NCBI GenBank assembly: GCA_036389795.1
Contig: DASVWD010000121.1
Span: 1 to 48,713 of the forward strand
Direction of reading: 5' to 3'
DNA length: 48,713 bases
Source: Longimicrobium sp.
GTDB taxonomy: Bacteria > Gemmatimonadota > Gemmatimonadetes > Longimicrobiales > Longimicrobiaceae
Shown: positions 1-48,713 of the stretch, piece by piece
Layout: the number at the start of each line of letters is the position of its first letter
Numbering within the stretch: position 1 is the stretch's first letter
Notes under the pieces: generated by a model
Told to the model about the DNA's origin: nothing
Seen by the model: only the letters and a program-made list of their open reading frames with translations
The model's database searches: none
Made by a program: the position numbers and the translations under genes

Positions 1-70
1 AGGCCCCAGAGCACCCGCGGCGAGACCGCGGGCGCCCGGAGCGGCCGCGGCTGGGCGGCGGCCGTCGGCA
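1..70. other. Window edge, downstream of the CD225 gene
   Basis: This short edge lies just past the stop of the first gene, which is on the minus strand. It contains a small GC hairpin, CCCGCGG at 14-20 with CCGCGGG at 26-32. There is no T run beside it, so a terminator role is only possible. Confidence 0.3.
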
Positions 71-607
71 TCAGTAGTTCGTGGCCCCCGACTCGGCGGC
101 CGACATCCCGATGATCGCCAGGATCCAGGCGCCCCACAGCACCCAGAGGAGGATCTGGGCGACGATGCCCGCGCCCACCGAGATCCAGCACCACTTCTTG
201 GCCTCGGCCGAGGCCGCCCACGCGCCGGCGATGTCGCCCTGGTCGCGCCGGGAGTTCACCTGGCTCGACTTGATGATGGCGACGATGCCGGTGGGCAGGC
301 AGCAGCACAGCGTCACCAGGATCGCCTGCACCAGGTAGTTGGGGATGTTCGGCGCGCCGCCGTAGCCCCCCGGCCCGCCGGGCCCGCCCGGGCCGCCGGC
401 GTACTGGCCTCCGGGGCCGCCCGCGTAGGCGCCTCCGCCGGGACCGCCCGCGTAAGGGCCGCCCGCCGCGCCGGCACCGGCCGCACCGGCGCCGCCGGCC
501 GCGCCCCGCGGGGCCTCGCGCGCGGGGTTCGGGCGCCCGCAGTTGGGGCAGTTGGCGAGGGAGTCGTCGTACTGGTTGCCGCAATCGGGGCAGGTGATCA
601 GGGCCAT
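71..607 (-). CDS. Zinc-ribbon and CD225/dispanin-type membrane protein
   Basis: The 178-residue protein opens with a zinc ribbon (CPDCG at residues 5-9 and CPNCG at about 20-24). A low-complexity linker of repeated GGPGG/AYAGG units follows, then a C-terminal CD225/dispanin-like domain with two hydrophobic segments. The first is cysteine-rich (TLCCCLPTGIVAI) and is followed by a charged loop with an AxxAS-type stretch (SAEAKKW). CD225 proteins are small two-helix membrane proteins of unclear function in bacteria. I chose the start that puts the zinc ribbon at the N terminus; a longer reading frame upstream encodes only arginine- and proline-rich sequence. The domain order of ribbon, linker and CD225 is common in bacteria. 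The precise role is unknown. Confidence 0.85.
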   Translation of the reverse strand: MALITCPDCGNQYDDSLANCPNCGRPNPAREAPRGAAGGAGAAGAGAAGGPYAGGPGGGAYAGGPGGQYAGGPGGPGGPGGYGGAPNIPNYLVQAILVTLCCCLPTGIVAIIKSSQVNSRRDQGDIAGAWAASAEAKKWCWISVGAGIVAQILLWVLWGAWILAIIGMSAAESGATNY

Positions 608-839
608 GGGCGGTGGTGCTCCGGAAGGGGAAGTGGACCCGCGCCCGGGAAGGACGCGGCGGGATCGGGCTCGGGTGTCGGTGGACCGGCGATTCGGACC
701 GGCGGAAGTTCGGCAGGCGGTGGAAGATGCGCGCAAACGTCCGTTTGCGCAAGAACTGCGGTGCTAAAAACCCGCCTCGGCGTGTCGAACGGCGGGCGGC
801 CGGGGCGGAGGCGCCGCGCCCGACGCTCGGCCCGGGGCG

Positions 840-2204
840 TCAGCGCGCGGCGGCGGCGAGCGGCGCCGGGCGCGGGGCCGGCGCGGCGTCGAGCCCCCTC
901 GCCAGCTCGCGGCAGAGGCGCTTGAGTCCCTTGAGGTAGCTCCAGTGCTCCACCTCCAGGTAGTGGCGGGTGGACTCCTTGTAGCGGATCCCGTGGCCCA
1001 GGTCCTCGTCCACGCTCCTCCGCCTGGCGCGGAACGCCTCGGCGGCGGGGGTGCCCCGGCGCGCGGCGTCCAGGAAGAGCGCCACGGCCCGCGTCTGCCA
1101 GTGCACCAGCCCGAACTGGCCGCTGTCGGGCTGGATGAGCCCCGCCACGAACAGCGTGTCGAGCTCCGGGTGGAAGACGTTGCGGAAGAGGCGCGGCCGC
1201 CCGTCCCGCCAGTTGAGCCAGGCGCGGTCGATGAACGGGAAGTCGATGTGGTACCCGGTCGCGAAGACGACCAGGTCGACCTCCTCGGCCGTCCCGTCCG
1301 CGAAGCGCACCGTCTTTCCCTCGAACGCGGCGACGTCGGGCCTGGGGACGACGCCGCCGTGCTGCACGTAGTACGGCAGCAGCGAGTTGACGATCGGGTG
1401 CGTCTCGAAGAGGCGGTGGTCGGGCCTGGGCAGGCCGTTCTTCCCCGGCGGCCCGAAGAGCAGCCGCGCCGTCACCGCGCCGATCGCGCGGCGCACGGAG
1501 ATGGGGACGCGCAGCTTCAGCAGCACGTCGCCCACCTGGTCGGCGGGCCTGCCCAGCACGTACTTGGGCATGTACCAGTAGCCGCGGCGGGTGCTGTGGA
1601 ATGCCCGGACAGCGTGCTGCGCCGCCTCCACCGCGATGTCGCACCCGCTGTTGCCGCCGCCCACCACCAGCACGCGCTTCCCTTCGAACACGTCGGGCGT
1701 GCGGTACTCGGCCGAGTGCAGCGTCTCGCCCGCGAAGGCGCCGGGGTAGCCGGGGACCTTCGGCGACCAGTTGTGCCCGTTCGCGATCACCACCGCGCCG
1801 TAGCGCCGCGTCTCGCCGGTCCCCAGCGCCACCTCCCACGCGCGCCCGCCGTCCACCGGCTCCATGCGCTGCACCGGGGTGCGGTACTCGATGCGCTCCG
1901 CCACCCCGAAGCGCTCCGCGTAGGCGCGCAGGTACTCCAGCACCTGCGCGTGGTGCGGGTAGTCGGGGAAGTGGGCGGGCATGGGGAAGTCGGGGAACTG
2001 CGTGAACGGCTTCGACGAGATCATGTGCGTCGAGCGGTACACGCGCGCGAACGGCTTCCCGTAGTTCCAGTTGCCGCCCAGGTCGTCCTCGCGCTCCAGC
2101 ACGTCGGCCGTGAAGCCGCGCTCGGCCAGGTTGCGGGCGGCCGCCAGCCCGGAGCTCCCCGCCCCCACCACGCACACCCGGTCGGTCCGGTCGGTCACGG
2201 CCAT
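840..2204 (-). CDS. Flavin-containing monooxygenase (FMO family)
   Basis: The 454-residue protein is a class B flavoprotein monooxygenase. It should bind FAD and NADPH and insert oxygen at a soft nucleophile (N or S) or act as a Baeyer-Villiger-type enzyme. The FAD-binding motif GAGSSG is at residues 14-19. The FMO signature FAGETLHSAEY (FxGxxxHxxxY) is at 157-167. The NADPH-binding motif GGGNSG is at 182-187, and the conserved ATGYH is at 315-319. There is no signal peptide or membrane segment, so it is cytosolic. Length is normal for bacterial and eukaryotic FMOs. It is transcribed alone and diverges from the sigma-factor gene. The substrate cannot be told from sequence. Confidence 0.93.
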   Translation of the reverse strand: MAVTDRTDRVCVVGAGSSGLAAARNLAERGFTADVLEREDDLGGNWNYGKPFARVYRSTHMISSKPFTQFPDFPMPAHFPDYPHHAQVLEYLRAYAERFGVAERIEYRTPVQRMEPVDGGRAWEVALGTGETRRYGAVVIANGHNWSPKVPGYPGAFAGETLHSAEYRTPDVFEGKRVLVVGGGNSGCDIAVEAAQHAVRAFHSTRRGYWYMPKYVLGRPADQVGDVLLKLRVPISVRRAIGAVTARLLFGPPGKNGLPRPDHRLFETHPIVNSLLPYYVQHGGVVPRPDVAAFEGKTVRFADGTAEEVDLVVFATGYHIDFPFIDRAWLNWRDGRPRLFRNVFHPELDTLFVAGLIQPDSGQFGLVHWQTRAVALFLDAARRGTPAAEAFRARRRSVDEDLGHGIRYKESTRHYLEVEHWSYLKGLKRLCRELARGLDAAPAPRPAPLAAAAR

Positions 2205-2841
2205 CGGAAGACAACTCGCAGGGCGGAGGAGACCGAAGAGAGGGGGACGACGGACGGAGTTTCGCGGGTGCGCCGCGGGGGGTCAAGACGGGCGCCCTCG
2301 TCCGCCGCCCTGGAGCGACGAGCTCTCTCCCAGCTTCGGGGAGAGGTGGATTTACGCCTCTGGTGCGGATGTCTGGTCTCGCGCGGAAGCGCGCGCAGGG
2401 GCGAGGCATGCCTCGACCGGCGGATGCAGGCCCGTGCGTGGCAGGCGGCCTCTTGCGCCGATGCTGTCGATGCTCGGACTCGCATGCTCGCCCCTACGGG
2501 ACCCCGGGCGCTTCGCGCGACGAACCCGCGTGAGGGATGCGCGCCCGACAGGGCCGGGACCGCGGCGGCAGGGCAGTTTCGGCCGACGCGGGCCCGGCGC
2601 CGTTGGGCACGGTCGTATCGTGCCCTACGGCGCGCGCAGCCCGGCCCGGAGCGCAGCGGAGGGACACGCCCGAAACCGCTGTTTCGTAGCCCGGTGGTTC
2701 CGGGCGGCCGAAAGGAAGGGGCGTGGACCAGCCGGTTCGACGTGTGTAACTTACCCGTCGCAGGCGCGGCCGGACTCGTGCACGAGGGCGCGTCGGAAGG
2801 GCCCCAACGCTCCCGCGGGGCCCGGTGTCATTGAGCGAGCC
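2205..2841. other. 637-bp divergent intergenic region
   Basis: This stretch separates the monooxygenase (minus) from the sigma factor (plus) and must hold both promoters, though I cannot assign either with confidence. A weak minus-strand candidate is TTGACC near 2281-2286. Its right half (2530-2676) is a full copy of the dispersed hairpin repeat listed separately. I see no convincing coding potential. Confidence 0.5.
2530..2676 (+). repeat. Dispersed hairpin repeat, copy A
   Basis: This is one of three near full-length copies of an intergenic element (others at 14072-14226, minus, and 19557-19712, plus), with an internally deleted fourth at 31727-31785. It begins GTGAGGGATGCGCGCCCG and ends GCGCAGCGGAGGGACACG. 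A long hairpin spans 2597-2633: GCGCCGT pairs with ACGGCGC, and inside it GGGCACG pairs with CGTGCCC. The outer pair carries a C-G where the other copies have G-C, so the stem is preserved by compensatory change. Confidence 0.85.
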
Positions 2842-3390
2842 ATGGCCGACGAAGACGTCCTGCTGGTGGAGCGCGCGCTGGAGGGAGACGCCGGCGCGAT
2901 CGAGAAGCTCGTCCGGCTCCACCTGGGCGCGGCCTACGCCGTGGCGCTCGGCGTCACCGGCGACCCCGACGACGCCCAGGACGTGGTGCAGGACGCCTTC
3001 GCCAACGTGCTGGGGCGCCTGCACGAGTGCCGCAACCCCGCCACCTTCTCCGGCTGGCTCATCCAGATCGTGCGCAACACCGCGCGCAATCGCGTGCGCT
3101 ACCGCCGGGTGCGCGCGGCGGCGCCGCTGGACGAGGCGCGGGAGGCGCGCACTGGCGACGACCCCTCGAAGGACGCCGAGCGCGAGGAGCTGCGCCGCCG
3201 CCTGCTGGGCGCCATGCCCGAGCTGACCCCGGTGCAGCGCGAGGTGCTGCTGCTGCACGACCTGGAGGGGTGGAAGCACCGCGAGATCGCCGAGGCGCTC
3301 GAGATCCCCGACGGGACCGTGCGCTACCACCTGTTCCAGGCCCGGCGCCGCCTGAGAAAAGCCCTGGGAATGCTGGTGACCGATGATTGA
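2842..3390 (+). CDS. ECF-type RNA polymerase sigma factor
   Basis: The 182-residue protein has the two-domain build of an extracytoplasmic-function sigma factor. Region 2 includes DDAQDVVQDAFANVLGRL and the tryptophan-containing FSGWLIQIVRNTARN that binds the -10 element. Region 4 (PVQREVLLLHDLEGWKHREIAEAL, then the recognition helix PDGTVRYHLFQARRRL) binds the -35 element. It would redirect RNA polymerase to a stress regulon. Its 3' end overlaps the next gene by 8 bp, the usual arrangement for a sigma factor and its membrane-bound anti-sigma. The start ATG is the first in frame after the preceding repeat, with only a weak ribosome site. The trigger is not evident. Confidence 0.93.
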   Translation: MADEDVLLVERALEGDAGAIEKLVRLHLGAAYAVALGVTGDPDDAQDVVQDAFANVLGRLHECRNPATFSGWLIQIVRNTARNRVRYRRVRAAAPLDEAREARTGDDPSKDAEREELRRRLLGAMPELTPVQREVLLLHDLEGWKHREIAEALEIPDGTVRYHLFQARRRLRKALGMLVTDD

Positions 3391-3733
3391 CGAGCTCCAT
3401 CCGGACCGCATCGACCTCTCCCCCCTGGACCCGCGGCACGACCGCGAGCGCTGGGAGGCGATGGTGGCGCGCATCGTGGCGCGCGCCGCCTCGCCCCGGA
3501 GCGCCTGGGCGGTGCTGGCCGGCTGGCGGCGCCCGGCGCTGGCCGCGGCCGCGCTGGTGGCGGCGGTGTCGGCGGGGCTGATGTGGTGGGACGGGCGCGT
3601 GGCCGAGGGCACGCAGCCCGCGCAGACGGTGGCCGAGTCCCTGGACGTGCCGCGGCCGGTGTCGGACTGGATCGTGGAGGGCCGCGACCCGGCCCGCGGC
3701 GACCTGTACGTGGCGGTGGACGAGCTGCCGTAG
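3383..3733 (+). CDS. Single-pass membrane protein, probable anti-sigma factor
   Basis: The 116-residue protein has an acidic and basic N-terminal half, one membrane helix (about residues 52-70, ALAAAALVAAVSAGLMWW) and a short outer tail. It starts inside the sigma-factor gene (ATG eight bases before the end of that gene), so translation is likely coupled. Topology and position match an anti-sigma factor that holds the sigma at the membrane. It lacks the HxxxCxxC zinc motif of the classical ZAS class and I recognise no family, so the role rests on context. The periplasmic tail may sense the signal together with the downstream Spy-like protein. Confidence 0.7.
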   Translation: MIDELHPDRIDLSPLDPRHDRERWEAMVARIVARAASPRSAWAVLAGWRRPALAAAALVAAVSAGLMWWDGRVAEGTQPAQTVAESLDVPRPVSDWIVEGRDPARGDLYVAVDELP

Positions 3734-3735
3734 GA

Positions 3736-3770
3736 AAGTGCGAAGTGCGAAGTGCTGAGTGCGAAGTGCT
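3736..3770 (+). repeat. AGTGCGA short-unit array
   Basis: Four to five units of the type AGTGCGA/AGTGCTG are repeated head to tail directly after the stop codon of the anti-sigma gene. Similar arrays occur at 6474-6512, 19711-19745 and 20613-20752. Confidence 0.75.
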
Positions 3771-3843
3771 CTGATCCACGGAGCCCAGGATCGTCGAGTT
3801 CCACGGCGCGTAACGGACACGTACTTCAGCAAGCGAGAGATAC

Positions 3844-4296
3844 ATGGTGATCACGCCGTCTTCGTCGCGGACCCGGCTGCTGGGGCTGGCGCTCCTGGCC
3901 GCGGTGTTCGTGGCCGGCGGGCTGGCGGGCGCGGCCTTCCACAGCGTGGCCGAGGCGCGCCCGGCGGCCGGCGCCCAGGCCGCGAAGGAGTGCGACGGCC
4001 CGCGCGGCAAGCGCGACCGCATCATCGACCAGGTGAACCCCACCCCCGAGCAGCGCGCGCGGATCGACGCCATCATGGAGCGCCGCCACGCGCAGATGGA
4101 CGCCTTCTGGAACGGCGAGGGACGCCGCATGAAGGCGATCGTCGACTCCACGCGCGAAGAGGTCCGCGCCGTGCTCACCCCCGAGCAGCGGGCCGAGTAC
4201 GACCGCCTGCGGGCCGAGCACCGCGCCCGCCGCGAGCGGGAGCGCGAGAGCGGCGGCCCCGGTGGAGCGCCCCCGGCCGCGCCGTCGCGCCCATAG
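3844..4296 (+). CDS. Spy/CpxP-like periplasmic protein
   Basis: The 150-residue protein starts with a signal sequence or membrane anchor (LLGLALLAAVFVAGGLAGAA, about residues 12-31). The mature part is helical and highly charged. It has two Spy-type signatures: TPEQRARIDAIMERRHAQMD near residue 65 and VLTPEQRAEYDRLRAEHRA near residue 115. Spy and CpxP family members are periplasmic chaperones or metal-stress sensors, often encoded beside a sigma or two-component regulator. The arginine-rich tail is intact. Its position 110 bp behind the sigma/anti-sigma pair suggests it is either the sensor or a target of that pair. A heavy-metal sensor of the CnrX type is the alternative reading. Confidence 0.8.
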   Translation: MVITPSSSRTRLLGLALLAAVFVAGGLAGAAFHSVAEARPAAGAQAAKECDGPRGKRDRIIDQVNPTPEQRARIDAIMERRHAQMDAFWNGEGRRMKAIVDSTREEVRAVLTPEQRAEYDRLRAEHRARRERERESGGPGGAPPAAPSRP

Positions 4297-4359
4297 CTTG
4301 CATCGCGTCGGGCGAGGGGATCCGAGACTCGACTGGACCGGAGAGGGGAGGAGGGGACG

Positions 4360-4791
4360 ATGAGGTTCTTCATGAGCCGCTTCGAGGAGGTGACGCTCGC
4401 CCTGCTGCGCGTGGTGGCGGGCCTCCTGTTCTGGCAGCACGGCGCGCAGAAGCTGCTGGGGATGTTCGGCGGCGTGGACGGGCAGGGCGCCACCCCGCCG
4501 CTGATGTCGCAGTTCGGGCTCGCGGGGGTGCTGGAGTTCGTGGGCGGCATCCTGATCGCGCTGGGGCTCTTCACCCGCCCCGTGGCCTTCATCCTGGCGG
4601 GGGAGATGGCGGTGGCCTACTTCCAGGTCCACGCGCCCAACGGCTTCTGGCCGATCGTGAACAAGGGCGAGCTGGCGGTGCTCTACTGCTTCCTCTTCCT
4701 CTACCTCTCCGCCCGCGGCGCCGGCCGCTACAGCCTGGACGCGGCGCTCTTCCGCCGCACCCCCGCCGACCGCCCGGTGGCGACGTCGTAA
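4360..4791 (+). CDS. DoxX family membrane protein
   Basis: The 143-residue protein has four hydrophobic helices and the DoxX pattern. An N-terminal helix RxxxGLLFxxHGxxKL (here RVVAGLLFWQHGAQKLLGMFGG) is followed by FVGGILIALGLFTRPVAFILAGEMAVAYF. DoxX proteins are inner-membrane proteins linked to quinone or thiosulfate chemistry and to oxidative-stress complexes with thioredoxin-like partners. A thioredoxin-like gene follows directly, and a second DoxX-like gene lies convergently downstream. A purine-rich stretch (GAGAGGGGAGGAGGGG) precedes the start codon and can serve as the ribosome site. Confidence 0.88.
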   Translation: MRFFMSRFEEVTLALLRVVAGLLFWQHGAQKLLGMFGGVDGQGATPPLMSQFGLAGVLEFVGGILIALGLFTRPVAFILAGEMAVAYFQVHAPNGFWPIVNKGELAVLYCFLFLYLSARGAGRYSLDAALFRRTPADRPVATS

Positions 4792-4818
4792 CACTGAAGT
4801 GCCCGGTCCCGAGTGCCC

Positions 4819-4853
4819 AGTGCCCAGTATCTCTCTTCGGGCGCTGGGCACTG
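4819..4853 (+). terminator. Possible terminator after the DoxX gene
   Basis: CAGTGCCCAG (4819-4828) pairs perfectly with CTGGGCACTG (4844-4853). The right arm is followed by TCGTT only, so termination is plausible but weak. The left arm belongs to an AGTGCCC unit array. Confidence 0.4.
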
Positions 4854-4935
4854 TCGTTGGAGCCTTGTCAGTGGACGCCGAGCGCTCGATTCTCCACATG
4901 TCCGAGATCCCGCCCTTCGACCCGCCGACTGTTTC

Positions 4936-5553
4936 ATGGACACCACCGCCGGCGCCACCCCCGCTCCCGACACCTCCGCGCACGCCCCCGCCCCCGGCGC
5001 CGACCCCGCGCTGCTGCAGGCGAAGTGGGGCCAGGCGCTCACGTTCGAGCAGTTCCTCGGCGTGGCGAAGGAGCTGGCCGAGCTCTGGCCCAAGCTGTAC
5101 GGGCGCGCCTCCGTCGCCCCCGAGTGGGCGGAGCGCGCCCGCGCCTTCCCCGCGCCGCTCAGGCTGCTCATCCTCAGCGAGGACTGGTGCGGCGACTCGG
5201 TCAACACCGTCCCCCTCCTCCAGCGCCTGGCTGAAGGATCGGGCGGGAAGCTGGAGCTGCGGCTGCTGGCGCGCGACGAGAACCTCGACCTGATGGACGC
5301 GCACCTGACCGGCGCCTCGCGCTCGATCCCGGCGGTCATCGTGCTCGACTCCGCCTTCCGCGAGCTGGGGTGGTGGGGCCCCCGCCCCGCGCCGCTGCAG
5401 CGCTGGGTGCTGGAGACGGGCCTGGCGCTGCCGAAGGAGGAGCGCTACCGCGAGGTGCGCACCTGGTACGTCCGCGACCGCGGCGCCACCACCCTGGCCG
5501 ACGTCGTCCCCATGCTGGAGCGCCTGTCCGCGGAGGCGGCGTCGCACGGTTGA
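4936..5553 (+). CDS. Thioredoxin-like family protein
   Basis: The 205-residue protein contains a thioredoxin-fold core with the motif SEDWCGDSVNTVPLL (WCGDS at residues 84-88), then a cis-proline-type segment (SRSIPAVIVLD). Only one cysteine is present (Cys85), so it cannot work as a CxxC disulfide reductase by itself. Related one-cysteine proteins use a monothiol mechanism. The first 25 residues are alanine- and proline-rich and look disordered. The start is the ATG that puts this tail just ahead of the first helix. It follows a DoxX gene, and DoxX and thioredoxin-like partners are often linked in oxidative-stress functions. Confidence 0.85.
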   Translation: MDTTAGATPAPDTSAHAPAPGADPALLQAKWGQALTFEQFLGVAKELAELWPKLYGRASVAPEWAERARAFPAPLRLLILSEDWCGDSVNTVPLLQRLAEGSGGKLELRLLARDENLDLMDAHLTGASRSIPAVIVLDSAFRELGWWGPRPAPLQRWVLETGLALPKEERYREVRTWYVRDRGATTLADVVPMLERLSAEAASHG

Positions 5554-5584
5554 GCCGGTCCCAGGAACTGCGTCATCCAAAAGA

Positions 5585-5618
5585 CGAGCGGGGCGCGCCA
5601 GGTGGAGCGCCCCGCTCG
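5585..5618. terminator. Bidirectional terminator between convergent genes
   Basis: CGAGCGGGGCGC (5585-5596) pairs perfectly with GCGCCCCGCTCG (5607-5618) around a 10-nt loop. On the plus strand the stem is followed by ATCTTTC. It sits between the thioredoxin-like gene (plus) and the DoxX-like gene (minus), so it can serve both. Confidence 0.75.
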
Positions 5619-5637
5619 ATCTTTCATCGGTCGTGAA

Positions 5638-6084
5638 TCACCCGGCCAGGACGGCGGGACGGGTGGGCTCGGGGTGCCGGCGCCGGTCGAGCGCGTAGAC
5701 GTCTTCCTCGCGGAAGGCCCACAGGAGCAGGGAGGCGGGGAAGATCACGATCGAGGAGAAGAAGACCAGGTTCGCGTCCTCGAAGACGATCGCCAGCGGA
5801 TCGACCACCGACTTCCAGACGGCGAGCAGGGTGAAGGCGGTGACCGCCAGCAGGAACGGGTACGCCACCTTCCGCGCCAGACCCAGCACCACCAGCGCAC
5901 CCGCGAGCACCTGGACCGCCCCGAACGCGCGCAGCAGCACGGGCGCCGAGAACATCCCCAGGTAGAAGTGCTCGGAGACGAGCAGCCCATGCTCCGTGTT
6001 CACCAGCTTGTCGAGCCCCCACACGACCAGGAAGAGCCCGAGCGAGACCCGCAGCAGCAACAAGCTCCACGTCTTCATCGCCAC
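5638..6084 (-). CDS. DoxX-like integral membrane protein
   Basis: The 148-residue protein has four predicted membrane helices: MKTWSLLLLRVSLGLFLVVWGLDKL, then a helix around LLRAFGAVQVLAGALVVLGLA, then FLLAVTAFTLLAVW, then FSSIVIFPASLLLWAF. The pattern of a first helix ending in GxDKL and a mid-protein GALVVLGL matches DoxX/SURF4-like proteins. It shares fold and length with the DoxX gene at 4360-4791 but has little close identity to it. It is transcribed towards the thioredoxin-like gene with a shared terminator between them. The function is inferred from the family only. Confidence 0.75.
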   Translation of the reverse strand: MAMKTWSLLLLRVSLGLFLVVWGLDKLVNTEHGLLVSEHFYLGMFSAPVLLRAFGAVQVLAGALVVLGLARKVAYPFLLAVTAFTLLAVWKSVVDPLAIVFEDANLVFFSSIVIFPASLLLWAFREEDVYALDRRRHPEPTRPAVLAG

Positions 6085-6193
6085 CCGCCTCCTGATCCGG
6101 TGAAACGCCCGCGCACCCGTTCGGAGGAGTCAATCCGGCGGCCGGTCGCCGGGTTCCCGAGTGCAGACGGGTGCGCACTCGCGCACCACGCCG

Positions 6194-6457
6194 TCAGACG
6201 TCCACCTCCACCTCGTCCACGTAGCACCAGCTCCAGTCCTCCCCCGGCTCGGCGGACCTGACGATCGGGTGGCGGGTGGCGTGGAAGTGCCTGGTGGCGT
6301 GCTTGTTCGGCGAGCTGTCGCAGCAGCCCACGTGGCCGCAGGTGCGGCACATCCGCAGGTGCACCCACCAGCTCCCCGTCTTCAGGCACTCCTCGCACCC
6401 TTCGCTGTCGGGGCGCACGTCCTGGATCATGTCGGTGTGGGTGCAGGCGCTCGCCAT
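6194..6457 (-). CDS. UBP-type zinc finger protein
   Basis: This small protein of 87 residues is almost wholly a UBP-type zinc finger. Its ligands are CTHTDMI near the N terminus, CEEC, CRTCGHVGCCD, and the histidines in NKHATRHFHATRHPIV, followed by WSWCYVDEVEV. Bacterial members occur as stand-alone proteins of unknown role; the eukaryotic domain binds the C terminus of ubiquitin. The length matches bacterial family members. Directly upstream lies an array of GAAGTACG units (6474-6512), so its promoter region is unusual. Confidence 0.9.
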   Translation of the reverse strand: MASACTHTDMIQDVRPDSEGCEECLKTGSWWVHLRMCRTCGHVGCCDSSPNKHATRHFHATRHPIVRSAEPGEDWSWCYVDEVEVDV

Positions 6458-6473
6458 CGGGACCTCGGTGCGG

Positions 6474-6512
6474 GAGTACGGAAGTACGGAAGTACGGAAG
6501 TACGGAAGTACG
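6474..6512 (-). repeat. GAAGTACG tandem array
   Basis: Five near-perfect 8-bp units (GAAGTACG) lie 17-55 bp upstream of the UBP zinc-finger start codon, where its promoter or 5' leader would be. Copy-number changes here could affect expression. Confidence 0.85.
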
Positions 6513-6613
6513 CGGAGACATGCTCGCCAAACTATCGCCCGTACCCCCCGCGAGCCACCTCGCCGGCCTTGATCCGCCCCCGTGAAGCGATCACCCTTCG
6601 GCGTCCTGCCGGG

Positions 6614-6640
6614 AATCGTGCAGCAACCTGCTGCACTATT
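6614..6640. repeat. TGCA-centred palindrome 1
   Basis: AATCGTGCAGCA and TGCTGCACTATT form an inverted repeat with one mismatch around ACC. It belongs to a palindrome family with members at 6666-6692, 7440-7470 and 15480-15508. Confidence 0.7.
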
Positions 6641-6665
6641 TCCCCCGGGAACGCCGCCCGCTCCC

Positions 6666-6692
6666 ATTTGTGCAAGCGCCGCTTGCACGATT
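6666..6692. repeat. TGCA-centred palindrome 2
   Basis: GTGCAAGCG (6670-6678) pairs perfectly with CGCTTGCAC (6680-6688) around a single base. It lies in the poorly conserved 3' tail of the broken yhcG-like gene, about 30 bp from palindrome 1. Confidence 0.75.
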
Positions 6693-7439
6693 GCGCTCCC
6701 GAGACGCCGGGACCTCCGCGTGTTCCGCTCGTCCGTGGTCGGTGGCGGCCGCCTGGGCGGGGAGGCCGGGAGTGCCGGGAAGGGCGGCACCAAGTGCGTC
6801 GTGGAGCATCTGCTTCAGCTCGAAGGTGGTGACGCCGATCGGCCTGGCGGAGCCGCGCAGCGCGTACTCCACGACCACCTCGTTGCGGCCCTTGCAGAGG
6901 ATGATCCCCAGGCTCGGCCCGTCGTCCGGGTGCCGGAGCAGGTCGTCCACGGCGGCGAGGTAGAAGTTCATCTTCCCCGCGAACTCCGGCTCGAAGTCGC
7001 CCACCTTCAGCTCGACCACCACGTAGCAGCGCAGCCGCAGGTGGTAGAAGAGCAGGTCCAGGAAGAACTCCCTCCCGCCCACCTCCAGCCGGTGCTGGCT
7101 CCCCACGAACGAGAACCCCACCCCCAGCTCCAGCAGGAAGTCGCGGATGTGCGTGGTGAGCGCGCGCTCCAGGTCGCGCTCGTGGCACTTCTCCGCGAGC
7201 GTCAGGAAGTCGAAGGTGTAGGGGTCCTTCAGCAGCTCGCGCGCGAGGTCCGACTGCGCCGGCGGCAGCGTGCGCTCGAAGTTGGTCGCCGCCCGCCCCT
7301 GGCGGTGGACCAGCCCGCTCGCGATCTGCGCCGCCAGCACGTTGCGCGACCACCCGTGCTCGATGGCGCGGCGGGAGTACCACTCGCGCTCCGCGGGCTC
7401 CCTCACCCGGTCGAGCAGCACGAGGTGGGTGCCCCCATG

Positions 7440-7470
7440 GAATTTGTGCAGCAACTTGCTGCACAAATTC
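7440..7470. repeat. TGCA-centred palindrome 3, inside the yhcG-like gene
   Basis: GAATTTGTGCAGCAA (7440-7454) and TTGCTGCACAAATTC (7456-7470) form a perfect 15-bp stem around one base. On the minus strand it encodes EFVQQVAAQI, a conserved stretch of the DUF1016 family, and the frameshift lies about 10 bp further along the gene. Confidence 0.85.
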
Positions 7471-7817
7471 AAGCTCGGGGTACGCCTCGGCCAACTTGCG
7501 CATGTACTTGAGGTTGCGCGGCGAGAACCCACGCTCGCCCGGGAAGGCGGCGCGCAGGTCGGCCGCCAGCCGGTCGATCACCCGCGCGCCCCAGCCCTGC
7601 CTCTCCTGCCGCGCCAGGATGTCGCGGCCGATCTCCCAGTAGAGCAGCACCAGCTCCCGGTTCACGGCCGCCGCCGCGCGCACGCGGGCGGCGTGGATGC
7701 GCTGCTTCAGCTCCTGCACGAACTCGGCGTAGTCGGTCGGCAGCGGGATCAGGGTGTGGGTCATTGGATTGGCGACGGGGGAGTGGGAGCGAGGCGGGAG
7801 AAATGGACGTGCCGCAC

Positions 7818-7846
7818 AACCTAGCACCCCGTCCCGGATCTGAAAA
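7818..7846 (-). promoter_or_regulatory. Weak promoter candidate for the yhcG-like gene
   Basis: On the minus strand TTTTCA (7846-7841) is followed after exactly 17 bp by TAGGTT (7823-7818). The start codon is 54 bp further. The match to the housekeeping consensus is modest. The -10 resembles the TAGCTT of the haloperoxidase leaders. Confidence 0.3.
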
Positions 7847-7905
7847 GACCTTTCATTGCGGCATCTATTTCTCTACAGCCCAAAGAGAGCGGAATCCATA
7901 CCCGA

Positions 7906-7946
7906 AGAACCGCGGCCCCACGGAAATCCCGTGGGGCCGCGGTTCT
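7906..7946 (-). terminator. Strong hairpin terminator of the metalloprotease gene
   Basis: An 18-bp perfect stem (7906-7923 with 7929-7946) with a 5-nt loop lies 25 bp beyond the stop of the metalloprotease. On the minus strand the stem is followed by TCTTCGG, so the T run is short, but stem strength and position support termination. Confidence 0.75.
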
Positions 7947-7970
7947 CGTCACCGGCCTGGGAGCGACCGC

Positions 7971-10604
7971 CTACTTCGCCTCCAGTCCCCGCTCGATCAG
8001 GAAGCGCAGGCTGGCGGCGTGGGCCGCGGTGGCCGCGTCGGCGCCCGCGCGGCCGGCGGCGAGCCGCTCGATCCGGCGCAGGTTGGTGAGGGCGGCCGAG
8101 CGCGAGGGGGCGTCGTAGCCCGGCGCGTCGGTGGCGATGCGCAGCAGGCGCTGCACGTAGGCCACCTGCAGGTTCTGCCGGAAGGTGTTCACGCTGCCGC
8201 GCTGGTCGTCCGCGAACACCGCGTCCGTCAGGTCGCCCACCACCTCGACCACCGGGTAGTCGTTGCCGTACAGCCGGCTGTCGCTGATCCGCTTCAGCAC
8301 CACCGGGTGCAGCAGGTGCTCCAGGACCTGCTGCTGCACGTTCAGCACGCGGTCGTGCACCTTCGGGTCCTCCGTGGCCGGCAGGTGGTCGAAGCCGCGG
8401 CGCTGCATCTGGAGGTGCGCGTACAGCTCGGCGGGGGCGCTGAACGCGCCGGGGCCGAAGACGTGCTCGCGCAGCACCGCCATCGCCCGCCGCTGCTCGG
8501 CGCCCGGCACGGGGCGGAAGGGGCGCGTGGCCCCGGGCTGCCCCGCCACCGCGCGGTCCACGTACACGCCGCCCACGTGGCGCGAGACCACCGCGGCCGC
8601 GTTCGCCTGCTCGGCGGTGAGCACCAGGTACGCGTTGCGCAGCTCGTGGTACGAGGCGCCCGGCGTGGTGTAGCGGCGCAGCACGTCCTTCGTCACCCGG
8701 TCCACCAGCGCCATCCGCTCCTCGGCGTAGCCGATGGGATCGCTCGTGAGGTCGAAGAGCATCACGCGCGGGTCGATCGCCTTCCCCGGCGCCCGCATGT
8801 CGTCGGCGTCGTTGCCGAAGGCCAGCCCCGGCTCGGCGGAGCGCGCCAGGTGCGTGGAGCGGCGGCCGGCGTCGCGCATCTCGTCGGCGTAGCCGTACTG
8901 GATCGCCCACACGTCGTACGGGCCCACGCTGGTGGTGTACACCTGCGCGCGCGGCTGGCCGGGGCCGCTCACGTTCACGGCCGGGTAGTCCATCACCGAC
9001 CCGTACAGCCCCGTGCGGGCGGTGAGGGCGGCGTCGCGCACCTGGTCGGGGCTCAGCATGGTGCTGGCCTTCATGTTGTGCATCAGCCCCAGCGTGTGCC
9101 CCACCTCGTGCAGCACCAGGTAGTGCAGCGCCTCGCGCAGCCGGCTGGTCACCTCCACCTCGTCGGCCCCGAAGGCCCGGAGCGCCTCGGCGGCGAAGAG
9201 CGTGGAGGCGTGGAGCTGCTCGCCCAGCATGCACGCCTGCGGGTCGATCTCGCCGTCGCCCCCGGCGAAGCTCGGGAGCGCGGCCTCGGCGAAGAGGCGG
9301 TCGTGGCGCAGGCGGTTGGAGACGAAGCCGAACTCCAGCATGATGTCGGCGCCCAGGATCTCGCCCGTGCGCGGGTTCACGAAGCTGGGCCCGTACCCCG
9401 AGAACGGCGGCGCGGGCGACGAGGTCCAGCGGATCACGTTGTAGCGGATGTCGCCGGCGTCCCAGTCGGCGTCGTCGGGCTGCACGTTCACCACCACGGC
9501 GTTGCGGAAGCCGGCGGCCTCGAACGCCCGGTTCCACACCAGCGCGGCCTGGCGCACCGTCTCGCGCAGCTCCACGGGCGTGGTGTTCTCGATCCAGAAC
9601 ACGATCGGCTGCACCGGCTCCGACACCGCGGCCGTGGGGTCCTTCTTCACCAGCCGCCAGCGGCTGATCGGGTCGCGGTACGGGGTGGCGCTGGTGGAGG
9701 TGAGGTCGGTCACCCGGGTGGTGAAGAAGCCCACGCGCGGGTCCTCGAAGCGCGGCTCGAAGCCGTCCTCGGGCGCCTCGATCAGCGAGTGCCGCACGCG
9801 GATGGTCACGTTGCGCGGGTCGGCCACGCCGGGGTCGCCGCCGGCCACCGGGGCCGGGTTCTCGTAGACGTAGTCGACCACCACGTCGGTGTTCTTCGGG
9901 TAGTTGTGCACCGCCGCCACGCGCGTCTTGGCCTTGCTGAGCTGGCCCAGGGCGAAGGCGGGCTGGGGCGGCGGCGGGCCCGGGACGGGCGAGGGCTTCA
10001 CCTGGGTGAGCGCCTCGGTGAGGAAGAGGTCGTCCGCCTTGATCAGGTACTCGCCCTTCGCGGGGTCGCGCGCCACGATCTCCTGCACGGCCAGCACGGC
10101 GGGGGAGATGTTGGCCTCGGCCGCGCGGGCCAGCGCGTGCTCGGGGGCGAAGTGGAAGGCGGTGTTCTCGCGCACGAACTCGATGCGGTTGTGCGCGCGG
10201 CGGACGCGGAAGATCTGGTTGCCGCGGTACTGCCCGCGGAAGTGCCCGCCCGAGACCACCCCGTCGGCGGTGTGGTTGAAGTAGATGAACTCGCGGCCGA
10301 GCTGGGGCTCGCGCACCACCAGGTGCAGGGCGCCCGTGGTGGTGTCCTGATAGAGCGGGAAGAGCCCGTCGATGCGGCGGCTCCCCGCCGTCACCTCGGC
10401 GATCGTCTTCTGCCGGGCGGCGGCGCCGCCGCCCGGCGCGGGGGCGGACGCCTGCGCGGCGCCGGGTGCTCCGGCGGGGGCGGCCGCCGCCGGGGGGCCG
10501 CCGCGGGTCGCGGGAGCGGGGGAGGCCGGCGGCGTGCGGGTGCACGCGGACGCGAGCAGGGCCGGCGCGGCGACGGCCGCGAGCCAGCGGTGTAGCCTGG
10601 ACAT
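7971..10604 (-). CDS. Zinc-dependent metalloprotease lipoprotein (DUF4953/DUF5117/DUF5118 type)
   Basis: The 877-residue protein is a large exported metallopeptidase. The signal peptide ends in a lipobox-like LLASAC (Cys21), so it is probably a lipoprotein. A Gly/Ala/Pro-rich linker runs to about residue 65. A DUF5118/DUF5117-like region follows (DGLFPLYQDTTTGALHLVV, FIYFNHTADGV). The catalytic part contains HEVGHTLGLMH (residues 499-509), the extended HExxHxxGxxH metzincin zinc motif, followed by a methionine-turn-like YGSVMDYPAV. Length and order match the zinc-dependent metalloproteases common in Gemmatimonadota and Bacteroidota. The start follows a near-perfect ribosome site, GGAGGAAATC. 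It is monocistronic with its own terminator. The substrate is unknown. Confidence 0.92.
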   Translation of the reverse strand: MSRLHRWLAAVAAPALLASACTRTPPASPAPATRGGPPAAAAPAGAPGAAQASAPAPGGGAAARQKTIAEVTAGSRRIDGLFPLYQDTTTGALHLVVREPQLGREFIYFNHTADGVVSGGHFRGQYRGNQIFRVRRAHNRIEFVRENTAFHFAPEHALARAAEANISPAVLAVQEIVARDPAKGEYLIKADDLFLTEALTQVKPSPVPGPPPPQPAFALGQLSKAKTRVAAVHNYPKNTDVVVDYVYENPAPVAGGDPGVADPRNVTIRVRHSLIEAPEDGFEPRFEDPRVGFFTTRVTDLTSTSATPYRDPISRWRLVKKDPTAAVSEPVQPIVFWIENTTPVELRETVRQAALVWNRAFEAAGFRNAVVVNVQPDDADWDAGDIRYNVIRWTSSPAPPFSGYGPSFVNPRTGEILGADIMLEFGFVSNRLRHDRLFAEAALPSFAGGDGEIDPQACMLGEQLHASTLFAAEALRAFGADEVEVTSRLREALHYLVLHEVGHTLGLMHNMKASTMLSPDQVRDAALTARTGLYGSVMDYPAVNVSGPGQPRAQVYTTSVGPYDVWAIQYGYADEMRDAGRRSTHLARSAEPGLAFGNDADDMRAPGKAIDPRVMLFDLTSDPIGYAEERMALVDRVTKDVLRRYTTPGASYHELRNAYLVLTAEQANAAAVVSRHVGGVYVDRAVAGQPGATRPFRPVPGAEQRRAMAVLREHVFGPGAFSAPAELYAHLQMQRRGFDHLPATEDPKVHDRVLNVQQQVLEHLLHPVVLKRISDSRLYGNDYPVVEVVGDLTDAVFADDQRGSVNTFRQNLQVAYVQRLLRIATDAPGYDAPSRSAALTNLRRIERLAAGRAGADAATAAHAASLRFLIERGLEAK

Positions 10605-10936
10605 GATTTCCTCCGGAAACGCGGGAGATGGGTGGGCGGGGCGGAGAAACGGACGGTGCGAAAGATGGGAGCGCTCCGGACAGCCTGGAAGCGAAGTGGG
10701 ACGAAGCGCGTGACCGGTCCGCGGATGGAGCCTTTTTCGGGACGGGCGCACCGCCGGGCGTGACGAACTCGAGCGAGATCGGGTAATCCGTCCGGGAGAT
10801 TTTGATCAGAGGACAACCAACAGCCTGGCCTCACGCAGAGAAAGCAGAGGTAGCAGAGGAAACCCGAGCAAGTGATGAGTTCTCTGATACCTGTGCAGAC
10901 TCTGCGTGAGGCCCGCCATTTTCCGGAATCACCGGG
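10605..10936. other. 332-bp intergenic region with an inverted repeat
   Basis: This region contains the start-side leader of the metalloprotease gene and a CTCACGCAGAG-type inverted repeat (10827-10913), which lies immediately past the stop of the ADOP permease. No other gene or RNA is visible. The 10770-10820 part is moderately AT-richer and may hold the metalloprotease promoter. Confidence 0.5.
10827..10913. repeat. CTCACGCAGAG-type inverted repeat, copy 1
   Basis: GGCCTCACGCAGAG (10827-10840) pairs perfectly with CTCTGCGTGAGGCC (10900-10913). The interior contains further AGCAGAG units. It lies just beyond the 3' end of the ADOP permease gene, consistent with transcription termination or transcript-end stabilisation. 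Confidence 0.8.
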
Positions 10937-13603
10937 CTACTCGCCCCGGAGCGCCGCCGCCGGGTCCACCTCCGCCGCGCGGCGGGCCGGGAGGTACGCG
11001 CCCAGCGCGGCCACGCCGAGGAGGAGCAGGGCGATCTGCCCGAGCACGGCGGGGTCGGTGGGGGAGACGTGGTAGAGGAGCCCCGCCAGGAAGCGGGTGA
11101 GCAGGAGCGAGCCGACCAGTCCCAGCGCCACGCCCGAGACGCCGAGGAAGAGCCCCTGCCGCACCACGCCCAGCACGATGTCGCGCGAGCGCGCTCCCAG
11201 CGCCATGCGGATGCCGAACTCGCGGGTGCGCTGGCTGGTGGCGAAGGCGACCAGCCCGTAGATCCCCACCGCCGAGAGCACCAGCGCCGCCGCCGAGAAC
11301 GCGCCCAGCAGCAGCAGCTGGAAGCGCCGCTCGGCCAGCGTTTCGGCCACCATCGCGCGCACGGTGCCGGCGTGGTAGATCGGCTGCAGGGGGTCCACCT
11401 CCCAGATGCGCCCGCGCAGCGCGGGGAGGAGCGAGGCCGCGTCGCCCCTCGTGCGCACCACGAAGGTCAGGCTCCCCAGCCCCGACTGGGCGAAGGGGAC
11501 GAACAGCTCCGGCCGGGGGTCGCTGTCCAGCGCCGTGGGCCGCACGTCGGCCACCACGCCCACGACCAGGCGCTCCAGGGGCGGGCCCATCACCCCCACC
11601 GTCACCCGCTGCCCCACGGGATCCTCGCCGGGAAAGAAGCGCCGCGCCAGCGTCTCGTTCACCAGCGCCACCGGCGCGCTCCCCTCGCGGTCCGCGGCGG
11701 CGAAGGGGCGCCCCCGCACCAGCGGGATCCCCATCACCCCGAAGTACTCCGGCGAGGCGACCGTGGTGAAGACCCGCGCCTCCCCGTCCGGCGAGGCGGG
11801 GCGGCCGCGCACCCGCAGGTCGCCCTCGGCGGCGATCTGGTGCGGGTGGAAGGGGAGCGCCGAGACGATGCCGACGCCGTCTACGCCGGGAGCCGCCTCC
11901 AGCCGCGCCGCCATCTCCAGCGCGCGGCGGACGCGCTGCTCGGGGGTGGGGTTGCGGTCCCAGAGGAAGACCTGCACCGCCGCGCGGCGCTCCACCGCGA
12001 AGCCGGGGCGGTTCTCCAGCAGCCGCGCGAAGCTCCGCGCCAGGAGCCCCGCGCCCACCAGCAGCACCATCGCCAGCGCCACCTCGGCCACCACCAGCGC
12101 GTCGCGCGCCCGGCCCTGCCCGCGCCCGGGCGTCGTCGTGCGCCCGGAGGCGCCCAGGAGCGGCCGGGGGGCGGCGCGGGAGAGGCGCAGCGCCGGCCCT
12201 ACGCCGAACAGGAGCGCCGTGGCCAGGGTGATCCCGAGCGAGAGCGCCGCCACCCGCGCGTCCAGCGCCACCGCGTCCAGCCGCGGCAGCTCCGCCGGGC
12301 CCAGCGCCGCCAGCAGCCGCAGGGCAAAGTGGGCCACCGCCAGCCCCGCCGCCCCGCCCAGCACCGCCAGCAGGAGCGCCTCGGCCAGGAGCTGCCGCAG
12401 GAGGCGGGAGCGCCCCGCCCCCAGCGCCGCCCGCACCCCCAGCTCGTGCCGCCGCTCGGCGCCGCGGGCCAGGAGCAGCCCGGCCACGTTGGCGCAGGCG
12501 ATCAGCAGCAGGCACCCCACCGCGCCCAAGAGCAGCAGCAGCGCCGGCCGGGCCGCGCCGAAGATCGCCTCCTCGAGCGGGACCACCGCCGCGCCGGTCT
12601 TCGCGTTGGTGCGCGGGTAGTCGCGCGCCAGTGCGGCCGCCACCCGGGCCAGGTCCGCCCGCGCCTCCTCCACGCTCACCCCCGGCCGCAGGCGCGCCAC
12701 CGCCGTCATGTAGCTGGAGCGCCGGTCCTCGGGCTCGTCGTCGCGGAACACCTTGGGCGCCCACAGGTCGCGCCGCTCCGGGTACTCCAGCGACGGGGGG
12801 AGCACCCCCAGCACGGTCGCGGGCCTGCCGTCCAGCTCGATCCGGCCGCCCACCAGCGCGGGGTCGGACCCGTAGCGCCGGCTCCAGAGCGCGTGCGAGA
12901 GGAGCACCACCGGCTCGGCGCCGGGATGGAAGTCGCGCGGCCGGAAGCCGCTCCCCAGCAGCGGGCGCACGCCCAGCGCGGGGAGGAAGCCTTCCGTCAC
13001 CCGCCACGCGGGCAGCGTCTCCGGCGGCCCGCCGCCGCCCGTGAGGTCGAACCCCGACGGCTCCGCCAGCCCCAGCGCCGCGAAGCTGCGGCTGCGCCCG
13101 GCCCACTCCACGAAGTTCCCCGGCGACACCTCCTGCCGCTGGTCGCCGCGCTCCCGATCCGTCTCCCACAGGGTGACCACGCGCTCCGGGTCGCGGTAGG
13201 GGAGCGGCCGCAGCAGCACGTGGTCGGCCACCCCCACGATCGCCGTGGCCGCGCCGATCCCCAGCGCCAGCGTGAGCACGGCCCCCGCGGCGAAGACCGG
13301 GCGGCGCCGGAGCAGCCGCGTCCCGTGCGCCGCGTCCTGCCAGGCCTCGCGCAGCCACTCGCGCCGGCCCCGCGTGCGCTCCGCCCGCAGGTCCGTGGCA
13401 GCCAGGGCGCGCCGCGCCGCCGCCACGTCGCCGAACTCGGCGCGGGCCCGGGCGCGCGCCGCCGCGGGGTCCACCCCCCGGCGCGCCAGCTCCTCGGCGC
13501 GCATCTGCAGGTGGAAGGCGATCTCCTCGTCCACCTCGCGCTCGATCTCGCCGCGGTCGCGCCAGGGGAGGCGGAAGCCGCGGCCGCGCTTCGGGGCAGT
13601 CAT
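10937..13603 (-). CDS. ADOP family ABC transporter permease (FtsX/MacB-type, duplicated)
   Basis: The 888-residue protein is an ADOP-type (duplicated orphan permease) protein. An N-terminal permease-prefix domain (EIEREVDEEIAFHLQMRAEELARRG, quoted in part as VDEEIAFHLQMRAEEL) is followed by a membrane helix (FAAGAVLTLALGIGAATAI) and a MacB-like periplasmic domain (VTLWETDRE, VSPGNFVEW). Next come FtsX helices, a second periplasmic domain and a second FtsX domain ending in LPARRAAEVDPAAALRGE, the typical C terminus. It has no ATPase domain. Such proteins act with unlinked ATPases in efflux or lipoprotein export. The stop of the upstream PadR gene is 1 bp from this start codon, so the two form an operon. 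Confidence 0.95.
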   Translation of the reverse strand: MTAPKRGRGFRLPWRDRGEIEREVDEEIAFHLQMRAEELARRGVDPAAARARARAEFGDVAAARRALAATDLRAERTRGRREWLREAWQDAAHGTRLLRRRPVFAAGAVLTLALGIGAATAIVGVADHVLLRPLPYRDPERVVTLWETDRERGDQRQEVSPGNFVEWAGRSRSFAALGLAEPSGFDLTGGGGPPETLPAWRVTEGFLPALGVRPLLGSGFRPRDFHPGAEPVVLLSHALWSRRYGSDPALVGGRIELDGRPATVLGVLPPSLEYPERRDLWAPKVFRDDEPEDRRSSYMTAVARLRPGVSVEEARADLARVAAALARDYPRTNAKTGAAVVPLEEAIFGAARPALLLLLGAVGCLLLIACANVAGLLLARGAERRHELGVRAALGAGRSRLLRQLLAEALLLAVLGGAAGLAVAHFALRLLAALGPAELPRLDAVALDARVAALSLGITLATALLFGVGPALRLSRAAPRPLLGASGRTTTPGRGQGRARDALVVAEVALAMVLLVGAGLLARSFARLLENRPGFAVERRAAVQVFLWDRNPTPEQRVRRALEMAARLEAAPGVDGVGIVSALPFHPHQIAAEGDLRVRGRPASPDGEARVFTTVASPEYFGVMGIPLVRGRPFAAADREGSAPVALVNETLARRFFPGEDPVGQRVTVGVMGPPLERLVVGVVADVRPTALDSDPRPELFVPFAQSGLGSLTFVVRTRGDAASLLPALRGRIWEVDPLQPIYHAGTVRAMVAETLAERRFQLLLLGAFSAAALVLSAVGIYGLVAFATSQRTREFGIRMALGARSRDIVLGVVRQGLFLGVSGVALGLVGSLLLTRFLAGLLYHVSPTDPAVLGQIALLLLGVAALGAYLPARRAAEVDPAAALRGE

Positions 13604-13604
13604 C

Positions 13605-13949
13605 TCAGGCCTCCCCCGGCATGGGCTCCAGCACCTGGAAGACGGCCTGCGCGTAGCGCCGCCAGGTGGCCGCCTCGCGCCCGAGCTGCTGGCGGCCCGC
13701 CTGCGTGAGCGCGTAGTAGCGGGCCCGGCGGTTGTTCTCCGACGTTCGCCACTCCGCCTCGACCCACCCCTTCCCCTCCATCCGGCGCAGCGCCTGGTAG
13801 AGCGCCGCGTCCTGCACCGTGAGCGCCTCGTCGGTGCGCTCGCGCAGCCACTGCGTGACCCCGTAGCCGTGCATCGGCGTCCAGGCCAGCGCGCGCAGGA
13901 TCAGCAGGTCCAGCGTGCCCTGCAGCAGGTTGAGCGGTTCCGTCGCCAT
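13605..13949 (-). CDS. PadR family transcriptional regulator
   Basis: The 114-residue protein is a short PadR regulator with a winged-helix DNA-binding domain: LLQGTLDLLILRALAWTPMHGYG, quoted in part as LLQGTLDLLILRAL, then ALYQALRRMEGKGWVEAEWR, and the wing with NNRRARYYALTQAGRQQL. A short dimerisation helix follows. PadR-ADOP gene pairs are very common in Acidobacteriota and Gemmatimonadota, and the regulator probably represses its own operon. The two genes are 1 bp apart. A candidate operator lies 22-44 bp upstream of its start. It is unlikely to be anything but a PadR protein. Confidence 0.95.
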   Translation of the reverse strand: MATEPLNLLQGTLDLLILRALAWTPMHGYGVTQWLRERTDEALTVQDAALYQALRRMEGKGWVEAEWRTSENNRRARYYALTQAGRQQLGREAATWRRYAQAVFQVLEPMPGEA

Positions 13950-13970
13950 GCGTCTCCCCCTATTCTCTTC

Positions 13971-13993
13971 ACCTTAGCAAGTGTGGGTAAGGT
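13971..13993. promoter_or_regulatory. Candidate PadR operator
   Basis: ACCTTA (13971-13976) and TAAGGT (13988-13993) form an exact inverted repeat with an 11-bp spacer. It sits directly upstream of the PadR start codon (13949), where an autorepressor would bind. PadR proteins bind dyad sites, but this exact motif is not one I know. Confidence 0.35.
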
Positions 13994-14071
13994 GCGCGGG
14001 TGGAGGCCGGGAAGTCAAGAGAGTTCGTATGCGCTCCGGAACGCGGAGCCACGAACCGCAACTGCGACAAC

Positions 14072-14226
14072 GGGTTTGGGCGTGTCCCTCCGCTGCGCTC
14101 CGGGCCGGGCTGCGCGCGCGGTAGGGCACGGTACAACTGTGCCCAACCGCGCCGGGCCACCGCCGCCACGATACCCCTGTGGCGGCGGCGTCCCGGCCCT
14201 CCGGGCGCGCATCCCTCACGCGGGTC
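14072..14226 (-). repeat. Dispersed hairpin repeat, copy B
   Basis: This reverse-orientation copy aligns along its length with copies A and C. The long hairpin is at 14116-14152 (outer GCGCGGT with ACCGCGC, inner GGGCAC with GTGCCC). A second inverted repeat of GCCGCCAC type is also present, as in copy C. Confidence 0.85.
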
Positions 14227-14320
14227 GTGGCGCGGCTGACATCCCGTGCGGCTTTCCGTGGCTTCGGTGCCCATCCATTATCAATGGCAGCACCTCTGTC
14301 TCAGATGCGGGAGCCGCACC

Positions 14321-14869
14321 ATGCCAGATGCGTTCGGGAAGGAGGAGATCCTTGGGTTGCTGGAAGAACTGGGGCACTTCGTCCGCGGACCGGCGACTCT
14401 CGTCCTCGCCGGCAGCGCTGCCCTGATCCTCCGGGACCAGCTGAACCGCGCGACCGTGGACATTGACGTGATCGAGTCCCGCCCAGACCTCGGGCAGCTT
14501 CAGGAGGCGATCCGGGGAGTGGAGCGTAGCGCCGGAGCACCTGCGGGATGGGTGAGCTCCAGCATACAGTCGTACATCGACGTCCTGCCTCCGGACTACC
14601 GACGCCGGGTGGAGGCGTTGGGCACCTTCGGAGCCGTCCGCGTGGAGTTGGTCGGGCGGCTCGACCTCATCGTGATGAAGCTGTGGGGCGGCACCAGACG
14701 GGCGCGTGACCTGCAGGATCTGCACATCCTTGCTCCGTCCTTTCAGGAACTGGATTTTGCGTCGGGGCAGGTCGAACGCCTGAGATCGATCGACGCAGCA
14801 CGGGCGGAACGGATGGAAAAGCTGATTCAGCACTTCCGGGGTGATGCCCCGCCGCCCGGGGACCGGTGA
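14321..14869 (+). CDS. DUF6036-like nucleotidyltransferase-fold protein
   Basis: The 182-residue protein has the look of a minimal nucleotidyltransferase. LVLAGSAALIL is followed by NRATVDIDVIE, which supplies a G-S and D-x-D pattern as in AbiEii- and MNT-type proteins. The later RLDLIVMKLWGGTRRARDLQDL matches the DUF6036 layout, where a lysine and a DxxDL segment follow the fold. Members occur in toxin-antitoxin-like or defence contexts. It is followed after 10 bp by an unknown gene, and both use somewhat less GC-rich codons than their neighbours, a sign of transfer. I chose the ATG that starts at MPDAFGKEE, which has GGGAG upstream. Enzyme activity is unproven. Confidence 0.75.
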   Translation: MPDAFGKEEILGLLEELGHFVRGPATLVLAGSAALILRDQLNRATVDIDVIESRPDLGQLQEAIRGVERSAGAPAGWVSSSIQSYIDVLPPDYRRRVEALGTFGAVRVELVGRLDLIVMKLWGGTRRARDLQDLHILAPSFQELDFASGQVERLRSIDAARAERMEKLIQHFRGDAPPPGDR

Positions 14870-14879
14870 AGCGAGAGCG

Positions 14880-15422
14880 ATGAATCGAGGCGCAGTGGAA
14901 GCGAAGCTGGACGAACTGTCCCGCAAATGGGCACGTGTCGGCGCGTGGCTCACGGTTTCACCACACCCCTCGCCGATCGACCTCGAGTCCCTGATCGCGG
15001 AGACCGCCCGGTGGAGCCGCGAGGATCCGCGCCTGTTCCAGGTTGCGGCAACCTGGCTCGCGGCGAACCACGACCTCGTAGATCCGATTCGCCTGGAGAG
15101 CGCTCTGTCCAAGCTGGACGACCTGGGGTCGGCCACGGCGGGCGCCCTCCTCAGCCTGGCGCTTTCCGCGGCCGGCAAGGCTCCGGAGCTGGAGGCACCG
15201 CTGCGCGTCTGCCGGGCAATCTCTCCCGCGCGTCCCCTGTTCACCGTGGCGGAGCTAAGCCCTCTCTTCACGGATTTCGCGCGGGAGGATGCCGATCCCC
15301 TGTTCCTGCGCTGGGGATTCTGGAGTGGCGATACCGCACTGAAGCCTGGCGCGCTGCGTGGGCGTGGATGGATTCTGCGCCATGCTCCAGAACTCCGCTC
15401 CCGGGCGGAGCAAGCGGCATGA
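14880..15422 (+). CDS. Unknown helical protein, partner of the DUF6036 gene
   Basis: The 180-residue protein is predicted mostly helical, with no membrane segment or signal peptide. I do not recognise its family. Visible features are a charged N-terminal helix (VEAKLDELSRKWARVGAWL), a middle segment with alternating helices (LFQVAATWLAANHDLVDPIRL), and a C terminus RGWILRHAPELRSRAEQAA. The start (ATG at 14880) is 10 bp after the DUF6036 stop and is preceded by AGCGAGAGCG, so the two are co-transcribed. A similar pairing of a nucleotidyltransferase-fold protein with a small helical partner is seen in toxin-antitoxin modules. That role is an inference from context only. Confidence 0.6.
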   Translation: MNRGAVEAKLDELSRKWARVGAWLTVSPHPSPIDLESLIAETARWSREDPRLFQVAATWLAANHDLVDPIRLESALSKLDDLGSATAGALLSLALSAAGKAPELEAPLRVCRAISPARPLFTVAELSPLFTDFAREDADPLFLRWGFWSGDTALKPGALRGRGWILRHAPELRSRAEQAA

Positions 15423-15479
15423 GCAGGATCTGCTGACCGCTCTGACCGGTCTCTCTCGAGGCCGAGGTGAGGCCGCCGC

Positions 15480-15508
15480 CAATCGTGCAACGGGCTGTTG
15501 CACGATTG
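15480..15508. repeat. TGCA-centred palindrome 4
   Basis: CAATCGTGCAAC (15480-15491) pairs perfectly with GTTGCACGATTG (15497-15508) around GGGCT. It resembles the palindromes in and behind the yhcG-like gene and lies between the DUF6036 operon and the tRNA terminator. Confidence 0.8.
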
Positions 15509-15520
15509 CCATGAAACGAC

Positions 15521-15555
15521 GAGAGCCCCGCCTGCGATCGGCAGGCGGGGCTCTC
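15521..15555. terminator. Shared terminator of tRNA-Asn and the DUF6036 operon
   Basis: GAGAGCCCCGCCTGC (15521-15535) pairs perfectly with GCAGGCGGGGCTCTC (15541-15555). On the plus strand it is followed by GTCCAGTTTT, on the minus strand by GTCGTTTCAT. It lies 16 bp past the 3' end of the tRNA. Confidence 0.85.
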
Positions 15556-15570
15556 GTCCAGTTTTAGAAG

Positions 15571-15644
15571 CTCCGGCGGCAGGACTCGAACCTGCGACCC
15601 TCTGATTAACAGTCAGATGCTCTAACCAACTGAGCTACGCCGGA
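15571..15644 (-). tRNA. tRNA-Asn (anticodon GUU)
   Basis: The 74-nt sequence folds into a standard cloverleaf. The acceptor stem pairs TCCGGCG with CGCCGGA, with G as discriminator. The D arm contains AGCTCAGTTGGTTAGAGC. The anticodon arm is CTGACTGTTAATCAG with GTT in the loop, and the T arm contains GGTTCGAGTCC. CCA is not encoded. A consensus promoter lies upstream and a strong terminator downstream, so it is a single transcription unit. Confidence 0.97.
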
Positions 15645-15952
15645 TCGGTCGCTCCCGGGCGGAAGCGAGCGGATAACTTATCGGCGCGCCCCCGGTCTGT
15701 CAACCGCGTTCCGCCCGTCATCTCCCGCCCCGCCAGCACGTTAGCGGAGCGAGCGATCCGGGCCGGCGGAACCCTGCGCGGCCGGCGGGGTTCATCCTCT
15801 ACCCCAGCCACACGACGGTGCCCGCTCCGTAACCTTTTGCCATGGAACGGGATCGGCCCGTTTCGTGCTCTGTCCCGCGTGGAGCCGCGCCGCACCGCGC
15901 GCTCCACCCGCCGCCAAACGCCCAGCAGCTCCGCCGAACCCGCAGCACACGC
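15645..15952. other. 308-bp intergenic region before the transglycosylase
   Basis: Apart from the tRNA promoter at 15675-15703 this region shows no gene. It must also contain the promoter of the lytic transglycosylase, perhaps near the CCGTAACCTTTT at about 15826-15838, but no clear -35 is present. In-frame codons upstream of 15953 encode arginine- and proline-rich sequence and are not likely to be translated. Confidence 0.5.
15675..15703 (-). promoter_or_regulatory. Promoter of tRNA-Asn
   Basis: On the minus strand TTGACA (15703-15698) is separated by 17 bp from TAAGTT (15680-15675). Transcription would start about 20-25 bp before the tRNA 5' end. The -35 is a perfect housekeeping match. 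Confidence 0.85.
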
Positions 15953-18388
15953 ATGAAGTTCTCCTCCGAGCTCGTCCGCTACGCCGGCTTCGCCGGGATC
16001 GCGACCGGTCTTGCAATCGGCACGGCCTGGGGCCGGGGCGACGTGCGCGAGAGTCTCTCCCGCATCACCACGCTGGAGGCGCCCGCCGTCACCGACCCCT
16101 TCGCCGGGCTCTCGCACGCGGGGATGACGGCCGCCGCGCGCGAGGCCAGCGCCGAGCTGGAGTCGGGGCGCCCCTGGGCGGCGTGGAACGAGCTGCGGTG
16201 CTACGTGGAGGACGAAGACGACGCGCCCCCCGCCGTGGCGCTGCTCGCCGCGCGCGCGGCCGCCGGGTGGGACGCCTGGAGCCACGTGCGCCGCCTCCTG
16301 GCCGGCCGCGAGTGGCTGGACGAGGAGGGCGGCGGCGCCGGGCTCCTCCTGCTGGCGCGCGCCGAGGAGGCGCGGGAGGAGTGGGAGGCCGCGGCCGCCG
16401 CCTACCGCCGCTACACGGCCGTCGCCGAGGGGGAGGCCCGGGGCGTCGCCTCCGCCCGGCTCGGGCGGGTGCTGCGCCGGGCGGAGCGCCCCCGCGAGGC
16501 CGCCGGGGCCTTCGCCGACGCCGCGCGCGACCTGCCGCAGGCGGCGGACTGGCTGCTGGCGCTCCGGGCCGAGGCGCTCGCCGCGGCGGGCGACCCCGCC
16601 GCGGTCTCCGCGCCGCTCCCGGCCGAGGCCTCGGCCCCGGCGCGCGCCCACCGCGCCCGCGCCGAAGCGCGCTACTGGCTCGGCGCGGGCGACACGGTGC
16701 GCGCCGCCGCCGGGCTGGAGGCCGAGGCGGGCGCGGTGGCGGCGCTCGACGCGCGCACCGCGGCCGAGCTGGCGCTGAAGCAGGCGCGGCTCCTGGCGGC
16801 CGCCGGGCACGGCCCCGAGGCGCGCGCCGTCCTGGCCCGCGTCGCCGCGGACGGCGGCGCGGCGCCCACGGTCCGCTCCGCGGCGGCCGCGCTCCTGGGC
16901 GACCTCCCCGGCGAGCGCACGGCCGCCGAGCAGCTGGCCCGCGCCGCCGCGTACGAGGCGGCGGGGAAGCCCGGGCTGGCTGCGAAGGCGCTGCGGGTGG
17001 CGCTGGCCCGCGGCGCGCCCGACGACGCGGCCACGCGGCTGCGCGTCGGCCGGCTCCTCTTCGACGAGGCCGACTACGAGCCGGCGCGCGCCTGGCTGCT
17101 GGAGGCGGCCGAAAAGCTGGACGCCGAGCGCGCCGCCGAGGCCGAGCTGTACGCCGCCCGCGCCCTGGTGCGGCTGGGGCGGGCGGACGACGGGAGGGCG
17201 GCGCTGCGCCGCCTGGCCGAGCGCCGCGCGGGCACCGCCGCCGCCGGGACCGCCTGGTTCCTGCTGGGCGACGAGGCGGCGGACCGGGCCACGGGGATCG
17301 TCTACTACCGCCGCGCGGCCGAGGTGGCGCACTCGCCGCACGCGCGCGAGGCGCTCTTCCGCGTGGGCGACCGCAGCCGCAAGGAGGGCGAGACGGCGGC
17401 GGCGATCCGCGCCTGGGAGGAGTACGCCGGGCGCTGGCCGCAGGGCGAGCAGACCGCCGAGGCCGCGTACCAGGCGGGGCTGCTGCACGAGCGCGCCGGG
17501 CGCGAGGAGCGGGCGCGCGCCATGTACGCGGCGGCGATCGCGGCGGACCCCGTCTCCTACCCGGCGGTCCGCGCGGCCGACCGCATGGGCGCCGACCCGC
17601 TGGCGGGCGCCGACCGCGCGCTCCCCTGGCCCGCCGCCCCCGCCGACGAGGCCGACGCCGCCGCCGCGCTCCGCCGCCTGCGGGCGCTGGAGGAGGCGGG
17701 GCTGGAGGATGCGTGGAAGGCGGAGCTGGACGCGCAGGTCCGCCGGCTCGGGGAGCGTCCGCTCGCGCGGCTCGTCCTGGCGGAGGGGCTGCGCGACGCG
17801 GGGCACCCGGTCGACGGCATCCGCCTGGGCCGCGCGCTGCTGGAGGAGCGCGGCGGCGCCTGGGACGCCCGGCTGCTGCGCGTGGTGTTCCCCTTCCCCT
17901 ACCGCGAGCTGCTGCTGGACGAGGCGGAGCGGGTGGACGTGGACCCCTGGCTGCTGGCCGGGCTGGTGCGGCAGGAGTCGTCGTTCGACCGGCGGGCGCG
18001 CTCGTGGGTGGGGGCCACGGGGCTGTCGCAGATCATGCCGGGGACGGGGGCGTGGCTGGCCGGCGGGGTGGGGATCCGCAACTTCGAGCCGGAGCTGCTG
18101 GCGGTGCCGGAGATCAACCTGCGCATGGGCGCCCGCTACCTGCGCGACCAGATGCGGCGCTACCGCGGCGCGCGCGACCTGGCGCTGGCCGCCTACAACG
18201 CGGGCCCGGGGCGCGCGGACCGCTGGAAGCGCGAGCTGGGCTACGGCCGCGACGTGGACGCCTTCCGCGAGCAGATCCCCTTCGCCGAGACGCGGCACTA
18301 CGTGAAGGTGGTGATCCGCAACGCCGAGGTGTACCGCCGCCTCTACGGCCCCCGGCGCGCGCCGGGGCTGGCGTCGCCCGAGATGTGA
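15953..18388 (+). CDS. Slt-type lytic murein transglycosylase
   Basis: The 811-residue protein has an N-terminal hydrophobic segment (YAGFAGIATGLAIGTAWG), a long alanine-rich helical region of TPR-like repeats (about 80-620), and a C-terminal SLT domain. The SLT catalytic glutamate is in GLVRQESSFD (Glu675), followed by GATGLSQIMPGTG and the AYNAGPGR motif. The fold of a long superhelical domain plus C-terminal SLT matches soluble lytic transglycosylase Slt70, which cleaves the glycan strands of peptidoglycan with 1,6-anhydro product formation in the periplasm. The start is the ATG just before the hydrophobic segment; an ATG 111 bp upstream would add a basic, proline-rich tail and is less likely. 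It is followed by another cell-wall gene. Confidence 0.92.
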   Translation: MKFSSELVRYAGFAGIATGLAIGTAWGRGDVRESLSRITTLEAPAVTDPFAGLSHAGMTAAAREASAELESGRPWAAWNELRCYVEDEDDAPPAVALLAARAAAGWDAWSHVRRLLAGREWLDEEGGGAGLLLLARAEEAREEWEAAAAAYRRYTAVAEGEARGVASARLGRVLRRAERPREAAGAFADAARDLPQAADWLLALRAEALAAAGDPAAVSAPLPAEASAPARAHRARAEARYWLGAGDTVRAAAGLEAEAGAVAALDARTAAELALKQARLLAAAGHGPEARAVLARVAADGGAAPTVRSAAAALLGDLPGERTAAEQLARAAAYEAAGKPGLAAKALRVALARGAPDDAATRLRVGRLLFDEADYEPARAWLLEAAEKLDAERAAEAELYAARALVRLGRADDGRAALRRLAERRAGTAAAGTAWFLLGDEAADRATGIVYYRRAAEVAHSPHAREALFRVGDRSRKEGETAAAIRAWEEYAGRWPQGEQTAEAAYQAGLLHERAGREERARAMYAAAIAADPVSYPAVRAADRMGADPLAGADRALPWPAAPADEADAAAALRRLRALEEAGLEDAWKAELDAQVRRLGERPLARLVLAEGLRDAGHPVDGIRLGRALLEERGGAWDARLLRVVFPFPYRELLLDEAERVDVDPWLLAGLVRQESSFDRRARSWVGATGLSQIMPGTGAWLAGGVGIRNFEPELLAVPEINLRMGARYLRDQMRRYRGARDLALAAYNAGPGRADRWKRELGYGRDVDAFREQIPFAETRHYVKVVIRNAEVYRRLYGPRRAPGLASPEM

Positions 18389-18538
18389 GCGCGTGAGTGC
18401 GGAAGTGCGCGAATGCGTGAGTAACCCCTTGCGGGATAGCCACTTACAGGCGATATTCATCACGCTTCCGCACATCCGTCACAACCCGTCCGCGGCTCGC
18501 GTTCTCCTGGCGAGCTCGCTGCCGGCGCGTGTAAACGG

Positions 18539-18567
18539 TTGACCGCCCGCGGAATCGCGGGTACGAT
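18539..18567 (+). promoter_or_regulatory. Promoter of the M15-LysM gene with palindromic spacer
   Basis: TTGACC (18539-18544) is followed after exactly 17 bp by TACGAT (18562-18567). The spacer itself contains the inverted repeat CCCGCG-GAAT-CGCGGG, a plausible repressor site overlapping the promoter. Confidence 0.7.
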
Positions 18568-18576
18568 ATGTCGAGG

Positions 18577-18603
18577 GGACGGCCTGGTTGTGCCGTCTTT
18601 TCG
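18577..18603 (+). terminator. Small terminator-like hairpin in the leader
   Basis: GACGGC, an 8-nt loop, GCCGTC and then TTTT follow only a few bases after the predicted transcription start. The stem is short (6 bp). It may act as an attenuator for the M15-LysM gene or be without function. Confidence 0.35.
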
Positions 18604-18688
18604 GCGTTGGGGGCTCTTCTGAAGGGCGTCCGGACGTCTTCCCTGTCCGGACGAGATGCTCTCTCGCACGTCAGACCCACTGCAACCG

Positions 18689-19468
18689 ATGCGCATCCAC
18701 CGAATCGTCGGTCCCATCGCCTTCGTGCTGGCGCTCGGCCTTACGGCCGGGGGCGCCCGCGCGCAGTCGCTGAGCGGCTCGCGGGCGAGCGTGGACCGCA
18801 TGTACGAGCAGGCGCACGACCACCACCTGACCTTCTTCCGGACGGGGACGGGGGTGCGCTCCGCCGCGCGCGAGGGCGACCTGGTGCGCATGAGCGGCAA
18901 CGAGAACTACCGGCTGCACGCGGTGACCTACCCGTACGCGCTGGAGACCACGCGCACCTTCGTGCAGCGCCTGTCCAGCCAGTACCGCGACGCCTGCGGC
19001 GAGCGGCTGGTGGTCACCAGCGGGGTGCGCCCCACCTCGTTCCGGCTGTTCAACTCGGCCGACAAGTCGGTGCACCCCACGGGGATGGCGGTGGACATCC
19101 GCAAGCCGACGCGCCGCGGCTGCCTGAGCTGGCTGCGCGAGACGCTCCTGTACCTGGAGCGCCAGGGCGCCATCGAGGCCACCGAGGAGCACCGCCCGCC
19201 GCACTTCCACGTGGCGGTCTACCCGCGGCAGTACCTGGCCTACATCGGCCGGGCGCCGGACGCGCGCCCGCAGCAGACGGCGCGGCGCTCCACCGGCCGC
19301 TCCGCCAACGCGCGGCTCATCACCTACCGCGTGCGCCAGGGCGACTCGCTGTGGACCATCGCCCGGCGCCACGGCACCAGCGTGGAGCGCCTCAAGAACG
19401 CCAACGACATGAGCTCGTCGCGCCTGCGCGCCGGGCAGGTGATCCGGGTCCCCAGCCGGGGCCGCTGA
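18689..19468 (+). CDS. Secreted M15-like peptidase with C-terminal LysM
   Basis: The 259-residue protein starts with a signal peptide (IVGPIAFVLALGLTAGGARA, cleavage after about residue 25). The central domain carries the zinc motif of D-Ala-D-Ala peptidases: SVHPTGMAVD (His129, Asp136) and PHFHVAVY (His172/174), matching SxHxxGxAxD and HxH of the M15/DUF5715 group. A LysM domain follows (residues 212-256, YRVRQGDSLWTIARRHGTS). It should cut peptide stems or cross-links in peptidoglycan and bind the wall by LysM. Clustered with the lytic transglycosylase upstream, though with its own promoter. The alternative is a DUF5715 protein of unproven activity; the zinc ligands appear intact. Confidence 0.85.
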   Translation: MRIHRIVGPIAFVLALGLTAGGARAQSLSGSRASVDRMYEQAHDHHLTFFRTGTGVRSAAREGDLVRMSGNENYRLHAVTYPYALETTRTFVQRLSSQYRDACGERLVVTSGVRPTSFRLFNSADKSVHPTGMAVDIRKPTRRGCLSWLRETLLYLERQGAIEATEEHRPPHFHVAVYPRQYLAYIGRAPDARPQQTARRSTGRSANARLITYRVRQGDSLWTIARRHGTSVERLKNANDMSSSRLRAGQVIRVPSRGR

Positions 19469-19556
19469 CGCGCCGCTCTCTCCCGAAGACGACCACCGCC
19501 GCCCGGCCTCGAGCCCGGCGGCGGTCCTGTTTTCGGGCGGTTTCGCCGTTCGCGGT

Positions 19557-19712
19557 TGCATGAGGGATGCGCGCCCGACAGGGCCGGGACGCCGCCGCCA
19601 CAGGGAGTATCGTGGCGGCGGTGGCCCGGCGCGGTTGGGCAGCGTTGTTTGCTGCCTTACCGCGCGCGCAGCCCGGCCCGGAGCGCAGCGGAGGGACATG
19701 CCCGAACAGCAA
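19557..19712 (+). repeat. Dispersed hairpin repeat, copy C
   Basis: Full-length copy. The long hairpin is at 19629-19665: outer GCGCGGT with ACCGCGC, inner GGCAGC with GCTGCC. Compared with copies A and B, the inner stem has G-C in place of C-G, a compensatory pair. A second inverted repeat, GCCGCCAC with GTGGCGGC, lies upstream in the element. Confidence 0.85.
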
Positions 19713-19745
19713 GTGCTGAGTGCGAAGTGCGAAGTGCGAAGTGCT
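19711..19745 (+). repeat. AGTGC short-unit array
   Basis: Four to five AGTGCTG/AGTGCGA units follow directly on the end of dispersed repeat copy C. Composition and unit length match the array at 3736-3770. Confidence 0.7.
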
Positions 19746-19915
19746 GGGACATCGTGGGGACGGACGCTGTCTCCGGGCAGGGACGGGCAAGATCGTCTAA
19801 GCCATTGTAATTCAATCAGATGCATCTCTCGCGGTGGCACCGTGTTTGCTCCAGCACTCGGGCTCTCCGCCGGAGTAAGCGGAGCCGCAGGGGGCAACCG
19901 AAGGAGCGATGAGCC

Positions 19916-20548
19916 ATGACGAAGCTGATGCGGGGAGCGCGGGGCGCGGTGCTGGCGGCGGCGACGCTGGCCGCGGCCGGGTGCTCGCAGCTCGGGACGC
20001 TGGGGAACGTCCTCGGCGGGGTGATGGGGCAGCAGGGCGGCGGCAACGGCGAGGTGTACGGCGAGGTGCGCGCCCTGGATACGCAACGCCAGATCATCCA
20101 GATCGAGACCAGCAACGGCCAGGTCGGCAACGTGTACTTCGACAACCGCACGCGCGTGGTCTACCAGCAGCAGGAGTACCCGGTGACGGCGCTGGAGCGC
20201 GGCGATCAGGTGGCCATGCGCATCCGGCAGGACCAGCAGGGCACGGCGTACACCGACTACATCAGCGTGACGCAGAGCGTGCAGGAGCGCGGCGGCTACG
20301 GCGGCAGCACCAGCGGCAGCGGGTCCACCTACGGGATGCAGAGCCTGGAGGGGCGCGTCAACTGGGTGGACTACAACCGCGGCGAGTTCTCGGTGAACAC
20401 CTCGCGCGGCCAGGCGATCGTGTTCCTGCGCTACAACGCCAGCAGCTACGAGGCCAACCGCTTCCGGCAGCTGCGCCAGGGGAGCTACGTGCGCCTCCAG
20501 GGCCGCTACGTGAGCCAGGACCGCTTCGAGCTGGACCGCTTCTATTGA
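19916..20548 (+). CDS. Lipoprotein with two small repeat domains
   Basis: The 210-residue protein has a lipoprotein signal peptide ending in LAAAGCSQ (Cys23). The mature part holds two similar beta-rich units: GEVYGEVRALDTQRQIIQIE to DYISVTQ, and EGRVNWVDYNRGEFSVNT to RFELDRFY. They are joined by a Gly/Ser-rich linker (GGYGGSTSGSGST). Each unit looks like a small OB-like barrel of the DUF5666 kind, with a Y/F-D-x-x-T/A and a V-x-L turn. It has a strong ribosome site and a terminator after it, so it forms one transcription unit. The function is unknown; it is probably attached to the outer or inner membrane. Confidence 0.8.
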   Translation: MTKLMRGARGAVLAAATLAAAGCSQLGTLGNVLGGVMGQQGGGNGEVYGEVRALDTQRQIIQIETSNGQVGNVYFDNRTRVVYQQQEYPVTALERGDQVAMRIRQDQQGTAYTDYISVTQSVQERGGYGGSTSGSGSTYGMQSLEGRVNWVDYNRGEFSVNTSRGQAIVFLRYNASSYEANRFRQLRQGSYVRLQGRYVSQDRFELDRFY

Positions 20549-20582
20549 TCCGGCCCGCCGGTCGGCTGATCGAGGCGACGAG

Positions 20583-20604
20583 GGGCGGCCCCGCGGGGCC
20601 GCCC
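20583..20604 (+). terminator. Terminator of the lipoprotein gene
   Basis: GGGCGGCCCC (20583-20592) pairs perfectly with GGGGCCGCCC (20595-20604), followed by TTCCGC. It lies 35 bp past the stop codon. Confidence 0.65.
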
Positions 20605-20612
20605 TTCCGCAT

Positions 20613-20752
20613 CATAAGTAAGTGCTCAGAAGTTCTGTCGACTTTCAAGTCCTGAGTGCTGAGTGCTAAGTGCTAAGTGCTGAACTGCACAGACGATGTC
20701 CGATCCGGCAACTTAGGACTCAGCACTCAGCACTTAGGACTACCTACTTATG
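20613..20752. repeat. Large inverted repeat of AGTGC units
   Basis: The region opens with CATAAGTA (20613-20620) and closes with TACTTATG (20745-20752). Inside, the left side has four AGTGCTGAGTGCTAAGTGC-type units (about 20650-20682) and the right side has their complement (ACTTAGGACTCAGCACTCAG, about 20711-20740). The two sides can pair into a long, imperfect stem around about 30 bp. It fills the gap between the lipoprotein and epimerase genes. Confidence 0.8.
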
Positions 20753-20840
20753 AATTGAGGTTGCCGGGCGCGCGGCGGCCGGTATCATTTCCATGATCGT
20801 TTCGAGCACCCGACCGTCGCCGTCCGCCCGGAGCCGCTCA

Positions 20841-21767
20841 ATGGACCAGACCCCGCCCTCCGCACCTCCCCTGCGCGTGGCCGTCGCCGGCTCGTCGGGG
20901 CTGCTCGGCACGGAGCTGTCGCGGCGGCTGGAGGCGGAGGGGCACGCGGTGCTGCGCCTGGTGCGCCGCCCCCCGCAGGGCGAGGGCGAGGCGCGGTGGG
21001 ACCCCGCGGCCGGACGGATCGACGCGACGGCGCTGGAGGGCCTCGACGCGGTGGTGAACCTGGCGGGTGAGAACGTGGGGGAGCGCTGGACGGAGGAGCG
21101 GAAGCGGCGCATCCGCGCGAGCCGCGTGGACGCCACGCGGCTGCTGGCGGAGGCGCTGGCCGGCCTGGCGCACAAACCCCGGGTGCTGGTGAACGCGTCG
21201 GCGGTGGGCTTCTACGGCAGCCGGGGCGACGAGCGGCTGGACGAGATGAGCGCCCCGGGCGACGACTTCCTGGCCGGCGTGGTGCGCGACTGGGAGGCCG
21301 CCACCGCCCCGGCCGCCGAAGCGGGGGTCCGCGTGGTGCTGCCGCGCTTCGGGGTGGTGCTCACCGCGCGCGGCGGGGCGCTGGCCAGGATGCTGACGCC
21401 CTTCCGCCTGGGCGCGGGGGGAAGGCTGGGCAGCGGCCGCCAGTGGATGAGCTGGATCTCGCTGGACGACGCGGTCGACGTGATCCTGCGCGCGCTGCGC
21501 GACGAGCGGATGGCGGGCCCGGTGAACGTGGTGGCCGGCGCGGTGACGAACGAGGAGCTCGCCCGCACGTTGGGGCGGGTGCTGCGGCGCCCGGCGCTGG
21601 TGCCGGTGCCCGCCTTCGCGCTCCGGCTGATGTTCGGGGAGATGGCGGACGGCACCGTGCTGGTGAGCCAGCGCGTGGAGCACCGCCGCCTCACCCAGCT
21701 CGGCCACAGCTTCCGCTACCCCGAGCTGGAGGCGGCCCTCCGAGCGGCGCTCGACGAGAAGGATTGA
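20841..21767 (+). CDS. TIGR01777/YfcH-type NAD(P)-dependent epimerase
   Basis: The 308-residue protein is a short-chain dehydrogenase-type protein of the TIGR01777 family. The nucleotide-binding motif GSSGLLG is at residues 17-23. It is followed by LDAVVNLAGENVGERWTEERK and RVDATRLLAEAL, then the family-typical VNASAVGFYGSRGDE. The C-terminal DUF1731-like region begins around VPVPAFALRLMFGEMADGTVLVSQR and ends with a short helix. The length is normal. Family members are widespread and of unclear substrate, some linked to cell division (as in Anabaena) or plastid division. The start was set at the ATG just before the Rossmann strand; an upstream ATG in the same frame adds a Ser/Arg-rich tail. 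Confidence 0.92.
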   Translation: MDQTPPSAPPLRVAVAGSSGLLGTELSRRLEAEGHAVLRLVRRPPQGEGEARWDPAAGRIDATALEGLDAVVNLAGENVGERWTEERKRRIRASRVDATRLLAEALAGLAHKPRVLVNASAVGFYGSRGDERLDEMSAPGDDFLAGVVRDWEAATAPAAEAGVRVVLPRFGVVLTARGGALARMLTPFRLGAGGRLGSGRQWMSWISLDDAVDVILRALRDERMAGPVNVVAGAVTNEELARTLGRVLRRPALVPVPAFALRLMFGEMADGTVLVSQRVEHRRLTQLGHSFRYPELEAALRAALDEKD

Positions 21768-21842
21768 TCGTCCCCCGCTGCGGGGAGGCCCCCTCCCCCG
21801 CGCGGCCCTCGGCTGCTCGTTCCTCGCAGCCAGAGGGCGCGC

Positions 21843-21870
21843 TCCCCTCCCCCGCTGCGCGGTAGAGGGG
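21843..21870. repeat. CCCTCCCCCGCTGCGCGG repeat, copy 1
   Basis: Shares CCCTCCCCCGCTGCGCGG followed by TAGAGGG/TGGAGGG with 31667-31693. The outer CCCTC and GAGGG can pair. Both copies lie shortly after a gene end. Confidence 0.55.
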
Positions 21871-21911
21871 AAACACCTCGGCGCCCCGCGCGACGAACTC
21901 GAAGTGCCGTT

Positions 21912-21967
21912 TGCGGTTGAAGCCTCGCGCGGTTTGCGAGGCTTTCTGCTGTTGTTGCTGCGACTTC
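21912..21967 (+). repeat. GAAGCCTCGCG hairpin element, copy 1
   Basis: AAGCCTCGC (21920-21928) pairs with GCGAGGCTT (21936-21944), followed by TCTGCTGTTGTTGCTG. About 55 bp are similar to the minus strand at 36150-36205, with conserved flanks on both sides. In this position it can act as a terminator of the epimerase gene. Confidence 0.65.
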
Positions 21968-21972
21968 AGTCG

Positions 21973-22019
21973 CCCCAACACCCCCCCAACGCCCCCCCGA
22001 CACCCCCCGCGCACCCCCC
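21973..22019 (-). repeat. Five-tract G-quadruplex motif with 11-bp period
   Basis: On the plus strand C tracts of 4, 7, 7, 6 and 6 bases start at 21973, 21981, 21992, 22003 and 22014. The last four are spaced by exactly 11 bp with 4-5-nt loops. The minus strand is a canonical G-quadruplex motif (G6-7 with short loops). It lies 81 bp upstream of the start of the UbiB-type gene, on its template strand. Confidence 0.85.
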
Positions 22020-22099
22020 AAGCACGCTTTCTGCGTTTTCCCGCGCCGTTCCGCGCAGTTCACAAGATTTCCCCCGCGCAGCACGATTCGAGAAGACGA

Positions 22100-23782
<1,683 letters not shown>

Positions 23783-23889
23783 ACGTCAGGGGAACAGGGG
23801 ACAGGGGACAGCCAGCGGGGAAGAGGATGCGACGAGCCGGTCCGATGCTTCGTCGGCCGGCAGGTAGATCAAATCCGGGAACAGCAGGC

Positions 23890-23952
23890 CTCACGCAGAG
23901 TCAGCAGAGTTTGCAGAGGGGTTCTCTGCTTACTCTGCTGACTCTGCGTGAG
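23890..23952. repeat. CTCACGCAGAG-type inverted repeat, copy 2
   Basis: The 21-bp arms at 23890-23910 and 23932-23952 are perfectly complementary (beginning CTCACGCAGAGTCAGCAGAG). AAAAGTC follows on the plus strand. It lies between convergent genes, where it can terminate both. Confidence 0.9.
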
Positions 23953-24062
23953 AAAAGTCTTTGCCGGATTCGGGATACTTGTGGAGTCGCCCCGGCGCAG
24001 GAAGCGCCTCTCCCCCGCAGGCTTGGCTATGCAAGCGCGAGTCGCGGGATCATGGCGACACT

Positions 24063-24098
24063 CGCTATTAAAGTTTCGGGCCTCAAACTTTAATAGCG
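24063..24098. repeat. AT-rich perfect hairpin near the ppx 3' end
   Basis: CGCTATTAAAGTTT (24063-24076) pairs perfectly with AAACTTTAATAGCG (24085-24098) around CGGGCCTC. A second, imperfect copy (CGCTATTCAAG with CTTTAACAGCG) follows at 24104-24129. Its AT content stands out from the surrounding DNA. It can be a terminator for the minus-strand gene that ends at 24135, or an inserted repeat. Confidence 0.85.
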
Positions 24099-24134
24099 CC
24101 GCCCGCTATTCAAGTTTGCTTTAACAGCGGAGGC

Positions 24135-25733
24135 TCACCCCGGCACGGGCTCGCCGTTGGCGACCTCGATCTCCAGGCCGAAGGTGCCGGTGAAGAGGCC
24201 GCCCTTGCTGCGCAGCGCCCAGCGCTCCAGGAGCAGGTCGCCCCTGGCCTCCAGCCTCAGCTTGAGCTTGCCGGACCGGGTGACGCGCGCCCTGACCGAG
24301 CGCACCACCTGCAGGTGCTCGCGGTCCAGCGCGTCAGCGATGCGCAGCAGCGAGGCGAGCTTCACCACGCGCTCGCGGTCGGCCGGGGGGAGCGCGGTGA
24401 ACGCCTCGTGGTGCTCGGCGGGGACGCCCTTGCGGTGGTAGCGCGCCAGGTTGGCGACGATGTCGATCTCGCGCTGGGTGAAGCCGGGGACCTCGGAGTT
24501 GGCGATCAGGTAGAGCGAGTGCTTGTGGTGCTTCTTGTAGCCCACGAAGGTGCCGATGTCGTGCAGCACGGCGCCCGCCAGCAGCATCCGCCGGTCGGAG
24601 GGCTCCATGCCGTGCACCTCCTGGAGCTGGTCGAAGAGCGAGCCGGCCAGCTCGGCCACGTGCAGGGCGTGCTCCTCGTCGAACCCGTAGCGCCGCCCGA
24701 GCGCCACCGCCCCGGCCAGCGCCTGCCGCTCCTTGCGGTCTTCGTGCGCCTCGTGGGTGGTCAGGTCCTCCACCAGGTCGATCAGCACGCCGTCCTTGAG
24801 CCCCACGGCGGGCACCAGGATCTCCTCCACCCCGGCCAGCGCGGCCACCCGCTCGTAGATCATGGCCGCGGGGAGGATCACGTCGGCGCGGTCTTCGCGC
24901 AGGCCCAACTGCTCCACGCGCTGGTGGTAGGAGAGGCGCGAGAGCAGCTCGATGGTCCCGCGCAGCGCGGAGAGGGGAACGGACGCCACCCGCCCCCGCG
25001 CGGCGTCGGTGCCCGCGAGCCGGGCCAGCGCCTCGGCGTTGCCGCCGGTGGCGATCACCCCTTTCGGGCTCCACTGCTGGGCGATGGTCGGGATCTGCAG
25101 CGTGGCGGCGTACTCCTGCAGGAGCCGCCGGAAGCGCCCCGGCTCCTCGCCGGCCACGGAGAGCTCCTCGAGGAGGCGCACCGAGCCCATCACGTGCGAC
25201 TCGCTCCCCAGGATGCCGCTGGAGTCCACCAGCGACACCTCCACGCTGCCGCCGCCCACGTCCACCGAGATCCACTTGTGCTCGCCGAAGTCGACGTGGT
25301 GGCGCACGGCCAGGTAGACGAGCCGCGCCTCCTCCTGCCCGGTGATGGCCTCCAGGTCGATCCCCGTCTCGTCGTGGACGCGCTCGACGAAGTCGGCGCC
25401 GTTGCGGCTCTCGCGGGTGGCGCTGGTGGCGACGGCGCGGTAGTGCCCGATCCCCAGCGCCTCGATCTGCGTCCGGAAGCCGGCGATTGCCGCCACGGCG
25501 GCGTCGATGGCCTCGGGGGTCAGCCGGCCGGTGAGGAACACGTCGTGCCCCAGCCGCACGGGGACGCGCTCCTCGGCCAGCACCGCGTACTCGGCGAGCG
25601 AGGCGAACTCGGCCGCCAGGAAGCGGATGGCGTTGGAGCCCACGTCCACCGCGGCCACGCGCAGCGGGAAGGCGGGCGCGGCCTCGGCGGCGGACGTCTT
25701 CGCGGGCTTCGGGCGGGCGTCGACTGGCGGCAT
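24135..25733 (-). CDS. Ppx/GppA phosphatase family protein with HD-like domain
   Basis: The 532-residue protein is an exopolyphosphatase or guanosine pentaphosphate phosphatase. The ASKHA-fold phosphate-binding motifs are visible: VDVGSNAIRF (residues 28-37), SATRESRNGADF, VDVGGGSVEVSLVD, and ATGGNAEALARLAGT. The C-terminal third resembles an HD domain (LLAGAVLHDIGTFVGYKKH, SLYLIANSEVPGFTQRE). The enzyme hydrolyses terminal phosphates from polyphosphate or converts pppGpp to ppGpp, so it links phosphate storage and the stringent response. The start at 25733 was preferred since it has GAGGAC just upstream; an ATG 36 bp further upstream is possible. Which of the two substrates is used cannot be told. 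Confidence 0.93.
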   Translation of the reverse strand: MPPVDARPKPAKTSAAEAAPAFPLRVAAVDVGSNAIRFLAAEFASLAEYAVLAEERVPVRLGHDVFLTGRLTPEAIDAAVAAIAGFRTQIEALGIGHYRAVATSATRESRNGADFVERVHDETGIDLEAITGQEEARLVYLAVRHHVDFGEHKWISVDVGGGSVEVSLVDSSGILGSESHVMGSVRLLEELSVAGEEPGRFRRLLQEYAATLQIPTIAQQWSPKGVIATGGNAEALARLAGTDAARGRVASVPLSALRGTIELLSRLSYHQRVEQLGLREDRADVILPAAMIYERVAALAGVEEILVPAVGLKDGVLIDLVEDLTTHEAHEDRKERQALAGAVALGRRYGFDEEHALHVAELAGSLFDQLQEVHGMEPSDRRMLLAGAVLHDIGTFVGYKKHHKHSLYLIANSEVPGFTQREIDIVANLARYHRKGVPAEHHEAFTALPPADRERVVKLASLLRIADALDREHLQVVRSVRARVTRSGKLKLRLEARGDLLLERWALRSKGGLFTGTFGLEIEVANGEPVPG

Positions 25734-25899
25734 GTCCTCACGGGGTGCGGTGCCAGGACGCCGACGCAAGCTCGGGGCCCCTCCGGCGCCAGCATCTTCG
25801 CGAGGGCGGAGCGGCGCGGCAAGGCGGGGAGGTCTTGCCTCGCCCCGCTCGACTCCGTCGTTTTCTCACATCGAACCGGCGACCCGGATCTACCGAACC

Positions 25900-26760
25900 A
25901 TGAAGCGCGAGCTGCACGAGCAGAACCGGCGGTCGTGGAACGCGGCCACGGCGGCGCACAACAGCCACAAGGGCGACCAGGCGGCGTTCTTCCGCGCGGG
26001 CGGGAGCACGCTGCGCGAGGAGGAGCGCGAGCTGCTCGGCGACGTGGCGGGCCTGCGCGTGGTCCACCTCCAGTGCAACGCCGGGCAGGACACGCTGAGC
26101 CTGGCGCGGCTGGGCGCCGACGTGCTCGGGGTCGACATCAGCGACGAGGCGGTCGAGTTCGCGCGGAGGCTGGCGGAGGAGTCGGGAGTCGCGGCGCGCT
26201 TCGAGCGCGCGGACGTGTACGACTGGCTGGAGCGGGCCGCGCGCGAGGGGGAGCGCTTCGACCTGGCGTTCTCGTCGTACGGGGCGGTTCCCTGGCTCTC
26301 CGACCTCCGCGCGTGGGGCGCGGGGATCGCGCGCGTCCTGCGGCCGGGCGGGCGCTTCGTGCTAGCGGAGTTCCACCCGGTGCTGGGGATGTTCGACGAG
26401 CGGTTGACGCTGCACTGGCCGTACTCCACCGGCGGCGAGCCGCTGGAGCTGGAGGGGATCGGCGACTACGTGGCCATGTCGCGGGAGGGGCTGGCGCTCG
26501 GGGAGTATCACGAGGGGGTGCGGGACTTCCGCAACCCGCATCCGTCCATCGAGTTCCCCTGGGGCGTCGGCGAGGTGGTGCAGGCGCTGATCGACGGCGG
26601 GCTCGTGATCGAGGTGCTGCGCGAGTACCTCTATTCCCGCGGCTGGAAGCCGTTCGAGAACATGCGCTACGATCCGGAGCACCGGCGCTGGTACATGCCC
26701 GACGGGATGCCGGACATCCCGATGATGTACGCCGTCGTCGCCCGCAAGCCGGTTGATTGA
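25900..26760 (+). CDS. Class I SAM-dependent methyltransferase
   Basis: The 286-residue protein has a class I methyltransferase fold. Motif I is VVHLQCNAGQDTLSLARLGA (usual GxGxG replaced by QCNAGQD, a known variant), motif II VLGVDIS, a middle acidic DVYDWLE, motif IV FDLAFSSYGAVPWL and motif V RVLRPGGRFVLAEFHPV. The C-terminal part has the family-specific GVGEVVQALIDGGLVIEVLREY and a C-terminal PDGMPDIPMMYAVVARKP. Homologues are small-molecule methyltransferases of unknown substrate. The ATG at 25900 is followed by LHEQNRRSWNAATAAHNSHK, a common N terminus in this group. It diverges from the Ppx gene and converges on the M28 gene. Confidence 0.92.
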   Translation: MKRELHEQNRRSWNAATAAHNSHKGDQAAFFRAGGSTLREEERELLGDVAGLRVVHLQCNAGQDTLSLARLGADVLGVDISDEAVEFARRLAEESGVAARFERADVYDWLERAAREGERFDLAFSSYGAVPWLSDLRAWGAGIARVLRPGGRFVLAEFHPVLGMFDERLTLHWPYSTGGEPLELEGIGDYVAMSREGLALGEYHEGVRDFRNPHPSIEFPWGVGEVVQALIDGGLVIEVLREYLYSRGWKPFENMRYDPEHRRWYMPDGMPDIPMMYAVVARKPVD

Positions 26761-26790
26761 CGCTCGGCGGAAGCTGAGAAAACCCCTGAT

Positions 26791-26870
26791 CTCACAGAGG
26801 ACACGGAGGGCACAGAGAGGACTTCGCCTGCAACAGGCCGTTCCTCTGTGTCCTCTGTGCCCTCTGTGAG
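26791..26870. repeat. CTCACAGAG-type inverted repeat, copy 3
   Basis: The left side (from 26791, CTCACAGAGGACACGG) and the right side (to 26870, ending CCCTCTGTGAG) are near-complementary and each is built of GGACAC/GGGCAC-CAGAG units. It lies between the convergent methyltransferase and M28 genes. Confidence 0.8.
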
Positions 26871-26881
26871 AGCCAGGCAGT

Positions 26882-28267
26882 TCAGCGCTGGGGCGCGGGG
26901 CCGCGCGGGAGGGGCTCGGGGAGCTCGGCGGCCACCCAGGCCAGCACCGCCATGGCGGCCACGCAGCGGGCCACCTCGGCGGGGTCGAGCTTGTCGGGGG
27001 TGTCGGCGTCGGTGTGGTGGTACCAGAAGTAGCGCGAGCCGTCCACCTCCAGCCCCGCCCCCGGCACGCCCAGCTGCATCAGCGGCCCGATGTCGGCGCC
27101 CCCGCCGCCGCGGTTGATCGTCCCCGCCCCGATCCCCTCCAGCAGCCGCCCGATCTCGCGCACCACCGCGTACGCCGCGTCGGACCCCGTGAAGCCGAAG
27201 CCGCGCGGGGCGAAGACGCCGGCGTCGGACTCGATGGCCAGGACGTGCCGGTCGACCTCGGCGCGGTGCGCGTCGCGGTAGGCGTTGGCGCCGCGCAGGC
27301 CGTTCTCCTCGTTGGTCCAGAGCACCACGCGCACGGTGCGCCGCGGGCGCAGGCCGAGGCGCTTCATCAGCCGCACCGCCTCCCACGCCGCCACGCTCCC
27401 GCCGGCGTCGTCCATCGCCCCCGTGCCCACGTCCCACGAGTCGATGTGGCCGCCCATCACCACCACCTCGTCGGGGCGCTCGCGGCCGCGGATCTCGGCC
27501 ACCACGTTGCGCGAGGGCGCGTCGGGGAGCATGCGCGCGCCCATCGACAGCCGCACGCGCACCCGCTCGCCGCGCGACGTCATCCGGCGGATCATCATCG
27601 CGTCTTCCATCGAGAGCGCGGCCGCGGGGATGCGGGCGGCGGTGGTGTCGTAGCGCAGGCTCCCGGTGTGCGGCGTCTGCATCCCGAACGGGCCGACGGA
27701 GCGGATCAGGCTCGCCACCGCGCCGGCCTTCGCGGCCGCCGACGCGCCGCCCGAGCGGTAGCGCACCGTCTCGCCGTAGGTGGTGAAGGGGACGTCGAAG
27801 AGGACGATCTTCCCCCGCGCTTCCGCCGCGCGCCGCTCCAGCTCCTCGAACGAGCCCACCACCAGCACCTCGGCCTCGACGCCCTCCACCGGCGTGCCGA
27901 CGCTGCCGCCGAGGCCCAGCAGGTGCAGCCGGACGCGGCGCGGCGTGACCAGCTCGGCGGACTCGGCGCCGCGCACCCAGCGCGGCACCATCACCGGCTC
28001 GGTATGCACGTTCTCCAGCCCGTCGCGGCGCATCTGCTCCACCACCCAGTCGATCGCCTGCTCCAGGTTGTCGGTGCCGCTGAAGCGCGGCCCGAAGCGG
28101 TCCGCCAGCTCGGCGACGCGGTTCCACGCCGCGCTGTCCGCGGTGGCGCCCCGGATCAGCGAGTCGGCGGCCGCGCGGTAGGCGGACGGGCCCTGGGCGC
28201 GCGCCGGGACAGTGAGGAGCGCGATGGCGCAGAGGACGAGGTGCGAGAGCGGGAGAAGCCGGCGCAT
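26882..28267 (-). CDS. M28 family zinc peptidase, secreted
   Basis: The 461-residue protein starts with a signal peptide (LLPLSHLVLCAIALLTVPARAQ, cleaved near residue 25). A PA-like inserted domain (residues about 120-250) precedes the catalytic M28 domain. The catalytic residues are visible: GGHIDSWDVGTGAMDDAGG (zinc His and bridging Asp), TNEENGLRGA (Glu base and ligand), AIESDAG (ligand) and WYHHTDADTPDKLDP (final His). Family members are aminopeptidases or carboxypeptidases of the PSMA/aminopeptidase S type and cut dipeptides or larger peptides in the periplasm or outside the cell. The start at 28267 gives a good signal peptide. It converges on the methyltransferase gene, with an inverted repeat between them. 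Confidence 0.93.
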   Translation of the reverse strand: MRRLLPLSHLVLCAIALLTVPARAQGPSAYRAAADSLIRGATADSAAWNRVAELADRFGPRFSGTDNLEQAIDWVVEQMRRDGLENVHTEPVMVPRWVRGAESAELVTPRRVRLHLLGLGGSVGTPVEGVEAEVLVVGSFEELERRAAEARGKIVLFDVPFTTYGETVRYRSGGASAAAKAGAVASLIRSVGPFGMQTPHTGSLRYDTTAARIPAAALSMEDAMMIRRMTSRGERVRVRLSMGARMLPDAPSRNVVAEIRGRERPDEVVVMGGHIDSWDVGTGAMDDAGGSVAAWEAVRLMKRLGLRPRRTVRVVLWTNEENGLRGANAYRDAHRAEVDRHVLAIESDAGVFAPRGFGFTGSDAAYAVVREIGRLLEGIGAGTINRGGGGADIGPLMQLGVPGAGLEVDGSRYFWYHHTDADTPDKLDPAEVARCVAAMAVLAWVAAELPEPLPRGPAPQR

Positions 28268-28346
28268 TGGTCCAGAGCGTGGTTCAGGAGATGCTTGTCG
28301 GGAGCGGGACACGCTATCGACACGCCGCTGGTTCGCGCAACGACCG

Positions 28347-28697
28347 TCAAGCAGAACCCGTCCGCTCGTCCTGGAATGCGAGTGCGCGGGCGAGGCATCC
28401 TTGCACCTCGTGCCAGTCGCGTTCGGAGAGGCGTCCGACGGGTTTGACTGTGGAGCGTCCAGCCATTGCGAAGTACGCGCGGAATGCGGTCGGCTGGTGC
28501 AACCCCGCGGCCTGCCAGTCCTGAAGCAGGTAATCGGTGGGCGAGCGCGCTGCGGATATCTGCGAGGTCAGCGCCGCGAGGACGAGATCCGGCCGGTGCG
28601 CGTGGTAAAGCCGGCTGGAGACGACAACAGCGGGTCGCCGCTTGACTCCGGTGGCACCTGGAAAGTCCACCGTGACTACGTCGCCGGGCTCAGCCAT
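28347..28697 (-). CDS. MazF/PemK-type toxin (type II TA)
   Basis: The 116-residue protein begins with the PemK/MazF signature PGDVVTVDFPGATGVKRRPAVVVSS, quoted in part as PGDVVTVDFPGATGVKRRP, followed by a conserved LVLAALTSQ segment and a C-terminal helix. MazF-type toxins are sequence-specific endoribonucleases that block translation. It overlaps the upstream antitoxin-like gene by 8 bp and is translated after it, the usual antitoxin-first order. Length and start are family-typical. The catalytic Arg/Thr layout is plausible (KRRP and LTSQ) but was not verified by alignment. Confidence 0.88.
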   Translation of the reverse strand: MAEPGDVVTVDFPGATGVKRRPAVVVSSRLYHAHRPDLVLAALTSQISAARSPTDYLLQDWQAAGLHQPTAFRAYFAMAGRSTVKPVGRLSERDWHEVQGCLARALAFQDERTGSA

Positions 28698-28893
28698 TGC
28701 CGGCACTCTCCTCCGCTTCCAGCCGTGCCCACGCGGAGAGGCTGAAGTCCCGCAGATCCTCTTCGCTCCATTCAGTCTGGAAGTCCACCACCGACTCCGG
28801 CGCAATCCCATCCAGGATGAGTCGGGCCAGCCGCAGCCGGTCTGAAGCCGGGAGCGGCTTGATGCGCTGGTCGTAAAGCTGTTCGACGGTCAT
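28690..28893 (-). CDS. Antitoxin of the MazF-type pair
   Basis: The 67-residue acidic protein starts MTVEQLYDQRIKPLPASDRL and continues RLARLILDGIAPESVVDFQTEW. It resembles short helical antitoxins of the kind found with PemK/MazF toxins, though the DNA-binding part is not a clear AbrB fold. The C terminus (SEEDLRDFSLSAWARLEAEE) is acidic and would mask the toxin. The gene has an excellent ribosome site (AAAGGAGG 8 bp before the ATG) and overlaps the toxin start by 8 bp. The upstream region contains TGATC/GATCA dyads at about 28970-28990 that may be an autoregulatory operator. Confidence 0.82.
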   Translation of the reverse strand: MTVEQLYDQRIKPLPASDRLRLARLILDGIAPESVVDFQTEWSEEDLRDFSLSAWARLEAEESAGNG

Positions 28894-29073
28894 GGATCAG
28901 CCTCCTTTCCTCGGCATGCGACGGGAGTGTCTCACGCGCCCCGATCCTCTCATGATGATGTTAACGTGATCACAAAGCGAGGTCAGATCAAGTTTCGATC
29001 CGATTCCGCCAGCGCAGACACGATGCAGGGTTGATCTCGACTTATCGTTTTAGCGCACGGCGCGATCGTTGCC

Positions 29074-31635
29074 GTGGAAAGCGGACGGAAGAAACACCTT
29101 CGCACCCGCGCCGATCCGCCCGTGGCCCGATCCGCCGCCGCCCGAAAGCTCGCCGCCGCCGACGATCCGCTCGACCGCATGGAGGCGTGGTTCGCCGCGC
29201 GCGGGTGGGAGGCGTTCGACTTCCAGCGCGAGGTGTGGGACGCCTACCTCGCGGGCGAGAGCGGGCTGATCCACGCGGCCACGGGGACGGGGAAGACGTA
29301 CGCGGCGTGGCTGGGGCCGCTGCTGGAGTGGATGCAGGGGCACCCGGACGCGCCCGCGCGGGTCCGGCGCGCCGACTCCCCACCGCTGCGCATCCTGTGG
29401 ATCACGCCGCTGCGCGCGCTGGCGGGCGACACCGAGGAGGCCCTGCGCGCGCCGCTGGAAGACCTCGCCGTCCCCTGGACGCTGGAGTCGCGCACGGGCG
29501 ACACCCCCGCGGCGGTGCGCTCCCGCCAGCGCGCGCGGCTCCCCACCGCGCTCGTCACCACCCCCGAGAGCCTGTCGCTCTTCCTCTCGCGCCCGGACGC
29601 GCGCGAGCTGTTCGCGGACCTGCGCGCCGTGGTCGTCGACGAGTGGCACGAGCTGATGGGCACCAAGCGCGGCGTGCAGACGGAGCTGGCGCTCGCCCGC
29701 CTGCGCGCCTGGCGTCCGGAGCTGCGCACCTGGGGGCTCTCGGCCACCATCGGCAACCTGGACGAGGCGCGGGCCACGCTGCTGGGCGTCGCGAGCCGGG
29801 ACCGCCCGGGGCGCATCGTGCGCGGGCTGGTGCCGAAGACGGTGGTCGTCGACGCGCTGATCCCGCCCACCATCGAGCGCTTCCCCTGGGCCGGGCACCT
29901 GGGGACGCAGATGCTCCCGCAGCTGCTGGACGTCCTCGACCAGGCGGAGAGCGCCATCGTCTTCACCAACACGCGCTCGCAGACGGAGATCTGGTTCCAG
30001 GCGATCCTGGCCGCGCGCCCGGAGTGGGCGGGGGAGATCGCGCTGCACCACGGCTCGCTCGACCGCCGGACGCGCGAGTTCGTGGAGGAGGGCTTGAGGA
30101 CGGGCCGCCTGCGCGTGGTCGTCGCCACGTCGAGCCTGGACCTCGGGGTGGACTTCTCGCCGGTGGACCGCGTGCTCCAGGTGGGCAGCCCCAAGGGCGT
30201 CGCCCGGCTGCTGCAGCGCGCGGGGCGCAGCGGCCATCGGCCGGGGGTGGAGAGCCGCGTCACCTGCGTCCCCACGCACGTGCTGGAGCTGATCGAGGTG
30301 GCCGCCGCTCGCGACGGGGTGGAGGCGGCCGCCATCGAGAGCCGCCTTCCCGTGGAGCGCCCGCTGGACCTGCTGGCGCAGCACGTGGTCACGGTCGCCC
30401 TCGGCGGCGGCTTCCGGCCGGGCGAGCTGCTGGCGGAGGTGCGCACCACCCACGCCTACGCGGAGCTGCGGTACGACGAGTGGGACTGGGTGATCGACTT
30501 CGTCACCCGCGGCGGCGAGGCGCTCCGGGCGTACCCCGAGTTCCAGCGCGTGGTGCAGAACGACGACGGGCTGTACGTCGTCGAAGACCGGCAGGTGGCG
30601 CGCCGGCACCGCATGGCGATCGGCACCATCGTGAGCGACGCGGCGATGGCCGTGCAGTACCTGCGGGGGCCGAGGCTGGGGACGGTGGAGGAGAGCTTCA
30701 TCGCGCGCCTCCGGCCCGGGGACCGCTTCTTCTTCGCCGGGAAGCCGCTGGAGTTCGTGCGGGTGCGCGACATGAAGGCGTGGGTGCGCCGCGCCAGCAC
30801 CTCGCGCGGGGCGATCCCGCGCTGGATGGGGAGCCGCATGCCGCTCTCGACGGAGCTCGCGGCGGCGCTGCGGGCGCGGCTGGAGGAGGCGAGCCGGGGG
30901 GAGTTCCGCGGCCCCGAGATGGAGGCGGTGCGCCCGATCCTGGAGATCCAGGCGCGCTGGTCGAAGATCCCCGCGGCCGACGAGCTCCTGATCGAGCGGG
31001 TGAAGACGCGCGAGGGGCACCACCTGTACTTCTTCCCCTTCGAGGGGCGGCTGGTGCACGAGGGGCTGGCGGCGCTGCTGGCGTACCGCATCTCCCGCCT
31101 GAAGGCGATCTCGTTCACCTTCTCGATGAACGACTACGGGATCGAGCTCCTCTCGCCGGAGGAGGCGCCGCTGGAGGAGGCGCTGGCGGCCGGGCTGCTG
31201 CGCCCGGAGAATCTGCTGGACGACGTGCCGGCGTCGCTGAACGCCACGGAGATGGCGCGGCGGCAGTTCCGCGAGATCGCGCGGGTGGCGGGACTGGTGT
31301 TCACCGGCTTCCCCGGCCAGTCGAAGAGCGCGCGGCAGCTGCAGGCGTCCAGCGGTCTCTTCTTCGACGTGTTCACCCGCTACGACCCCGGCAACCTGCT
31401 GGTGAGCCAGGCGCACCGCGAGGTGCTGGAGCGGCAGCTGGAGAGCAGCCGGCTGGGGCGCACGCTGGAGCGCCTCTCCGCCGGCCGAGTGGTGATCAGC
31501 GAGCCGAAGCGCACGCCGCCGCTGGCCTTCCCGCTGCTGGTGGACCGCACCCGCGAGCAGGTGTCGAGCGAAACGCTGGCCGAGCGCGTGAGGAAGATGC
31601 AGGTGCGGCTGGAGCGGGAGGCGGAGCGGGGGTGA
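29074..31635 (+). CDS. Ligase-associated DEXH helicase (Lhr type)
   Basis: The 853-residue protein is an Lhr-like superfamily 2 helicase of the ligase-associated DNA damage response type. It has a Walker A motif ATGTGKT (residues 69-75), Walker B DEWH (189-192), SAT (223-225), and motifs V/VI in ATSSLDLGVDF and QRAGRSGHRPG. The Lhr-core winged-helix region follows (residues about 400-600), then the family C terminus. In characterised systems it forms an operon with PdeM, an exonuclease and an ATP-dependent ligase. Here PdeM lies further on, separated by the TerY-P-type triad, and no ligase is present in the window. The start is GTG; an in-frame ATG at 29179 is an alternative that removes a basic tail. 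Enzyme assignment is strong. Confidence 0.93.
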   Translation: MESGRKKHLRTRADPPVARSAAARKLAAADDPLDRMEAWFAARGWEAFDFQREVWDAYLAGESGLIHAATGTGKTYAAWLGPLLEWMQGHPDAPARVRRADSPPLRILWITPLRALAGDTEEALRAPLEDLAVPWTLESRTGDTPAAVRSRQRARLPTALVTTPESLSLFLSRPDARELFADLRAVVVDEWHELMGTKRGVQTELALARLRAWRPELRTWGLSATIGNLDEARATLLGVASRDRPGRIVRGLVPKTVVVDALIPPTIERFPWAGHLGTQMLPQLLDVLDQAESAIVFTNTRSQTEIWFQAILAARPEWAGEIALHHGSLDRRTREFVEEGLRTGRLRVVVATSSLDLGVDFSPVDRVLQVGSPKGVARLLQRAGRSGHRPGVESRVTCVPTHVLELIEVAAARDGVEAAAIESRLPVERPLDLLAQHVVTVALGGGFRPGELLAEVRTTHAYAELRYDEWDWVIDFVTRGGEALRAYPEFQRVVQNDDGLYVVEDRQVARRHRMAIGTIVSDAAMAVQYLRGPRLGTVEESFIARLRPGDRFFFAGKPLEFVRVRDMKAWVRRASTSRGAIPRWMGSRMPLSTELAAALRARLEEASRGEFRGPEMEAVRPILEIQARWSKIPAADELLIERVKTREGHHLYFFPFEGRLVHEGLAALLAYRISRLKAISFTFSMNDYGIELLSPEEAPLEEALAAGLLRPENLLDDVPASLNATEMARRQFREIARVAGLVFTGFPGQSKSARQLQASSGLFFDVFTRYDPGNLLVSQAHREVLERQLESSRLGRTLERLSAGRVVISEPKRTPPLAFPLLVDRTREQVSSETLAERVRKMQVRLEREAERG

Positions 31636-31666
31636 AGCCCCCTCCCTGGCGCCTGGCGCGCCGGTC

Positions 31667-31693
31667 CCTCCCCCGCTGCGCGGTGGAGGGTGG
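31667..31693. repeat. CCCTCCCCCGCTGCGCGG repeat, copy 2
   Basis: Shares CCCTCCCCCGCTGCGCGG and a following TGGAGGG with 21843-21870. Located 32 bp after the stop codon of the helicase gene. Confidence 0.55.
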
Positions 31694-31726
31694 CCCCGCA
31701 CCGGCACTCGGCGGGGCGGAACGAGC

Positions 31727-31785
31727 GTGAGGGATGCGCGCGCAGCCCGGCCCGGAGCGCAGCGGAGGGACACGCCCAAAACCCG
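31727..31785 (+). repeat. Dispersed hairpin repeat, copy D, internally deleted
   Basis: The left end (GTGAGGGATGCGCG) is joined directly to the right end (CGCAGCCCGGCCCGGAGCGC). About 95 bp with the hairpin are missing, and the junction lies in a GCGCGC stretch present at both ends of the lost part. That fits deletion between short direct repeats. Confidence 0.8.
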
Positions 31786-31952
31786 CGGCCCGCTCTTCCG
31801 TAGTTCATCGCCGTCCGAGAGACTGAGCGGCAGGGAGTGGCGCGGATCGTCCCCAAACCCTTGTCGCCGCACGGGGATCGTGGCGATATTCGAGATCCCG
31901 CTGGACCCGCAGCCACCCCACTCGTCCACCGCAGTCCGAAGGAACCGACCCC

Positions 31953-32627
31953 ATGTCGCAGCTCTCCAGGCTCGAGGACGCCGTGGAGTTCGCGGAGAAC
32001 CCCGAGCCGCGCTGCCCCTGCGTGCTCCTGCTCGACACCTCCGGCTCCATGCGCGGCGAGCCGCTCGACGCGCTCCAGGCGGGGCTCGACGCCTTCCGCT
32101 TCGACCTGGCGCTGGACCCGCTGGCCTCGCGCCGCGTGGAGGTGGCCGTGGTGGCGTTCGACGACGCCGCGCGGCTGGTGCAGGACTGGACGAGCCCCGA
32201 CCTCTTCGACGTGCCGCTCCTGGACGCCGACGGGATGACGCACATGGGCGAGGCCATCAACCTGGCCCTCGACCTGGTGGAGGAGCGCAAGGCCCGCTAC
32301 CGCGCCTACGACGTGGCCTACTACCGCCCCTGGATCTTCCTGGTGACCGACGGCGAGCCGCAGGGCGAGCCCGACGAGGCGATCCGTGAGGCCGCGCGCC
32401 GCATCCGCGAGGCCGAGGAGAAGAAGCAGGTGGCGTTCTTCGCCGTGGGCGTGGAGCGGGCGAACCTCTCCAAGCTCAAGCAGCTCACCGTGCGCGACCC
32501 GCTGCGGCTGCGGGGGCTCGACTTCCGCGAGATGTTCGTCTGGCTCTCGCGCAGCATGCAGTCGGTGGCCCACTCGCGCCCCGACGAGTCGGTGCGCCTG
32601 CAGCCGACCGGGTGGGCGGAGCTGTGA
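31953..32627 (+). CDS. VWA-domain protein of the TerY type
   Basis: The 224-residue protein is a von Willebrand factor A domain with intact metal site: DTSGSM (residues 29-34), the threonine in GMTHMGEAI, and VTDGEPQG. It fits TerY/YegL-like proteins that are partners of a PP2C phosphatase and a protein kinase. Its stop overlaps the phosphatase start (GTGA), so translation is coupled. There is no membrane segment or signal peptide. It is likely the adaptor or ligand-binding member of the set. What it binds cannot be told from sequence. Confidence 0.92.
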   Translation: MSQLSRLEDAVEFAENPEPRCPCVLLLDTSGSMRGEPLDALQAGLDAFRFDLALDPLASRRVEVAVVAFDDAARLVQDWTSPDLFDVPLLDADGMTHMGEAINLALDLVEERKARYRAYDVAYYRPWIFLVTDGEPQGEPDEAIREAARRIREAEEKKQVAFFAVGVERANLSKLKQLTVRDPLRLRGLDFREMFVWLSRSMQSVAHSRPDESVRLQPTGWAEL

Positions 32628-33442
32628 CGGACGCCACGCTCGTCCCCACCGCGGCCCCGGCCGCACCCTCCGCCGGCCGGACCGCCGGAGACTGGCGGGT
32701 GCTGGGTGTCTCGGTGCGCGGCACCGGCCACGCGCGCGGCGGGCTCCCCTGCCAGGACGCGCACGACTGGCGCCGGCTCCCCCGCGGCGCCGTGGCGCTG
32801 GCGGCGGCCGACGGCGCCGGCAGCGCCCCCCTGGCCGAGGCCGGGGCGCGCGCCGCCGCCCACGCCGCCGTGGACGCCCTCGCCCGCGCGGCGGCCGCCG
32901 TCGACGCCTCGGGAGACGGGTGGACGGCCGCGCTCGACGCCGCCTTGGCCGCCGCGCTCGAGGCCGTGCACGCCGAGGCCGCCCGCCGCGGCGCCGACAT
33001 CCGCGACCTGGCCACCACGCTCATCGCCTGCGTGGCGTGGGACGGCGGGGTGGCGGCGGCGCAGGTGGGCGACGGCGCCGTGATCGTGGCCACGGAGGAC
33101 GGGGGGATGCGCAGCGTCACCGTGCCCACCTCGGGCGAGTTCGCCAACGAGACGGTCTTCCTCACCTCGCCCGGCGCGGTCGCGGCGGCGCAGCGGGCGG
33201 CGTGGCGGGGCGAGGCGCGGCACGTGGGCGTCTTCACCGACGGGCTGCAGGGGCTGGCGCTCAAGTTCCCGGAGAAGGTGCCGCACGCGCCGTTCTTCGC
33301 CCCGCTCTTCGCCTTCGCGGCGGAGGGCGGCGACCCGCGCGAGGCGGAGCGGCAGCTGGGGGCCTTCCTCTCCGGCCCGCGGGTGACGGCGCGCTCCGAC
33401 GACGACCTCACCCTGCTGCTGGCGGCGCGCGGCCATGGCTGA
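32624..33442 (+). CDS. PP2C-type protein phosphatase of the TerY-P triad
   Basis: The 272-residue protein is a PP2C/PPM phosphatase. The motifs are CQDAHDW (about 43-49), AADGAGSA (about 61-68), QVGDGAVIV, FTDGLQGL, and SDDDLTLLLAAR near the C terminus. The usual DGxG and D-D pairs that hold the two metal ions are present, so it should be active. The GTG start at 32624 overlaps the VWA stop by 4 bp; a GTG 12 bp upstream is an alternative. Its stop overlaps the kinase start by 8 bp. The first 20 residues are Ala/Pro-rich. It should dephosphorylate the targets of the neighbouring kinase. Confidence 0.92.
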   Translation: MTDATLVPTAAPAAPSAGRTAGDWRVLGVSVRGTGHARGGLPCQDAHDWRRLPRGAVALAAADGAGSAPLAEAGARAAAHAAVDALARAAAAVDASGDGWTAALDAALAAALEAVHAEAARRGADIRDLATTLIACVAWDGGVAAAQVGDGAVIVATEDGGMRSVTVPTSGEFANETVFLTSPGAVAAAQRAAWRGEARHVGVFTDGLQGLALKFPEKVPHAPFFAPLFAFAAEGGDPREAERQLGAFLSGPRVTARSDDDLTLLLAARGHG

Positions 33443-35405
33443 CGTGCTCGCCCTCCCCGCGCCCCTGATCTTCCGCCGCCGCCGGACGCTGGAGCTGCTG
33501 GCGCTGGACGACGCGCTGGAGCTGGGCGCGGGCGGCGAGGCGCGCGTGCTGGGGCTGCCGCGCGACCCGACGCTCGTCGCCAAGCTCTACCACGCCCCCA
33601 CCATCCAGCGCGCCCGCAAGCTGGCGCTGATGATGGAAGACCCGCCGGAGCTGGACCCCGCCGTGGCCGCGCTGGCATGGCCGTGCGACCTGCTGCTGGA
33701 CGGGCGCGGGCGCTTCGCCGGGTTCCTGATGCCGCGCGCCGAGGGGCCGCGCGTCTTCGAGTTCTACAACCCCAGCACCCGCCGCCGGACGGCCCCGCTC
33801 TGCCACTACGGCGTGCTGCACCGCGCGGGGGCCAACCTGGCCGCGGCGTTCGAGGCGCTGCACGCGCGCGGCTACGTGGTGGGCGACGTCAACGAGTCGA
33901 ACGTGCTGCTGGGCGAGGGCGGCGCGGTGACGCTGGTGGACACCGACTCGTTCCAGGTGCGCGACCCCGACGACGGCACCGTGCACCGCTCGCACGTGGG
34001 CAAGCCCGAGTTCACCCCGCCCGAGCTGCAGGGTCTCTCCTTCGCCGAGCTGGACCGCCTCCCCGAGCACGACCTCTTCGGCCTGGCGGCGCTCCTCTTC
34101 CTCCTGCTGATGGAGGGGACGCACCCCTTCGCCTCGCGCCTGGCCGACGGCGGCGAGGTGCCCCCGGTGGAGGAGCGCATCCGCCGCGGGCTCTTCCCCC
34201 ACGGCGCCGAGCACCCGGTCTGCCGCCCGCCGCGCCTGGCTCCCCGCTTCGAGCTGCTCGACCCGGCGCTCCAGGCGCTCTTCCTGCGCGCCTTCCTGGG
34301 CGGCCACCAGGACCCCGCCGCGCGCCCCACCGCCGCCGAGTGGCGCGGCGCGCTCGCCGGGGCCGAGGCGGCGCTCGTGACGTGCGCGACGAACCCCCGC
34401 CACCGCCACGGGCCCCACCTGGACGCCTGCCCCTGGTGCGAGCGCGCCGGGCTGCTCCAGGGGCGCGACCCCTTCCCCGAGCAGGCGGCCCCGGCCCCGC
34501 CCCGCCCCGCGCGCGCGCCGCGGCGGCGGGTGCAGGCCGCGGCGCCGGCGCCCGCCCCCGTCGTTGCCGCCGCGCCCACCCCGCCCGTCCGGCTCGCGCA
34601 GACGGCGCCGGGGCCGCTGGCGGCGCCGCCGGGCAGCGTGTTCGCCGACGCCCCCTGGCAGCGGCCGGCGCTGGCGAAGCTGGACCCGGAGCTGCGGGCG
34701 GCGCTCGCGCCCGGGGCGCTGCGCAGCCCGGTGGCGTGGCTGGCGCCGGGCGTGTGGATGCTGCTGGCGAGCCACCTCCCCGCCCTCCAGGTGCTGGGCC
34801 TGTTCGGGCTGATGATGATCTTCATCTGCATGGTGGCGTGGGGCGCCGGGCCCGTCGACCGGCGCACGCTGGCCGCGGCCATCCTGCTGCTCCTGGCGGC
34901 CGCCGTGCTCACCGGCCCGCCCCCCTGGATGTCGGCGCAGGCGGCTCCGTACGACGACTACCCGCGCTACGACGCCGAGGCCGCGGCCGCGGCCCCGCTC
35001 GCGCCCGCGCCCGGGCCGGAGCCCGCGCCGGCGCCGGAGCCGCAGCCGAAGGTGATGCTCGGCGAGACGTACACGGGGGCGGACCTGGACGGGGCCCCCG
35101 TGCTGGAGAACCGGGCCGACGTCGAGCGGCGGCTGCTGGAGCTGTACCAGACCACGCTGTGGTACCGGGAGACGCAGGGCCTGCTGCAGGTCCGGGTCTT
35201 CGTGCGGCCCGACGGCACGGTGGACCCCCGCTCGGTCGACGTCTCGCAGGGCCTCTCGCGCCCGGAGTACGCCGACCAGGTGGAGGAGGTCCTGGCCGGG
35301 ATGCGCTTCTCCCCGCTCACCGCGTCGGGGGGCCGGCCGGCGTCGGCGTGGATCTCGGGCGACGTCTGGCTCTGGCGGGAGGGAGGCGGCGAGCCGGACC
35401 GGTGA
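33435..35405 (+). CDS. Ser/Thr kinase-zinc knuckle-TM-TonB-C fusion
   Basis: The 656-residue protein has four parts. Residues 25-310 form a protein kinase of the TerY-P/YegI type: glycine loop LGAGGEARV, ATP lysine Lys50 (LVAKLY), catalytic GDVNESN (Asp151, Asn156), metal DTDSF (Asp169) and FTPPEL in place of APE. Residues 317-336 are a zinc knuckle (TCATNPRHRHGPH, then CPWC), as in these kinases. A proline/alanine linker (350-400) leads to hydrophobic helices at about 434-493. After a second linker, residues 545-650 match a TonB C-terminal domain: VLENRADVERRLLELY, VRVFVRPDGTV, MRFSPL and a final WISGDVWLW. The kinase and TonB-C parts therefore face opposite sides of the membrane. Translation is coupled to both neighbours. 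Confidence 0.88.
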   Translation: MADVLALPAPLIFRRRRTLELLALDDALELGAGGEARVLGLPRDPTLVAKLYHAPTIQRARKLALMMEDPPELDPAVAALAWPCDLLLDGRGRFAGFLMPRAEGPRVFEFYNPSTRRRTAPLCHYGVLHRAGANLAAAFEALHARGYVVGDVNESNVLLGEGGAVTLVDTDSFQVRDPDDGTVHRSHVGKPEFTPPELQGLSFAELDRLPEHDLFGLAALLFLLLMEGTHPFASRLADGGEVPPVEERIRRGLFPHGAEHPVCRPPRLAPRFELLDPALQALFLRAFLGGHQDPAARPTAAEWRGALAGAEAALVTCATNPRHRHGPHLDACPWCERAGLLQGRDPFPEQAAPAPPRPARAPRRRVQAAAPAPAPVVAAAPTPPVRLAQTAPGPLAAPPGSVFADAPWQRPALAKLDPELRAALAPGALRSPVAWLAPGVWMLLASHLPALQVLGLFGLMMIFICMVAWGAGPVDRRTLAAAILLLLAAAVLTGPPPWMSAQAAPYDDYPRYDAEAAAAAPLAPAPGPEPAPAPEPQPKVMLGETYTGADLDGAPVLENRADVERRLLELYQTTLWYRETQGLLQVRVFVRPDGTVDPRSVDVSQGLSRPEYADQVEEVLAGMRFSPLTASGGRPASAWISGDVWLWREGGGEPDR

Positions 35406-36070
35406 CGGGATTCACGTTCGAGCTCGCCGGCGAGGGGCTGGTGCTCCTCCCCGAGCGCGCGGTGTTCTGGAAAAGCGCGCGGACGCTGCTGGTGGCCGAC
35501 CCGCACTGGGGGAAGGCGGCGGCGTTCCGCGCGGCGGGCGTGGCCGTCCCCGGCGGCACCACCAGCGCGGGGCTCGCGCGGCTCTCGCGCGCCCTGGAGC
35601 GCACCGGCGCGGCGCGGCTGGTGATCCTGGGCGACCTCTTCCACGCCCGCGAGGGCCGCGCCCCGCGCACCCTGGCCGCCGCGCGCGCCTGGCGGGAGCG
35701 GCACCCGGGGCTCGAGGTGGTGCTGGTGCGCGGCAACCACGACCGCCGCGCCGGAGATCCGCCCCCCGAGCTGGAGATCGCCTGCGTGGACCCGCCCCGG
35801 GCCCACGGCCCCTTCGTCTTCTCCCACCACCCCTTCGAGTCGGCCGCCGGCTACGTGCTGGCGGGCCACGTGCACCCCTCGGTCACCCTGCGCGGCCCCG
35901 GGCGCCAGCGCCAGCGGCTGCCGTGCTTCCACTTCGGCCCGCGCGTGGGGATCCTTCCCGCCTTCGGCGACTTCACCGGCACGGCCGACGTGGCGGTCTG
36001 CCCCGGCGACCGCGTCTTCGTGGTCGCCGGCGACGACGTGGTCGAGGTCGGCGGGGCCAAAGGCGGCTGA
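35402..36070 (+). CDS. pdeM: Ligase-associated DNA damage response phosphoesterase PdeM
   Basis: The 222-residue protein is a calcineurin-like phosphoesterase of the PdeM type. The metal motifs are visible in order: ADPHWGK (DxH), ILGDLFHAR (GDxxH-like), VRGNHDRR (GNHD), FSHHP, and VLAGHVHPS (GHxH). The PdeM-specific spacing with WGK after the first motif and SHHPF before GHVH distinguishes it from MPP-like enzymes. The start GTG overlaps the kinase stop (GTGA), so it belongs to the triad operon, although family members normally sit next to the Lhr-type helicase. A known partner set is helicase, exonuclease and ligase. It is a candidate for processing DNA ends or an unknown phosphodiester. 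Confidence 0.93.
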   Translation: MTGFTFELAGEGLVLLPERAVFWKSARTLLVADPHWGKAAAFRAAGVAVPGGTTSAGLARLSRALERTGAARLVILGDLFHAREGRAPRTLAAARAWRERHPGLEVVLVRGNHDRRAGDPPPELEIACVDPPRAHGPFVFSHHPFESAAGYVLAGHVHPSVTLRGPGRQRQRLPCFHFGPRVGILPAFGDFTGTADVAVCPGDRVFVVAGDDVVEVGGAKGG

Positions 36071-36426
36071 TGCCGATCGGGAATCCGATCCGGTGATCGG
36101 GCTCGTAGGGAACTTCGATCGCGAATACCGAAGCAGATCGTCGATCAGCATAAGCCGCGGCAACCACGGCAGAAAGCCTCGCGGACCCCGCGAGGCTTCG
36201 ACTGCGGAACGCCGCGCGGGCGAGGGCCCTCCGGCCGCCCGCCGGCGCGCCCGCGTCGGCGGGCTTCCTTGTCCGCCGGCCGCTTCTCCAGTAGCTTCCA
36301 TCAGCGCGCGCGCTTCCCCCTCATCATCCCGACGAGTCCACCGCCCGCCCGGGCCTTCGGGCGCCGCCGCCCTTTTCCCGATCCCGTCACCCGACCCCGG
36401 CCGTCTTCCACCGTCACGCGACCACG
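36071..36426. other. 356-bp intergenic region with hairpin element
   Basis: It contains a GAAGCCTCGCG hairpin element (36150-36205, reverse) and GC-rich, low-complexity sequence before the amidase gene. The first 80 bp are rich in GATC (several GATCGG, TCGATC). No gene is seen. Confidence 0.5.
36150..36205 (-). repeat. GAAGCCTCGCG hairpin element, copy 2
   Basis: AAGCCTCGCGG (36174-36184) pairs perfectly with CCGCGAGGCTT (36188-36198). Read on the minus strand, the element and its flanks (GTCGAAGCCTCGCGGGG, then TTTCTGCCGTGGTTGCC) match 21912-21967. It can also stop transcription of the PdeM operon. Confidence 0.7.
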
Positions 36427-37362
36427 ATGTGTCCCGCTGAGACCACCGTCCCCAACGGGATCGGCTCCGTTCCCGTCGCCGGCCTGCCGTTCGAGCTCAA
36501 CGACGGCGCCATGATCCCCCTCGGCGAGGGGCAGGCCGTCACCCGCGGGTGGCCCGAGGCCATCGGGGGGAGGCCTCTGGGCGTCACCTGGCACTGGACC
36601 GTCACCTGGGACCTCAGGGTGTGCCGCCAGGTGCTGGGCGGCGCCAATCCCGAGCGCAAGGGGCAGGCGTCGGCCCACTACGCCGTGGGACGCAGCTTCG
36701 CCGAGGGGGTGGACCGCTACGTGTCGCTGGAGAACCGCTCCTGGCACGCCGGCGTCCACCAGACGCTGCGCTGGGACGGCCGGGCGCTCACCGACCCGGA
36801 CCACAAGGGCTCGCGCTCCACGGTGGGCGTCGAGACGGTGAACATCGGCTACGCCACCAGCGCCGGGATGGCCGGGCCCGACTGGATCCACACCGCCGGC
36901 CCCGACGGCAGGCCGCTCGTCGTGCAGCCGTGGACCGAGGAGCAGGTGCGGATGATGATCGAGGTGGGGCGCGAGATCCAGCGCCGCTGGCCGCACCTCG
37001 GCCCCGAAGACCACCACGGCCACCACGACGTCTGCCCCGGACACAAGGTGGACGTCTCCGGCTTCCCCTTCGCGCGGGTGCTGCGGGGAATTTACCCCGA
37101 GGCGTCCATCTACGACGTGTGGACCCCCACGGCCACGGTAGTCCAGCGCCAGCGCGCCCTGGCCGCCGCCGGCTGCGACCCCGGCCCCGTCGACGGCGTC
37201 TGGGGGAAGGACGGCACGGTCGCGCTCAAGCGCTTCCAGGCGGAGCGCGGCCTGGTGGCCAACGGCTACTGGAGCACCTTCGTCTCCCGCGCCCTGCACG
37301 CGGCGCTGGCGGAGCGGGGGATGGACCTGGCCGCCGCCGGCGGCGAGCCGGGCACCCGGTAA
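36427..37362 (+). CDS. N-acetylmuramoyl-L-alanine amidase with PG-binding domain
   Basis: The 311-residue protein has an amidase_2/PGRP-type domain. The zinc His is in TWHWTV (His56), followed by SAHYAVGR, VGVETVNIG and HHGHHDVCPGHKVDVSG (further ligands). A C-terminal peptidoglycan-binding domain follows (residues about 237-291, VVQRQRALAAAGCDPGPVDG). The enzyme cleaves the lactyl-amide bond between muramic acid and L-alanine. There is no signal peptide, as in phage endolysins and in some bacterial amidases exported in other ways. The next gene is a four-helix membrane protein, reminiscent of an endolysin-holin pair, though nothing else phage-like is near. Confidence 0.9.
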   Translation: MCPAETTVPNGIGSVPVAGLPFELNDGAMIPLGEGQAVTRGWPEAIGGRPLGVTWHWTVTWDLRVCRQVLGGANPERKGQASAHYAVGRSFAEGVDRYVSLENRSWHAGVHQTLRWDGRALTDPDHKGSRSTVGVETVNIGYATSAGMAGPDWIHTAGPDGRPLVVQPWTEEQVRMMIEVGREIQRRWPHLGPEDHHGHHDVCPGHKVDVSGFPFARVLRGIYPEASIYDVWTPTATVVQRQRALAAAGCDPGPVDGVWGKDGTVALKRFQAERGLVANGYWSTFVSRALHAALAERGMDLAAAGGEPGTR

Positions 37363-37439
37363 AGCGTCCGCCGGCGCCGGGACCCTTCCCCCGTCGCGGC
37401 CCGGCACCCCTTCCGAGACCTTCTTCCCGAGAGCGATTC

Positions 37440-38096
37440 ATGAGCAATCCCCAGCCTTCCGCCCCCGTCGTCGTCCCCGCCGAGCAGCAGGCCGTCGTCT
37501 CGCCCGCGCGGCTCCCCATCGGCCCCGTCGCGCTGCTGGCGGCCGGGATGGGCATCGTGCTGTTCCTGGTCGGCCGCGACATCGGCTTCGCGCAGTCGCT
37601 CGCCTTCTCCGGCGACGGGCTCCTGAACGTGGGCCAGGTGCTGGCGCCGCTGATCGCCGTGGCGCTCTTCATCGAGCGCGCGGTCGAGGTGGTGATCACC
37701 GCCTGGCGCGCCCAGGGCTCGCGCGAGCGCCAGTGGAGCGTCGACCATCCCCGGGACGAGCAGAGCGCGCGCTTCGCACGGATGGCGCTGGACCGCTACC
37801 GCATGTCCACGCAGCGCTACTCCTTCATCGTCTCGCTCTCGCTCTCCGTGTTCGCCGCGCTGGTGGGCGTGCGCGCCGTGGGCCCGCTGCTGGCCGCCGG
37901 GGCGCTGGACGCGCTGCAGGGAGGGCAGCAGCTCTGGTTCGCCGCCTTCGACGTGGGGATCACCGGCCTGCTGCTGGCCGGCGGCGCCGACGGCATCCAC
38001 CAGGTGGTGACCACCCTCACCAAGTTCCTGGACACCACCAAGGCGAAGATGGACGCGCCGGCGCAGCCCGGCGGCGCCGCGAACGGCAACGGCTGA
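37440..38096 (+). CDS. Four-helix membrane protein of unknown function
   Basis: The 218-residue protein has four predicted membrane helices: about 27-45 ([18 protein letters not shown]), 60-85 ([20 protein letters not shown]), 118-148 ([18 protein letters not shown]), and 158-180 ([18 protein letters not shown]). A charged loop of about 30 residues lies between helices 2 and 3, and the C terminus is Ala/Gly/Asn-rich. I recognise no family. It starts 77 bp after the amidase gene and is probably co-transcribed. The neighbour relation and size would suit a holin-like or wall-hydrolase-linked membrane protein, but that is only context. Confidence 0.75.
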
Positions 38097-38205
38097 CGCG
38101 AAAGCGCCTCCCGGCGGGTGCCGCTGGCCCCGCCGCCGCCGGGCCGCTAACCTCAGGGACCTCCCGGTCTCCCGGGGGGAGCGGCCCGGCGCGCTTCGCG
38201 AGAGC

Positions 38206-39450
38206 ATGAACATCCTGGTCCTGAACGTCGGCTCGGCGTCGCTCAAGTTCCAGCTGATCGACACCGACGAGGAGAAGATCGCGGCGGGCGCCGACCGGCG
38301 CCTGGCGCGCGGGCAGGTGGAGCGCATCGGCGGCGAGGCGGTGTGGGGCTACCGCGCGGGCGGCGGCGTGGCGGAGCGGGGGACGGCCGCGCTGCGCGAC
38401 CACCGCGCCGCCGTCGACCACCTGCTGGGGTGGATGACCTCGGAGGGCTCGGGGGTGCCGCTCGGCGGCGTGGGCGAGATCGGCGCGGCGGGGCACCGGG
38501 TGGCGCACGGCGGCGAGCGCTTCGTCCGCTCGGTGCTGATCGACGACGCGGTGCTGCGCGGGATCGAGGAGTACGTGGACCTGGCGCCGCTGCACAACCC
38601 CGCCAACCTGCGCGGGATCCAGGCGGTGCGCGCGGTGCTGGGCCCCGGCGTCCCCCAGGCCGCCGTCTTCGACACCTCGTTCCACCACACGCTACCCGAG
38701 CGCGCCTTCCTCTACGCCATCCCCTACTCGCTCTACCGCCGGCACCGGGTGCGGCGCTACGGCTTCCACGGCACCTCGCACCGCTACGTGAGCTACCGCT
38801 ACCGGCAGCTGACGGGGAAGACGCGCGAGCAGACGAAGATCGTCACCCTGCACCTGGGCAACGGCTGCTCCGCGTGCGCCGTCTCGGGCGGCGACTCGGT
38901 CGACACCTCCATGGGCTTCACCCCGCTGGAGGGGCTGGTGATGGGCACCCGCTCGGGCGACCTGGACCCGGCGGTGCTCGACTACATCGCCGGCAAGGAG
39001 GGCCTCTCGCTGCACGAGGTGGAGAGCCTGCTCAACAAGCAGTCGGGGCTGCTGGGGATTAGCGGGCTCACCAACGACATGCGCGAGCTGTTGGCCGAGG
39101 CCGACGAGCACGACGACCGGCGGGCACGCCTCGCCATCGAGATCTTCTGCTACCGGGTGCGCAAGTACGTGGGCGCCTACCTGGCCGCGCTGGGCGGCGC
39201 CGACGCCGTCTGCTTCGCCGGCGGCATCGGCGAGGGCGCCGCCCCGGTGCGCGCCCGGGTCTGCCAGGGGCTGCAGTGGGCCGGCATCCGCCTGGACGAC
39301 GCCCTCAACCAGGCCACCGTGGGCGGCCGCGAGGGGCGCATCTCCCCGGAGGGCGCCCACCCCGAGGTGTGGGTGATCCCCACCGACGAGGAGCTGCTGA
39401 TCGCCCGCGACACCTACCGCTTGGTGCACGGGATCGAGACGCGGTACTGA
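38206..39450 (+). CDS. ackA: Acetate kinase
   Basis: The 414-residue protein is acetate kinase, which makes acetyl phosphate from acetate and ATP or the reverse in the Pta-AckA pathway. Motifs are in order: [10 protein letters not shown] (N-terminal nucleotide-binding), [22 protein letters not shown] (catalytic region), [37 protein letters not shown], and the C-terminal [13 protein letters not shown]. The GSASLK variant replaces GSSS(L)K. It is slightly longer than the E. coli enzyme (400 residues). No phosphotransacetylase gene is near. A degraded copy of its 3' end lies at 42994-43110. Confidence 0.97.
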
Positions 39451-39500
39451 ATCCCGTTCCCCGAAAAGCTTCGCGCGGGAGCAGGCACCGTCACGAATGT

Positions 39501-39571
39501 CTCGCACGGAGTCAACGGAGGGAACGGAGGACCCACGGTGTTCTCCGTCGACTCCGTTGACTCTGTGTGAG
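39501..39571. repeat. CTCACGCAGAG-type inverted repeat, copy 4
   Basis: CTCGCACGGAGTCAACGGAG (39501-39520) pairs with CTCCGTTGACTCTGTGTGAG (39552-39571) with few mismatches. It lies between the convergent acetate kinase and beta-helix genes. Confidence 0.8.
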
Positions 39572-39595
39572 GCTTTTCAGGACCCGTCCCCGTGC

Positions 39596-40786
39596 TCAGA
39601 GCTGCACGAACCTGCCGCCGGAGTTGATGCGGGCGGGGTCCAGGTTGTTCTGGATGAACACCACCCGCCCCCCCGCGCCGGCCACGTCGGCCTCGAAGGT
39701 GGGCGGCCCGCCGGCGGAGTTGGTCTTGCGCAGCGAGGTGACCAGCACCTCCGTGGCGCCGCCGTCCACCAGCAGGTGTGGCGCCGGCACCGGGCCCGTG
39801 AGCCCGCTCTGGTCGGTCACCAGGCCGTGCATCGCGACGCTGGCGCCTCCGCTGATCCGCACCCCGTGACCGCTGGAGTTGCTGGAGCGGAGGCCGCCCA
39901 CGCTCACGCCGGTGCACGCTTCCACCCACAGCGAGCCGACGCAGCCGAGCACGCTGGCGCCGTCGATGGCCACCCCGGAGCACTGCTGCACGTGCAGCCC
40001 CCTCCCGCCCGTGTAGATGCACTGGAGCCCCGAGAGCTGCAGCCCCGCGCAGCCGGTCACCAGAATTCCTGTGCCCCCAAGACCGATCGCCTGCGCGTTG
40101 GCCACCTGCACCGAGAGGAAGTTGCTGATGGCGATGCCGCTGCCGCTCTGGGCGCTCACCAGGCCGGCGCAGAGCAGGCGGTTGGTGGAATGGCCCGAGC
40201 CGTCCAGCGAGATGCCGGTCCCGCCGATGTGCCTCGCCGCCACGTCGTAGAGCTCCACCTTGTTCGCCTCCTGCACCAGCACGCCCCCTCCGCCGAACCC
40301 GCTGATGAAGAGGCTGCGGAGGCGGATCCGCGTGTCGATGGACCCGCCGGCGCCGGGCTGGGTGGCGCTGATCCCCACCCCCGTGCCCACCGAGTAGCCG
40401 GGGCCGGTGATCACCAGGTCTTCGATGGCGGTGATCTGCGTGCCGAGGAGGATCTCCGGCCCTACGGCGAGGGCGAACGCGTCGCCGGAGTGGGAGGCCA
40501 CCACCTCCGTCGCCTGCCCCCCCGTGCCGACCAGCGCCCGGCCGGGAGGGACGGTGACGGTGGCGCCGATGCGGAACGTGCCGGGCGCCAGCCGCACGCG
40601 CGTGCTGGCGTTCAGCGCCGCCTGGAGCGCCGCCGTGTCGTCGCCGCCCGACGGCACGAGCACGGCCTCTCCCCCGCCCAGCAGCTCGGGAACACCGAGG
40701 GCGCTCGTGCCGAGCGCCAGCCCGCTCCCCAGCACCAGGTCCTCGGAGAAGCGGACGCCGCCCGCTTCGCGAATCACGAACGTCAT
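39596..40786 (-). CDS. Right-handed parallel beta-helix protein
   Basis: The 396-residue protein shows the repeating pattern of a parallel beta-helix. Short strands of about 22-25 residues per turn recur, with many GxG and N/D-x-x-V turns, for example IDTRIRLRSLFISGFGGGG, NKVELYDVAARHIGGTGI and SGVAIDGASVLGC. An N-terminal segment (DDTAALQAALNASTRVRLAPG) matches the pectate-lyase_3 domain, which also caps phage tail spikes and polysaccharide-degrading enzymes. There is no signal peptide. It lies 125 bp downstream of the first haloperoxidase gene on the same strand, and has a good ribosome site (GGCAGGAAAGT). The function is unknown; glycan cleavage or binding is plausible. Confidence 0.8.
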   Translation of the reverse strand: MTFVIREAGGVRFSEDLVLGSGLALGTSALGVPELLGGGEAVLVPSGGDDTAALQAALNASTRVRLAPGTFRIGATVTVPPGRALVGTGGQATEVVASHSGDAFALAVGPEILLGTQITAIEDLVITGPGYSVGTGVGISATQPGAGGSIDTRIRLRSLFISGFGGGGVLVQEANKVELYDVAARHIGGTGISLDGSGHSTNRLLCAGLVSAQSGSGIAISNFLSVQVANAQAIGLGGTGILVTGCAGLQLSGLQCIYTGGRGLHVQQCSGVAIDGASVLGCVGSLWVEACTGVSVGGLRSSNSSGHGVRISGGASVAMHGLVTDQSGLTGPVPAPHLLVDGGATEVLVTSLRKTNSAGGPPTFEADVAGAGGRVVFIQNNLDPARINSGGRFVQL

Positions 40787-40911
40787 ACTTTCCTGCCTTC
40801 CGCTTGAGCGCGGGTCCACGGCGTCCCGGCCGGGGGCACCGCGTGGGTTGTGGGTGTGCGGCCGGGCCGGCGCCCTGAAGGGCCGGGCCTGGGTCCGCAG
40901 AGAGGGTCGGC

Positions 40912-42633
40912 TCACGAGCCCGCCTGCTGGGGCACCACGTCCACCCACCCGTCGCGGATGCGGACGGTGGTGCCGTCGAACCGGGTGAGCTGGAAGTACG
41001 CGTCGTCCTCGTTGAAGGTGATCGACAGCTCCTGCAGGAGGCGAATGGCGATCGCCTCGCCCAGCAGGAGCGACTGCTGGTGGTCGGAGCGCCAGTGCAC
41101 GCCGGCGGCGTTGCGGAAGAGCGAGACGTTGTCGGCCAGCTTGTTCAGCTCGCCCCCCACGGTGAGCGTGGGGCCGGTGTACGGGAGCAGGGCGGTGCCG
41201 TCGGCGCTGGCCTGCACGGGGCTCTCGATGGTCTTGCTCTCGTCGAAGAACGCCTTGAGGATGGTCACGCACGCCCCGCTGATGGTGGCGTGCCCCGCGC
41301 CGTACGCCGGGTGCGTGGGAGCCCCCTCGGGGTAGGCCTGTGGGAGCAGGTACGTCGTCGACGGCGCCCAGCGCTCCGGGTAGTACGGCGCCAGCCCGCC
41401 CGCGGTGAGCGAGTTGACGATGCTGCCGTCGATCGGGTAGGTGCGGGCGCCGGTGATGTGGTTGTGCACCCGCCCGCCGTACTCCTCGGGGCGCAGCCGC
41501 CGGTGCACCCCCCACTTCTGCCACCACACCGCGCGCCCGGCGCGGCCGATCACCTCGGTGAGCACCTCGATCACGTGCACGTCGCCGAAGGTCACGAACC
41601 CCGCCTCGGTGGGCGAGTCGGGGGCCGGCGGAGCGTACGGGTTCCCCGCGTCGAAGGGGAACTCGCGGTCGCGCATCGGCACCGCGCCGGCATTGGGAGT
41701 CTGCTGGTTGCCCAGGGGCTCCGACAGGAGGTACCACGCCGCGTTGTAGTAGGAGTCGATCACCAGGTCGAAGTGCACGTAGTTGGTCCCGTCGCGCAGG
41801 TTGCGGATGAAGCGGCGCTGCGTGAAGTCGAACTGGTCCTGGCCGCGGAAGTCCGCGCCGTTCTGCGCCTGCAGCCAGGTGTCGAAGACGGTCAGGTAGT
41901 CGGCCGCGGCGCCGATCTCCGGGTACCCCTTCACCGTCTGCTGGCGCTGGTCGATCACCCGCGCCCCGTACGCGATGAAGCCGTCGGTGGCGTTGCGGCC
42001 GCCGCCCGGCATCTTGCGCGGGTCGCTGTTGCCCTTCCACAGGAACTGCGACACGTACGGGCCCGCCTGCGCCCCGGGCTCGAGCCCGCGGAAGACGGTC
42101 TGCGCCGTGACGCCCCGGGGCCCGCCGTACTCCCAGAACTCGCCGTTGATCGACGCGACGGCGGCCGCGATCAGCGGGTCGGTGCCGTAGTTGATGAACG
42201 GCACGTCGCGGGCGACCGCCATCCAGTACAGCTCGCCCGCCTCGTGCGCGGTCACCGCGCCGTCGAAGCGCGGCGCGGGGGGCTGGGTGAGCTCCTGGCT
42301 GTCGGGGCCCTCCAGGTGGAAGGCCAGCCCGGACTGCGGGTTGGTGAGCTTGATCCCGCCGGGGCCCAGGCGGATCTGCTCGAAGTCGGCGGGGTCGCGG
42401 CTCTGCACCGCCCGCAGCAGGGTGGCGTACGACTCGGGGTCGGGGTCGCCCAGGGCGTCGTGCTCCAGCCCCTTCGAGTAGTTGCCCGCGAAGGGCCGGG
42501 TGGGGTAGTTGACCTCGTCCGAGTTGTTGTCGTCGACCGGATGCGGCCGCTCGGCCGCGAGCTCGGCCGCCTGCTGCCGGATGCCGAGGGCGGCCAGGCG
42601 CCGCTCTTCCTCGCGCCGGGGAAGCTGAGGCAT
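40912..42633 (-). CDS. Vanadium-dependent haloperoxidase-like protein 1
   Basis: The 573-residue protein is a vanadium haloperoxidase/PAP2-fold enzyme. The vanadate-binding residues are present: WWQKWGVHRRLRP (Lys373, Arg381), HPAYGAGHATISGAC (His448 following Gly447), and LFRNAAGVHWRSD (Arg507, His513). The Ser of the usual SGH is Ala here (AGH), which can alter halide use. It belongs to the vanadium bromoperoxidase-like bacterial group. There is no signal peptide, so cytosolic or exported by a non-Sec route. It is preceded by a GGAGGAACG ribosome site and a long leader. The reaction would be halide oxidation with peroxide, or phosphatase if vanadate is absent. A phosphatase-only role cannot be excluded. 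Confidence 0.88.
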   Translation of the reverse strand: MPQLPRREEERRLAALGIRQQAAELAAERPHPVDDNNSDEVNYPTRPFAGNYSKGLEHDALGDPDPESYATLLRAVQSRDPADFEQIRLGPGGIKLTNPQSGLAFHLEGPDSQELTQPPAPRFDGAVTAHEAGELYWMAVARDVPFINYGTDPLIAAAVASINGEFWEYGGPRGVTAQTVFRGLEPGAQAGPYVSQFLWKGNSDPRKMPGGGRNATDGFIAYGARVIDQRQQTVKGYPEIGAAADYLTVFDTWLQAQNGADFRGQDQFDFTQRRFIRNLRDGTNYVHFDLVIDSYYNAAWYLLSEPLGNQQTPNAGAVPMRDREFPFDAGNPYAPPAPDSPTEAGFVTFGDVHVIEVLTEVIGRAGRAVWWQKWGVHRRLRPEEYGGRVHNHITGARTYPIDGSIVNSLTAGGLAPYYPERWAPSTTYLLPQAYPEGAPTHPAYGAGHATISGACVTILKAFFDESKTIESPVQASADGTALLPYTGPTLTVGGELNKLADNVSLFRNAAGVHWRSDHQQSLLLGEAIAIRLLQELSITFNEDDAYFQLTRFDGTTVRIRDGWVDVVPQQAGS

Positions 42634-42828
42634 CGTTCCTCCCGTGGGTGAGAAGGTTCCCGCCAGGCGCGAAGCCCGCGCCCCCGCTGCCCGTCATGGC
42701 GGACGCGCCCGCGGCCGAGCGCGGCCGCAGCGCGCGAAGAGGCCCCTGCACGGACCCGTTAGTCCGGCGGGGGCCTCTCCTCGGCCCATCTCCAGTGCGT
42801 CTCGTCCGCCCTCCCTCCCGCCAACGCA
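42634..42828 (-). other. Untranslated stretch between leader 1 and haloperoxidase 1
   Basis: About 195 bp between the leader hairpin and the start codon. It contains a second hairpin, GAGGCCCC (42739-42746) with GGGGCCTC (42770-42777), which may also terminate transcription. The ribosome site GGAGG precedes the start codon. No gene is seen. Confidence 0.45.
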
Positions 42829-42973
42829 GACGCCCCCGCCCGGCACTCTGCCGGGCGGGGGCGTCGCGACCCCGCATCTCTGTCTTTTAATTCACTCCGA
42901 CGCTTTTAAAGCGTATCTAAGATGACAATTTGATCGTCCTTTGTAAGCTATCTCTCTCCGCGTCCGTTGTCAA
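42829..42973 (-). promoter_or_regulatory. Haloperoxidase leader 1: promoter and attenuator-like hairpin
   Basis: On the minus strand TTGACA (42973-42968) and TAGCTT (42950-42945) are 17 bp apart. A transcript of about 115 nt follows with a small hairpin (ACGCTT with AAGCGT), then a 17-bp perfect hairpin (42829-42845 with 42849-42865). The conserved GCGGGG just before it can pair with CCCCGC inside the left arm, which would exclude the big hairpin. The same arrangement lies before haloperoxidase 2. Attenuation, or a small RNA with its own terminator, are both possible. Confidence 0.7.
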
Positions 42974-42993
42974 TGCATGCCCCCCGCACCCAC

Positions 42994-43110
42994 GAGGGGC
43001 GCATTTCCCCCGGAAGGCGTCCACCCCGATGCCTGGGTGACCCACCGACGAAGAGCTGCCGATCGCCCGCGACGCCTCCGCCTGGTGCACGCTCGAGGCG
43101 CGGCACCGAG
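42994..43110 (+). pseudogene. ackA': Degraded 3' end of acetate kinase
   Basis: About 117 bp match the last 115 bp of ackA (near 39335-39450) on the same strand. The source reads [20 protein letters not shown], then [19 protein letters not shown]. The copy reads EGRISP, GVHPDAWV, TDEELPIARDA and LVHA in shifting frames because of small insertions and deletions, and has no start. Nothing else of ackA is present. It marks a duplication in which the 3' end of ackA was copied next to the leader of haloperoxidase 1. Confidence 0.85.
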
Positions 43111-43137
43111 GACGGCGCGCCGGTCCCGCGCCCTGGG

Positions 43138-44583
43138 TCAGGCGGCGGGGAAGCGCTGCGTGTACCCCGACCAGTAGTCGAACGAGTCGATCTTCCCCGG
43201 GTGCGGCGGGTCGCCCCGGTCCTCGCCGGTGGACCACAGGATCACGTAGGTGAGCGCCTTCACCCGGCCGAACCCGGTGCGTCCCGGGGCGGTGGGGATG
43301 CGGTTGCGCCAGGTCCCGGTGTCGATGTAGTAGCGGCCGCCGTCCCGGTCGGCCGCGGCCAGCTCCACGGCGGGGCGGTGCGTGTGGCCGGCCACCAGGT
43401 AGCGCGCGCGGCCGCCCTGGATCGCCTCCTCGCGCGCGGCGAACGCCACGGGCGGCGCGCCCTCGCCGCCGCCGGTGCCGGCCAGCCGCCGCACCAGCGA
43501 CAGGGGGAGCCGCCGGGTCAGCTTCCAGGCGCTGGTGTCCAGGACCACCTGCACGGCGTCGAAGACGTCCGGCTCCCACTGCTTCTCCAGCCGCTTGAGC
43601 CATCCGCGCAGGAACGGATCCCTGCGGACGTCGGCCAGGATGCGGCGGACCACCGGCTCCACCACCGCCCAGATCTCCCGGTCCGGCACGTCCGCCAGGT
43701 CGGGGTCGCGCAGCAGGAACTCCACCACCGCCGACTGCGGGCGCACGTCGTCGAACTCCAGCAGCCGCTCGTAGACGTGCTCCAGGAGCGGCGTGGCGAG
43801 GATCCGCTCCTCGCCGTGGACGCGCCGGAACTCCAGCGGCAGGCGCGAGCCCACCTGCACGGTGGTGAAGTCGCCGAAGGGCGGAGCGTCGTACTGCTCC
43901 GGCGGGAGCCGCGCCGGGATCGTCTTCGCCTTCGAAAGGTCCGCGGAGAAGTTGAAGCGGTCGTACTCGTGCCCGTGCCGGACCAGAACCCGCGGGTCGG
44001 CGAACTCGAGCTGGTTGGCGAAGCGGTCCCCGCTCACGGGGGCGATCCCCAGCGTCTCGCGCACCCAGCGGCGGATCTCGGGCGTGGCGTTGCAGAGCCG
44101 GTCGTGGTTGCCGGGGAGGTAGTGCACCTGGATCCGGTCCGCGGGGAAGTCGGCCTCCTCCCCGGCGTCGTCCACGTACCTCCCTTGCGTGGCCAGGAGG
44201 CGGAACGCCCGCAGCACCGGCTCCACGCGCTCGTCGCCGGCGATGGCACGCAGGACCTGGAGCACCTTCGCCTCCAGAGGCGATCCGGCGGCGGGCGGGT
44301 CGTCGTACGGCATCGGCCCCCCGGGGGGCGTGAACCACAGCGTGGTGCGGTTGACGTCGAAGATGTCTCCGGCCAGCACCAGGTGGAGCTCGCGCACGCC
44401 GCGCCCGCCCCCTTCCCGCCCGCCGCCGTTGCGGGCCGCCTCCAGGGCGAGCCCGCGGATCCAGCGCAGGAAGGCGGTCACGGGGAAGTTGCGCCGGCGG
44501 CCGATCCTGCGCCCCGTGGCCGGGTCGGTGATGACGTCGTGGTCTTCTTCTTCGAAGTGCAGGTCGGAGATGACGACGAGCAT
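43138..44583 (-). CDS. Calcineurin-like metallophosphoesterase
   Basis: The 481-residue protein is a two-metal phosphoesterase. All five motifs are visible: ISDLHFEEEDHD (DxH), LVLAGDIFD (GDxxD), LPGNHDRLCN (GNHD), LVRHGHEYDRFN (H) and LVAGHTHRPAVE (GHxH). The long inserts between motifs 1 and 2 (RRRNFPVTAFLRWIRG) and around residues 200-330 are specific to this protein and not seen in small family members such as MPE or CpdA. The start ATG has a GGAGG 6 bp upstream. It lies between the two haloperoxidase genes on the same strand, after the terminator of haloperoxidase 2. The substrate is unknown; phosphodiester cleavage is most likely. Confidence 0.9.
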   Translation of the reverse strand: MLVVISDLHFEEEDHDVITDPATGRRIGRRRNFPVTAFLRWIRGLALEAARNGGGREGGGRGVRELHLVLAGDIFDVNRTTLWFTPPGGPMPYDDPPAAGSPLEAKVLQVLRAIAGDERVEPVLRAFRLLATQGRYVDDAGEEADFPADRIQVHYLPGNHDRLCNATPEIRRWVRETLGIAPVSGDRFANQLEFADPRVLVRHGHEYDRFNFSADLSKAKTIPARLPPEQYDAPPFGDFTTVQVGSRLPLEFRRVHGEERILATPLLEHVYERLLEFDDVRPQSAVVEFLLRDPDLADVPDREIWAVVEPVVRRILADVRRDPFLRGWLKRLEKQWEPDVFDAVQVVLDTSAWKLTRRLPLSLVRRLAGTGGGEGAPPVAFAAREEAIQGGRARYLVAGHTHRPAVELAAADRDGGRYYIDTGTWRNRIPTAPGRTGFGRVKALTYVILWSTGEDRGDPPHPGKIDSFDYWSGYTQRFPAA

Positions 44584-44861
44584 GGAAGCCTCCGGGGTTG
44601 CCGGGAAGTCCGGCCGCATGAAAGGGGATGAGCGCCGGCCGCGTACGTAGAGACGGGCCGGCGGGGGCGGTTTCGCCGCGGCGCGCCCGCAATCTTGGGC
44701 GTCCGCGGGCGGGTCCGCCACCCCGCCGGAATGCCGCCTCGCGCCGCCGCGTGCGGGCTCCGAGTGGGAAGTGCCGAAGTCGGGGGCCGGCCGGGAAAGA
44801 AGTGCGATAGAAGGAAGCGCCGGCGCGGAGCGTGGCTCCGCGCCGGCGCCCGCGTTCACGG
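44584..44861. other. 278-bp intergenic region
   Basis: Contains the terminator of haloperoxidase 2 (44817-44849) and presumably the promoter of the metallophosphoesterase. No conserved leader like those before the haloperoxidases is seen here. Confidence 0.45.
44817..44849 (-). terminator. Terminator of haloperoxidase 2
   Basis: GCGCCGGCGCGGA (44817-44829) pairs perfectly with TCCGCGCCGGCGC (44837-44849). On the minus strand it is followed by TTCCTTCT. It lies 12 bp past the stop codon. Confidence 0.85.
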
Positions 44862-47126
44862 CTACACCACCGGCACCACCTTGCCGTCGAAGATGCGGAT
44901 GCGGACGCCGTCGAACCGGGTCAGCTCGAAGAAGGCGTCGTCCTCGTTGAAGCCCAGGGTCATCTCCTGGAGCAGGCCGATGGCCACCGCCTCGCCCAGG
45001 GGGAGCGACGCGGTGTAGTCGCTGCGCCAGTGCACGCCTGCCGCGTCGCGGAAGAGGGCGATGTTGCCGGCCAGCTTGTTCAGCTCGCCGCCCACGGTCA
45101 TCTGCCCCGCGTCGGCGCCGGTGTAGGGCACCAGCGAGAGGCCATCGGCGGTGGCCTGCAGGGGGTTCTCGATCTGCGCGGTGTCGTCGAAGAACGCCTT
45201 GAGGATGGTGGCGCACGCCCCCGAGCCGGTGGCGTGCCCCGCCCCGTACGCCGGGTGCGTGGGGGCGCCCTCGGGGTACGCCTGCGGGAGCAGGTACGAG
45301 CTGGGGAAGCGCTCGCCCGCCTGCCCCACGTACGGCGCCAGCCAGCCGGACTGCAGCGAGGTGAGGATGCTCGGATGCAGGGGGTACGTGCGCGCGCCGG
45401 TGAGGTGGTTGTGCACGCGCCCGCCGTACTCCTCGGGGCGCAGCCGCCGGTGCACCCCCCACTTCTGCCACCACACCGCCCGCAGCGCCCGCCCCAGCAC
45501 CTCGGCCAGCACCTGGAGGAGGTGGATCGGGCCGAAGGTGGCGAAGCCGGTCTGCGTCCTCGAGTCGCCCGCGGCTCCCGGCGGGTCGTACGGGTTCCCC
45601 TGGTCCGGCGAGAACTCCAGGTCGATCTGCGGGCGCCCGGTGGTCCCCCCGCTCACGAAGGTGAGCTGGTTCCCGCGCGGCTCCGACATCAGGTACCAGG
45701 CGGCGTTGTAGTAGGCGTCCAGCACCTGGTCGAAGTGCACGAAGGTGGCCCCGTCGCGCAGCGAGCGGATGAAGCGCTTGACGGTGTCGAGGACGTCCAT
45801 GCCGCGCCTGTCCATTCCGTTCTGCACGTTCAGCCAGGTCTGGAACACCGCGATCGAGTTCGTTCCCGCCTGGGCCGGGACGATGCGCTGGTCGATCCCC
45901 CGCGCGCCGTAGGAGATGATCCCGTCGGCGGCGTCGCGGCCCTGCCCGGCCGGCTTGCGCGGGTCGACGTTCCCCTTCCACAGGAACTGCGAGACGTAGG
46001 GGCCCGCCTGCTCGCCCGGATAGATGCCCCGGAAGACGTTCTGCGCCGTCACCGGCACCGTCCCGCCGAACCGCGGGAACTCGCCATTGAGCGAGGAGAC
46101 CGCCGCCGCGATCGTGCCGTCGGTCCCGTAGTCGATGAAGGCGACGTCGCGGGCCAGCGCCATCCAGTACAGCTCGCCCATCTCGTGCGCCGCCACCTCG
46201 CTGTCGAAGCGGGGGGCGGGCTGCAGGGTGAGCGCCTGCGCGTCGGGGCCCTCGAGGTCGAAGGCGAGTCCGGACTGCGGGTTGGTTAGCTTCAGCGCCG
46301 TGGACGAGGCGAGCTGGATCTCCTCGAAGTCGGCCGGGTCCTCGCTCTGCAGCGCGCGCAGCAGGGTGCCGTACGAGATCGGCTCCGGGTCTCCCAGCGA
46401 GTCGTGCTTCAGGCTCTTGGAGTAGCTGCCGATGAAGGGGCGGTCGGGGTAGTTCACCTCGTCGTTGTTGTTGGCGTGCTCGTCGTGGCGCCGCCCCGCC
46501 GCCAGCTCGGCCGCGTCGGCGCGGACGGCGCGCGCCGACCGGCGCCGCTCCTCCACGCGCCGCGCGAGCGAGGTGGCGGCCACGTTCAGGTTGTCGAAGA
46601 CCGCCACGCCGGGCGACGGGGCCGGCTGCCAGGTCCCGGTGAAGATCCCGGGGCTCACCGCGGTCACGGCGAAGGGGGCCGGGTTGCTGTACAGCGTGGT
46701 CCACGCGGACCCGTCGGGCGAGACCTCCCAGAAGACGGTGCCGTTCAGCTCGCGCAGCCGCAGCCAGCGGTGCGCCTCCGGGTCGTAGGGCACCGTGAGG
46801 AACACCAGGTACGCGCCCCCGACCTGCTGCTCGCAGCGCAGCAGGCCGTCCACCAGCCCGATGCTGAGCTCGTTCCCCTCGCTCAGGTACGCCCGCAGGC
46901 GCGCCTGCCCCGTGCGCGGGGCCTGGACGAGCTCCACCCAGATGCGCGAGCCGGTGAGGTCGTACGTGCCCTTGGCGGTGTAGCCGGCGTAGCTGTCGGC
47001 CGCGCTGCTGGCCAGCCACAGCTCCAGGCGCCGGTTCACCTCGCGGGCGTCGCCGAACACCCACCATTTCGTGGTGTCGGAAGCGTTGTCGTTGAAGTCC
47101 TCGGTGAAGGTGTGTGCCTTGGCCAT
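44862..47126 (-). CDS. LamG-like and vanadium haloperoxidase fusion protein 2
   Basis: The 754-residue protein has an N-terminal jelly-roll domain (1-183) of LamG/concanavalin type: FTEDFNDNASDTTKWWVFGD, ELWLASSAADSYAGYTAKG and VFWEVSPDGSAWTTLYS. A vanadium haloperoxidase-like domain follows (about 220-754). It shares long stretches with haloperoxidase 1: SQFLWKG, WWQKWGVHRRLRPEEYGG, PQAYPEGAPTHPAYGAGHAT, NKLAGNIALFRDAAGVHWRSD (quoted in parts). All vanadate ligands are kept. There is no signal peptide. A linker of about 35 charged residues (AARRVEERRRSARAVRADAAE) joins the domains. The ribosome site AAGGA is 8 bp before the ATG. It has its own copy of the leader upstream and a strong terminator after it. 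The N-terminal domain may target the enzyme to a carbohydrate. Confidence 0.88.
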   Translation of the reverse strand: MAKAHTFTEDFNDNASDTTKWWVFGDAREVNRRLELWLASSAADSYAGYTAKGTYDLTGSRIWVELVQAPRTGQARLRAYLSEGNELSIGLVDGLLRCEQQVGGAYLVFLTVPYDPEAHRWLRLRELNGTVFWEVSPDGSAWTTLYSNPAPFAVTAVSPGIFTGTWQPAPSPGVAVFDNLNVAATSLARRVEERRRSARAVRADAAELAAGRRHDEHANNNDEVNYPDRPFIGSYSKSLKHDSLGDPEPISYGTLLRALQSEDPADFEEIQLASSTALKLTNPQSGLAFDLEGPDAQALTLQPAPRFDSEVAAHEMGELYWMALARDVAFIDYGTDGTIAAAVSSLNGEFPRFGGTVPVTAQNVFRGIYPGEQAGPYVSQFLWKGNVDPRKPAGQGRDAADGIISYGARGIDQRIVPAQAGTNSIAVFQTWLNVQNGMDRRGMDVLDTVKRFIRSLRDGATFVHFDQVLDAYYNAAWYLMSEPRGNQLTFVSGGTTGRPQIDLEFSPDQGNPYDPPGAAGDSRTQTGFATFGPIHLLQVLAEVLGRALRAVWWQKWGVHRRLRPEEYGGRVHNHLTGARTYPLHPSILTSLQSGWLAPYVGQAGERFPSSYLLPQAYPEGAPTHPAYGAGHATGSGACATILKAFFDDTAQIENPLQATADGLSLVPYTGADAGQMTVGGELNKLAGNIALFRDAAGVHWRSDYTASLPLGEAVAIGLLQEMTLGFNEDDAFFELTRFDGVRIRIFDGKVVPVV

Positions 47127-47349
47127 GATCGGTCCTTCCGGTGTGGGTGCCCGTCGCCGCGGCCGGGCTCGCTCCTCCGCGGCTGCCGCCAGTTCCATCG
47201 TTCCGCCCCGGCCCCTGGGGATGCTGGCGCGCGTGAGTGTCCCCGGGCCGCTCCCGGCCCCGGTTCGCCGGCGCCGTTGTTTCCCGGGCGCTCTGCCGGG
47301 GCGTGGACCTGGTCGGGCCCCGTTTCCGTCCTCCCCTCCCCCGAACGCG
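47127..47349 (-). other. Untranslated stretch between leader 2 and haloperoxidase 2
   Basis: About 220 bp of GC-rich DNA between the hairpin of leader 2 and the start codon of haloperoxidase 2. It is not clearly similar to the matching part before haloperoxidase 1 and shows no gene. The ribosome site (GGAAGGACC) lies at its end. Confidence 0.45.
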
Positions 47350-47494
47350 GACGCCCCCGCCCGGCACTCTGCCGGGCGGGGGCGTCGCGACCCCGTATCT
47401 CCGTCCTGTGATCCGCCTTGGATTTTCGAAAGCGAATCCAAGTGGACAATCTATGTCTCAGTTGCAAGCTACGCCTGTTTGCGCCCCCTGTCAA
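47350..47494 (-). promoter_or_regulatory. Haloperoxidase leader 2: promoter and attenuator-like hairpin
   Basis: On the minus strand TTGACA (47494-47489) and TAGCTT (47471-47466) are 17 bp apart, preceded by GCATGCA as in leader 1. A small hairpin (TTGGATT with AATCCAA) replaces the ACGCTT/AAGCGT stem of leader 1. The 17-bp hairpin at 47350-47366 with 47370-47386 is identical to that of leader 1, as is the preceding CGGGGTCGCGAC. No gene upstream on this strand needs terminating here, since the neighbour runs the other way. So the hairpin belongs to this leader. Confidence 0.72.
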
Positions 47495-47648
47495 TGCATG
47501 CGCCCGCGGCGGACCGCCACCCGCCGAAACGCCGCCTCCCGCGCCCACGTAAGACGTCGGCGCCGGGGATCGGCCGCGACCCGTTGCACTCCGGCGGGGC
47601 TCGCCGTTACCATCGAAGGGTTCCCTCCCCCCGTACCAGGAGACTCAG
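47495..47648. other. 154-bp divergent gap with the promoter of the last gene
   Basis: Lies between leader 2 (minus) and the last gene (plus). It must hold the plus-strand promoter; a candidate is TTGCAC (47584) with TTACCA 17 bp later, a modest match. The ribosome site CCAGGAGACTCAG precedes the GTG start. Confidence 0.4.
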
Positions 47649-48455
47649 GTGGGACTGTTCGACGACTTCAAGGCGGCCGTGAGCGAGATGGTGGAGCTGG
47701 TGGTGGACGGCGTGCGCGACGCCGCGCAGGCCGCTCCCGACCAGACGCGCCAGGTGGCCGAAGACTTCAAGGACGAGGTGCGCTACGGTCTCGAGGCCGC
47801 GGCGCCGCACGTCCGCCGCGGGATCGGCGTGGCCGCCTTCGCCGCCGGGTGGGTGGCGCGCGAGACGGCGGCGATGTTCGCCGAGATGAAGCCCGCCCCG
47901 GAAGAGGAGGAGGCCGGCGAGGAGTGGAAGGCCGAGGCCCCCGGGGCCAACGAGGTGGAGCTCCCGCCGTACGAGGAGCGCCCGCTCACCGAGGCCGAAG
48001 AGGTGTGGGCGCGGCAGGTCTTCCGCGAGAGCCTGCCGTATGACCTGGTCCACCTCTCCAACCAGCTGGGCCTGCACGGGCGCCCGTACGCCGTGCCGCA
48101 CCCCACCACGCTCGGCGCCTTCGTGGTGCACGCGGGCCCCGACGTCTACGCCGACCCCACCGGCGCCGCCGGGCGCGTGGGCGGCCAGCGGGGCGACGCC
48201 GTCTTCATCCAGCAGCTCGTGCACGTGTGGCAGGGCGTGCACCCCTCGCGCACGCTCGACTACGCCGTCCGCGCCCTCGTCAGCGCCTTTTTGAGCGGCG
48301 ACGACGCGTACCGGTACGAGCCGGGCAAGGCGTGGGCGGAGTACGACGCCGAGCAGCAGTCGGCGATCGTGCGCGATTGGTACCTGAGCGGCATGCCTCC
48401 CGGCGGCGCGCTCTTCCCCTACGTCCGCGACCACATCTGGACCGGCACGCCCTGA
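47649..48455 (+). CDS. Degenerate DUF4157/vgr-related peptidase-like protein
   Basis: The 268-residue protein starts with a helical region (FDDFKAAVSEMVELVVDGVRD, about 60 residues), then a hydrophobic segment (IGVAAFAAGWVARETAAMF) and an acidic linker. The C-terminal part (about 115-268) resembles the peptidase-like domain of vgr-related and DUF4157-like proteins: LTEAEEVWARQVFRESLPYDLV, GDAVFIQQLVHVWQGVH and YEPGKAWAEYDAEQQSAIVRDWY. Relatives have HExxH at the central position; here it is QQLVH, so the zinc site is lost and enzyme activity is unlikely. The GTG start follows AGGAG by 7 bp. A strong terminator follows. The role is unknown; a binding or structural function is more likely than proteolysis. 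Confidence 0.75.
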   Translation: MGLFDDFKAAVSEMVELVVDGVRDAAQAAPDQTRQVAEDFKDEVRYGLEAAAPHVRRGIGVAAFAAGWVARETAAMFAEMKPAPEEEEAGEEWKAEAPGANEVELPPYEERPLTEAEEVWARQVFRESLPYDLVHLSNQLGLHGRPYAVPHPTTLGAFVVHAGPDVYADPTGAAGRVGGQRGDAVFIQQLVHVWQGVHPSRTLDYAVRALVSAFLSGDDAYRYEPGKAWAEYDAEQQSAIVRDWYLSGMPPGGALFPYVRDHIWTGTP

Positions 48456-48481
48456 GACGCGTCCGGTCCGGGTCGGATGAA

Positions 48482-48511
48482 GGCCGGGAGCCGCCGAGCT
48501 CCCGGCCTTTT
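48482..48511 (+). terminator. Intrinsic terminator of the last gene
   Basis: GGCCGGGAGC (48482-48491) pairs perfectly with GCTCCCGGCC (48498-48507), followed by TTTT. A classic rho-independent form, 26 bp past the stop codon. Confidence 0.92.
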
Positions 48512-48512
48512 C

Positions 48513-48713
48513 TCGTCGATCCGGCGGATCGACACCAGGCTCATACCAGATTCTACAATCGATTATGCAAACGAGATGTCATCCTGAGTCTACCACCGCG
48601 CTGCGCGCGACCACGGAGGATGAAACGGGTGTGGGAGCATAAATTGGGCGGGTGGCGTCGGCAAAGAGGTCGGTAAGCTCATTGGTGCGAGAGAGCCCGT
48701 TCCTGAGTCAGAC
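48513..48713. other. Window edge without a visible gene
   Basis: About 200 bp, less GC-rich than the rest (for example ATTCTACAATCGATTATGCAA near 48549). The GTCATCCTGAG motif at about 48577 resembles a common intergenic repeat of high-GC genomes, but it is incomplete here. No gene or RNA could be supported. Confidence 0.4.

Follow-up and report, generated by a model that had tools for sequence, protein, structure and literature searches.

Insertion of a TerY-P-type signalling triad between the helicase and PdeM genes of a ligase-associated DNA repair operon in a Longimicrobium-like genus

TerY-P triads are defined by a TerY-like VWA protein, a PP2C phosphatase and a zinc-ribbon kinase, and the family was described as associated with DNA-processing genes (PMC11090510, PMC4978471). 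Triads of this type were hypothesised to be metal-sensing switches, stand alongside a helicase and nucleases in CoCoNuT systems, and form stand-alone defence modules with an OB-fold at the position of the kinase tail (PMC11090510); TerY-P variants shield Pseudomonas aeruginosa PAO1 from phages (PMC10889362). As for the repair genes considered below, Lhr adjoining the nuclease MPE is the usual bacterial state, found in 276 of 319 genomes (PMC8301817).

Both kinds of genes meet in the window, i.e. the whole stretch of 48,713 nucleotides of Longimicrobium sp. (contig DASVWD010000121.1) that was analysed. Five genes on the plus strand at 29.1-36.1 kb encode an Lhr-Core helicase, a VWA protein, a PP2C protein, a Ser/Thr kinase and PdeM. 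The helicase gene (29074-31635), of the DEXH, ligase-associated type, lies upstream as previously described, with its stop at 31635 and a gap of 317 bp (31636-31952) before the gene of the TerY-like VWA protein (31953-32627). Further downstream are the genes of the PP2C protein phosphatase (32624-33442, GTG start), the kinase (33435-35405) and PdeM/MPE (35402-36070, GTG start), which belongs to a family of Mn-dependent endonucleases. The overlaps of 4 bp (VWA/PP2C), 8 bp (PP2C/kinase) and 4 bp (kinase/PdeM) given in the preliminary description held when the coordinates were re-checked. The scan found no promoter-like or terminator-like match in the 317-bp gap, and the scan for consensus sigma-70 promoters gave no match, as expected at the G+C content of the window. 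Downstream of PdeM, a terminator-like hairpin with a 12 bp stem containing 11 G-C pairs (36237-36264, plus strand), which is a consensus match only, likely marks the end of the unit of overlapping genes.

The helicase scored 1144.5 bits against the TIGR04121 equivalog (curated cut-off 850), carried the PF19306, PF08494, DEAD and Helicase_C domains, and matched the Mycobacterium Lhr (5v9x) with E=1.7e-55; its start codon is uncertain, the conserved part beginning at about residue 35. PdeM reached 225.8 bits against TIGR04123 (curated cut-off 150) and aligned over 204 residues with the solved MPE nuclease of Pseudomonas putida (6nvo, E=4e-62), and the metal-ligand motifs are conserved in this alignment. 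The VWA protein was recognised by PF00092 (47.8 bits) and by the metal-site motif DTSGS...T...TDG (DxSxS, T, D) visible in its translation, and the phosphatase by PF13672 (168.4 bits). Sequence-only searches found no relative of either protein among solved structures.

The kinase, 656 residues long, has a Pfam kinase match below the cut-off, and its kinase domain (residues about 29-312, 33519-34370) was delimited by alignment, an AlphaFold model and Foldseek, which matched the model to PknB (E about 5e-10) and other Ser/Thr kinases. In an alignment with eight relatives, K50, D151, N156, D169 and D171 are invariant, corresponding to the catalytic lysine, the HRD-type aspartate and asparagine and the DFG-type aspartates. 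Likewise invariant across all aligned relatives is a zinc-ribbon-like motif of the form C-x5-H-x8-C-x2-C after the kinase domain (C317-x5-H323-x8-C332-PW-C335, 34383-34439). The kinase and zinc-ribbon regions were modelled with confidence, pLDDT of the kinase domain being mostly above 85, and the linkers with low confidence. Behind a Pro-rich linker, the model places two or three hydrophobic helices (residues about 432-493, 34728-34913; moderate confidence), a probable membrane anchor, followed by a small mixed domain (residues about 538-648, 35046-35378). Hydrophobic stretches were also predicted in the kinase of locus L107 and are visible in the alignment of relatives.

The tail of the window's kinase gave no Pfam match to TonB_C. 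At the equivalent position, PF03544 (TonB_C) was found in the kinases of G005 (52.6 bits), G006 (51.2 bits), G002 (31.3 bits), G018 and G265, and judging from the alignment with these relatives the window's tail is a predicted TonB C-terminal-like domain, diverged past Pfam detection. The kinase core bears WD40, TPR, FGE-sulfatase and DsbA-like tails in other phyla, and the tail looks like an exchangeable part that might serve in sensing or as an adaptor. As a separate observation, the zinc-ribbon kinase core makes up a modular family with swapped C-terminal domains, including glycine-rich repeats and TonB_C (loci L107-L186, many of them cyanobacterial). Helix-hairpin-helix tails, suspected by eye in the kinases of G162 and G265, had no Pfam support at E 0.001 and were discarded.

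By composition (VWA, PP2C and a kinase with a C-terminal zinc ribbon) the triad is of the TerY-P type, in agreement with its first assignment. It has the same three components in the same order, the C-terminal zinc ribbon and DNA-processing neighbours, but its kinase carries an added membrane segment and a TonB_C-like tail, and its partners are a repair helicase and PdeM rather than restriction genes. TerD was found in none of the ten genomes of the genus, which makes a classical tellurite-resistance context unlikely, although TerD is not a defining feature of the triads, which also occur without ter genes. The locus resembles the CoCoNuT systems of type II and III-A in combining a TerY-P triad, a helicase and a nuclease, yet the helicase and nuclease of the window are of the housekeeping repair type, and neither an McrB/C-type GTPase nor a HEPN/coiled-coil nuclease was found among the proteins scanned at 28.3-39.5 kb or the scanned flanking genes. 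The triad and the repair set are thus each of a known kind; their combination by insertion was not found in the literature searched.

All four genes of the ligase-associated DNA damage response set are present in the window's genome above the curated cut-offs, but unlike the usual set they are split over two places in the assembly, and helicase and PdeM are parted by the triad. Exonuclease (TIGR04122, 496 bits) and ligase (TIGR04120, 645 bits), which the preliminary description implied to be absent, are intact and side by side on another contig (G000:C21:78669-81632, G000 being the window's genome). This rules out the triad as a substitute for ligase and exonuclease: of the two earlier wordings, that it had been inserted into the repair operon or had taken the place of these genes, the former stands and the latter falls. 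In searches of the window's genome by gene family and region, no second helicase-PdeM pair adjoining a ligase was found. Outgroups from elsewhere in the phylum, belonging to different families and orders (G016, G031, G042, G054 and G055), have the order exonuclease-ligase-helicase-PdeM, with junctions of -4/-4/-4 bp in G016, G054 and G055 and -4/-4/-1 bp in G042. These arrangements are best explained by an ancestral exonuclease-ligase-helicase-PdeM operon with 4-bp overlaps.

Ten genomes of the window's genus (Longimicrobium-like) were read for locus order, and the order helicase-VWA-PP2C-kinase-PdeM, far from being confined to the window's genome, was found in six of the ten species. Three of them (G003, G005, G006) have a single locus, in which the exonuclease, the ligase and other genes precede the five; in the remaining three (G000, G002, G008) the exonuclease-ligase pair lies on a separate contig. 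Helicase-PdeM without the triad was found in G001, G007 and G009. The last of these represents the uninterrupted insertion site, since its 4-bp helicase/PdeM overlap is intact and the downstream genes, of an amidase and acetate kinase, are common to it and the window. In G004, helicase, VWA and kinase lie in this order at the end of a contig; a PP2C was not recognised between VWA and kinase, the kinase breaks off behind the zinc ribbon, and PdeM is located on a different contig. This triad may truly have decayed, or the assembly may have broken because of a repeat: the palindrome TCTCCC..GGGAGA occurs four times in 5 kb of this contig (L104, G004:C93:1-5000), which ends in one of the copies. 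The kinase gene is tandemly duplicated between PP2C and PdeM in G002 and G008 (L038:4677-8557, L044:4313-8235), and the G002 copy beside PdeM is without a recognisable TonB_C tail.

A tree of four repair proteins contains two triad clades and one triad-less clade, with the triad clades not grouped, so that a minimum of two changes is needed; the AU test did not reject a single clade of all triad species (p=0.19). In the kinase tree the two triad clades join with support of 100/98.7 and the family member G018 falls outside them, which disfavours two origins of the triad in the genus. The simplest reading of these trees is a single insertion within the genus, and because the repair-protein tree keeps the triad clades apart, this would require either one gain and one loss or an unresolved tree. 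The spacing between kinase and PdeM in the six species is tight (-4, +11, +11, +2, +2 and +2 bp); that between helicase and VWA varies from 278 to 647 bp where no extra gene intervenes. The window and its sister clade (G002/G008) have no common flanking genes within 9 kb, yet the whole block is retained. The tight kinase-PdeM junction and the survival of the block through the turnover of its flanks argue that it has been held as a unit. Such retention is no sign of phosphorylation, and PdeM may merely depend on read-through.

Outside the genus the triad and PdeM part company. In the species-level genome collection, 280 stretches were confirmed for the kinase family. In 47 of the best 80 of these loci VWA, PP2C and kinase occur together, whereas the two Longimicrobium-type loci alone have PdeM or the ligase-associated helicase; one further locus among the best 80 has a different helicase, 28% identical. 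The triads of Cyanobacteria, Armatimonadota, Verrucomicrobiota and Planctomycetota have the same VWA-PP2C-kinase order and a zinc-ribbon kinase 48-64% identical, but differ in their tails (WD40, TPR, FGE-sulfatase, DsbA-like and glycine-rich) and have neither PdeM nor the ligase-associated helicase nearby. Nine genomes of the phylum sample carry the close kinase family, those outside the genus being G018, G265 and G162; PdeM was not found in G018 and G265, and in G162 it is on another contig. In an independent genus, 17 of 30 genomes encode a distant kinase relative, about 33% identical to the window's kinase, and 21 of the 30 have PdeM. There PdeM accompanies 11 of the 17 kinase-positive and 10 of the 13 kinase-negative genomes, i.e. 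without positive association. Within the window's genus the recurrence of the five-gene order, also between species that have no flanking genes in common within 9 kb, goes beyond chance, the question that the preliminary description raised. A general triad-PdeM association was rejected outside this genus, given the widespread triads without PdeM and the chance-level co-occurrence in the independent genus. A distant VWA/PP2C/kinase triad (kinase about 33% identical) unlinked to PdeM was also seen in a second family of the phylum (L102, L103, L105 and L106, in G351, G226, G121 and G264).

Having been inserted between helicase and PdeM, retained there and coupled to PdeM, the triad may regulate this nuclease. 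The reading that we prefer, and which seems to us slightly more probable than its negation, is a lineage-specific capture, in which the repair operon took up a TerY-P-type triad and PdeM came under the stimulus of the triad, mainly via co-expression. The ancestor would have had the usual operon with its 4-bp overlaps, and a pre-existing triad, consisting of VWA, PP2C and a probably membrane-anchored zinc-ribbon kinase, entered the helicase/PdeM junction within the window's genus. PdeM was thereby uncoupled from the helicase and became coupled to the kinase gene, so that the nuclease would be produced jointly with a switch acting by reversible phosphorylation. In one clade the exonuclease-ligase pair remained at the locus, with further genes interspersed; in the window's genome it lies on another contig. 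PdeM and, more weakly, the helicase might in this way have been placed under a stimulus sensed by the triad, such as metal or envelope stress. Control of PdeM would most likely work by co-expression; the kinase might also phosphorylate PdeM or the helicase directly. The triad is in any case dispensable for PdeM, since three species of the genus keep helicase-PdeM without it. The degraded triad of G004 with its PdeM elsewhere, the unrelated genes at the junction in G012 and G020, and the separate triad clades of the repair-protein tree likewise count against the capture reading.

A serious rival, which we regard as quite possible though short of probable, is neutral hitch-hiking: the triad would have landed by chance at a junction that tolerates insertions, and the linkage would last only via the dependence of PdeM on read-through, with no regulation. 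In sister genera, helicase and PdeM are separated by an aldo-keto reductase gene in G020 (L052:643-1590), which stops 12 bp short of PdeM, and by a glycosyltransferase gene in G012 (L047:1150-2319), and a Fic gene has entered the same operon between ligase and helicase in G015 (L050:8782-9846). Unrelated genes at the same junction mean that an insertion there need not imply function, and it is these inserts, along with the missing co-occurrence of the distant kinase and PdeM in the independent genus, that give the proposal its weight. It also agrees with the presence of BNR-repeat, methyltransferase and polysaccharide deacetylase genes within the clade B locus of the genus, and with the triads elsewhere, which stand alone. 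The inserts in G020 and G012, however, were each found in one genome only, whereas the five-gene block survives a complete turnover of its surroundings in six species, and both copies of the duplicated kinase in G002 and G008 are kept between PP2C and PdeM with tight spacing.

Direct phospho-gating, in which kinase and PP2C would reversibly phosphorylate PdeM and/or the Lhr helicase in a DNA-processing response to stress or phage, is close to what the preliminary description proposed and appears unlikely. The intact catalytic residues of kinase and phosphatase would permit it, and the CoCoNuT systems offer a precedent for joining TerY-P with a helicase and nucleases (PMC11090510). But the linkage of the helicase is loose, 3 of 10 species have the repair pair without the triad, and the TonB_C-tailed kinase is also present in G018 and G265, where PdeM was not found, so the substrates of the kinase cannot be PdeM alone. 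A fuller version, in which the membrane-anchored kinase and PP2C would directly phosphorylate and dephosphorylate both PdeM and the Lhr helicase upon an envelope or metal signal, and which would be the first known case of phospho-controlled ligase-associated repair, seems to us a shade more doubtful still. Finally, a stand-alone antiphage TerY-P system merely located in the repair operon, for which the protection of strain PAO1 by TerY-P variants (PMC10889362) might speak, is highly improbable, as PADLOC has no model that matches the VWA protein or the phosphatase and gives the kinase only a weak match to PD-T4-6, an OB-fold as in the stand-alone modules (PMC11090510) was not seen in the kinase tail, which has the zinc ribbon with membrane and TonB_C-like segments instead, and no defence genes adjoining the triad were identified.

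With triad and repair genes joined in one genus, and sister species having an uninterrupted helicase-PdeM pair, the preferred capture reading and its rivals are set against each other in a natural experiment, in which PdeM would be either a substrate or a passenger.

Several other genes surround the block in the window. A gene of a PemK/MazF-like toxin (28347-28811, minus strand; PF02452, 46 bits) directly precedes that of the helicase. A methyltransferase gene (25900-26760, plus strand) has relatives, 64-67% identical, that adjoin or sit within the helicase locus in G001, G003, G005 and G006, and it is an old neighbour of the helicase within the window's genus. Two related large proteins without a Pfam match are encoded on the minus strand further downstream (40912-42633 and 44862-47126), and their relatives also border the operon in G005 and G006.
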